From positions 1-41,779 of the forward strand of contig JABDRL010000099.1 of assembly GCA_013041765.1 (NCBI GenBank): DNA of 41,779 nucleotides, given 5' to 3'. Numbering within the stretch: the stretch's first letter is position 1; each line of letters begins with the position of its first letter. The translations under genes were made by a program, and so were the position numbers. Source of the stretch: Dactylosporangium sp. (GTDB taxonomy: Bacteria > Actinomycetota > Actinomycetes > Mycobacteriales > Micromonosporaceae). Positions 1-41,779 of this stretch are shown here, in pieces. The notes beneath the pieces are model-generated. The model ran no database searches, was not told the DNA's origin, and saw only the letters and a list, made by a program, of their open reading frames with translations.

Positions 1-1
1 G

Positions 2-103
2 CCCCGGCCGGGGCGCCCGGAACCGACCGGGGCACTGGCCGACGCGCTCCGGCGAGCCGGGCTGGACAAGGGGCTCGGCGGGCCCGACCGGCGCGGTCGC
101 TGA
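2..103 (+). CDS. 3' end of an unidentified ORF entering from the left edge
   Basis: Reading frame 2 is open from the window edge to a TGA at 101-103 and ends in a charged helical tail (ALADALRRAGLDKGLG followed by GPDRRGR). The composition is compatible with the C-terminus of an actinobacterial protein, but only 33 residues are visible and no family can be named. It converges on the methyltransferase that ends at 172. An open frame this short can occur by chance in GC-rich DNA. Confidence 0.3.
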   Translation, partial: PRPGRPEPTGALADALRRAGLDKGLGGPDRRGR

Positions 104-111
104 GGGAGGAA

Positions 112-129
112 TTTCCAAGATCTTGGAAA
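112..129. promoter_or_regulatory. Perfect 18-bp palindrome between convergent ends
   Basis: TTTCCAAGATCTTGGAAA reads the same on both strands. It is AT-rich against the surrounding GC-rich DNA and lies between the edge ORF (stop at 103) and the methyltransferase stop (172). Without a loop it is a poor RNA hairpin, so a dimeric protein binding site is at least as likely as a bidirectional terminator. Its role is unknown. Confidence 0.4.
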
Positions 130-171
130 CACTTCATGCTGTCAGCAGTATTTCTTTCCCAGTTATCGCGA

Positions 172-780
172 TCATGACCGTCGGCCCCGGACGGCGACCA
201 CCACGACGTCCAGGGCGTCGGCGGATCCGTCAGCCACCGTGACCCGACGCCGCGCCACCTCCGCGCGTCGCACCACCAGGCCGGGCAGCTCGCCGGCGAT
301 CGTCTCCGGGGTGTACAGCACCGCCGGGTCCTGCGGGCCGCCGACGCCAGCTGTCAGATTCGCCAGCGCGTGGCCGACGACCAGCAGCGTCCCGCCGGGG
401 GCCACCGCCCCGGCGGCTCGGGCGAGGATCCCGGCCCGCTCGTCGGTCGGCACGTGCAGGTACGCCACCAGCACCGCGTCGAACCCCTGGGGCTCTGGGC
501 GATAGGTCCGCAGGTCGGCGACCACCCAGTGCACCGAGACACCCTGCTCGCGCGCCAGCCGGCGCCCCTTGTCGAGGCCAGTGGCGGAGAAGTCGACGGC
601 GGTCGCCCGCCAGCCCTGGCCGGCCAGCCAGGTCGCGTTGCGCCCCTCCCCCGCCGCCAGGTCAAGAGCCCGCCCCGGAGCGCGGCCCCGGAATATTTCG
701 GCCACGAACTGGTTGGGTTCGGCCGCCCACACCAGGTCGGGCGTTGCCGCATAGCGCTGGTCCCAGCCGGTGCTGTCCAT
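172..780 (-). CDS. Class I SAM-dependent methyltransferase (TehB-like)
   Basis: A 202-residue protein with a complete Rossmann methyltransferase core. Motif I is LDLAAGEGRNATWLA near residues 40-54, followed by an acidic strand end (AVDFS) that should bind the SAM ribose, then VADLRTY and FDAVLVAYLHVP (motifs II-III). The family includes tellurite/thiopurine-type and small-molecule methyltransferases; the substrate cannot be read from sequence. The ATG has a GGGAGGA element about 9 bases upstream. It starts 17 bases after the dnaE stop on the same strand and is likely the last gene of that transcript. The methyltransferase fold is well supported, the substrate is not. Confidence 0.85.
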   Translation of the reverse strand: MDSTGWDQRYAATPDLVWAAEPNQFVAEIFRGRAPGRALDLAAGEGRNATWLAGQGWRATAVDFSATGLDKGRRLAREQGVSVHWVVADLRTYRPEPQGFDAVLVAYLHVPTDERAGILARAAGAVAPGGTLLVVGHALANLTAGVGGPQDPAVLYTPETIAGELPGLVVRRAEVARRRVTVADGSADALDVVVVAVRGRRS

Positions 781-797
781 GGTGGGGGTCCTCCCGG

Positions 798-3700
798 TCA
801 GGTCACGATCGCCCCGGCGCCCAGGGTCGCCTTGAGGTCGGCCATCAGCGCGGGGCTCGGACCGACCCGGTGGTTACCCAGCCGGTAGGTCACGGCCTTC
901 GGCCCGTTGGTCAGTCGCACCTGGACCTCGGCATCGCCGGGATGCCGGAGAACGATCTCCTTCAGCCGCTCGACGACCTGTGGGGTGCACCGGGTGACCG
1001 GCAGGGTCATCACCACCGGCCGGGTTCCCGCGGCATTCGACAGATCCGGCACCGACAGATCCATCGCCATGATCCGGGGTGTGTCGTCGCGCCGGTCGAC
1101 CCGCCCCTTGACCACCACGATCGCGTCCTCGGCGATGTACTGCCCCACCAGCTCGTAGGTGTTGGGGAAGAAGAGGGCCTCCACGTGACCGTCGAGGTCC
1201 TCCAGGGAGGCCGACGCCCAGGCCTTGCCCTGCTTGGTGATGCGCCGCTGGACCCCGGCCAGCATGCCCGCCAGGGTCACCACCGTGCCGTCGGGCACCG
1301 CCCCCTCCTCCGACAGGGAGGCGATGTTGTGATCGGCGGCCTTGGCCAGGACGTGTTCCAGGCCGCGCAGCGGGTGGTCGGAGACGTACAGACCCAGCAT
1401 CTCGCGCTCGAAGGCCAGCAGTTCCCGCTTGTCCCATTCGGTGGTCGGGATCGGGACGCTGGCGACCGATGCCGACGCCCCCTGCTCCGCCGTCTCGTCG
1501 AACATCGATCCGAACAGGTCGTACTGGCCGACGGCCTCGTTGCGCTTCACTCCGGCGTAGGCGTCGATGGCGTCGGCGTGGATGCTCAGCAGCCCCTTGC
1601 GGGTGTGCTCCATCGAGTCGAATGCCCCTGCCTTGATCAGCGATTCGATCGTCTTCTTGTTGCACGCCAGCGCCTCGACCTTGGCCAGGAAGTCGTAGAA
1701 GTCGGCGGCGGCGCCCTTGGCCTTCCGCGAGCGGACGATCGCCTCCACGACGTTGGTGCCGACGTTCCGCACCGCGGCCAGGCCGAACCGGATGTTCTTG
1801 CCCACCGGGGTGAACGGGCCGGTGGACTCGTTGACGTCCGGGGGCATCACCTCGATGCCCATCCGGCGGCACTCCGCCAGGTAGACGGCCATCTTGTCCT
1901 TGTCGTCGCCGACGGAGGTCAGCAGCGCCGCCATGTACTCGGCCGGGTAGTTGGCCTTGAGGTACGCCGTCCAGTAGGACACCAGGCCGTAGCCGGCGGT
2001 GTGCGCCTTGTTGAACGCATAGTCGGCGAACGGGACCAGGATGTCCCACAAGGTCTTGATTGCCTCGTCGGAGTAGCCGTTGTCCCGCATCCCGTCGCGG
2101 AACGGCACGAACTCCTTGTCGAGCACCTCTTTCTTCTTCTTGCCCATCGCCCGGCGCAGCAGGTCGGCCTTGCCCAGCGAGTAGCCGGCCAGCTTCTGCG
2201 CCAGGCGCTGCACCTGCTCCTGGTAGACGATCAGGCCGTAGGTATCGCCGAGGATCTCCTCGCACGCCTCGGCCAGCTCCGGATGGATCGGCGTGATCGA
2301 CTGCTGGCCGTTCTTGCGCAGGGCGTAGTTGGTGTGGGAGTTGGCCCCCATCGGCCCGGGGCGGTACAGGGCAAGCACCGCGGAGATGTCCTCGAAGTTG
2401 TCCGGACGCATCATCCGCAGTAGCGAGCGCATCGGCCCGCCGTCGAGCTGGAACACCCCGAGGGTGTCGCCCCGGCCCAGCAGCTCGTAGGCGGCCCGGT
2501 CGTCCAGCGGCAACGCCAGCAGATCGACCTTGTGCCCGTGGTTGGCCTCGACGTTCTTCAGGGCGTCGTCGATGATCGTCAGGTTCCGGAGGCCCAGGAA
2601 GTCCATCTTGAGCAGGCCGAGGGTCTCGCAGGTCGGATAGTCGAACTGCGTGATGATCGCCCCGTCGGCGTCCCGGCGCATCAGCGGAATGTGATCCATC
2701 AGGGGCTCCGCCGACATGATCACGCCAGCGGCGTGCACGCCGGTCTGCCGGATCAGCCCTTCCAGTCCCTGCGCCGTGTCCACGATCTTCTTGACATCGG
2801 CGTCCGACTCGTACAGCTGCCGGAACTCCGCGGCCTCCGCATACCGCGGATGGTTCGCATCGAAGATCCCCGACAGCGGGATGTCCTTGCCCATGACCGG
2901 CGGCGGCATGGCCTTGGTGATCCGGTCGCCCATGGCGAACGGGAACCCGAGCACCCGCGAGGAGTCCTTGACCGCGGCCTTCGCCTTGATCGTTCCGAAG
3001 GTCGCGATCTGCGCGACCTTGTCCTCGCCCCACCGCTGGGTGACATACCGGATGACGTCCCCGCGCCGACGCTCGTCGAAGTCGATGTCAATGTCCGGCA
3101 TCGATACCCGCTCGGGGTTCAGGAACCGTTCGAAGATCAGTCCGTGCGGCAACGGATCGAGGTCGGTGATGCCCATGGCGTAGGCCACCAGGCTGCCGGC
3201 GGCCGAGCCCCGTCCCGGTCCCACCGCGATGTCGTTGTTCTTCGCCCACAGGATGAAGTCGGACACCACCAGGAAGTACGCCGGGAACCCCATCTGCAGG
3301 ATGACGTCCATCTCGTACTCGGTCTGCCGCCGGTGCGTCTCGTCGAAGCCGCCGGGGAACCGCCGGGCCATGCCCTCCCACACCTGCTGGCGGAAGTACG
3401 ACTCCTCGGTGTGCCCCTCGGGGATCGGGAACCTCGGCATGAGGTTGCGGTAGGTGAACATGCCGGTGGTGTCGACCCGCTCGGCGATCAGCAGCGTGTT
3501 CGAGCAGCCCCGCTGCCAGATCTCCGAGGAGTCGGCGCTCCGGGTCTGCTCCGCCGACTTGATGAAGTATCCCGATCCGCTGAACCGGAACCGGTTGGGG
3601 TCGCTGACGTTGCTGGCGGTCTGCACGCACAGCAGCACGTCGTGCGACTCGGACTGGCCCTCGTAGGTGTAGTGCGAGTCGTTGGTGACCACCGGTTCCA

Positions 3701-4340
3701 GGTTGAGCCGCCGGCCGATCTCCACCAGGCCGTCGCGCACCCGGCGTTCCATCTCCAGGCCGTGGTCCATCAGTTCCAGGTAGAAGTTCTCCGGCCCGAA
3801 AATGTCCCGGTACTTCGCCGCCGCCGCCAGGGCCGCGTCGAACTGGTCCAGCCGCAGCCGGGTCTGCACCTCCCCGGAGGGACATCCGGTCGTGGCGATG
3901 ACCCCCGTGGAGTACTCGGCGATCAGCTCCACGTCCATCCGGGGCCACTTGATGTAGTACCCCTCGAACGAGGCCCGCGACGTCAGCCGGAAGAGGTTGT
4001 GCAGCCCCTCGTTGTTCTGCGCCCAGAGGGTCGCGTGGGTGTAGCCGCCGCCCCCGGAGACGTCGTCGCTCTTCTGGTCCGGGCGGCCCCACCGGATGCG
4101 TTTCTTGGTGAACCGCGACTCGGGCGCGACGTAGGCCTCGATGCCCAGGACCGGGGTGATCCCCGCCTTGGTCGCCTGCTTGAAGAACTCGTAGGCCCCG
4201 TGCATGTTGCCGTGGTCGGTCATCCCGACCGCCGGCATCCCCAGCCGCTTGACCTCGGCAAACAGCTCCTTCAGCCGAGCGGCGCCGTCGAGCATCGAAT
4301 ACTCGGTGTGCACGTGCAGGTGCACATATGGTTCACCCAC
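798..4340 (-). CDS. dnaE: DNA polymerase III subunit alpha (DnaE)
   Basis: The replicative C-family DNA polymerase, about 1180 residues, the usual length. The N-terminus is a PHP domain ([13 protein letters not shown]). The polymerase core has PGRGSAAGS near 375 and the metal-binding acidic motif PDIDIDF near 415. A helix-hairpin-helix region follows, then an OB fold near 1015-1080 ([19 protein letters not shown]). The chosen start is the GTG at 4338-4340, placed 5 bases after AGGAAGG; the frame extends upstream to 4418, but those residues are not family-like. The nitroreductase stop lies 55 bases upstream and the methyltransferase begins 17 bases downstream, so a minus-strand operon is likely. 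By sequence this is the essential DnaE1 type rather than the error-prone DnaE2, which normally sits with imuA'/imuB; neither is present here. Confidence 0.97.
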
Positions 4341-4395
4341 GGCTGCCTTCCTGCGATCGGGTGTCGGGCGGGTCGCGCCAGGGCAGCCTACGCCG

Positions 4396-5040
4396 CTAGG
4401 CCCGCGGTCCCCGAGCACCGTCGAGGGTGGTGTCCGGCGGCCAGCGGTCGTGGAACACGCACTCGTCGATCGGCCGCAGCCGCCTGTCGGCAGGGGTCTC
4501 GTCGGCGTACCCGATCGGCAGCAGGTACAGGCAGACCACGTCCTCCGGCAGGCCGAGGAGTTCGCTGGCCCGGCGGGTGTCCAGGTGCCCGATCCAGCAG
4601 GAGGACAGCCCGTGGCTCGCCGCGGCCAGGGCGAGGTGCTCCCCGGGCAGCAGCGGGAACGCGTTGTCGGCGTACACCCGCATCGCCGTGCGGTGCGGGT
4701 AGGCGTTGAGGTAGGTCAGCAGCTCGGCCCCGAACCGGGCCGTGTTGATGGCCGTGAACTGGTCGTCCGGCGCCCGGGTCGCGGCATCCGGGCTCAGCCT
4801 GGAGCACAGCGCGATGATGACCGGCGCGGTCGCGATCCACTCCTGGTCCCCGGCCAGGGCCGTCAGGGCACGCTTGGTGGATTCGTCCCGGATGACGCCG
4901 AAATAGCCGCTGTTGACGCCTCCGGAGGACGGAGCGAGTCGACCGGCTTCCAGGATGTCCGCCAGGGCGTCCTCCGGCACCGGTTTCGGGGCGAACCGCC
5001 GGATCGAGCGCCGCGCCCGCACCGCATCCATGAACTCCAT
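4396..5040 (-). CDS. Nitroreductase-family flavoprotein
   Basis: A 214-residue FMN-dependent NAD(P)H oxidoreductase. The N-terminus [16 protein letters not shown] is the classic FMN phosphate-binding start of the family (RRSIR), followed by [13 protein letters not shown] central segment with [19 protein letters not shown] and the [12 protein letters not shown] stretch complete the fold. The ATG at 5038-5040 is preceded by AAGGAG with 6-base spacing, which decides the start although the frame runs on to 5148. It is the first gene of the probable nitroreductase-dnaE-methyltransferase transcript. Family members reduce nitroaromatics, quinones or enones or act as flavin reductases; the substrate here is unknown. 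Confidence 0.9.
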
Positions 5041-5251
5041 CTCAGGCTCCTTCACAGGCAGTCGTTCCGCCGGCAGCCACGAGCGGTCCCGGCGCCCACC
5101 GCTGACACCGTAGCGCGGGGCGTGTCCGCCACCCGGCGTACCCGCCAAGGCACCGGCTTCGCCATCAAAGATGGCGGAAGGGAGTCAAGGCGGTCGGCCG
5201 CCCGCCGATAGGCAGTTCAAGTGCCGTGACCGACGAGCCGGGACGGAGGGG

Positions 5252-7285
5252 ATGAGGGTGGCGCCCAACCGCAGATCAAGGGCACGAATATGGCTCTGGG
5301 TGCTCGCCTGTGTCATCCTCTTGGGCCTCAGCGCGGTTCCGCTGTCCATGAACGTCCGGGCGACGCAGGAGGCGCAGGACATCAGGCAGGCGCTGCGCGA
5401 CGCGGCACTGGTCGGCGCGGCCCGCGCGATGATCACCCAGGAGAATCTCGAATTCCAGCGGTACCAGCTGGAGCCCACGGCCGAGTCGAGGAGTCGCTTC
5501 ACCCTGTCGGCCGCGGCGGCGACCAGCGCGCTGCGGGATGCCCAGAGCGCCGCCGGCGAGCAGGCCAGTGTCGAGGCCAGCCGCCTGGCCAACGAGCAGG
5601 CCGAGTATCTCCGGCAGGTGGACCTGGTCCTGCGGGCCCAGGGGTCCGGCGGGGCCTCGGTGGCCCAGCAGACCGCGGCGGCCTCGGCGTTCCAGGTGCT
5701 CGCCCAGGACGCCGACGCGGTGCTGCTCTCCTCCTCCAACACGGCGAAGGACCAGGCCGTCGCCCTGCACAACGCCCAGTTGTCGGTACTGGTCGCGACG
5801 CTCGTCACGTTGGTCATCGGGGTGACGGTGGCCGCCCTGGGCGGCATGGCGGCGCTGACCGGCCCGCGCGGCGAGCCGGCGCCGCCAGTCGTTGCGGAGC
5901 CGGAGCCGCCGCCCCATACCGACCCGCTCACCGAACTCCCGGACGAGACGGCCTTCGCCGAGCACCTGCACGCGGCGCTGGCCGAGGCCCAGCAGTCCGG
6001 TGGCCGGGGCGTCACGGTGCTGTCCATCAACCTCAACGGTTTCGACGGCATCACCCAGATCCACGGCCACGACGGATGCGACCAGGTGATGGTCGCGGCC
6101 TCCCGGCGCCTGCGCCGGGTCATCCGCGACGTGGACCTGGCCAGCCGGTCCGGCGAGAGCGGCTTCGCCGTGCTGCTACGCGACATGACCAACCGCCCGG
6201 ACGTCCAGGCCGTCACCGGCCGGATCGAGCGCGTCCTGTGCCGGGATTTTCGCATTCAGAGCGGGATCACGGCGGTGACGGCCAGTATCGGCATCGCCAT
6301 CGGCCCCCCGGACAGCGATCCGGACGACGTGGTGCGGCGGGCCCATGCCGCGATGCGCCGCATCCGCTCGGCCGACGGCGGTGTCGCCTTCTTCGAGCAG
6401 AACGACGCCGACACCCCGCAGGCCGCCGCGGGCCCCGGCGGCGGACCGGCCGCCGCCCCGGCGCCGGTCAGCGATCTCACCGACGATCTGCGGATGCTGC
6501 TGCACGCCGGGGATCCCGACGGCCAGCTCGTGGTCGCCTACCAGCCGATCGCCCGGCTGGTCGACGGGGTGACGAGCAGCGCGGAGGCCATCGTGGAGTG
6601 GCGGCATCCGACGCACGGCCGGATCGGGCCCGCGGAGCTGACCGGGGTCGCGGAAAGGAGCAACCTCACCACTCCGCTCACGGCCAGGATCCTCGACACC
6701 GTGGCTGTCCAGGCCCTGACGTGGCAGGGCAGCGGCAGTCCCCTCGCGGTCACGGTGAGCGTCTCTCCCCGGTGCCTGGCGGATCCGCTGTTCGCTCCCG
6801 AGGTCCACGCCGCGATCGAGCGGGCCAAGGTGGCGCCGGAGCTGCTCGGGCTCGGCCTCGCCGAGGCCGACGCCATGGCCAACCCGGATCTCGTCGCCAC
6901 GGTCTTCGGCAGTCTCCGACGGTCGGGCATGCGACTGACCATCGACGGATACGGCGTGATGCCCAATTCCCTGCCCCGGCTCCAGCGGCTCCAGTTTGAC
7001 GAGGTCAAGCTCGATCGCAGCCTGACGCGGCACCTCTCGGGCTCCCCCGCCGGGCAGGCCGTCGTGCTCAACACCATCGAGCTGGCGCACACCATCGGTT
7101 TCTCTGTCGTCGCCGATGACGTCGGCGAGGCCGACACCCTCGGGCTGCTGCACCAGTTCGGATGCGATCATGCACAGGGACCGGTACTCGGCGGGTCTCT
7201 CCCCTCCGAGGCCGTGGCCGCCGCCCGGGACCAGATCCAGCATCTGATCCTAAATGCCATCGGGCGGGCTGATATCGGCACGTGA
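5252..7285 (+). CDS. Membrane GGDEF/EAL protein with degenerate catalytic sites
   Basis: About 677 residues. An N-terminal membrane helix (IWLWVLACVILLGLSAVPLSM), an extracytoplasmic helical sensor region of about 150 residues and a second helix (LSVLVATLVTLVIGVTVAAL) precede a GGDEF and an EAL domain. Both look inactive. The GGDEF signature reads SGESGF and the metal-binding IDLD is INLN. In the EAL domain the signature is EAI, the catalytic Asn of the NLS motif is Ser (VSVSP), the DDFG pair reads DGYG and the AEGVE glutamate is Asp (VADDVG). Some positions (VKLDRS, AQG) are retained. I infer a c-di-GMP receptor or scaffold rather than an enzyme. The start could be ATG 5252 or GTG 5258, both near GGAGGGG; the frame is open from 5171. 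It points away from the nitroreductase. Confidence 0.88.
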   Translation: MRVAPNRRSRARIWLWVLACVILLGLSAVPLSMNVRATQEAQDIRQALRDAALVGAARAMITQENLEFQRYQLEPTAESRSRFTLSAAAATSALRDAQSAAGEQASVEASRLANEQAEYLRQVDLVLRAQGSGGASVAQQTAAASAFQVLAQDADAVLLSSSNTAKDQAVALHNAQLSVLVATLVTLVIGVTVAALGGMAALTGPRGEPAPPVVAEPEPPPHTDPLTELPDETAFAEHLHAALAEAQQSGGRGVTVLSINLNGFDGITQIHGHDGCDQVMVAASRRLRRVIRDVDLASRSGESGFAVLLRDMTNRPDVQAVTGRIERVLCRDFRIQSGITAVTASIGIAIGPPDSDPDDVVRRAHAAMRRIRSADGGVAFFEQNDADTPQAAAGPGGGPAAAPAPVSDLTDDLRMLLHAGDPDGQLVVAYQPIARLVDGVTSSAEAIVEWRHPTHGRIGPAELTGVAERSNLTTPLTARILDTVAVQALTWQGSGSPLAVTVSVSPRCLADPLFAPEVHAAIERAKVAPELLGLGLAEADAMANPDLVATVFGSLRRSGMRLTIDGYGVMPNSLPRLQRLQFDEVKLDRSLTRHLSGSPAGQAVVLNTIELAHTIGFSVVADDVGEADTLGLLHQFGCDHAQGPVLGGSLPSEAVAAARDQIQHLILNAIGRADIGT

Positions 7286-7341
7286 CGTAGGGTTCGTCGA
7301 ACGACGCCCCACGATACCGGTTTGCCTGTAGGGAGCCACTT

Positions 7342-7821
7342 GTGGACATCGAGCGCACGGCCTTGCCCGGCATCGGGCTCCGGCACGTCTTCACCACCGA
7401 GCGGCAGCGGCAGATCGGTGTGATCACGCACAGCACCGGCCGGCAGGATCTGGTCATCTACGACGAGGACGATCCGGACAGCGCCGAGCTGATCGTGCTG
7501 ACCCCGGCCGAGGCCGGCGTGCTGGCGGAGCTGCTCGGCACCGCCCGGATCGTCGAGCGGCTGGCCGAGCTGCACCGCCAGGTCGAGGGCCTGATGAGTG
7601 TCCAGGTGACAATCACAGCCAGTTGCCAGTACGCCGGCCGGAGCCTCGCCGAGACCCGGGCACGCAGCCGGACCGGTGCCTCGATCGTCGCCGTCGTCCG
7701 CAACCGTGACGTCATCGTCAGCCCCCGGCCGGACTTCGTGTTTCGCCCCGGCGATGTGGTGGTCGTGGTGGGTACGGAGGAGGGCGCAAGCGCCGTCGCC
7801 GCGATCCTCTCCGACGGGTAG
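7342..7821 (+). CDS. RCK_C/TrkA-C regulatory subunit of a cation:proton antiporter (KhtT-like)
   Basis: A 159-residue soluble protein. The N-terminal half (GIGLRHVFTTERQRQIGVI) matches the KhtT-type regulatory domain. The C-terminal half (about 80-159) is a TrkA-C domain with the GRSLAETRARSRTGASIVAVVRN strand-helix-strand pattern and PGDVVVVVGTEEG. TrkA-C domains bind small ligands, in KhtT c-di-AMP or cations, to gate the partner antiporter. The start is GTG with TAGGGAG about 6 bases upstream. It precedes the membrane subunit by 5 bases, so the two are surely co-transcribed. The ligand is inferred from the family only. Confidence 0.88.
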   Translation: MDIERTALPGIGLRHVFTTERQRQIGVITHSTGRQDLVIYDEDDPDSAELIVLTPAEAGVLAELLGTARIVERLAELHRQVEGLMSVQVTITASCQYAGRSLAETRARSRTGASIVAVVRNRDVIVSPRPDFVFRPGDVVVVVGTEEGASAVAAILSDG

Positions 7822-7826
7822 CCGCG

Positions 7827-9044
7827 ATGCACGAGGGATCGCTGATGCTCGTCGAACTCGGGGCCGTGATTCTCGGGCTGGGCCTGCTGGCTGCGGTCTC
7901 CGTACGGTTCTCGATTTCCCCCATTCCGCTGTACCTGATCGCCGGGCTTGCCTTCGGGTCGGGGGGGATCCTGCCTCTGGGCACGAGCGAGCGGTTCATC
8001 TCCGTCGGGGCCGAGATCGGCGTCATCCTGCTGCTGCTGAGTCTCGGCCTGGAGTACACCGCGAGCGAGCTGGTGGGGACGTTGCGTTCCTCGGCCCTCG
8101 CGGGGCTGCTGGACCTCGGGCTGAACGCCGCTCCGGGGGTTCTGGCCGCGTTGTTGCTCGGCTGGGGGCCCACCGCGGCGGTGGCCCTCGGCGGCATCAC
8201 CTACGTCACGTCTTCCGGGATCACCGCCAAGGTCATGGTTGATCTGGGCTGGCTCGGCAACCGCGAGGCCCCGAGTGTGCTCTCACTCCTGGTCTTCGAG
8301 GACCTGACGATGGCGATCTACCTGCCGATCCTCACCGCGCTCCTCGCGGGGGTCAGCCTCGTCCTCGGCCTGGCCACGCTCGCCATCGCCTCGGCGACCA
8401 TCGGCATCATCCTGCTCGTCGCGCTGCGGTTCGGGCACATCGTCGAGCGGCTGGTCGCCAGTCCGAGCGACGAGGTGCTGCTGCTCAAGGTGCTCGGCCT
8501 GACCCTGCTGGTCGCGGGGGTCGCCCAGCAGCTGCAGGTCTCGGGGGCCGTGGGGGCGTTCCTGGTCGGCATCGCGCTGTCGGGTCCGCTGGCGCACGCG
8601 GCACGGGAACTGCTCGCGCCGCTGCGGGACCTGTTCGCCGCGGTCTTCTTCGTCTTCTTCGGCCTGCACACCGACCCGGCAGAGCTGCCGCCGGTCGTCG
8701 GCATCGCGGCCCTGCTGGCGGTCGCCGGGATCACGACCAAGGCCGCCACGGGCTGGATCGCCGCGGCGCGCGCCGGGAGCGGGACGACCGGCAGGCTGCG
8801 GGCGGCGTCCGCGCTCATCCCGCGTGGCGAGTTCAACATCGTCATCGCCGGTCTCGCGGTCACCGCTGGCGTGCAGCCCCAGCTCGGTCCGATCGCCGCG
8901 GCCTACGTCCTCACCCTTGCGGTCGCCGGGCCGTTGACCGCCCGCGGCGCCGAACCGCTCGCCAGGCTGATCATCCGCCGTCGCCGGCGGCGGATGGAAC
9001 GTAGTGATCCCGGCACGGCCCAGACGACGGAGCGACAAAAATGA
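7827..9044 (+). CDS. CPA2-family cation:proton antiporter, membrane subunit (KhtU/KefB-like)
   Basis: A 405-residue polytopic membrane protein with roughly 12 hydrophobic segments. Typical CPA2 elements are visible: the N-terminal [17 protein letters not shown], the long [10 protein letters not shown] helix, the ion-binding region [15 protein letters not shown] followed by [13 protein letters not shown], and the C-terminal [13 protein letters not shown]. It exchanges K+ or Na+ for protons at the cytoplasmic membrane. An attached RCK domain is lacking, which fits with the separate KhtT-like subunit just upstream. ATG 7845 is an alternative start with GAGGGATCG before it. The stop overlaps the next gene's start as ATGA. 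Confidence 0.92.
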
Positions 9045-9769
9045 TCATTGGCATTGACATCGGCGGGTCCGGCATCAAGGGCGCCCCCGTCGATGTGAGC
9101 ACGGGCACACTTTCGGCGGAACGGTACCGGGTGGAGACCCCCAGCCCCGCGAATGTCACGAACATCACGACGGCCGTGCGCCAGGTCGTCGAGCGCTTCG
9201 GAGCGACCGACCGGGTCGGCGTCACCTTCCCCGGCGTGGTCGTCGGCGGGGTGGCGAAAACCGCCGCCAACGTCGACATTTCGTGGCTGGAGGCGCCGGT
9301 GGCCAAGCTGCTGTCGGCCGCCGTCGACCGCCCCGCGACGGTCCTCAACGACGCCGACGCCGCCGGTATCGCGGAAATCACATTCGGTGCCGGCAAGGGC
9401 AAATCCGGCGTTGTGGTGCTGCTGACGTTCGGTACGGGCATCGGCAGCGCGGTCTTCCTGGACGGTCGGCTGCTGCCAAACACCGAGCTGGGCCATCTGG
9501 AGATTCGGGGCAAGGATGCCGAGGAACGGGCGTCCGACCGGATCCGGGAAACCAAGGAACTGGACTGGTCGCAGTGGGCGCTGCGGCTGGAGGAGTACCT
9601 GCGTCACGTGGAGCGGCTGATCCAGCCCGACCTCATTGTCATCGGCGGCGGAGTCAGCAAGAAAAGGGACAAATACCTACATCTCATCGATGTCAGGACT
9701 CCGGTGGTTACCGCCTCCCTCCAGAATAACGCTGGAATCATCGGCGCGGCCATCGCCGCGGCCGGATGA
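9041..9769 (+). CDS. ppgK: Polyphosphate glucokinase (ROK family)
   Basis: A 242-residue ROK kinase that phosphorylates glucose using polyphosphate (usually also ATP), feeding glycolysis. The phosphate-binding [13 protein letters not shown] opens the protein. VGVTFPGVV and [12 protein letters not shown] supply the sugar-binding Asn-Asp pair, and [10 protein letters not shown] is the second phosphate loop. The ELGH motif followed by [10 protein letters not shown] is characteristic of actinobacterial PpgK. The start codon overlaps the antiporter stop (ATGA), with GGAG about 8 bases upstream, so it is translationally coupled to an ion transporter. In a cellulolytic organism it would phosphorylate intracellular glucose released from cellodextrins. 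Confidence 0.95.
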
Positions 9770-10022
9770 CGCCACGGCCCGACAGCATGTCCGGCGGTCT
9801 GCGACGGTACTGTGCCAGACGTGGTGCTACTCCCGCGCACCCTGGCCACACCCATTCTCCTGCCGCGTCGCCAGTGCGGGACCAGGAGCATTGGGCCTGT
9901 GCCAGAAAGCGGGACAGTGCCGGACGAATGACCGCAAGTACCGCGGGGACAACCGATCCCGCGCCGGCTGGCCCGGCCGCGGGGGAACACACACCTCACC
10001 GGTGGCAGGGGAAGGCGACACA

Positions 10023-11525
10023 ATGGGACGCACGGTCGACGTGACGGAACTGGTGCTGCGTGACGGGCATCAGAGCCTACTCGCCACGCGAATGGCGCTG
10101 GAAGACATGGTCCCGATCTGCGAAGACATCGACGCTGCCGGCTACTGGAGCGTCGAATGCTGGGGCGGCGCGACCTACGACTCATGCATCCGGTTCCTCA
10201 ACGAGGACCCGTGGGAGCGGCTCCGGGAGTTCCGGCGGCTGATGCCGAACTCGCGGCTCCAGATGCTGCTGCGCGGGCAGAACCTGCTGGGGTACCGGCA
10301 CTACGAGGACGCGGTCGTCGACCGCTTCGTGGAGAAGTCAGCGGAAAACGGCATGGACGTGTTCCGCGTCTTCGATGCCCTCAACGACGTGCGCAACATC
10401 AAGCGTGCGATGGAAGCGGTCCGGCGCACGGGCAAGCACGCCCAGGGCACGATCTGCTACACCGTCTCGCCGCTGCACTCCGTCGCCGACTTCGTCGACA
10501 TGGCGGAGCAGCTGTGCGAGATGGGCGCGGAATCCATCTGCATCAAGGACATGGCGGCCCTGCTCAAGCCCCAGCCGGCCTACGACATCGTCAAGGGCAT
10601 CAAGGAACGCTGCGGCGCCGACACCCGGGTGCACGTGCACGTCCACTCCACCACCGGGGTCACGCTGGTCAGCCTGATGAAGGCGATCGAGGCGGGGGCC
10701 GACGTCGTCGACACGTCGATCAGCTCGCTGAGCCTTGGCCCCGGCCACAACCCGACCGAGTCTCTGGTCGAGATGTTGGAGGGCACCGGGTACAAGACGC
10801 GCCTGGACAAGGACCGGCTGCTGCGGATCAAAGATCACTTCGCGACGGTGCGCCCCAAGTACGCGGCGTTCGAGAGCAACATCGTCGGCGTCGAGACCGA
10901 GATCTTCGACAGCCAGATCCCCGGCGGCATGATTTCCAACATGGAGAGCCAGTTGCGTCAGCAGGACGCCGGTGACCGCCTCCGGGAGGTGTACGCCGAG
11001 GTGCCGAGGGTCCGCCAGGACGCCGGCTACCCGCCCCTGGTCACCCCCTCCAGCCAGATCGTCGGTACCCAGGCCGTCTTCAACGTGCTGATGGGCAAGT
11101 ACAAGGTCATGACCGGCGAGTTCGCCGACCTCATGCTCGGGTACTACGGCGCAACGCTCGGCGAGCGGGACCCGAATGTCATCGCCCGGGCCATCGAGCA
11201 CGCCAAGAAGGAGCCGATCACCTGCCGCCCCGCGGACACCCTGACCTCGGAGTGGGACAATCTTCGTTCCCAGGCGATCGCCCTGGACGGCTGCAACGGC
11301 ACCGACGAGGACGTGCTGACCTACGCCATGTTCCCGCAGGTCGCCCCGGGCTTCTTCGGCACCCGCGCCGAGGGGCCGAAGAACGTCGGCGCCAGTCCGG
11401 TCGCGACAACCGGCTCGGCGTCCGCCGCCAGCAACGGCACCGGCAAGCAGCCAGTGTCCTCCCCCGTCGTCTACGACATCGCAATCGGTGAAAAGACCCA
11501 TAAGGTCACTGTTACGCCAGCCTGA
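10023..11525 (+). CDS. Methylmalonyl-CoA carboxytransferase 5S subunit
   Basis: About 500 residues, the usual 5S length. The TIM-barrel carboxyltransferase domain moves CO2 between carboxybiotin and pyruvate to give oxaloacetate. Metal ligands and the carbamylated lysine are visible: LRDGHQSLLATR near residue 11, CIKDMAALLKP near 172 and HVHVHSTTG near 203. The C-terminus has a Ser/Ala/Thr-rich linker and a short VYDIAIGEKTHKVTV segment resembling the start of a biotinyl domain without the AMKM motif, a known feature of this family. The ATG follows GGGGAAGG; the frame is open upstream to 9636 but lacks family similarity. First gene of the 5S-12S-small-1.3S operon. Pyruvate carboxylase and oxaloacetate decarboxylase alpha are relatives, but the neighbours decide for transcarboxylase. 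Confidence 0.94.
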   Translation: MGRTVDVTELVLRDGHQSLLATRMALEDMVPICEDIDAAGYWSVECWGGATYDSCIRFLNEDPWERLREFRRLMPNSRLQMLLRGQNLLGYRHYEDAVVDRFVEKSAENGMDVFRVFDALNDVRNIKRAMEAVRRTGKHAQGTICYTVSPLHSVADFVDMAEQLCEMGAESICIKDMAALLKPQPAYDIVKGIKERCGADTRVHVHVHSTTGVTLVSLMKAIEAGADVVDTSISSLSLGPGHNPTESLVEMLEGTGYKTRLDKDRLLRIKDHFATVRPKYAAFESNIVGVETEIFDSQIPGGMISNMESQLRQQDAGDRLREVYAEVPRVRQDAGYPPLVTPSSQIVGTQAVFNVLMGKYKVMTGEFADLMLGYYGATLGERDPNVIARAIEHAKKEPITCRPADTLTSEWDNLRSQAIALDGCNGTDEDVLTYAMFPQVAPGFFGTRAEGPKNVGASPVATTGSASAASNGTGKQPVSSPVVYDIAIGEKTHKVTVTPA

Positions 11526-11539
11526 AGGTGAGAAGAGCA

Positions 11540-13108
11540 ATGGTGATGCCTGCGACCAAACCCCAGGCGATGGAAGGGCTGGTTACCGACCTGCGGGACA
11601 ACCGCGAACGGTTGGCGGCCGGCGGTGGCCCGGCCCGGGTGGCCAAGCAGCACGATCAGGGCAAGCTGACCGCACGGGAGCGGCTCGACGTACTGGCCGA
11701 TCCCTCCAGCTTCGAGGAATTCGGCCTGTTCTCCCAGCACCGCGCCGAGCACTTCGGCATGGCCGGCCGGGAGGTTCCGGCCGACGGCGTCGTCACCGGC
11801 GCCGCAACGGTCGACGGCCGGCTGGTGCACGTGGCCAGCCAGGACTTCACGGTCATGGGCGGCACGGCCGGCGAGGTCCACTGCCGCAAGGTCGCCGAGT
11901 CGATGCGGCAGTCCCTGAAGACCGGCTCGCCGTTCGTCTTCATCAACGACTCCGGTGGCGCCCGGGTCCAGGAGGGCATCGACGCGCTCTCCGGGTACGG
12001 CGAGATCTTCTACACCAATACGATGCTCTCCGGCGTCGTACCCCAGATCTCGGTCATCTGTGGTCCCTGCGCTGGAGGGGCCGCGTACTCGCCGGCCCTG
12101 ACCGACTTCATCATCCAGACCCGCGCCGCCCAGATGTTCATCACGGGCCCGCAGGTCATCAAGCAGGTGACCGGCGAGCAGATCAGCGCGGACGCGCTCG
12201 GGGGCGCGGACGCCCACATGGTGCACTCCGGGGTGGTGCACTTCGTCGCCGAGAACGACCAGCACGCCCTCGACCTGTGCCGGCGGCTGCTGAGCTTCCT
12301 GCCGCCGAACAACATGTCCGACCCGCCGGTCTTCCCGACCGACGGGGATGTCGAGCCCAACCCGCGCCTTGCCGAGATCGTTCCGGTCGACGGCAAGCGG
12401 GGTTACGACGTCCGGGACGTCATCATGAACACCGTCGACGGTGGGGACTTCCTGGAGGTCCAGGCCGGCTACGCGACCAGCGTGGTGGTCGGGTTCGCGC
12501 GGATCCTCGGCCGGTCCGTCGGGATCGTCGCCAGCCAGCCCCAGAGCATGTCCGGGGTGCTCGACATCAATTCCAGCGACAAGGCCGCGAGCTTCATCCG
12601 GTTCTGCAACGCGTTCAACATCCCCATCGTGACGTTCGTCGACACCCCCGGATTCCTGCCCGGTGTCGACCAGGAGTACGGCGGAATCATCCGGCACGGG
12701 GCGAAGATGCTGTTCGCGTACTCCGCGGCGACCGTTCCGAAGGTCACCGTCATCCTGCGCAAGGCCTACGGCGGCGCCTACATCGCCATGTCCTCCAAGG
12801 ACCTGGGGGCCGACCGGGTCTTCGCCTGGCCGACGGCGGAGATCGCGGTCATGGGGGCGGAGGGCGCGGTGGAGGTCGTGTTCCGCAAGGAGGTCAAGGA
12901 GGCCGAGGACCCGACCACACGGCGCGCCGAGCTGATCGACGAGTACCGGTCGACCTTCTCCTCCCCGTACGTCGCCGCCGGACGCCGGCTGGTTGACGAC
13001 ATCATCGACCCGGCGCAGACGCGTCGCCGTCTCGCCCAGGCGCTGGAGTACCTCAACGCCAAGCGGGAGCTGCGGCCGCAGAAGAAGCACGGGCTGATCC
13101 CGCTGTGA
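11540..13108 (+). CDS. Methylmalonyl-CoA carboxytransferase 12S subunit
   Basis: A 522-residue acyl-CoA carboxyltransferase with two crotonase-like halves. It transfers carboxyl groups between methylmalonyl-CoA/propionyl-CoA and biotin. The N-terminal half carries KLTARERLDVLADPSSFEE and the FINDSGGARVQEGIDAL oxyanion region. The C-terminal half carries FVDTPGFLPGVDQEYGGII and KAYGGAYIAMSSK. The start ATG 11540 lies 8 bases behind AAGGTGAG and 14 bases after the 5S stop; GTG 11528 is in frame but lacks room for a ribosome site. Closely related proteins are the beta subunits of propionyl-CoA carboxylase and methylmalonyl-CoA decarboxylase; no biotin carboxylase gene accompanies it, supporting transcarboxylase. 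Confidence 0.95.
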   Translation: MVMPATKPQAMEGLVTDLRDNRERLAAGGGPARVAKQHDQGKLTARERLDVLADPSSFEEFGLFSQHRAEHFGMAGREVPADGVVTGAATVDGRLVHVASQDFTVMGGTAGEVHCRKVAESMRQSLKTGSPFVFINDSGGARVQEGIDALSGYGEIFYTNTMLSGVVPQISVICGPCAGGAAYSPALTDFIIQTRAAQMFITGPQVIKQVTGEQISADALGGADAHMVHSGVVHFVAENDQHALDLCRRLLSFLPPNNMSDPPVFPTDGDVEPNPRLAEIVPVDGKRGYDVRDVIMNTVDGGDFLEVQAGYATSVVVGFARILGRSVGIVASQPQSMSGVLDINSSDKAASFIRFCNAFNIPIVTFVDTPGFLPGVDQEYGGIIRHGAKMLFAYSAATVPKVTVILRKAYGGAYIAMSSKDLGADRVFAWPTAEIAVMGAEGAVEVVFRKEVKEAEDPTTRRAELIDEYRSTFSSPYVAAGRRLVDDIIDPAQTRRRLAQALEYLNAKRELRPQKKHGLIPL

Positions 13109-13122
13109 GCGAAAGGCATGCG

Positions 13123-13473
13123 ATGAAGACCAAGGTCGTAACGGGCAGCCCCGCCCCTGCCCCGACGCTCCAGGCACTCCAGGAGCAGCTCGCCGCGCTC
13201 AACGATCGGGTGGCGGATCTTGAAGCCAGGATGGGGCAGTCCCAAGCCAATGGCCAGGCCCTGGCCGAGGGCGCCACGCCGGCCCCGGCGGAGCCGCTGG
13301 ACGAGGATCTCCTTGTGGTGATCAGCGCGGCGATCGCCGCGTTCCTCGGCAAGAAGCCGAGGATTCGCCAGATCCGGCTTGTCAGCTCGGCGACGTGGGC
13401 CCAGCAGGGCCGCGTCGGAATCCACGCCTCGCACGCGTTCGCAGTGCAGTCCCGGTCAGGAGCACCATCGTGA
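13123..13473 (+). CDS. Small coiled-coil accessory subunit of the transcarboxylase operon
   Basis: A 116-residue protein between the 12S and 1.3S genes. Residues about 12-45 form a heptad-rich coiled coil (LQALQEQLAALNDRVADLEA). A Pro/Ala-rich linker follows, then a C-terminal module (VVISAAIAAFLGKKPRIRQI, then a WAQQGRVGIHASH stretch). That module resembles the small C-terminal part of sodium-pump decarboxylase delta/gamma subunits and the short ORF found between 12S and 1.3S in propionibacteria. No membrane helix is present. ATG 13123 follows AAAGG by 6 bases; its stop overlaps the next start as GTGA. I infer a structural or assembly role; the function is not established here. Confidence 0.8.
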   Translation: MKTKVVTGSPAPAPTLQALQEQLAALNDRVADLEARMGQSQANGQALAEGATPAPAEPLDEDLLVVISAAIAAFLGKKPRIRQIRLVSSATWAQQGRVGIHASHAFAVQSRSGAPS

Positions 13474-13856
13474 AACTCAACATCACGGTCGACGGCAAGA
13501 CCTACGAGGTCGAGGTCGAGGCCTCGGAGCCGGAGCGGGTGTTCCCGATCGTCGGCCCGCAGACCCATGTCACCATGCCGGCGGCCGCGGCCCTGCCGAC
13601 CCCACCGGCTCCGGCCTCGACCAGCGGTCCGGTCGCTGACGAGTCCAAGGTGTGTCGCAGCCCGGTCAACGGCACGGTGGTCCGCGTGGTCGCAGAGTCC
13701 GGGCAGGCGATGCAGGTCGGTGACGTCCTGCTCGTCCTTGAGGCGATGAAGATGGAAACCAACATCACCGCGCCGCTCAACGCCAAGATCGGCAGCGTCA
13801 ATGCCAAGGTCGGCGATGCGGTCAAGACCGGACAGTTGCTCGTCGAGTTCGAGTAG
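13470..13856 (+). CDS. Biotin carboxyl carrier protein (transcarboxylase 1.3S subunit)
   Basis: A 128-residue biotin carrier. The N-terminus KLNITVDGKTYEVEVE is the 1.3S-type strand. A Pro/Ala linker leads to a C-terminal biotinyl domain with the EAMKMETN motif, where Lys94 is the expected biotinylation site. It carries the carboxyl group between the 12S and 5S active sites. The GTG start at 13470 overlaps the previous stop (GTGA) and has AGGAG upstream, so longer in-frame starts are unlikely. It is the last gene before a strong hairpin at 13910-13946. Confidence 0.95.
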   Translation: MKLNITVDGKTYEVEVEASEPERVFPIVGPQTHVTMPAAAALPTPPAPASTSGPVADESKVCRSPVNGTVVRVVAESGQAMQVGDVLLVLEAMKMETNITAPLNAKIGSVNAKVGDAVKTGQLLVEFE

Positions 13857-14384
13857 TCCGTTCTTCCGCGAGCATGGGCCCGTACCCGCGGAAGATTTCA
13901 GCAAGGATCAGGCGCTGGCGGAAGGCATCCCCTTCCGCCAGCGCCTCGTGTCATGCGCGGCGCGGGTGCGCATTCCCGCGACCAGAACACCAGACCGCCG
14001 GCCGGCAGTCACTATCCGTTATCGGTAACACTTCAATGCCAACATTGGCCCGCCTCCGCATCGGCCAAACGGTTGCTGATCAGTGCACGGACCTCGTCAG
14101 CTGACCCCGCAACGTCCTCAACGTCGCTGAGCTGCGAGCATTTGCCTCTTTGCTGGCCATAGGGTGGGACGTTGACGGGACGGACTCGGAGGGGTTCGAT
14201 ATCAGCTGACTATCGAGGCGGCCCGCCACACCACATGACCATCGATCCTAGCTGTTTTTACGATATCGACCTATGATTCGCAATGTGTCGGAACCGCGGC
14301 GGCGGTCAGGTACCGTCGCGGGGCTCACCCCCCGTAGCCGGACGGCAGGCTCTTGAGCCGACCAGATAGCATCACCTCCTGCAC
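13857..14384. other. Intergenic region, operon terminator and CvnD leader
   Basis: About 530 bases without a convincing gene. The left part holds the terminator at 13910-13946. The right part drops in GC content around 14200-14290 (a TTTTTACGATATC stretch and TATGAT near 14271), compatible with a promoter for the GTPase gene, but I cannot assign -35/-10 boxes with confidence. No riboswitch-like motif was recognised. Confidence 0.4.
13910..13946 (+). terminator. Strong hairpin terminator after the transcarboxylase operon
   Basis: A perfect 16-bp stem, AGGCGCTGGCGGAAGG pairing with CCTTCCGCCAGCGCCT, encloses the 5-base loop CATCC. It starts 53 bases after the 1.3S stop. No T-run follows, as is common for actinobacterial terminators. 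Confidence 0.85.
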
Positions 14385-15014
14385 ATGCACTCCGGAAGGG
14401 CCCCCATGGGCGACAGAGACTATGAACGGTTCAACGAGATGCAGGCTGTGCCGACCGCAGTGAAGATCCTCGTCGCCGGGGGCACGCGTGTCGGAAAGAC
14501 CGCGCTCGTCAGTGCGATCAGCGAGATCGCACCGTTACGGGTCGAAGGCACTGTGGAGGACCCCGAGCCGAGCTGCGGCGGGCACGGAGGCGTTGACACG
14601 ATGGTCGCCGCGGCCACCGATCTGGATTTCGGTCGCATCACCATTGATGAGGCCCTCATTCTGTATCTGTTCGACACCCCCGAGCAGAACCGGCGTTGGT
14701 GCCTGCGCGACGAGCTGACCGTTGGCGCGCTCGGTGCCGTCGTGCTCGCCGATCCCCAGCGCCTCGACGAGTGCCTCCCCGCCATCGACTACTTCAACAG
14801 CCGTGGCACCCCGTATGTCGTCGCCGTCAACGATCTGTCGGGCGGCAGGGACGAGCAGCTCGCGGCCATCCGGCGGGCGCTGCGCGTCGATCCGCAGGTA
14901 CCTGTGGCCCACTGCGATCCCAGCCGGCGCGAGTCCAGCAAGAACGTGCTCATCACGCTGCTGGAGTACGTCAAGGCCGCGGTCAGCCGGCAAGCCGCGA
15001 CCGCGACCGCCTGA
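14385..15014 (+). CDS. CvnD-like GTP-binding protein (orphan conservon GTPase)
   Basis: A 209-residue small GTPase-like protein of the type encoded as the fourth gene (cvnD) of actinobacterial conservons. The P-loop is GGTRVGKTAL near residue 31. A switch-like DTPEQNRRW (DTPG analogue) lies near 97, and VVAVNDLSG is the NKxD-equivalent guanine-binding region. Conservons normally encode a membrane kinase-like CvnA, CvnB (roadblock), CvnC (DUF742) and CvnD; none of the first three is present here. The first ATG (14385) or ATG 14406 after GGAAGGG could be the start. Its last 32 bases overlap the convergent lycopene cyclase gene. Confidence 0.85.
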   Translation: MHSGRAPMGDRDYERFNEMQAVPTAVKILVAGGTRVGKTALVSAISEIAPLRVEGTVEDPEPSCGGHGGVDTMVAAATDLDFGRITIDEALILYLFDTPEQNRRWCLRDELTVGALGAVVLADPQRLDECLPAIDYFNSRGTPYVVAVNDLSGGRDEQLAAIRRALRVDPQVPVAHCDPSRRESSKNVLITLLEYVKAAVSRQAATATA

Positions 15015-16170
15015 CGATCGCGCGGAGGAACGGGGCCGGCGGCAGGGTCGCGATCAGGCGGAGTTCATCGAACAGCCTCGTGTCCTCATCCAGGAAGGCC
15101 AGCACCCGTTCGGCGGGGTTGCCCGCGAACAGCCTGGCGAAGACGCGTTCCATCGCGGCGCCGTCGGCGTGCAGCGCGTCGAGCAGCAGCGCGTCGCCCA
15201 GCCGGTGCCGGCGGCGGGACGCTGGCCGCGGCCACGGGTGTCCGCTGGTGGCGAGCGAGTGCGCGATCCGGGCACTGTCGCGCTGGATCCGACCGTATGC
15301 ATAACCAGTGCTGGCCTTGACCAGCCCGGCCCGGGCGCCGATGGGCACGATGCGGCCGGCGCCCGCCATGGGTCCGCCGGCCGAGAGCCGAAGGCCGAGG
15401 GTTCCGGTCTCGGTGCGCCGGATCTCGTACCCGCCGACGTTCAGCACCTCGGTCAGGTAGGCGTGCAGCGCCGGATCGGGCGGCGGTTCCGGTCCCCGGC
15501 GTTCGCCCGGCCAGGCGAACGCCGTCATCTCGATCAGGGCAAGGTGGGGCGTCTGCGGCAGGACGTAGCCGAACCGGACGCCGCCGGCCTGGGACGTCCG
15601 GAAGTCCATCAGCGTCGGCAGGTCCGGGTCGAACACCGGCCGCGCGCAGCGAACCCGCCAGCCGCGAAAGGCCAGGAACGCCTCCGGTGGTCGGCCACCG
15701 GTCGGCCCGGGTCTGCTGTCGAACACCCACCGGGCGCCGATGCCGACCCCGTCGACGACCACCGTCGCGGCGTCGCCCTCCTCGCGGATCTCGCTGACGT
15801 GCCCCCGGCACAGGCCGGAGGCCGGGCGCCCCGCCAGTCTCCCGGCGACGACCCGTCGCAGGTCCGCCCGTCGCACCGCCCGGTAGGTGTAGCCGCCGAG
15901 CGGCACGACCAGCCCCCTGCCGGTGGCGTGCACGAGGACCCTGGGGTAGGCGCGGCAGACGGCCTCGTCGAGCGGTCCCGGGCCGCGTTGCCAGTACGCC
16001 CACCCCGCGGGGGCCTCGTCCCGGTCGTGGTCGATCAGCAGTACGGTCAGGTCCCGCCGTCGGCCGGCCGTCAGGTGCCCGGCCAGGCTCAGCCCGCTGA
16101 GCCCCGCTCCGACGATCACCACGTCGAACGCGTCGCCGCGGCCGGGCCGCCGCCCGGGGCCATGGTCCAT
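14983..16170 (-). CDS. crtY: Lycopene beta-cyclase (CrtY family)
   Basis: A 395-residue FAD/NAD-dependent lycopene cyclase. Visible are the dinucleotide fold VVIVGAGLSGLSLAGHL near residue 15, PAGWAYWQRGPGPLDEAV and the PLGGYTYRAVRRADL segment, the FDSRP motif, RPVFDPDLPTLMDFR, and GYVLPQTPHLALIEMTAF. These match actinobacterial CrtY, which makes cyclic ends on lycopene. The chosen ATG at 16168-16170 lies 7 bases after the stop of the upstream EAL gene. No clear ribosome site precedes it, so translation is probably coupled. No other carotenoid genes are present in the window. Confidence 0.88.
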   Translation of the reverse strand: MDHGPGRRPGRGDAFDVVIVGAGLSGLSLAGHLTAGRRRDLTVLLIDHDRDEAPAGWAYWQRGPGPLDEAVCRAYPRVLVHATGRGLVVPLGGYTYRAVRRADLRRVVAGRLAGRPASGLCRGHVSEIREEGDAATVVVDGVGIGARWVFDSRPGPTGGRPPEAFLAFRGWRVRCARPVFDPDLPTLMDFRTSQAGGVRFGYVLPQTPHLALIEMTAFAWPGERRGPEPPPDPALHAYLTEVLNVGGYEIRRTETGTLGLRLSAGGPMAGAGRIVPIGARAGLVKASTGYAYGRIQRDSARIAHSLATSGHPWPRPASRRRHRLGDALLLDALHADGAAMERVFARLFAGNPAERVLAFLDEDTRLFDELRLIATLPPAPFLRAIVRRSRSRLAG

Positions 16171-16177
16171 CGCCGGA

Positions 16178-17704
16178 TCAGCCGCTGCGGGCACGGGAGG
16201 CCCACCAGCCGTCGTCGATCGGCTCCGGTTCTCCGATGAGGTAGCCCTGGGCGAACTCGACCCCCAGCTCGCGCAGCATGGCAACGGTGGGCTCGTCCTG
16301 CACCCACTCGGCCACAGCGGTGATCCCGTACGCCCGGCAGACCAGCACAATCGCGCGGACCATCACCTGGTCCTCGGGGCTGGTGACCAGGTTCTCGATG
16401 AACTCGCCATCGATCTTCACAAGATCTACGGGAAACATCTTGAGGTACCTGAAGGACCCGTACCCCGATCCGAAATCATCCAGCGCCAGCTGGCACCCGA
16501 TCTCCCTGACCCGGTTGGCGAATCGCAGCGCCTCCGTGACGTTGCCGACGACCGCGGTCTCGGTGAGCTCGAACGTCAGCCGTCCCGGGGCGAACGGGTG
16601 CCGCCGGAACAGCTCGTCGACGGCCTCGGCCAGCCTGGCGTCGCCGAGCGAGCGTCCGGAGAGGTTGACCTGAAAATGGAGATCCTCGGGACCGCTCGTG
16701 ATCATTTCGACGGCCCGTTCGAGGACCCACAGGTCGATGTCGAACACCGAGTCGAGCCGCTCGGCCGCGTCCAGGATCGCCACGGGCGACAGCGGGCCGT
16801 ACATGTCGTCCTTGACCCGCAGGAGCAGTTCGTAGCGGGTCACCGTGCCGCTGGCCAGCTCGCGGATCGGCTGAGCGAACAGCGTGAAGTGATCGGTCCG
16901 AAGCGCGGTCGCGATCCGGTCGCGGCACAGGTTGACCCGGTCGGAGGCCCTGATCGGGTGGGCCAGCCAGACCGCCGGGGTGTCGATTTCGCGGGCCCGG
17001 TGCCAGGCGCCCTCCGCGTCGATGAGCAACTCGTGGCTGCTGGCCTGGGCGTCGTGGGAGTACCGGACGAGACCGGCCCACGCGGTCAGCCGCTCCGGCC
17101 CGTCGACGCCGGGAACGGTCGCCGCGCGAATCGACCGGACCAGCGTTTCCGTCATCCGGCCGGCGTGGTCCAGGGAGGTGTCGGGCAGCAGCACCGCGAT
17201 TTCACTCGGGCCCACGCGGCCGAGCCGGTCGTCAGGCCGGCGCAGATCCTCGAAGATCTTCGCCGCCAGTCGCACCAGCGCGGTTCCCAGCGACTGCCCC
17301 GATGCCGCCGGCGGGCGGTCCGCCGGCTCGACCCGCACGATGAGGACAGCTCCGGCCCCGAACCGCTGGGCCCTGTCGACGGCGTCGGTGAACCGCTGGC
17401 GGGCGAACAGCCCCGTGGCGGGGTCTCGGTCCCGGGGGGTGGTCTTCGCGGCCTCAAGGCCGCTGTGGACCGGCTCCAGGAGCAGTAACTCCCTGCAACG
17501 GTCCAGTACCGCAAGATGTGGCGTGCGGGCGGCCCCGACCGCCGTTTCCCCCGCAAGGGCCTTGGTGTACTCCACTTCTATTCGACGAATGAAGCGGCGC
17601 GTACGAGCCTGCGCGAACCGCGTCCGCGGAACGTTGACCGCCCGAGCCATCAAGCTGTCGATCCTCACCGGAATGCCCTCCCCGCCGCCCTCCACGGCAG
17701 CCAC
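16178..17704 (-). CDS. c-di-GMP phosphodiesterase with degenerate GGDEF and intact EAL domain
   Basis: About 508 residues and soluble. A basic, helical N-terminal region of about 125 residues is followed by a GGDEF-like domain whose signature is GPSEI, so cyclase activity is unlikely. The EAL domain appears complete: ELLLR for the signature, NLSGRS, FELTET, DDFGSGYGSFRYLK, VKIDGEF, VAEWVQDE and AQGYLIGEP. This suggests active hydrolysis of c-di-GMP. Starts are uncertain: GTG 17704 follows GGGGGAAG, and ATG 17650 follows GTGAGGA. The gene runs directly into crtY on the same strand. It contrasts with the GGDEF/EAL protein at 5252, where both sites are degraded. Confidence 0.88.
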   Translation of the reverse strand: MAAVEGGGEGIPVRIDSLMARAVNVPRTRFAQARTRRFIRRIEVEYTKALAGETAVGAARTPHLAVLDRCRELLLLEPVHSGLEAAKTTPRDRDPATGLFARQRFTDAVDRAQRFGAGAVLIVRVEPADRPPAASGQSLGTALVRLAAKIFEDLRRPDDRLGRVGPSEIAVLLPDTSLDHAGRMTETLVRSIRAATVPGVDGPERLTAWAGLVRYSHDAQASSHELLIDAEGAWHRAREIDTPAVWLAHPIRASDRVNLCRDRIATALRTDHFTLFAQPIRELASGTVTRYELLLRVKDDMYGPLSPVAILDAAERLDSVFDIDLWVLERAVEMITSGPEDLHFQVNLSGRSLGDARLAEAVDELFRRHPFAPGRLTFELTETAVVGNVTEALRFANRVREIGCQLALDDFGSGYGSFRYLKMFPVDLVKIDGEFIENLVTSPEDQVMVRAIVLVCRAYGITAVAEWVQDEPTVAMLRELGVEFAQGYLIGEPEPIDDGWWASRARSG

Positions 17705-18055
17705 CAGCGAAATCTTCCCCCGATCGCATCCCGCGGCGGCAACGGCCTTGAAAGGAATTCTGGGCTACCACCGGGTTCATATGTGGCACGAAACGGCAAC
17801 CAGCCCCAGTTAGGATGATCGGACATGATTTCGAGGCCGATCATCGACCCAATTGGAGAACACTCAGCAACGATAGCATTGCATTAGGCGAACCCTAATA
17901 CTGCAAATTGTTGCCCCACAACAACACAGGGTAGCAATTAAACAATTGCAGTCATCACATATGATGCGATCAGCGCCCGAGTGAGGGTATATCGGTTTGC
18001 AAAACTGTTCCCCCACAAAGGCGCCAATCGTCAGTCGACTTTGCGACAGTTGCGG
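17705..18055. other. AT-rich intergenic island
   Basis: About 350 bases, clearly AT-richer than the flanks between about 17815 and 18010. It contains an inverted repeat ATTAGG-CGAAC-CCTAAT at 17883-17899 and a second one built from TTGTTG and CAACAA near 17909. It probably holds the promoter of the EAL-crtY unit, since the cysK stop lies on the other side. No gene or known RNA was recognised. Confidence 0.4.
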
Positions 18056-18988
18056 TCAGCCGGCGGCCAGATCGGTGAAAAGCGGCGTGCTGAGGTATCG
18101 CTCGCCGGTATCCGGCAGGATGACAACGACCAATGCATTGCGGTGTTCCGGCCGGCCGGCGACCGAGACCGCCGCCGCGAGGGCCGCGCCGCTGGAGACG
18201 CCGGCCAGCAGGCCCTCCGACCGGGCAAGGCGCCCAGCCGTCGCCCGGGCGGCGGTGACGTCCACCTGGAACACCTCGTCGTACACGCCGGTGTCCAGCA
18301 CGTCCGGCACGAAGCCCGCACCGATGCCCTGGATCCCGTGCGGCCCCTTGACCCCGCCCGACAGCACGGGCGACTCCGCCGGTTCCACCGCGACCACGTG
18401 AACGGAGGGTTTCCTCTCCTTGAGCGCCTGCCCGACGCCGGTGATCGTGCCCCCGGTACCCACGCCGGCGACCAGAACATCGACCTGACCGGCGGTGTCG
18501 GCCCAGATCTCCTCGGCCGTCGTGCGGCGGTGGATCTCGGGATTGGCCGGGTTCTCGAACTGCCGGGCCAGCATCCAGCCCTTGGTCTTGGCCAGTTCCT
18601 CGGCCTTGGCGACGGCCCCGGCCATGCCTTCGGCGGCCGGGGTGAGCACGAGGTGCGCCCCGTAGGCCGCCAGCAGCGCCCGACGCTCGGTACTCATGCT
18701 CTCCGGCATGGTCAGCGTGAGTTCGTAGCCCTTGACCGCCGCGACGAGCGCCAGGCCGATGCCGGTGTTGCCGCTCGTCGCCTCGACGATGTGGTTGCCG
18801 GGCCGCAGCTCACCGCGCTCTTCCGCGGTTTCCAGGATGGCCAGCGCGATGCGGTCCTTGATGCTCCCGCCGGGGTTGGTGGCCTCGGTCTTGGCAACGA
18901 GGCGGACCGGAAGGTCCGCCCCGAACCGGGACAGCTCGACCATGGGGGTCCGGCCGATGAGGGCAAGCGCATGCGGATAGATGGTCAT
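18056..18988 (-). CDS. cysK: Cysteine synthase A (O-acetylserine sulfhydrylase)
   Basis: A 310-residue PLP-dependent beta-replacement enzyme making cysteine from O-acetylserine and sulfide. It has IGRTPMVEL at the N-terminus, the PLP-lysine motif [10 protein letters not shown] near residue 45, the substrate loop [10 protein letters not shown] near 70, the PLP phosphate loop [10 protein letters not shown] near 176 and GVSSGAAL near 265. The ATG at 18986-18988 has GGAG 9 bases upstream. No cysE serine acetyltransferase is adjacent. Length and motifs fit CysK rather than cystathionine beta-synthase, which is longer. Confidence 0.95.
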
Positions 18989-19154
18989 GATTTCACTCCA
19001 GTCAGGGTCATCGGGACGAGGGGCACGGATGTCAGATTCCGCGACACCACTCGTCGAAAACCCGCCGGACGTGCAGGCCGGTCATGGGAACGGCGCAGAG
19101 GACCCCGGCGATGGGAGTCAACACGCATACACCGGTCATGCGGCCATACTACGA

Positions 19155-19203
19155 CCTGCGGGGCCTGGAGCCGACCGGTGCCGGTCGACCCAGACCCCGC
19201 AGG
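19155..19203 (-). terminator. Candidate terminator stem after the GH6 cellulase
   Basis: CCTGCGGGG at 19155-19163 pairs with CCCCGCAGG at 19195-19203. Inside lies a second palindrome, CGACCGG-TG-CCGGTCG, so a branched or cruciform structure is possible. It is located 48 bases beyond the GH6 stop, as expected for a terminator. Confidence 0.55.
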
Positions 19204-19250
19204 GCGGTCTTCGCGTGTCAGAGCCTTACCTCAAGGTGATGGACCGATCC

Positions 19251-20996
19251 CTACAGCGCCGGGTAGGCGTTGGCCATGAGCTCCTGGAACTGCGCGGAGA
19301 ACCAGGCGCCGGAGATCGGGGCGTTCGGCAGCGCGCCACTCAGGTTGTCCTGGTTGCGGGGGTTGCCCTCGTAGGCCGGGTCGCACATTTCGTCGAAGCC
19401 CTTGCCCTCGTCGTTGGGGATGAGCTCGCTGGAGCCGTCGGACTCGCCCGGAGGCTTGACCCAGACGTAGGCGTCGATGCCACTGGCCGGGCTGGCCGTG
19501 GGCCGCTCGCCCAGACCCGCACCGGACTGGTTGCACCAGTTGCCCTTGTGGATCCGGCGGTCGATCCGCGACTCGTTGACCATGGTGTCCACATCGCTGG
19601 CCGAGCTGGCCCCGGTCGGCCGGTCAGAGCCGCCCCAACCGTTGCGGGAGGTGTCGATCAGCATGCCCAGGCCGGAGTCGAATCCGAGCGAGACCAGCTC
19701 CGAGCGGAACGCCGTGGCGAACGTCGACTCGTCGTTGTACAGGTTCCAGTCGATCCAGCTGCTGAGCTTGGTTTCGGCGTTGACCGTGATGTACGGCTCG
19801 CTCAGCGCCGAGTAGTTGGCGGTGTTGGTGATGAAGCCGTCGACGCTGGCGAAGCCGGCCGTGGTGCCCTGCACCGTGGAGGCGAACAGCTCTGCCGCGG
19901 CGCTGAAGTTGTCTTCCCAGCCGATCCAGCCGTGGTGGGCGGCATCGACGTAGTTGTAGACGTTGCCGATCGCGTGCAGCTTGTTCAGCGCGTACTGCAC
20001 ACCCGCGACGTAGTTGCCGTTGGCCAGCATGACGTCGCACGCGTCGGTCGCGGTCTCGCGGTCACCGGTGTTGGTGATCAGGTTGGGCAGCGAGTCGATC
20101 TCGATGATGTTGATGATCTGCAGGTCGGCGTATGCCGAGTCGGCCATGATGGCGGCGATCGGGTCGATGTACTCGGTCTGGTAGCGACCGATTTCCTCGG
20201 GTCCGAGTTCACCGTTGGAGGCCAGGGCCGCGCAGTCCCGACCGGGCAGGTCGTAGATCACGAACTGGATGTAGGCGGCGCCCTGCGACACGGCCTCGTC
20301 CAGGTGGTCCCGAACGCCCATCGAACCGTTCGAGCTGCTGTCGTCGGTGCCCTCGATGGCGGCGATCCGGTCGATCCAGACGGCGGTCGGGTTGTCGGAG
20401 ACCCGGCTACCGCCGGACTCGGCCTCGGCCTTGGCCTTCCACTCCGGGTTGATGTAGCCCTGGCCCGAGGCATACGGGTTGTCGACGTGGTCGACGTTCG
20501 GGTCGCCGGTCGGATCCGTGGTCGGGTCCGTGGTCGGGTCACTGGTCGGGTCGGTCGTCGATCCGGTGCAGGCCACGCCGTTGAGCGTGAAGCTGGTCGG
20601 CGCCGGGTTGCTGCCCGACCACGAGCCGTTGAAGCCCGGGGTGGTGGTGGCGTTGGTGCCGAGGCTGCCGTTCCACGCGGTGTTGGACAGCGTGACGTGC
20701 TGGCCGGACTGCGTATACGTGCTGTTCCAGGCCTGCGTGATCTGCTGGCTGGAGTTCGGGAAGTCGAACTCCAGGCTCCAGCTGCTCAACGAGTCGCCCA
20801 GGTTGGTAATCGCGACGTTGGCCGTGAAGCCACCGGGCCAGTCGTTCGTCGTGTACGTGACCTGACAGCCACTGGCGGCCATGGCCTGGTTGGCCACGGC
20901 GACGACGGTCCCAGAGGTGAGCGCGAGCGCCGCGCCGACAACCAGGCCGCGACGTAGTCGGGTGCTCTTGGCCCCAGGGAGAAGGTTGAATCTCAT
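19251..20996 (-). CDS. Secreted GH6 cellulase (cellobiohydrolase type) with N-terminal CBM2
   Basis: A 581-residue secreted enzyme. A basic signal peptide ends near ANQAMAA (residue 41). A family 2 carbohydrate-binding module follows at about 43-143 (GCQVTYTTNDWPGGFTANV, WNSTYTQSGQ, NGVAC), then a Thr/Pro/Asp linker made of TTDPT-like repeats, then the GH6 domain from about 170. GH6 features are FVIYDLPGRDCAALASNG, IEIDSLPNLITN containing the probable general acid Asp, HGWIGWEDN, MLIDTSRNGWG, and NWCNQSGAGLGERP followed by VWVKPPGESDG. The last motif and the long loops resemble exo-acting Cel6B-type cellobiohydrolases acting from the non-reducing end. The start ATG has GAGGAG about 9 bases upstream. 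It pairs functionally with the GH48 gene upstream. Confidence 0.94.
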   Translation of the reverse strand: MRFNLLPGAKSTRLRRGLVVGAALALTSGTVVAVANQAMAASGCQVTYTTNDWPGGFTANVAITNLGDSLSSWSLEFDFPNSSQQITQAWNSTYTQSGQHVTLSNTAWNGSLGTNATTTPGFNGSWSGSNPAPTSFTLNGVACTGSTTDPTSDPTTDPTTDPTGDPNVDHVDNPYASGQGYINPEWKAKAEAESGGSRVSDNPTAVWIDRIAAIEGTDDSSSNGSMGVRDHLDEAVSQGAAYIQFVIYDLPGRDCAALASNGELGPEEIGRYQTEYIDPIAAIMADSAYADLQIINIIEIDSLPNLITNTGDRETATDACDVMLANGNYVAGVQYALNKLHAIGNVYNYVDAAHHGWIGWEDNFSAAAELFASTVQGTTAGFASVDGFITNTANYSALSEPYITVNAETKLSSWIDWNLYNDESTFATAFRSELVSLGFDSGLGMLIDTSRNGWGGSDRPTGASSASDVDTMVNESRIDRRIHKGNWCNQSGAGLGERPTASPASGIDAYVWVKPPGESDGSSELIPNDEGKGFDEMCDPAYEGNPRNQDNLSGALPNAPISGAWFSAQFQELMANAYPAL

Positions 20997-21004
20997 GAGG
21001 GATA

Positions 21005-21010
21005 CTCCTC
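21005..21010 (-). promoter_or_regulatory. Ribosome binding site of the GH6 gene
   Basis: GAGGAG on the minus strand, about 8-9 bases before the ATG at 20996. It fixes the start well inside a longer open frame that extends to 21194. Confidence 0.7.
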
Positions 21011-21023
21011 GCGACGTGTAACT

Positions 21024-21050
21024 GTCGGAAGCAGAAGCTCTGTTTCCGAC
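21024..21050 (-). promoter_or_regulatory. Leader hairpin just upstream of the GH6 ribosome binding site
   Basis: GTCGGAAGCAGA and TCTGTTTCCGAC form a 12-bp stem with one mismatch and an AGC loop, ending 14 bases before the GAGGAG element. The position inside the presumed 5' untranslated region suggests mRNA stabilisation or translational control (inference). Confidence 0.5.
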
Positions 21051-21164
21051 GTATCGGGTCGAGCTGCCACCAATGGCGGTAGGCGGCAATGCCACCGATC
21101 CAACGAAGCCGGTTTCGGTGACAGGGGTGATATTGCCTTGCTCTGTTACGCGAAATTGAGCGTC

Positions 21165-21194
21165 ATCATGACACCGATGGACGGCCGTAAACAA
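21165..21194 (-). promoter_or_regulatory. Candidate promoter of the GH6 gene
   Basis: On the minus strand TTGTTT (21189-21194) is followed after 18 bases by CATGAT (21165-21170). The same -10-like hexamer CATGAT appears in the candidate GH48 promoter. The predicted leader would be about 160 bases. The boxes are only partial consensus matches. Confidence 0.35.
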
Positions 21195-21322
21195 GAAGTG
21201 ACGAAAGTTTCACGCCAGCGTCACGGAGCGTCCCCGCCCTCGCGCCCCAGCTTGTGACCTGGGCAAGAAGGTGGACGCAGGGTGGTGATCCGCCTGGAAC
21301 TTTCACCATCTCGTACCGCCCC

Positions 21323-21352
21323 TTGACAGCGGAAGAACGCTCCCCCAATAAC
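21323..21352 (+). promoter_or_regulatory. Promoter-like sequence on the plus strand
   Basis: A perfect TTGACA at 21323-21328 is followed by an 18-base spacer and AATAAC at 21347-21352. The spacer contains GAAGAACGCTCCCC, which matches the cellulose-repressor consensus TGGGAGCGCTCCCA only in its right half. No protein gene follows on this strand before the hairpin at 21489. Confidence 0.35.
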
Positions 21353-21488
21353 GTGTGCGTTCCCCCTTGTGAGACTCAGAGTTACCGGCTTTCAGAAATC
21401 CCTCCAGAAGCGAAACCGATCGACGGATGCCCACATCGCGGCGAGTATTTCAGGCCGCTATTGGTCATCCGCCGACCGGCGGATTGGT

Positions 21489-21528
21489 GGTCTGCGGTAG
21501 GACCGCCGGAGCGGTCCTACCGCAGACC
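21489..21528. terminator. Strong hairpin terminator downstream of GH48
   Basis: A perfect 18-bp stem, GGTCTGCGGTAGGACCGC with its complement, closes a CGGA tetraloop. It lies about 40 bases past the GH48 stop. Being symmetric it could also end a transcript coming from the plus strand. Confidence 0.85.
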
Positions 21529-21566
21529 GTCATTCGCGAGGATCAGACCTCACGGACGGGGTGTCA

Positions 21567-24521
21567 TCAGGAGCCCACCAGCATGCCGTAGTCGGCCAGC
21601 GCGACCGCCACGTCCGTCTGTGCCCAGAACCGGTGGTAGTTGAAGGTCGGCGCCGCTCCGCCGTCCAGGTACGCCTGGACCTTGGACCAGTCCGGGTCGT
21701 CCTGGTAGAAGGAACGGATGTCCAGGAAGGACTTGCCGGCGGCGATCTCGTCACCGTTCGGCATCGTGCCGCTGAAGCCCGACGGGATGTAGAGGCCCTG
21801 CTCGTCACCGCTGGACCAGATGTCGTCGAACCGGTCGTAGTCTTCCCGGGTCTCCTCGACGGAGACACCCTGGGTGTCCTTGTGCGCCAGGATGCCGTCG
21901 AGCAGGCCCTTGGCCGCCGTCAGGGCCTCGGTGTTGTTGGCCTTGACGCCGTAGTAGGTCAGCAGGTGGGCATAGGAACCGGCAACGCCGATGTCGGTGG
22001 TGTGGTCCACCACGCTGACGTGCAGCCCGGAGTTGTCCACCGAGGTGGTGCCGTCGGCCCAGTCGCCGCCGGGCTGGCCGGTCCAGCTCAGCGTCGACGG
22101 GATCTGGAAGTCGCCGCCGCTGCCGACCGTGGTGTTCTCCAGTGCCCAGGACACCCACTTGTCGAGGATGGCCTCGGCCCGGGCGTCACCGGTGGCGTAG
22201 TAGTACTCCGCCAGCCGCTCGACGCCCCATGCCTGGAAGCCGAACCACTGGTTGGACGGCGGGTCGTGGTACACGGGCTTCTCGTCGTAGGCCATGCCGT
22301 AGAAGGTCGGCGTGCCAGCTGGTGGGGCGCCGTAGGCGCCTTCCCAGCTGTTGGTCGCGCCACCGGCGATGGCCCCCTCCGACGACTGCAACCAGGTCAT
22401 GAAATCGACCTGGCGGTCGAGGCTGGTCGCCCAGTCGGCCTGCGCCGTCGGCGACTGCGGGGTCAGCTCGCTGACGGTGGACAGGGCCCAGGCCGCGAAC
22501 GGGTTCTGGTATCCACCGTGGTTGTGGCTGGAGCCGATCCGCCAGCTCCAGGATCCGTCGAGCGCGCCGCCCCAGGCGTAGTACCAGGACAGCAGGTAGG
22601 CCGAGGCGTCCTTGCCGGTGCCGGCCGCGCAGTCCGGTGAGGTGCATCCCGGCTGCTTGAAGTACTTGTCGTACATCGCGTAGCGCAGGTAGTCACCCAT
22701 CTTGGCGGCCTTGTCGATGGTTGCCGCCACCTCGCTCGCCTTGCCCTGCTCCGTGGCCCAGGTCAGGGCCCAGTAGGCGACCTGGACGGCGCGGGCGTCG
22801 GCGTCGGGAGCGTTGGTGAACCGCCACTGCTGGGCGTACTGCTCGTCCTGGATAAAGATCGGCAGGTACCCGTTCTCGCTGCCGTAGTCGAACGTCTCGC
22901 ACGACGGGTGCGCGACGGTCTCCCAGACCGACTCCTGCGGGCCCCGCTGATAGGTGTTGATGTAGGCGGGCGTGGTGGTGCCGTCGCCGCACTTGCCGTA
23001 ACCGTAGACGTTGTCGACGTCCAGCAGCCAGTGCATGCCGTAGATGTCGTTGGTGCCGTAGGTGGAGCTGAGTTCGTTGTACAGCGGGTCGGAGCCCGGC
23101 GTGACGGACGAGTCCATCGGCGTCGGGTAGCTGGACGGCTGGTCGAATTCAGGGGCGTAGGTGGCCGGCGAGCTCGGGTCGTAGCCGCTGTTCTGCGGGT
23201 AGTCCGTGCCATTGGGGATGACGTATGTCTCCATGACGTCCCAGGCGGCGTTGAACGGCGCCCAGTCCTCAGTGATCCGGCCGTGGTTGGCCTCCAGCCA
23301 CAGGTAGTAGCTGAACGCCTCGGACGTGGTCTCGTGACCATGGTCCGGGGCCTCGACCATCAGCGTCTCGATCGAGTGATACGGGACGCCCTCCGGGCTG
23401 AAGTACCCGTTCGCCGGGTCATGGATCTTGTTGTACAGCTCGGTGAACTCCTGGACGTAGGTGCCTCCGGCGGCATCGTTGTCACTTTCGATCGCATTGA
23501 TCGTCGCCAGCTCGTAGCCGGCGGTGGTCGCGGTGATCGTGGCGGAGTCGCTGGTGGTGTCCTCGTCCTCGGCCGCGGCCAGGGTCACCGTCTGCGCGGT
23601 GCTCCAGTTGCTGGTGGTGAAGGTCCGCGAGGAACCAGCGGAGACGGTGATGTCCGAGTCGCCCGCGGTCCGGGCGACCGTGACGGTCGTGGACGCGGTC
23701 GGCGCGCTGGACAGGGCGATGGCGAACGTCGCCGTCCCGCCCTCGGGAACCGTGACACTGGCCGCCGAGGTGACCACGTGCGGGTCGGTGGTGACCAGTA
23801 CCGACACCGGCACCGCCGCGGACGTGCCGACGGCACCCGCGGAGTCGTACGCCTTGGCGACGAGGCTGTAGTCGCCGACGGGAACGGCGGTCAGCGTGTA
23901 GCTGTACGGGGCGGTGGTGGAGGTGCCCGCCAGGATCCCGTCCCGGTAGAACTCGACCTTGGTGATCGAGTCCCCGGCATCCGGGTCACTGGCCGACGCC
24001 ATGATGGGAATCGTCGCGGGGGCGGTGAAGGTGGCGTTGGCCGCCGGGCTGGTGATGCTGACGGTCGGGGCGGTGTTGTCGCCGGTCGTCTGGCCCGTGC
24101 AGGCCACGCCGTTGAGCGTGAAGCTGGTCGGCGCCGGGTTGCTGCTCGACCACGAGCCGTTGAAGCCCGGATTGACCGAGGCGTTCGTGCCGAGACTGCC
24201 GTTCCACGCCATGTTGGACAGCGTGACGTGCTGGCCGGACTGCGTATACGTGCTGCTCCAGGCCTGCGTGATCTGCTGGCTGGAGTCCGGGAAGTCGAAC
24301 TCCAGGTCCCAGCTGCTCAACGGGTCGCCCAGGTTGGTAATCGCGACGTTGGCCGTAAAGCCACCGGGCCAGTCGTTCGTCGTGTACGCGACCTGACAGC
24401 CTGCTGCCGCCGACGCGGGGCTCGCGGCCACGGCCACGAGGCTGGCGGCGACCACAGCCGTTGCCCCGAGCCCGGCCACGACGCGGCGTCTGCGACCGCG
24501 GATGGCTCTGGTGATATTCAC
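21567..24521 (-). CDS. Secreted GH48 reducing-end cellobiohydrolase with CBM2, Ig-like and Calx-beta-like modules
   Basis: A 984-residue secreted cellulase. A signal peptide with an RRRR motif ends near SPASAAA (residue 39). CBM2 spans about 40-142. A bacterial Ig-like domain lies at about 150-240 (VSITSPAANATFTAPATI, VEFYRDGILAG, DYSLVAKAYDSAG). A Calx-beta-like beta-sandwich lies at about 245-345 (VTVPEGGTATFAIALSSAP, ATITATTAGYE). The GH48 catalytic domain fills about 350-984: FTELYNKIHDPANGYFS, HGHETTSEAFSYYLWLEANH with the probable catalytic Glu, and a C-terminal WAQTDVAVALADYGMLV. GH48 enzymes release cellobiose from reducing ends and are key markers of true cellulose degraders. The GTG start has AGGAG 8 bases upstream. 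Its CBM2 is nearly identical in DNA to that of the GH6 gene. Confidence 0.95.
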   Translation of the reverse strand: MNITRAIRGRRRRVVAGLGATAVVAASLVAVAASPASAAAGCQVAYTTNDWPGGFTANVAITNLGDPLSSWDLEFDFPDSSQQITQAWSSTYTQSGQHVTLSNMAWNGSLGTNASVNPGFNGSWSSSNPAPTSFTLNGVACTGQTTGDNTAPTVSITSPAANATFTAPATIPIMASASDPDAGDSITKVEFYRDGILAGTSTTAPYSYTLTAVPVGDYSLVAKAYDSAGAVGTSAAVPVSVLVTTDPHVVTSAASVTVPEGGTATFAIALSSAPTASTTVTVARTAGDSDITVSAGSSRTFTTSNWSTAQTVTLAAAEDEDTTSDSATITATTAGYELATINAIESDNDAAGGTYVQEFTELYNKIHDPANGYFSPEGVPYHSIETLMVEAPDHGHETTSEAFSYYLWLEANHGRITEDWAPFNAAWDVMETYVIPNGTDYPQNSGYDPSSPATYAPEFDQPSSYPTPMDSSVTPGSDPLYNELSSTYGTNDIYGMHWLLDVDNVYGYGKCGDGTTTPAYINTYQRGPQESVWETVAHPSCETFDYGSENGYLPIFIQDEQYAQQWRFTNAPDADARAVQVAYWALTWATEQGKASEVAATIDKAAKMGDYLRYAMYDKYFKQPGCTSPDCAAGTGKDASAYLLSWYYAWGGALDGSWSWRIGSSHNHGGYQNPFAAWALSTVSELTPQSPTAQADWATSLDRQVDFMTWLQSSEGAIAGGATNSWEGAYGAPPAGTPTFYGMAYDEKPVYHDPPSNQWFGFQAWGVERLAEYYYATGDARAEAILDKWVSWALENTTVGSGGDFQIPSTLSWTGQPGGDWADGTTSVDNSGLHVSVVDHTTDIGVAGSYAHLLTYYGVKANNTEALTAAKGLLDGILAHKDTQGVSVEETREDYDRFDDIWSSGDEQGLYIPSGFSGTMPNGDEIAAGKSFLDIRSFYQDDPDWSKVQAYLDGGAAPTFNYHRFWAQTDVAVALADYGMLVGS

Positions 24522-24529
24522 TGATGGAT

Positions 24530-24565
24530 CTCCTAGCGGGATCCGCCCGAGGTCCGGCTCGGGCG
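24530..24565 (-). promoter_or_regulatory. GH48 ribosome binding site and leader hairpin
   Basis: AGGAG (24530-24534, minus strand) precedes the GTG start by 8 bases. Ten bases further upstream CGCCCGAG and CTCGGGCG form an 8-bp stem with a 6-base loop (24544-24565). The arrangement mirrors the GH6 leader. Confidence 0.5.
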
Positions 24566-24683
24566 CTGAACAAGGACGAAACTTTCAGTTCTTCCATTGC
24601 CGCCCGGAGAAAGAGCGACAAGGGAGAAACCCTGTCCTGGCACCGCGTTTGCTGGTTTGGCTCCCGTATACGAGGTGGCGAGC

Positions 24684-24712
24684 ATCATGGCATGGGAACG
24701 CTCCCACAACAA
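24684..24712 (-). promoter_or_regulatory. Candidate GH48 promoter enclosing a CebR/CelR-type operator
   Basis: On the minus strand TTGTTG (24707-24712) and CATGAT (24684-24689) are separated by exactly 17 bases. That spacer contains the 14-bp near-palindrome TGGGAACGCTCCCA (24693-24706), one base different from the CebR/CelR consensus TGGGAGCGCTCCCA known from Streptomyces and Thermobifida. A repressor bound here would block RNA polymerase until cellobiose or cellodextrins release it. The operator match is directly visible; the promoter boxes are partial matches. Confidence 0.65.
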
Positions 24713-24881
24713 GCCCTTGCGCCGTAGAGACACATCGATTCATTCTGCTATCGCTTTTCGAGTTACGCGGTCTCTTGGTAGCACCTGCCACGCCGGCGCC
24801 CGGCTGTCGACGATCAGGTACTACCAGCCGCCGCCGACCCCGAAAGGAGGTGAGCGGTCAGGACGCGGTACCCGATGCTGA
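24687..24881 (+). CDS. Possible small ORF (64 aa) ending in an SD-encoding PKGGE motif
   Basis: ATG 24687 follows GAGGTGG by 8 bases. The frame runs to TGA 24879-24881 and encodes a basic peptide whose end contains RYYQPPPTPKGGE. The codons for KGGE spell AAAGGAGGTGAG, a complete complement of the 16S rRNA 3' end, as if the peptide's end served as the ribosome site for a following gene. The start overlaps the GH48 promoter/operator on the other strand. Codon use is mixed. I do not recognise the protein; translation is unproven. Confidence 0.25.
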   Translation: MAWERSHNKPLRRRDTSIHSAIAFRVTRSLGSTCHAGARLSTIRYYQPPPTPKGGERSGRGTRC

Positions 24882-24905
24882 GGCTCCCGCGCGAGAGCGC
24901 GAAGT

Positions 24906-24935
24906 AGAGTGGAGGGCGGAGACGCCCTCCACTCT
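24906..24935 (+). terminator. GNRA-loop hairpin terminator
   Basis: A perfect 13-bp stem AGAGTGGAGGGCG / CGCCCTCCACTCT with a GAGA tetraloop. It begins at the stop of a 10-codon frame (MLRLPRESAK, 24875-24907) and ends the plus-strand segment that carries the AAAGGAGGTGA element, implying a short plus-strand transcript. Confidence 0.75.
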
Positions 24936-25014
24936 GCACGCCTTGTCGATGGCAATTCGCCACGACCGGACGCCACCGTGGAATACGGACATAAATAGTG
25001 GGGAGGGTAGTTTC

Positions 25015-25107
25015 ATGAATCCATTTCATTCAATAAACATCGCTGAAACATTCGTTCGCTCAATCGCCACACACCCCAGACAAGGCAGCCAGCGACATAC
25101 CGTCTAA
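25015..25107 (+). CDS. Possible small ORF of 30 aa with a strong ribosome site
   Basis: ATG 25015 follows GGGGAGGG with 7-base spacing. The 30-residue product starts MNPFHSINIAETFVRS and ends GSQRHTV; no membrane segment or cysteine is present. Its first half uses AT-rich codons unlike the neighbours. It sits between the terminator at 24935 and the L,D-transpeptidase. Function unknown; a leader peptide or a chance frame are both possible. Confidence 0.3.
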   Translation: MNPFHSINIAETFVRSIATHPRQGSQRHTV

Positions 25108-25283
25108 TCCGCACTCCAAACGCCACGCTGAGCAGCCAGCACCGCCCCGGCGACCCGCCGAGCGCGCCGGTCGATGTTCCCCGGCGGGCCTCGCGGGAAC
25201 CACGGCTACGGCGAGTAGCGGTGCCGGTGCCGGAACCGCCCGGAAGTTGGGCGGAGAGCGCGGGGAGGGTTACCGTACTTGCG

Positions 25284-26171
25284 ATGATTCCCCTCCCCCT
25301 CGCCAGGATTCTGTCCCGGTTGCGCCCCCGCTGGGTGGCCCTGGGGCTGGTCTGCTGCCTCGGTGTGGCGGCCGTGGCCGTGCTGGCGACCCGCCCGGCA
25401 CCCCCGCACGCCACGTTCGTGGTCCGCGCCCAGCCGTCGGTCACGGCTTCGGCCCCGCCGAGCCCCGCTCCGGTGGAGAGCTTCGGCCCGCCGGCCTCGC
25501 CTCCCGCCGGGCTCGAGGTGATCGACTACAGCCCGGCCCCAGCGGGCTTCCCTGCGGATCCGGCGCCGCTGTCCACCGCGCCCCTGACCGCGGGCGCGCA
25601 CCCCGTCGAGCAGATCGCCGCGTATGACGCGCCGGGCGGAACACCGCGCGCCTATCTCACCCCGACGATCAGCGGGGTCCCGCTGACCATGCCGATCGTC
25701 GAACGCCGCGCCGGCTGGATCGCGGTCATCCTCCCCTCGGCCAACCGCACGATCGCCTGGCTTCCCCCAGAAGGGTGGTCCGCCGTTGCCCTGCACGACC
25801 ATCTCCTCGTCCAAAGATCAACGCACCAGCTGTCGTGGTACCGCGACGGAGCGCTCCAGCAAACCTGGCTGGCCACACTCGGCGAGCCGGCGACGCCCAC
25901 CCCGCTCGGTCGTACCTTCGTGCTTGGCCGTTCGGCATTGCCGGGCAAGGTCTACGCGGGCATCGACGTGCTGGCGCTCGGGGCCATACCCGACAACATC
26001 AACGCGGTGCCGGCCAGCCTGCGCGGCGCCCACATCGGCATCCACTCCTGGTACACCGACAGCGTCCTGGGCAAGAGCGTCTCCAACGGCTGTGTCCGCC
26101 TGCCGCAGGCCGCCCAGCGACGCCTGCTGTCGGAAATCGTGCCCGGCACCGAGGTGATCGTCGTCGACTAG
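25284..26171 (+). CDS. L,D-transpeptidase (YkuD domain), membrane-anchored
   Basis: A 295-residue cell-wall enzyme. A single N-terminal hydrophobic helix (WVALGLVCCLGVAAVAVLA) anchors or exports it. A Pro/Ala-rich segment to about residue 95 follows, then a region with VPLTMPIVERRAGWIAVILP, then the YkuD catalytic domain from about 165. The catalytic motif reads SNGCVRL with Cys270 as nucleophile, preceded by HIGIHSWY; Asn replaces the more common His in SHGC, a variant seen in the family. It forms 3-3 crosslinks or attaches proteins to peptidoglycan. ATG 25284 gives a normal signal sequence; the nearest purine-rich element (GGGGAGGG) is somewhat distant. Confidence 0.9.
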   Translation: MIPLPLARILSRLRPRWVALGLVCCLGVAAVAVLATRPAPPHATFVVRAQPSVTASAPPSPAPVESFGPPASPPAGLEVIDYSPAPAGFPADPAPLSTAPLTAGAHPVEQIAAYDAPGGTPRAYLTPTISGVPLTMPIVERRAGWIAVILPSANRTIAWLPPEGWSAVALHDHLLVQRSTHQLSWYRDGALQQTWLATLGEPATPTPLGRTFVLGRSALPGKVYAGIDVLALGAIPDNINAVPASLRGAHIGIHSWYTDSVLGKSVSNGCVRLPQAAQRRLLSEIVPGTEVIVVD

Positions 26172-26745
26172 GGCGCCGGTGCCAGCCAGTCGCGGCCGGC
26201 CGAAGCCCCGCCCCCGAGGCCGCTGCCGGGCGTCTTTGGCCAGAGGGCTGAACGTTGCGTGCCAGTCGACTCGCCGAAAGCCCTTTCCCGCTCGTCATCG
26301 GGCAGAGGCGCCAGGCTTCTCAGATGGCGGGGATGCCGGCATCACCATCGGCATGTCACCGTGGGTACCATACCAACAACACAAGGCAAGGTCCCCTGTG
26401 GTTTTCCGGCAGCTGAAGGGCAGCAGTCCACAAAAGTTCGTAAAACTCTCGCCAAGACCGGTTGGGCATCACCGTCCGCCGGGTAGGACACAGGAGAGGA
26501 CCAGAGGTTGTCGTCCCGTAGGCCGTACGGCCATCAGGCCACTGGCCGGTGGGTCCGGCCCGTCCGCCGGACCGCGAACCCTGTTGGTCGTTCCGACAAA
26601 GAATGGCCAGGTCCGGGTTTAACCACCGTTTCCGGAGTAAAAATCACCGACATCACCACAGCACAGCCGTCGAACAGCAACAGCCAACAGAACCGGGTCC
26701 ACGCTGAGCCGGACAGTCCAGCCACTCCTGCGGCAGGAGGCTCCA
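26172..26745. other. Intergenic region with clustered hairpins before apbE
   Basis: About 570 bases without a convincing gene. At 26508-26599 a 6-bp stem (TTGTCG with CGACAA) could enclose three local hairpins: GGCCGTACGGCC at 26521-26532, GGCC-ACT-GGCC at 26538-26548, and GGTCCGGC/GCCGGACC at 26552-26573. This might be a structured leader of the apbE transcript, but it does not match the FMN, cobalamin, TPP or ydaO riboswitch cores as I know them. Confidence 0.35.
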
Positions 26746-27606
26746 ATGCGCAGAGCGCGACCGTCAACGCGATCACCCGGACGGCCCACGCGCCGGATCA
26801 ACACCGGCCCCCGCTCACGAACCTCGTCCACCCGGAGAAGCACCGCCGAGCCCCAGACCGGGCTGCGCGAGATCGTGCGCCTCATGGGCACCTCCGTCAG
26901 CCTCCACCTCGCCGACGACTTCGACCACGAGTCCCTGATCCAGCTCGCGGATGAGGCGTTCTCCTGGCTCCGGCTGGTGGAGCAGCGTTTCAGCCCGTAC
27001 CAGCCCGGCAGCGAGGTCAGCCGGCTGCGCCGGGACGAGATGTGCCTTGCCGAGTGCTCGTCCGAGGTGCGCGCCGTCATCGACCGGTGCGCGCAACTCT
27101 GGGCCATGACCGATGGGTACTTCGATGCCTACGCGACCGGAGCGCTGGACCCCTCGGGGTTCGTCAAGGGCTGGGCCGTCCAGGTCGCCTCCGACCGCCT
27201 CCTGGCGGCCGGTTGCGCCAACCACTGCATCAACGCCGGCAGCGACGTACGGATGCGCGGGCGTCCCGTCCCCGGCCAGCCATGGCGGGTGGGCATTCGG
27301 CATCCGCAGCAGGGGGTCGGGCCCTCCTGGATCGTCTCCGGTACCGATATCGCCGTTGCCACCTCCGGGATCTACGAGCGGGGCTGCCGGGTGGTCAACC
27401 CCCACGAGGGGCGGCCGTCGATGGAACTCCAGTCGGTCACGGTCGTCGGGGCGGATCTCGGGCTGGCCGACGCGTACGCCACCGCCGGCGCCGCCATGGG
27501 TATGCCGGCGCTGACCTGGCTGGCGGGGCTGCCGGACCACGAGGCCGCCGTCATCACCGAGGACGCCCGGTGCTTCCGCTCTGACGGGCTTCCCACCATC
27601 GACTAG
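26746..27606 (+). CDS. apbE: FAD:protein FMN transferase (ApbE family)
   Basis: A 286-residue flavin transferase that attaches FMN from FAD to a threonine of target proteins, usually extracytoplasmic FMN-binding domains. Motifs visible are LMGTSVSLHL, FSWLRLVEQRFSPYQPGSEVSRL, LDPSGFVKGWAV (the variant of LGGIAKGYA), INAGSDVRMRG, IAVATSGIYERG and ADAYATAGAAMG with the metal-binding Asp. The start at 26746 is decided by AGGAGG 5 bases upstream, although about 40 basic, Ser/Thr-rich residues precede the conserved domain. No lipobox is visible, so a cytoplasmic form or atypical export is possible. A ferric-reductase-like protein lies three genes downstream; the usual FMN_bind partner is absent. 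Confidence 0.9.
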   Translation: MRRARPSTRSPGRPTRRINTGPRSRTSSTRRSTAEPQTGLREIVRLMGTSVSLHLADDFDHESLIQLADEAFSWLRLVEQRFSPYQPGSEVSRLRRDEMCLAECSSEVRAVIDRCAQLWAMTDGYFDAYATGALDPSGFVKGWAVQVASDRLLAAGCANHCINAGSDVRMRGRPVPGQPWRVGIRHPQQGVGPSWIVSGTDIAVATSGIYERGCRVVNPHEGRPSMELQSVTVVGADLGLADAYATAGAAMGMPALTWLAGLPDHEAAVITEDARCFRSDGLPTID

Positions 27607-27645
27607 CGTTGTGACATCGTCACCCTGCGGCACCGCGAGGTTGAG

Positions 27646-28506
27646 ATGAAACGACGCTGGCTCTCCACCGTCCTGGTCGGGATCGCACTGATCGGGGTGG
27701 GCTGCAAGCCGCCCGATCCCGCCGGAGCACCGTCCGGCACCGCGGCGGCACCGGCCCCCGCCGCCAGCGGTTACCCCTCGTCCATGGCCGCGCTGGGGGA
27801 TTCCATCACCCTGGCGTTCGGCGCCTGTCTGGCTCCGGCGGCCTGCCCGCGCAATTCCTGGGCCACGGGCAACGGCACCCGGATCAACAGCCACTACAAG
27901 CGGATCGTCAGCGCCAATCCCGCGATGCGCGAGCATGCCCACAACTTCGCCAGTGGCAAGGCGACCGTCGACGCCCTCGCGGGCCAGGCCGCCTCGGCCG
28001 GGCGGGCGAAGGTGGACTACGTCACCATCCTCATCGGGGCCAACGATGCCTGCCACGGCGACATCGCCGCGATGACCAGCGTTGCGGCCTTCCGCCAGCG
28101 ACTGGACCGGGCGCTCGACGTCCTCGCCAGGGATCTCCCCGATGCCCGGGTGCTCGTCATCAGCATCCCGAACGTGTACCGGCTCTGGGAAATCGGACAT
28201 ACGAATCGCCTGGCGGTCAAGGTGTGGTCGTTCGGCGTCTGCCCGGCGCTGCTGGCCAACCCGACCTCCACGGCCCCCGCGGACACCGCCCGGCGCGCGG
28301 CGTTCCGCGACCGCATCGCCGCGTACAACGCCCAGCTGGTCGCGGCCTGTGCGACCCACCGGGCACAGTGCCGCGATGACGGCGGAGCGGCCCACCGCAC
28401 GGCCTTTGCCCTGGACATGCTGAACGTCGAGGATTTCTTCCACCCCAACACCAAGGGGCAGAACACGTTGGCCCGAGTGACCTATCCCGGCCGCTTCGAT
28501 TGGTGA
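27646..28506 (+). CDS. SGNH/GDSL-family hydrolase lipoprotein
   Basis: A 286-residue exported lipoprotein. The signal peptide MKRRWLSTVLVGIALIGVGC ends in a lipobox with Cys20, followed by a Pro/Ala linker. The SGNH blocks are ALGDSITLAFG (block I, catalytic Ser), the Asn-bearing ILIGANDAC (block III) and DFFHPNTKGQN (block V with Asp-x-x-His). Four or more further cysteines suggest disulfides. Such enzymes hydrolyse esters of lipids or acetylated polysaccharides; an acetyl esterase acting on plant polymers would fit the cellulolytic context, but this is inference. GAGG lies 5 bases before the ATG, 40 bases after apbE, so the two may be co-transcribed. Confidence 0.88.
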   Translation: MKRRWLSTVLVGIALIGVGCKPPDPAGAPSGTAAAPAPAASGYPSSMAALGDSITLAFGACLAPAACPRNSWATGNGTRINSHYKRIVSANPAMREHAHNFASGKATVDALAGQAASAGRAKVDYVTILIGANDACHGDIAAMTSVAAFRQRLDRALDVLARDLPDARVLVISIPNVYRLWEIGHTNRLAVKVWSFGVCPALLANPTSTAPADTARRAAFRDRIAAYNAQLVAACATHRAQCRDDGGAAHRTAFALDMLNVEDFFHPNTKGQNTLARVTYPGRFDW

Positions 28507-28555
28507 CAGCTATCGCACCTTACCGACATTTCGCCCGACCGTTGGAAGGTATGCC

Positions 28556-28584
28556 TTACCCAGCTACCCACACAGTGAGATAAT
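28556..28584 (+). promoter_or_regulatory. Weak candidate promoter for the sigma factor gene
   Basis: TTACCC at 28556-28561 and GATAAT at 28579-28584 are spaced by 17 bases in the 230-base gap before the sigma gene. The -10 is good, the -35 poor. I saw no GTTT/GGGTA pair on the plus strand that would indicate SigB/F-type autoregulation. Confidence 0.25.
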
Positions 28585-28737
28585 CTGGCCGCATTCAGTT
28601 ACATGTCCTGTGGTCGATGATACCGTTGCGGTTCCTGACCGCAGTCCCCCCATTACCCATTGGTCGCCATGGGTGCGTCTCTGGCTCCCGGGATCGACGA
28701 TCAGGCCGCACTACCTCGGCTCATGGGGAGGTCCGCG

Positions 28738-29601
28738 ATGGAGTATTCCTATGCGAGCCGCCAGCGCGGCAGCACTCGCCGGACGGCCGTTGCCCCACCG
28801 GCACGTCCGGGCAACCAGCGGCCGGCGCAGAACCTCATCGGACGCTCCCGCACGGACGACGAGGTCACCGAGCTGCTGCACCGCATGACCCGCCTGCGCT
28901 ATGACGACCCGAGACGTCGGGCCCTGCGGGAGCACGTCGTCCGGCTCTACCTGCCCTACGCCCAGCAACTGGCTCGCCGGTTCTTCGGCCTGGGCGAGTC
29001 CCTCGCGGACCTCAGCCAGGTCGCCGCCATCGGGCTCCTCAAAGCCGTCGACGGCTACGATCCCTCCTACTCCGGCGGCTTCCACGCGTACGCGACGCCC
29101 ACCATCTCCGGGGAACTCAAGCGCCACTTCCGCGACCGTTGCTGGGCCGTGCAGGTCCCCCGCAAGCAGCAGGAACTGCGCTTGCGGATCAGCAGGACCC
29201 GCGACGAGCTGACCCAGCGGCTCGGCCGCTCGCCGACGGTCGCCGATGTCGCCGGCCACCTCCAGGTCGGCGAGGACCAGGTGATCGAGGCCATGGTCGC
29301 GGCGAACGGCTACCGGCCGGCCTCCCTGCACGCCCTCACCGCCCGGGATCATGAGTTCGAACTCGTCGATCGTCTCGGCGAGGTCGAACCCGGCTATGAC
29401 GTCATTGAGCTGCGCGAATCGATCGGCCCAGCCGTCGCCCGGCTGCCGGCCAGGGAACGAAAAATCATCGAACTGCGATTCTCCGGTGACCTGTCCCAGT
29501 CCCAGATCGCCGCCCAGCTGGGCATCTCGCAGATGCACGTGTCCCGGCTGCTGGCCAGGAGCCTCCGGCAGCTGCGTCGCAGCCTCGTCGAGGACCGCTG
29601 A
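28738..29601 (+). CDS. RNA polymerase sigma factor, SigB/F/G subfamily
   Basis: A 287-residue group 3 sigma-70 factor. Region 2 contains YLPYAQQLARRFFGLGESLADLSQVAAIGLLKAVDGYDP and FHAYATPTISGELKRHFRD, typical of SigF/SigB proteins. Region 3 has RLGRSPTVADVAGHL. Region 4 has the helix-turn-helix SQSQIAAQLGISQMHVSRLL. The ATG at 28738 is 6 bases behind GGGGAGG; a longer frame from 28660 has no such site. SigB/F/G factors are normally held by anti-sigma factors (RsbW-like), yet none is adjacent, so partner genes must be elsewhere. Role probably stress or development. Confidence 0.93.
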   Translation: MEYSYASRQRGSTRRTAVAPPARPGNQRPAQNLIGRSRTDDEVTELLHRMTRLRYDDPRRRALREHVVRLYLPYAQQLARRFFGLGESLADLSQVAAIGLLKAVDGYDPSYSGGFHAYATPTISGELKRHFRDRCWAVQVPRKQQELRLRISRTRDELTQRLGRSPTVADVAGHLQVGEDQVIEAMVAANGYRPASLHALTARDHEFELVDRLGEVEPGYDVIELRESIGPAVARLPARERKIIELRFSGDLSQSQIAAQLGISQMHVSRLLARSLRQLRRSLVEDR

Positions 29602-29738
29602 CCCGGCAGGGACGCCGGTCCGCCGGGTTCATCGGACACGCACAGCCAACGCCATGGTTACCCTCAAGGTCGCACCCCAACCTTGGGCGCGGGCGCGCCA
29701 CCCGGCACCGGCCGGGGTCGCCCGCCAGAAGGAGCACC

Positions 29739-31088
29739 GTGGCCAGGAGCAGAGCCGTCACCACCGACGCCGTCGGCGCGGTCGCCGTCCTCAGCGTGCT
29801 CGCCGTCACCGCACTGTGGACGTCCAACCGCGGTATTCAGGATCTTGCTGGCCCGAGCGGCGGCGCCAGCTCGCTCGGTCGCCTGACCGGGCTGCTCTCA
29901 GCGGATCTTCTCCTGATCCAGGTGCTCCTCATGGCCCGGCTGCCCTGGGTCGAGCGCGGCTTCGGCCGGGACCGGCTGGCCCGGTGGCATCGCATCGCTG
30001 GATTCATCTCGGTGAATCTCATGCTCGCGCATGTCCTGCTGGTGACGCTTGGCTACGCGGGCAGCGTCTCCCGGTTCGGCAACGAGTTGTGGAGCCTGCT
30101 CGTCGACGCTCCCGGCATCCTCCTGGCCTTCGCGTCGATGCTGCTGCTGGTGCTGGTGGCGGTCACCTCGATCCGTGCGGCCCGCCGCAGGCTGCGCTAC
30201 GAGTCGTGGCACCTGCTGCATCTGTACGCCTACCTCGGTATCGGACTGGCCATCCCCCATCAGCTGTGGATCGGCACCGACCTCACCACGTCCGGCGTGG
30301 CGACGGCCTACTGGTGGACGCTGTACCTCGCCGCCGCCGCATCGATCATCGTGTTCCGCATCGGCGTGCCCCTGGCCCGCAGCGCCTACCACCGGCTGGA
30401 GGTCGCCGAGGTGGTCGGCGAGGCCCCCGGCGTCGTCTCGGTCCACCTGCGCGGCCACCGGCTGGACCGGCTGCCCGTCCGCGCCGGCCAGTTCTTCCTC
30501 TGGCGCTTCCTGGACGGCCCGGGCTGGAGCAGGGCACACCCGTACTCGCTGTCGGCGGCGCCCCGTGGAGACCGGCTGCGCATCACCGTCAAGGACCTCG
30601 GTGCCGGTAGCGCGCGGGTCGCCAGCCTCCGGCCGGGCACCAGGGCACTCATCGAGGGCCCCTTCGGGCGGCTGACGGGCGAGGCCTACGGCGGAGGTCG
30701 GGTGACCATGTTCGGGTGTGGCGTCGGCATCACCCCGCTGCGGTCGCTGCTGGAGGAACTGCCCTACGCCGCCGGCCAGGCCACCCTGGTGTACCGGATC
30801 CGCTCGGACGCGGACATCGTGTTCCGCGACGAGCTCCGGGAACTGGCCAGCGATCGTGGGATCCGGGTGATATATGTCCCCGGCCCCCGAGCGGGCGATC
30901 ACTCGTGGCTGCCCAGCGGCGAGCCCCGCCGCGACGACGTCGCGGCGATCCAGGAACTCGTCCCCGATCTGAGGGATCACGACCTCTACATCTGCGGACC
31001 GGACAGCTGGGCCGAGGCCGTCAGAACGGCCGCGATCACGGTCGGTGTCCCCCCGAGCCGCATTCACGCCGAACGCTTCGCGTGGTAG
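29739..31088 (+). CDS. Ferric-reductase-like transmembrane flavoprotein with FAD/NAD(P)H module
   Basis: A 449-residue protein. The N-terminal half has about six membrane helices with heme-ligand-type histidines (ARWHRIAGFISVNLMLAHVLL and ESWHLLHLYAYLGIGLAIPHQLW), as in ferric reductase/NADPH oxidase domains. The C-terminal half has an FAD-binding barrel (AGQFFLWRF, RAHPYSLSAAP, EGPFGRLTG) and an NAD(P)-binding fold (VTMFGCGVGITPLRSLLEEL, LYICGPDSW). No 2Fe-2S domain follows. It passes electrons from cytosolic NAD(P)H across the membrane. AAGGAG lies 4 bases before the GTG start. In many actinobacteria this gene is next to an FMN-binding protein and apbE; here apbE is close but the FMN-binding protein is missing. 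Confidence 0.9.
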   Translation: MARSRAVTTDAVGAVAVLSVLAVTALWTSNRGIQDLAGPSGGASSLGRLTGLLSADLLLIQVLLMARLPWVERGFGRDRLARWHRIAGFISVNLMLAHVLLVTLGYAGSVSRFGNELWSLLVDAPGILLAFASMLLLVLVAVTSIRAARRRLRYESWHLLHLYAYLGIGLAIPHQLWIGTDLTTSGVATAYWWTLYLAAAASIIVFRIGVPLARSAYHRLEVAEVVGEAPGVVSVHLRGHRLDRLPVRAGQFFLWRFLDGPGWSRAHPYSLSAAPRGDRLRITVKDLGAGSARVASLRPGTRALIEGPFGRLTGEAYGGGRVTMFGCGVGITPLRSLLEELPYAAGQATLVYRIRSDADIVFRDELRELASDRGIRVIYVPGPRAGDHSWLPSGEPRRDDVAAIQELVPDLRDHDLYICGPDSWAEAVRTAAITVGVPPSRIHAERFAW

Positions 31089-31118
31089 TGCGCGGGCCCG
31101 AACCGGTACTGTCACCGC

Positions 31119-32069
31119 ATGGGCTCCTTCCGCGTAGGGCGCCGCACGGCCCTGACCACCGCGCTGCTCGCGGCGACGGCCGCGGCCTGCCGGAACGCCG
31201 AGAAACAGATCAGCGGCCCGATCGAAATCGCGACCGGCAGCCCGACCGCGGTCTACCACCGCTACGGGACGGCGTACGGCGCGCTGATCCGCGAGGCGCT
31301 GCCCCGCACCCGGCCGACCGTGATGATCACCGCCGCGTCCGGAGAGAACATCGCCCTGCTGGAACGGGGAACGGCCCACATCGGCTTCGCCCAGGCCGAC
31401 ATCGTCAGCTCCGCCAGCCCCGGTTCGATCGCCGCGCTGGCCCGCCTCTACGACGACTGCCTCCATCTGGTGGTCCGGGCGGATGATCCGATCTGGTCGG
31501 TCGCCGATCTGCGCGGGCGAAAGGTCTCGATCGGCGAGGCGGGCTCGGGGACCGAGGTCACGGCCGGACGTCTCCTGTCCATCGCCGGACAGGACTCGTC
31601 CGGCCCCGCGCCCATGGCCGACGTCCGCGTGCGGCGGCTGGGGCTGAACGCCTCGACGACGGCGCTGCTCGAACGCCGGATCGATGCCTTCTTCTTTTCC
31701 GGAGGGTTGCCCGTCGCCGCCATCGCCCAGCTCAGGGAGACCCTGCCGCTCAAGCTGATCGATCTCCAGGCGTACGCCATGACCATGCGGCAGGCCTTCG
31801 GCGATCACTACCTGGAACGGGTCATCCCGATCTCGGCCTACGGCATGTCCCCGGCCCTCGGGATCGGCATCCCGAACTACCTCGTCGTCGCCACCGCCAT
31901 GCCCCGCCCGACGGCGCACGCGCTCACCCGGGTGCTGTTCGCCGGCAGGGAACACCTGGCAGAGGCCCATCCCGCCGGGGCGAGCCTCGACCGTCGAAGC
32001 GCCATCAGCACCCCGCCGCTGTCCCTGCATCCCGGTGCGGCCCAGTACTACCGCTCGGTCAAGGCCTGA
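31119..32069 (+). CDS. TAXI-family (TRAP-type) solute-binding lipoprotein
   Basis: A 316-residue binding protein. The N-terminus VGRRTALTTALLAATAAAC has a twin-arginine-like pair and a lipobox Cys, so it should be an exported lipoprotein. The mature part shows the TAXI signature IEIATGSPTAVYHRYGTAYG near residue 34, ITAASGENIALLERGTAHIGFAQADI, and VADLRGRKVSIGEAGSGTEVTA. TAXI proteins bind small organic acids for TRAP transporters, but no TRAP membrane subunit is encoded here. The gene ends 22 bases inside the convergent histidine kinase gene. I infer a sensory partner role rather than transport. Confidence 0.9.
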   Translation: MGSFRVGRRTALTTALLAATAAACRNAEKQISGPIEIATGSPTAVYHRYGTAYGALIREALPRTRPTVMITAASGENIALLERGTAHIGFAQADIVSSASPGSIAALARLYDDCLHLVVRADDPIWSVADLRGRKVSIGEAGSGTEVTAGRLLSIAGQDSSGPAPMADVRVRRLGLNASTTALLERRIDAFFFSGGLPVAAIAQLRETLPLKLIDLQAYAMTMRQAFGDHYLERVIPISAYGMSPALGIGIPNYLVVATAMPRPTAHALTRVLFAGREHLAEAHPAGASLDRRSAISTPPLSLHPGAAQYYRSVKA

Positions 32070-33472
32070 GGCCACCGGATCGGCTCCACCGTCGGCAACC
32101 AGATCCGCACATCCAGCCCATGCGGAACGGCCGGGAGCAATTCACAGCAGCCTTCCGACGCCTCGACCAGCACGACGACAATGGCCAGCCCCAGACCGCT
32201 GCCCTCCACGGCGGTCGAACCCGGTCCTCGCCAGAACCGTTCCGTGGCATGTCCGCGCTGCTCCGCCGTCATCCCGGGCCCGGTGTCGGTCACATGGATC
32301 TCGGTTCCCCACCCGCCCGGTCCGCCGTCGGCGGTTTCCACCCGGACCACGACCTCGCACCCGTCACCACCGAACTTGACCGCGTTGTCGATCAGAGCGT
32401 CCAGCGCCTGATCCAGTGCCGTGGACACCACATTCGCCCGGCACGGCTGATCCGGAGCAACGTAACGCACCCAGACCTGCCGCCGCTGGGCCAGCGGATG
32501 CCAGGCCTCGACCCGCCGCTGGCAGCGTTCCCCGACGTCGACCTTCTCCAGGATCCCGCGACCGCTGTCCGCCTTGGCCAGCGACAGCAGGCTGTCCAGC
32601 ACCTGCCCCATCCGCTCGCTCTCCTCCAGCGCCAGCCGGTGCCCGTCCCGTGCCTCGGGGGTGCTCAGGTCGTAGCCCAGTTCCTCGACGTGCAACCGCA
32701 GGGCGGTCAGCGGGTTGCGGAGCTGGTGGCTGGCGTGGGAGACGAAGGCTCGCTGGCGTTCCAGGAGGTCGGCGACAATGACGGTCATGGAGTTGAAGGC
32801 GTGTGCCAGGCGTCGCAGCTCCGGGGGGCCGAGATGGTCCGAGACCCGGACGGAGTAGTTGCCGGCGCCGATGTGGTGAACGGCCGCGTCGAGTTCCGCG
32901 ACGGGGCGCAGGGTCCACCGCGCGAAGTGCCAGGCCGCCGCGAGTCCGATCGCCAGCACGAGCAGCCCCCCCGCGGCCAGGATGCTCCAGGCCAGGGTGA
33001 TGGTCGCCGCGGTGTCGTCCACGGCCGAGACGACGATGATCGCACCGTAGTACTCCCCGCCGCTGCCGACCGGCACCGCGACCACGATCGGCGTCGACCG
33101 CCACGGCCAGACCGTTCCGCTCTCATCGGCCTGCCGCCCCGCGAGTGCCCTGCGAGACTGCCGCAGCACCTGGCTGTTGTCCAGGTCGATCCACCCCAGG
33201 GCGGTCAACACGATCCGCCCGTCCGAATCGACGAGTGCCACCTCGATCCCGTACAGCTCGCCGTATCGTTCGAGTTCAAAGCCCAGGTCTGCCGTGTCGC
33301 CCGTTCTCAGCACCGGTTCGGCGAGGCTGGCGAACCGGATGGCGTCCTCCAGCCGGTCGGCGAGGACGCGCTGCGTCTCCCGGCTGGCCAGGGTGACGCC
33401 GAACGGAACCTCCAGCGCGATCAGGACCATGGCCAGCAGTAGCACGTAGCTCGCCATCAGGCGACGACACAC
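32048..33472 (-). CDS. Membrane sensor histidine kinase without adjacent response regulator
   Basis: About 474 residues. Transmembrane helix 1 (LMASYVLLLAMVLIALEVPFG) and helix 2 (ILAAGGLLVLAIGLAAAWHFA) flank an extracytoplasmic sensor of about 130 residues. A HAMP-like segment (ARWTLRPVAELDAAVHHIGAG) follows. The phospho-acceptor is in FVSHASHQLRNPLTALRL, and the ATPase has N-box ALIDNAVKFGG, VTDTGPGM and GSGLGLAI. GTG 33472 is preferred because AAGGAG lies 6 bases upstream; ATG 33535 and ATG 33457 are in frame. It converges on, and overlaps by 22 bases, the TAXI lipoprotein gene. No response regulator is visible in the window. Confidence 0.92.
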   Translation of the reverse strand: MCRRLMASYVLLLAMVLIALEVPFGVTLASRETQRVLADRLEDAIRFASLAEPVLRTGDTADLGFELERYGELYGIEVALVDSDGRIVLTALGWIDLDNSQVLRQSRRALAGRQADESGTVWPWRSTPIVVAVPVGSGGEYYGAIIVVSAVDDTAATITLAWSILAAGGLLVLAIGLAAAWHFARWTLRPVAELDAAVHHIGAGNYSVRVSDHLGPPELRRLAHAFNSMTVIVADLLERQRAFVSHASHQLRNPLTALRLHVEELGYDLSTPEARDGHRLALEESERMGQVLDSLLSLAKADSGRGILEKVDVGERCQRRVEAWHPLAQRRQVWVRYVAPDQPCRANVVSTALDQALDALIDNAVKFGGDGCEVVVRVETADGGPGGWGTEIHVTDTGPGMTAEQRGHATERFWRGPGSTAVEGSGLGLAIVVVLVEASEGCCELLPAVPHGLDVRIWLPTVEPIRWPQALTER

Positions 33473-34352
33473 CTGCAACTCCTTCCGGGGCCGGCGGGCT
33501 TCGTCGCCACCGTCGCCGGCCCGTGACTGGGCCATAGCAGCATTTACTAAAGCGGGAGATCCATCAAATCAATTGGTATTCGCACTTCACCGGAACCGAA
33601 CATTCCGCAAATCACAGCCAAAGAATAGGACGCAAGATTACCCGAGCGAAACGACCATCGCGACAAACTCACGGCGAAAGACATAGGCCGATCGGCTAGT
33701 TATGCAATGATTCTTGCATCGGACATATCACCCTACCCAAAACGGAGATACGGTCACAGCAGACGGGGAGAAGACTAGCCCCCCACTCCAACCGCCGCTG
33801 CCCCGGCGGCGGGCACAGCACGCACGCTTCGACCGCGCGGCTGGCGCCCCCGGCGGCGGACGGCGCCCGGAGCCCGGGGGTGCGGCGGCGCGATGCCCGT
33901 CGCCAGCCCCGCCGGGACGGCCGGCCAGGGGTCGTCACCCGCCCCACCGGACACCCAGATCCGCTGGTCAGCAGATGAATGGTCGGGCGCCTTGGCCGGC
34001 AGGCCAAGCTCCCGGGGCAGCCCGCCCCGGTCTACCTCAGCGGCTGTTGCGGGTTACTGATCTCGGATGTCGACGGATCACCATCGCGGCCGATGGGCCG
34101 CCCCGCAGCGCGACGCTCGTCAACGCCTATGCCAACGTTGCTCGAATCGACACTCTCGTATTTGATGGAAGGGAGAATCTCCACAATCGAAAGGCCGGCA
34201 TACATACTTGCATGAGCGAGTTCGTCAAACAATACTCCGGCACGGAGCATGTGCCCCCTGATTCGCTCCAGAAATCCCGCCGGCTCCCGGTGAAGTATTG
34301 AACCTCCGCAGTCGCGCGCCGGAGGCTTGCCGCATAGTCGTTCTCCTGGGCA
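33473..34352. other. Long intergenic region, AT-rich on its left side
   Basis: About 880 bases with no convincing gene. 33536-33730 is AT-rich and contains an inverted repeat ATGCAA-TGATTC-TTGCAT at 33702-33719, perhaps an operator. The middle (33780-33960) is very GC-rich, with long frames that look like shadows. 34032-34250 on the minus strand holds a 72-codon frame with AT-rich third positions and a GGGGG element before its ATG, too weak to call. The right end borders the broken MMPL gene and probably includes the lost gene's recombination scar. Confidence 0.35.
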
Positions 34353-35240
34353 TCATCCGGAACTGGAAATCCCGCTCGGCCACCAGGACGTCATCCCGCC
34401 GGCGAACAGCACCGCGTGGCCGGCCGTTGCGGTCGCCGTGCCGGCGGCCCGGGCCACCCGTTCCGGCCCGCTGGCACCGGCCGGCGCGGCCAGTGCCCGG
34501 CGGAACCGGGTGACCACGAACAGGGCATAGTCGATGCCGGCCCCCATGCCCAGCATGACCGCGATGATGGGCGCGCTCGTCGGGATGTCGACGACTGATC
34601 CGGTCAGGAGCACCAGGGCGGTACCCACGATCAGCCCGACGATGGCGATGGCGATCGGCAGTCCCGCCGCCACCACCGACCCGAAGGCGATCAACAGCAC
34701 GACCAGGGCGGCCCCGAGCCCGACCAGTTCGGCGACGCCGGTCGTGGGTTCGGTCGCCGCGTCGATGACCAGGCCCCGGAACTCCACCTGGAGACCGGCT
34801 GACCGAGCGGTGTCCGCGGCGGCTTCCAGGCGCCGGTAGGGCTCCTTGCCGAGGTCGCCGACCTGGCCGGCGTACCGGATGGTGCTGCTAGACACCCGGT
34901 TGTCCGGGCTGGTGGTGAGTTCACCGACCGCGGTGACCCCCGGCTGGTCGCTGATGGCCGCCAGCGTCGCGTCGATCGCGGTCCGCCGATCGGCGACATC
35001 GCCGTCCTCCGCGGCGAACACGATCTCCGCTTCGGCGGCCCCGTAGGCCGGGAAGTGTGCCCGTACCAGGTCCGAGGTCTGCTGGGCCTCGGATCCGGGG
35101 AACCGGAAGTCGTTGCCGAAGGTGCCGCTGGTCGCCTGGCCAAGGACGATCAGGGCGACCGCCGCGAGCAGCCAGCCACCGATGGTGCGCCACGGGTGGC
35201 GGGCCGAGGCCCGGCCGAGTCGGTACAGGGTGTGCTCCAC
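34353..35240 (-). pseudogene. Truncated MMPL-family transporter
   Basis: Only the first 295 residues of a protein family usually 700 or more long. It has the N-terminal start RLGRASARHPWRTIGGWLL, the first membrane helix, the periplasmic loop with SEAQQTSDLVRAHFP, and the first helix block VGLGAALVVLLIAFGSVVAAGLP with MLGMGAGIDYALFVVTRFR. Similarity stops abruptly after AGHAVLFAGG (near 34395) and an unrelated tail of about 13 residues leads to the stop. The second half of the gene is not found downstream. MMPL/RND pumps need both halves, so this copy should be inactive. It is divergent from a TetR gene that probably controlled it. Confidence 0.85.
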
Positions 35241-35253
35241 CCATCAAGGAAAC

Positions 35254-35283
35254 AGCAGTCACTGCAAAATTGCAATGACTGCT
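35254..35283. promoter_or_regulatory. Palindromic operator in the MMPL/TetR divergent gap
   Basis: AGCAGTCA (35254-35261) and TGACTGCT (35276-35283) are exact inverted arms around a TGCAA/TTGCA core, giving a 30-bp imperfect palindrome with mismatches only at one symmetric pair and the centre. Size and position suit a TetR dimer or dimer pair repressing both genes. Confidence 0.7.
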
Positions 35284-35308
35284 ACTTTACAGCCGATGCA
35301 GTAAAGTA
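35283..35308. promoter_or_regulatory. Second inverted repeat before the tetR start
   Basis: TACTTTAC (35283-35290) and GTAAAGTA (35301-35308) are perfect 8-base arms separated by 10 bases, ending 6 bases before the tetR start codon. It may be a second regulator site or overlap the tetR promoter. Confidence 0.5.
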
Positions 35309-35314
35309 CTCTCC

Positions 35315-36100
35315 ATGCTCGACTCCGGTGGTGTGCCACAACGGCCGGGACAGCCCACGCAGCCGGCATGTCCGAAGCCGCCGGGACATCGCGAACGCAA
35401 GAAGCAACGCACCCGGCGGGCCCTGATCGACGCCGCCACCCGGCTGTTCGCCGAACGCGGCTACGACGGGACGACCATCGCCGACATCACCGAGGCCGCC
35501 GGAGTCGCCCCGCGCACGTTCTTCAGCTACTTCGAGTGCAAGGAGGACGTACTCTTCACCGACTCCATCGCCCGGCTGGAGCGGGTCCTCGACGTGCTGG
35601 CCAGCCGCGGGGCGGGCGAGGGCATCAGCGAGTTGCTCGTCCGGGTGGTGTCCAGCTTCGAGGAAGTGCAAGACCTCGAGGTCGGCTTTCTTTCGCCGAC
35701 CGGCCAGATGCGCATGCAACTCGTGTTCACGACGCCCGCCGTCCAGGCCCGCGCGGCCCACTGGATCTTCGACACCGAGGAACGGCTGGCGTCGGCGCTC
35801 TATCAGGCCTACCCGGACGAGCTGGACGAGATCGCCGCAGCCGCCATCGTCGGCGCCTATACCGGGGCGATAATGCAGGGGATCATCGCCAGCATCAAGC
35901 GGGGCCACGGCCCGAGCCGGGTTCTGGCGGAGCTGCGGCGGTCCTGCGAGATCGCGCTGCGGGGCGTCGCCAACCCGGTCCCACCGCCGGCAACCCCGCA
36001 GACCCCAGGCGGCACCCCCGGCAAGGTTGGAACGCACGGACCACTCAGCAGGCAAACTCAGGTCGGGCCGGAAAACGACTCCGCTGAACCCACCGCATGA
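35315..36100 (+). CDS. TetR-family transcriptional regulator
   Basis: A 261-residue regulator. The DNA-binding domain lies at about 28-75 (RRALIDAATRLFAERGYDGTTIADITEAAGVAPRTFFSYFECKEDVLF), with a classic helix-turn-helix. The ligand-binding domain runs to about 215, with the conserved helix EIAAAAIVGAYTGAI. A Pro/Gly-rich C-terminal tail of about 40 residues is unusual and may be disordered. It is divergent from the truncated MMPL pump, with two palindromes in the 74-base gap. I infer local repression of the pump; with the pump broken the regulator may be an orphan or may control other genes. The tail could carry an upstream start alternative (ATG 35369), but the first ATG is adequate. Confidence 0.93.
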   Translation: MLDSGGVPQRPGQPTQPACPKPPGHRERKKQRTRRALIDAATRLFAERGYDGTTIADITEAAGVAPRTFFSYFECKEDVLFTDSIARLERVLDVLASRGAGEGISELLVRVVSSFEEVQDLEVGFLSPTGQMRMQLVFTTPAVQARAAHWIFDTEERLASALYQAYPDELDEIAAAAIVGAYTGAIMQGIIASIKRGHGPSRVLAELRRSCEIALRGVANPVPPPATPQTPGGTPGKVGTHGPLSRQTQVGPENDSAEPTA

Positions 36101-36584
36101 GCTACGAGCAGACCATTCCGCGGAATTCCAATCACCCGCGTATCCGGCTGGACCAGACAAGGCGTCCACCAGCGATACCGGGCGAGAATCCGCGTGCGGC
36201 GCACACGGTAGCCGCTCATCGGCAATCGCCCACAAGCCAGGCACCGCTGGCACAGCCACCACCGCCGCCGTCGCAGCAGCCACCGCCGCCGCGCAAGGTG
36301 CGCGGGCAGGTCGCTACAGAACACCCGCATCGGCGCGATGAGATCCCGTCAGCCGGAACCATGATCGGATGCGGTTCCGGCTCCGGTACCAGCCGTGCCC
36401 GTCCACACAACGCTCCGCAGGGTAGGGCATACCGTGCGGATCAGGTAGCCAGGCAATGCACCGAAGCACCGTTCCCGACATCTTGCTGAAATAGGTTTCA
36501 ACCTTCCCATTCCACTGGGATTGATCCACTTGAAGTAGGCGGATCCGCCCCAGCGCCCAGCCGAAACAGATACGCTGCCGACCA
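36101..36584. other. Intergenic region before the D,D-carboxypeptidase gene
   Basis: About 480 bases. A CCACCGCCGCCG-rich low-complexity block lies at 36255-36300. A plus-strand frame (36097-36489) starts with ATGA overlapping the tetR stop and would encode a Pro-rich 130-residue peptide, but it has no ribosome site and no recognisable domain. I see no other supported feature. Confidence 0.35.
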
Positions 36585-38111
36585 ATGAATCCGCACTGGC
36601 TCGTGGCTGCATCCTGTTCCGCGATCGTTGGACTCGTTCCGATCGCCCAGACACCGGCCCCGCAGAGCAGCAGCCCCGCTGATAGTCCGTGCCCGATGAC
36701 TCCGCAGGCGCTCGCCGTCAAAACTCCGGACTCCACATTGCCGCCGCCGGCATCGCGAGATCCAAACCGCGCGGTGATCGGCGGCGACGGCCTGGCGACC
36801 GGGGGGCTGACCGTGCCGGGGGACGCCCCGCCGCTGCCGAGCAGCGTCGCGGCCCGGGGATGGCTCGTCGCGGACCTGGACACCGGAGCCGTCCTGGGCG
36901 CCTGCGGACCGCATGAACAGCATGCCCCGGCGAGTGTGCAGAAACTGCTGCTCGCCGCGGCCTTGATGGACAAGCTCGATCCCAAGCAGGCCATCCAGGT
37001 CACGAAGAACGATCTGGCGATCGAGCGTGGTAGCTCGGCCGTTGGTCTGGTCACGGGTGGTACGTACACCATTGAGACGCTCTGGCTGGGGCTGCTGCTG
37101 GTCTCCGGCAACGACGCGGCCAACGTCCTCGCCCGGGCCGGGGGCGGGGATGCCGGGGTCGCGGGCGCCATGCAGGCCTTGAACGACTTTGCTCACCATC
37201 TGGGAGCGAAGGACACCAATGCGGTCACTCCCAGCGGTCTAGATGCTCCCGGTCAGTTCACCACGCCGTACGACCTGGCCCTGATCGCGAAGGCGTGCCT
37301 GGACCTCGAAGCCTTCCGCCGGTACGCGCTTACCCGGAACGCCCAGATCCCCCCGCAGCCTCCCAACTACGGCGGATTCCAGATCCAGAACGAGAACAAG
37401 CTGATCTACCGGTACGAGGGTGCCCTGGGCGGCAAGACCGGTTTCACCAAGGCCGCACGCCACAGCTACGTTGGGGCCGCCGAACGCAACGGTCGCCGGC
37501 TGGTCGTCACCATCCTGAATGCCGAGGCTACGCCGCAGCGGGCCTGGCAGCAGGGCATTGACCTGCTCGACTGGGGGTTCGGCGTGGCGAACACCTCGGC
37601 CGTCGGTCAACTGGTGAAGCCCGGTGAGATCGAGGCCTCGGCGGCGGCCGCCAACGAGCAGCAGGCCGCGGCGGACACCGACCGTGACGAAGCGGGCTTT
37701 CCCGCGTCGCTCGGAACGCCAGCGGCCCTGGCCATCGGCGTCGCGATCCTGCTGCTGGCAATCATGGTCGTCTCAGTGGCGGCAGTCACGGAGGCCCAGC
37801 GCCGCAAGCGCCGCCGGCAACGACACCCACCGGTTTCGGGCCGGCAGAACCAGCGGCCCACCGATCGGCGACACAGCAGCCGAGGAAGCCGCTACCCGGC
37901 CGACAGCCGACTCCGAGACGACCACCCCCGAGGCAGCCGCCGACGAGCCGACCACACACCAGACGACGACTGGCCCGGCGACCGACGACGCGGAGACTGG
38001 CGTTCGGAGGCTGAGCCGTCGGCCGGCTATCCGGGATGGGACGAGGCCGCCCGACGCAGCCGCCGTCAGCCCCAGTCGAATTCCTATGTGCCCCGGCGGT
38101 CACGCAGGTAG
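36585..38111 (+). CDS. D-alanyl-D-alanine carboxypeptidase (peptidase S11)
   Basis: A 508-residue penicillin-binding protein of the DacA/DacC type that trims the terminal D-Ala from peptidoglycan stem peptides. An N-terminal export signal (LVAASCSAIVGLVPIAQT) is followed by a linker, then the catalytic domain with SVQK (Ser117, Lys120), SGN (174-176) and KTG (284-286). A C-terminal membrane helix (LAIGVAILLLAIMVVSVAAV) lies near residues 385-404, followed by an extended, very Arg/Asp/Ser-rich cytoplasmic tail of about 100 residues. The tail is unusual and may bind nucleic acid or partners. There is no clear ribosome site before ATG 36585. The end overlaps the convergent M20 gene by 12 bases. 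Confidence 0.93.
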   Translation: MNPHWLVAASCSAIVGLVPIAQTPAPQSSSPADSPCPMTPQALAVKTPDSTLPPPASRDPNRAVIGGDGLATGGLTVPGDAPPLPSSVAARGWLVADLDTGAVLGACGPHEQHAPASVQKLLLAAALMDKLDPKQAIQVTKNDLAIERGSSAVGLVTGGTYTIETLWLGLLLVSGNDAANVLARAGGGDAGVAGAMQALNDFAHHLGAKDTNAVTPSGLDAPGQFTTPYDLALIAKACLDLEAFRRYALTRNAQIPPQPPNYGGFQIQNENKLIYRYEGALGGKTGFTKAARHSYVGAAERNGRRLVVTILNAEATPQRAWQQGIDLLDWGFGVANTSAVGQLVKPGEIEASAAAANEQQAAADTDRDEAGFPASLGTPAALAIGVAILLLAIMVVSVAAVTEAQRRKRRRQRHPPVSGRQNQRPTDRRHSSRGSRYPADSRLRDDHPRGSRRRADHTPDDDWPGDRRRGDWRSEAEPSAGYPGWDEAARRSRRQPQSNSYVPRRSRR

Positions 38112-39446
38112 GGATGCCAGATTCGCCAGCAGCAGCGTCTCCGCCAGGCACCCGCGTTCGAACTCGGCAAGGTGCAGGCTCTCATTCGGGGCGTGTGCCC
38201 GGGAGTCGGGATCTTCCACTCCAGTCACCAGAATGGCCGCGCTGGGAAACAGCTCCGCAACGGTCGCGATGAACGGAATGGCGCCGCCGATACCGATGTC
38301 GACCGGGGCGGTTCCGTCCCAGGCCGAGGTCATGGCCGCCCGAGCCGCTTCGAAGATCGGTCCGGACGCCGTGATGGAGCACGCTTCCCCGGCCTGTTCC
38401 AGTGTCACCGTGAGGTGGGCGCCCCACGGCACATGCCGCATCAGGTGGTCGTTGAGGGCCTGAAACGCCTGGCGCGCGTTGTCACCCGGCGCGATACGTA
38501 GATTGATCTTGGCTCGCGCCGAAGGCACCAGGGCATTGGGGGCTCCGGCCGCGCCGGGCGCGTCGATGCCGACCACGGCGATAGCGGGTCTGGTCCACAG
38601 GCGTTCCACGGTGCGCCCAGTCCCGATCAGCTCGACGCCGTCCAGCAATCCCGCTTCCGCCCGCAGGCGGTCGACCGCATAATCCAGCGGTGTCGCCGGA
38701 GTCGAGACCAGACCATCGACGGCGACCGTGCCCGTGCTGTCATGAAGCGTCGTGAGCAGGCGACACAGCACCGTGAGGGCGTCGGGAACCGGCCCGCCGA
38801 AGAACCCGCTGTGCACGGCGTGATCGAGCGTACGGACCTCGACAAACGCGTTGACTATCCCCCGCAGGCCCGTGGTCAGGGCCGGATGGCCCACGTCCCA
38901 GTTGCCCGAGTCGGCCAGCACGATGGCGTCGATGGGCAGCGTCCGGCAGTGCTGGCGGAGCAGTCGTTCCAACGATCCGGAGCCGATCTCCTCCTCGCCC
39001 TCGACGAACACCACGACGCCGACCGGCAGCGCGTCCCCCCAGGCTCGGAGTGCCGCGATGTGGGTGAGGACGCCAGCCTTGTCATCGGCGCAGCCCCGCC
39101 CGAACAGGCGACCATCCCGCTCGGTCGGCTCGAAGGGCTCGGTGCCCCAGCCGGCTCGCTCGCCAGCGGGCTGTACATCGTGGTGGGCGTACAACATCAC
39201 CGTTGGCGCCCCCGGCGGAGCGGGCCGATAGCCGAACACCGCAGGCTGGCCGCCCGCACGCACGACGCGCGTCTCGGACAGGCCCGCGCCGCGGAGCAGT
39301 TCCGCGACCATGTCCGCAGAGCGCTCAACATCAGCATGGTCGAACCCCGCGAACGAGACGCTCGGCACCCGGACCAGGCGCTCCAGATCGGCTCGCACCC
39401 CCGGCATCTCCCGGATCACGGCAGCCCGCAGTTCATCCTCGGTCAC
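38100..39446 (-). CDS. M20-family metallodipeptidase
   Basis: A 448-residue dinuclear zinc peptidase of the M20/M25/M40 family. The zinc ligands are visible: YAHHDVQPAG near residue 90, GRGCADDKAG near 125, VEGEEEIGS with the catalytic and ligand Glu near 160, DSGNWDVG near 190, and a C-terminal HAPNESLHLAEF. The dimerisation domain lies between about 205 and 320. Substrates are usually dipeptides or N-acyl amino acids. GTG 39444-39446 overlaps the upstream gene's TGA (GTGA) and has GGTGGAG just before, so it is chosen over ATG 39467. It is the last gene of the cobQ-kinase-peptidase minus-strand run. Confidence 0.92.
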   Translation of the reverse strand: MTEDELRAAVIREMPGVRADLERLVRVPSVSFAGFDHADVERSADMVAELLRGAGLSETRVVRAGGQPAVFGYRPAPPGAPTVMLYAHHDVQPAGERAGWGTEPFEPTERDGRLFGRGCADDKAGVLTHIAALRAWGDALPVGVVVFVEGEEEIGSGSLERLLRQHCRTLPIDAIVLADSGNWDVGHPALTTGLRGIVNAFVEVRTLDHAVHSGFFGGPVPDALTVLCRLLTTLHDSTGTVAVDGLVSTPATPLDYAVDRLRAEAGLLDGVELIGTGRTVERLWTRPAIAVVGIDAPGAAGAPNALVPSARAKINLRIAPGDNARQAFQALNDHLMRHVPWGAHLTVTLEQAGEACSITASGPIFEAARAAMTSAWDGTAPVDIGIGGAIPFIATVAELFPSAAILVTGVEDPDSRAHAPNESLHLAEFERGCLAETLLLANLASLPA

Positions 39447-40093
39447 AGCTCCACCCCCACGGCGCATGGATCAGCCACAACGTACTCCCGGTTCGGGTCG
39501 TGGACGATAGCCGGCGCGCCGTTCACGACCACATCGGCATGGTCGGCCTGGTCCGCTGCCCGCCGGGTGAAGTGGTCGTCCTCGTCGGCCATCCAGCGCC
39601 GCCACTGCGGTAGCAGGGCCTCACCGTCACGAATCATGCCTCGGGCCAGTCGCAGGTCACGTGGGGCCGTCACCCGGACAACCAGGGTCGCGCTGGATCG
39701 CACCTCCGCGTTCGCGCTGGCGGTGCCCTCGACGATCAGGACATCCGGCACTCCGACGACGACCGGGGTCTGCTGGAACCGCTCGGCAAGCCAGTCATAG
39801 CGGTAGTAGGCCGCTGGTTGCCCGGCCAGGAGCGGGGCAAGCACCTGTTCCAGCAGCCGAGGCGCGAAGGACAGGATGTCGCCCCACCCGGAGAGCAGAT
39901 CATCGGTGTGAATCTCAGCAACCGACAAGGCACTGGCCCGCATGGCCGCGGCCAGCCTTCCGGCGAAGGTGGTCTTGCCAGATCCGGCCCGCCCGTCGAC
40001 AGCGATCAGGCGAACATCCCCGAGCCTCGCGGGTGCCGCAGCCACCGCGCTGGCGAGATCGGAGAACCGTCTGATCGGGGTGGTGGTCTTCAT
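39443..40093 (-). CDS. Uridine-kinase-like P-loop protein
   Basis: A 216-residue P-loop NTPase. Walker A is GRAGSGKTTFAG near residue 35; the acidic IHTDDLLSGWGD and the YDWLAERFQQ segment resemble the uridine kinase substrate site; VLIVEGTASAN matches the Walker B-like strand. The C-terminus has RRWMADEDDHFTRR, common to actinobacterial proteins annotated as uridine kinase. The true substrate is not established for this subgroup. ATG 40093 follows AGGGCGGC; the frame extends to 40240 only as shadow of cobQ. It is 16 bases downstream of cobQ and overlaps the M20 gene by GTGA. Confidence 0.85.
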   Translation of the reverse strand: MKTTTPIRRFSDLASAVAAAPARLGDVRLIAVDGRAGSGKTTFAGRLAAAMRASALSVAEIHTDDLLSGWGDILSFAPRLLEQVLAPLLAGQPAAYYRYDWLAERFQQTPVVVGVPDVLIVEGTASANAEVRSSATLVVRVTAPRDLRLARGMIRDGEALLPQWRRWMADEDDHFTRRAADQADHADVVVNGAPAIVHDPNREYVVADPCAVGVEL

Positions 40094-40109
40094 GATGCCG
40101 CCCTGGCGT

Positions 40110-41678
40110 TCATGGCGAGGCCGGGAACGGCGGCGTCTCGGAGGACGCCACCAGACTGGACGCGACGATCGGCAGGTCCGGTGATGCGCCCTGGTCGACC
40201 AGGCGCAGTAGCGTCTGGGTGTCGAGATGCGCTTCGACAATGTCCCCGAGAAGGTCGATGGTGCGTTCGCGCAGCGCGGCGTAGTTGGTATCCGGCGCGA
40301 CGACGAACCCCCGGCGCCCGGCCCGCCGCGCGGTTTCGGCCAGGAACGCCCTGCGGAAGTCGTCGGACTCGAAGGCCCCGTGCCAGTGCGTGCCGGCGAC
40401 GTTGTCCCGCACGACGCCTTCGCCGCACCCGTCAGAGCGCCAGATCAACGGTTCCAAAGACGATGGGGCGCCGCTGACCTGGCCATGGTGAATCTCGTAT
40501 CCCGCGACAGGCGCCCCGAAGGCCATGCCGGATGGTCTGGCGAGCGTCTTCTGCCGGGTGAAGGTGACCTCGATCGGCAGCACCCCCAGACCGTCGACGC
40601 TCCCCCGCCGGCTCTCAACGTGATCGTGGATGTGCTCGGCGAGCATCTGAAATCCACCGCAGATGCCCAGTAGCGGACGGCCCGCCGCCGCGTGGGCGAC
40701 CACCGCCCGCGCGAGGCCGGTCCGGCGCAGCCAGTCAAGGTCGTCAACTGTCGACTTGCTTCCGGGCAGAATGACCAGGTCAACATCAACCAGGTCTCCC
40801 GGGTCCGTCGTCAGGCGCACCAGCACGCCTGGCTCTGCGGCAAGCGCCTCGGCATCGGTCGCGTTGGACAGTCGCGGCAGCCGGACCACCGCGACCCGTA
40901 GCCATGCACGGCCGAGCGGCGGACGCGGTCGGCCGAGCAGCGATCCGTAGGCCAGCGAATCCTCAGCATCAAGCCACAGGTCGGGTTGCCACGGCAGCAC
41001 CCCGTAGGTCGGTCGCCCGGTCCGCCGGGCCAGGGTTTCCAGGCCGGGAGCCAGCAGGCTCGGGTCTCCCCGGAACTTGTTGACGATGAACCCTGTCACC
41101 AGTGCCTGGTCCTGCCGGTCGAGCATCGCCAGGGTGCCGTAGAACGCGGCAAGAACGCCGCCTCGGTCGATGTCCCCGACGATGACCGTCGGAAGGTCGA
41201 AGGCCCTGGCAAGACCCATGTTGACGAAGTCGCCGGCCCGGAGATTGATCTCAGCGGGACTGCCGGCCCCCTCGCACACAACGACGTCGTACTCGCCCCG
41301 CAACTCGGCGAAAGCCGCCAGCGCTGCCTCCCTCGTCCTGGCACGCACCTGCTCGTAGGTGGCCGCGCTGACCGACCCGATCGGGGTTCCCAGCAGCACG
41401 ACCTGGCTGCTGCGGTCAGACCCGGGTTTGAGCAGCACCGGGTTGAACCGCACGCTCGGGGTCAGGCCGCAGGCGGCGGCCTGCAATGCCTGCGCCCGCC
41501 CGATCTCACCGCCGCTGCCGTCCGGGTCCAGGACGACGACGGAGTTGTTGGACATGTTCTGGGCTTTGAACGGCGCCACCTTCACGCCCTGCCGGTGCAG
41601 CCACCGGCAGATGCCCGCGGCGACCACGCTCTTGCCGGCGTCGGAGGTCGTGCCCGCGACCAGTAGCCCACCAGCCAT
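40110..41678 (-). CDS. cobQ: Cobyric acid synthase
   Basis: A 522-residue glutamine-dependent amidotransferase of cobalamin synthesis that amidates four carboxyl groups of adenosyl-cobyrinic acid diamide. The N-terminal synthetase domain has [18 protein letters not shown] and [11 protein letters not shown]. The C-terminal class I glutaminase-like domain has [23 protein letters not shown] with the catalytic Cys, and the His-bearing [17 protein letters not shown]. Full length and family-typical. The start ATG is 2 bases after the stop of an upstream frame. It heads a minus-strand run with a kinase-like gene and an M20 peptidase, which are not known cobalamin genes. Confidence 0.96.
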
Positions 41679-41680
41679 GG

Positions 41681-41779
41681 CTACCGCCCCGCCGACGGGT
41701 GGGGCGCGCTGGCCCGCGCCGCCGCCAACGGGCGGCGCACGACGGCGGACCGGGCCAGCGCGAGCGCTGCGGCGACCCC
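41681..41779 (-). CDS. 3' end of an ORF entering from the right edge
   Basis: The minus-strand frame is open from the edge to TAG at 41681-41683, two bases before cobQ. The 32 visible residues end in [15 protein letters not shown], vaguely like part of CobD/CbiB-type membrane synthases. Tight spacing suggests an operon with cobQ, but the family is not secure. Confidence 0.35.

Follow-up and report, generated by a model that had tools for sequence, protein, structure and literature searches.

A TAXI-family solute-binding protein found in many actinomycetes probably works with a sensor histidine kinase rather than as part of a transporter. The window, by which we mean the whole stretch of 41,779 nucleotides of Dactylosporangium sp. 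DNA that was analysed, contains one such pair. A functional link between the two proteins is well supported by gene neighbourhoods and phylogeny, and gene order across genomes indicates that TAXI, kinase and an OmpR-type response regulator are an old unit conserved over actinomycete families. We think it probable that the TAXI protein of this trio serves a three-component sensor as its extracytoplasmic ligand-binding subunit, acting with a kinase that has a PDC domain and with the regulator; the physical contact of TAXI and kinase, the ligand and the target genes are what we infer beyond the functional link. The genes concerned are the following.

26746-27606, plus strand: neighbouring gene for an ApbE family (flavin transferase) protein
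28660-29601, plus strand: upstream neighbour, gene for a SigB/SigF/SigG-type sigma factor
29739-31088, plus strand: gene for a ferric-reductase-like transmembrane flavoprotein, upstream of the TAXI gene
31119-32069, plus strand: gene for the TAXI-family solute-binding protein, 316 aa (open reading frame and profiles)
32048-32069: tail-to-tail overlap of the TAXI and kinase coding sequences, 22 bp, with neither length nor presence constant among relatives
32048-33535, minus strand: gene for the sensor histidine kinase, 495 aa as longest open reading frame (open reading frame and profiles)

The kinase probably starts at a GTG at position 33472 (residue 22 of the longest open reading frame), because the kinases of relatives align from about there. 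These coordinates confirm what a sequence-only reading of the same DNA had described, a TAXI gene convergent with a kinase gene and sharing 22 bases with it at the 3' end. The ferric-reductase-like gene ends 30 bp before the start of the TAXI gene, and the two are probably co-transcribed; they lie in identical order in the sister locus (L004), which also keeps the sigma factor neighbour, and a sigma factor gene also accompanies the trio in L255 and in the Virgisporangium loci L021 and L031. The minus strand of the window also carries a gene for a secreted glycoside hydrolase family 48 cellulase with a CBM2 domain (21567-24521) and a truncated MMPL-family transporter gene of 295 aa (34353-35240), apparently a fragment, which adjoins a TetR-like regulator gene at 35315-36100. 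Open reading frames and profile searches revealed no TRAP membrane subunit in the window neighbourhood, as the sequence-only reading had noted, and the DctM profile (PF06808) found no match in the whole genome (5.19 Mb, 93.97% complete), so no hidden TRAP permease was found elsewhere in it. That reading had also remarked on the absence of a response regulator. This is true of the window, where tblastn detected neither a regulator nor its remnant (best E 0.70), but it is a local, derived state, since relatives have an adjacent OmpR-type regulator.

Relatives were fetched by the TAXI protein alone, and the best 80 of 175 were taken, all from Micromonosporaceae genera. In these 80 loci (best 80 of 175), the kinase is seen in 78, the other two stopping at a contig end; TAXI and kinase are convergent in 77, and 76 have an OmpR-type regulator of ~218 residues behind the kinase. 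The four loci without an adjacent regulator are the two at contig ends, L009, whose contig carries a 79%-identical regulator ~5 kb further on, and the window's nearest relative, L004. A kinase-first search of 41 genomes of the family found 24 kinases, of which 23 have a TAXI gene within 5 kb (0.08 expected); the one without, in G031, is 40% identical. Seventeen of the 23 family pairs are convergent and six tandem, and the regulator lies behind the kinase in 21, the two exceptions being the genomes of the window's genus. The tandem loci L180 and L181 have the order regulator-kinase-TAXI, with kinase and TAXI genes overlapping by 4 bp. Genes inserted between TAXI and kinase vary among Micromonospora loci, with no common theme; L019 (7102-8963) and similar Micromonospora loci, with a gap of ~2.2 kb, have an ATPase and a permease at this place that look ABC-exporter-like by eye. 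The pair is thus conserved across genomes, the outcome of a co-occurrence check that the sequence-only reading had proposed, and the regulators adjacent to the kinase in most loci rule out that orphan status is a property of the system. From that reading's idea of a sensor built from transporter parts, the conserved pairing of a binding protein with a kinase survives; the orphan state does not, nor does antisense control, which is taken up below.

The 41 family genomes hold 50 TAXI genes, spread over 30 genomes. Twenty-three lie beside this kinase type, 14 within 1.3 kb of DctM, three at 4.0-4.5 kb from it and ten near neither; none of the 23 kinase-linked genes has DctM nearby, and of the 21 genomes with this kinase 12 also have DctM and nine are without it. 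Co-occurrence of this TAXI with TRAP subunits encoded elsewhere, which would have spoken against the pairing, was not found: the window genome is devoid of DctM, and the DctM genes of relatives sit beside a different TAXI paralogue. Among the remaining 13 TAXIs, 11 are in operons of an NIT-HATPase kinase, a roadblock protein and TAXI (five of these kinases were checked by profile), and the other two are in G041, near a contig end, and at G025:C22:80301. The NIT-kinase/roadblock operons represent a second TAXI-kinase pairing, derived separately. The window genome itself has an operon of this kind, comprising NIT-HATPase (CvnA-like), roadblock/LC7 and TAXI genes (L096:7142-10151, on G000:C342); others are in L172-L178 and L185, and the operon directly adjoins a TAXI-TRAP operon twice (L178, L185). 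In the available part of a paper on conservons, the accessory proteins described are GAF and P450 proteins, and TAXI goes unmentioned (PMC13343842).

At the level of the class, TAXI is found in 48 of 148 genomes. Forty regions were viewed in two sets, the first 20 hand-chosen, mostly for lower-scoring TAXIs, and the second 20 chosen for unlabelled and remaining ones. In the first set, all 20 TAXIs have this kinase type within ~3.1 kb and 19 have the regulator, the region without it stopping just after the kinase. A TAXI tree was built from 101 rows, for which 18 window or Micromonosporaceae-locus rows were kept and duplicates and rows below ~240 residues dropped. A branch with support 98/94 separates all 55 kinase-linked rows from the 27 TRAP-linked and the 11 roadblock-linked ones, and context changes once on the tree compared with a shuffled mean of 29.9. 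Five unlabelled rows also fall in the kinase lineage; kinase and regulator are near four of them (L235, L236, L237 and L239) and neither is near L238. In the second set, 25 TAXIs were placed by profile, a test that is not independent of phylogeny and in which the TRAP-linked TAXI of L235, at least, had served in a training profile as L187. Of the 19 assigned to the kinase lineage, 15 lie within 5 kb of both kinase and regulator; all six assigned to the other lineage lie within 2.1 kb of DctM. The kinase-lineage TAXIs without a kinase within 5 kb are L238, L251, L252 and L254, the last three scoring low on both profiles. The tree indicates that kinase-linked TAXIs are one lineage, distinct from TRAP-linked TAXIs across the class.

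No single carrier accompanies this lineage, whose constant partners are the kinase and the regulator. By family, the carriers adjoining the trio are amino-acid ABC (SBP_bac_3; in the f17, f25 and f16 loci), TctC with TctB, Na_sulph_symp, SDF and MFS. In L235, L239, L246 and L247 (genomes G126, G129 and G060) the neighbour of the trio is a TRAP operon equipped with another TAXI, separate from that of the trio; a Streptomyces plasmid (RefSeq annotation) likewise carries TAXI, kinase and regulator adjacent to a fused TRAP permease that comes with an additional TAXI. Because these adjoining TRAP operons have their own TAXI, a role of the kinase-linked TAXI as the transporter's subunit is hard to reconcile with the gene arrangement.

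The window TAXI matches NCBIfam TIGR02122 (TRAP_TAXI) with 195.9 bits (cut-off 84.35), Pfam PF16868 with 154.8 bits (cut-off 27) and, by sequence, TtGluBP (E 1.4e-23). Its AF2 model shows the two-lobed TAXI fold (pLDDT 92.8), and the best PDB matches of the model are TAXIs holding L-glutamate (TM 0.85). The N-terminus is twin-arginine-like, with Cys24 in a weak lipobox (Ala at -3); a loose lipobox pattern, to which we give little weight, occurs in 97 of 118 kinase-linked TAXI rows. In the accessible part of PMC11574862, VcGluP binds glutamate via Y45, S75, Q93, E125, Y200 and M201, with Y45 and Q93 critical. The window residues aligned to these sites (Y46, S74, Q92, D113, F193 and S194) form a predicted pocket, and the residues are identical in 17 of the 17 Micromonosporaceae rows compared in the alignment. 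In seven rows, those of TAXIs beside TctC, SDF or Na_sulph_symp carriers, Arg follows Tyr or Phe, Ser or Asn replaces Gln, and Ser replaces the acid, as would be expected if contact with an amino group were lost; the seven form one clade and so the change counts as one event. Because the window pocket matches the VcGluP sites and that clade diverges from them, the ligand of the window TAXI is predicted to be an alpha-amino dicarboxylate, most likely L-glutamate. VcGluP and TtGluBP (PMC11574862, as far as available; PDB 1us4, 8u79, 8s4j) share the fold of the window TAXI (TM 0.79-0.86) and have equivalent pocket residues, but VcGluP serves a fused TRAP permease, whereas the window lineage is kinase-linked and lies on the opposite side of the TAXI tree.

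Kinase-linked TAXIs also tend to end alike. Of the 55 kinase-linked tree rows, 48 carry the motif [RKQ]xxK no more than three residues from the stop, compared with one of 27 TRAP-linked and one of 11 roadblock-linked rows. All 80 Micromonosporaceae loci (best 80 of 175) have it, the window TAXI as R312..K315; in the second set of class-level regions it is found in nine of 15 kinase-context rows, and it is missing from the Streptomyces plasmid trio. The basic tail is a candidate kinase-docking element, which we offer as a lead and no more.

Profile search identified HAMP, HisKA and HATPase_c domains in the window kinase, and among the matches listed (25 best) no family-specific equivalog lies above its cut-off. 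Two hydrophobic (transmembrane) helices flank an extracytoplasmic domain of ~120 aa that is predicted to adopt a PDC/extracytoplasmic PAS fold (pLDDT 89.7), with fold matches to WalK, YycG, a kinase PAS domain, CusS, PctA and DctB. CodY GAF domains, also among the PDB fold matches, were taken as weak, fold-level similarity only.

A search for the cognate regulator, likewise suggested by the sequence-only reading, led to an unlinked candidate. The window genome yields 42 regulator-like matches, the best of which (C263:21308-21958 of genome G000) is 62% identical to a trio regulator. In the regulator tree, the C263 gene falls inside the trio-regulator clade (SH-aLRT 95) and the runner-up, on C255, outside it. 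The C263 gene has no kinase alongside and adjoins FMN_bind and ApbE genes; ApbE and ferric-reductase genes are also close to a complete trio in Virgisporangium L021, L031 and in L255, with FMN_bind in the first two. The simplest account of these arrangements would be an ancestral cluster of the trio and flavin redox genes that was split in the window's genus. The C263 gene is likely to be the regulator of the window kinase, the reservation being that the search of the sister genome (G036, 82% complete) found no close C263-type regulator. The C255 gene, although common to both genomes of the genus, is the less likely partner, being outside the trio-regulator clade. It is a second orphan OmpR-type regulator, present as L098:1120-1866 (G000:C255) and L121 (G036:C785). 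A glycoside hydrolase family 9 gene, shown for L098, follows shortly downstream, and the regulator may come from a TAXI-type system that is lost or distant. In another genome (G040), an unlinked trio-clade regulator (L171:6036-6692, at G040:C1:5028032) coexists with a linked one, so membership of the clade alone is no proof of partnership. Orphan copies of the trio-type regulator arose more than once.

These observations suggest a mechanism in which TAXI, tethered or secreted outside the membrane, would bind a glutamate-like ligand and, once liganded, dock on the PDC domain of the kinase. Docking would change autophosphorylation of the kinase and thereby the activity of the regulator, whose likely targets in this organism would include the genes for flavin-based membrane redox functions that adjoin TAXI and the C263 regulator.

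Direct ligand binding by the kinase PDC domain would make the TAXI protein a regulon member or scavenger that buffers or delivers a shared ligand and is kept near the kinase via the same nutrient. We regard this, the main rival, as rather unlikely, although it can draw on GluK of Streptomyces coelicolor, a kinase apparently of our type, for which the available part of PMC9739842 reports direct binding of glutamate but not of glutamine (biolayer interferometry) and mentions no binding protein, a result that speaks against a need for TAXI, and on the fold predicted for the window kinase domain, which resembles amino-acid and dicarboxylate receptors such as the matched PctA and DctB. Against it, TAXI stays with the kinase in convergent and tandem layouts and beside many unrelated transporters or none; the second TAXI of adjoining TRAP operons makes a delivery role redundant; and the TAXI pocket varies with the class of neighbouring transporter (one clade, one event). 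That TAXI instead serves a non-TRAP permease encoded elsewhere, as Bordetella BP0403 does with GltS, and adjoins the kinase for control of uptake seems improbable to us. TAXI-GltS does indicate, as far as PMC12344293 is available, that TAXIs can serve another carrier, and the trio often adjoins carboxylate or amino-acid carriers, but these carriers change while kinase and regulator do not, and no carrier was seen beside the pair in the window and in most Micromonosporaceae loci (immediate neighbours viewed, non-exhaustive).

The two remaining alternatives concern the window itself. Its pair could be a decaying remnant that has lost its regulator and left the kinase without a cognate partner, as the missing adjacent regulator in either genome of the genus and the fragmentary MMPL gene next door might suggest. 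We find this very improbable: both reading frames are intact and open, with 61-62% identity to their sister-genome counterparts and with catalytic domains and pocket retained, and a regulator of the right clade is present, unlinked. Mutual antisense control through the 22-bp overlap, raised in the sequence-only reading, starts from a real overlap and yet is scarcely credible. Only 22 of 77 convergent loci (best 80 of 175) overlap at the 3' ends, by 4-129 bp, with gaps of 0-200 bp in 43 and larger distances in 12. Because sizes vary, most convergent loci lack an overlap and some pairs are tandem (6 of 23 in the family), the overlap is not the conserved feature.

A three-component sensor with TAXI as its binding subunit would resemble BctC-BctE/BctD of Bordetella pertussis, in which, according to the available parts of PMC5812351 and PMC9602780, a secondary-transporter (TctC-type) binding protein also acts on a kinase-regulator pair. 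BctC, however, serves its own TctAB permease as well, whereas the protein that would contact the kinase here comes from a dedicated TAXI lineage without a permease, and from a different binding-protein family. GltB-GtrS-GltR of Pseudomonas aeruginosa (PMC7927077, in part) and XylFII-LytS (known to us from the reference list of PMC9602780) are further cases of binding-protein-dependent two-component sensing, but they use sugar binding proteins of other families and no TAXI. TAXI-GltS of Bordetella pertussis is, in what is available of PMC12344293, another TAXI working without TRAP membrane subunits, its partner being a carrier where ours is a kinase. In GluR-GluK (SCO5778/SCO5779) of Streptomyces coelicolor, an OmpR-type regulator and a kinase lie beside gluABCD (available part of PMC9739842), and the f17 loci have the same order plus a TAXI gene convergent to the kinase; from this gene order we infer that the f17 loci are the Streptomyces GluR-GluK locus, although the account in that part of PMC9739842 names no TAXI component. 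Unlike GluR-GluK, the window pair is without adjacent gluABCD, and its kinase is 37-39% identical to the f17 kinases beside gluAB-like genes. The full-text literature searched, which leaves out most subscription papers, contained no report of TAXI as a kinase partner, and kinases are unmentioned in the available parts of the TAXI-GltS (PMC12344293) and VcGluP (PMC11574862) papers. Kinases aided by binding proteins are already known; what the literature searched does not report is a TAXI lineage that partners a kinase so consistently across many families.

A wider reading, which we put forward tentatively, is that a three-component nutrient sensor, mobile and freely combined with different carriers, would have this whole actinomycete-wide TAXI lineage as its obligate extracytoplasmic receptor, GluR-GluK being one type of the sensor. 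The TAXI pocket would be exchanged to match the carrier plugged in (ABC, TTT, SDF, DASS, MFS or TAXI-TRAP), a TRAP carrier would go with two TAXIs, one for sensing and one for transport, the [RKQ]xxK tail would be a candidate docking element, and the pairing with NIT-type kinases and roadblock proteins would be a second, separately derived solution.

The system is found across many soil actinobacteria, and the consistent partnership of TAXI and kinase would surprise a specialist. If the sensor role is true, one widespread TAXI lineage would add many cases to the ~10 characterised binding proteins that activate sensor kinases, as counted in the available part of PMC9602780, and kinases of the GluK type would gain a missing receptor part. 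The ligand class would become predictable from pocket residues and the neighbouring carrier. The presence of TAXI genes without TRAP permeases in many actinomycetes would be explained, and the annotation of such TAXIs as 'TRAP transporter subunit' would be misleading.
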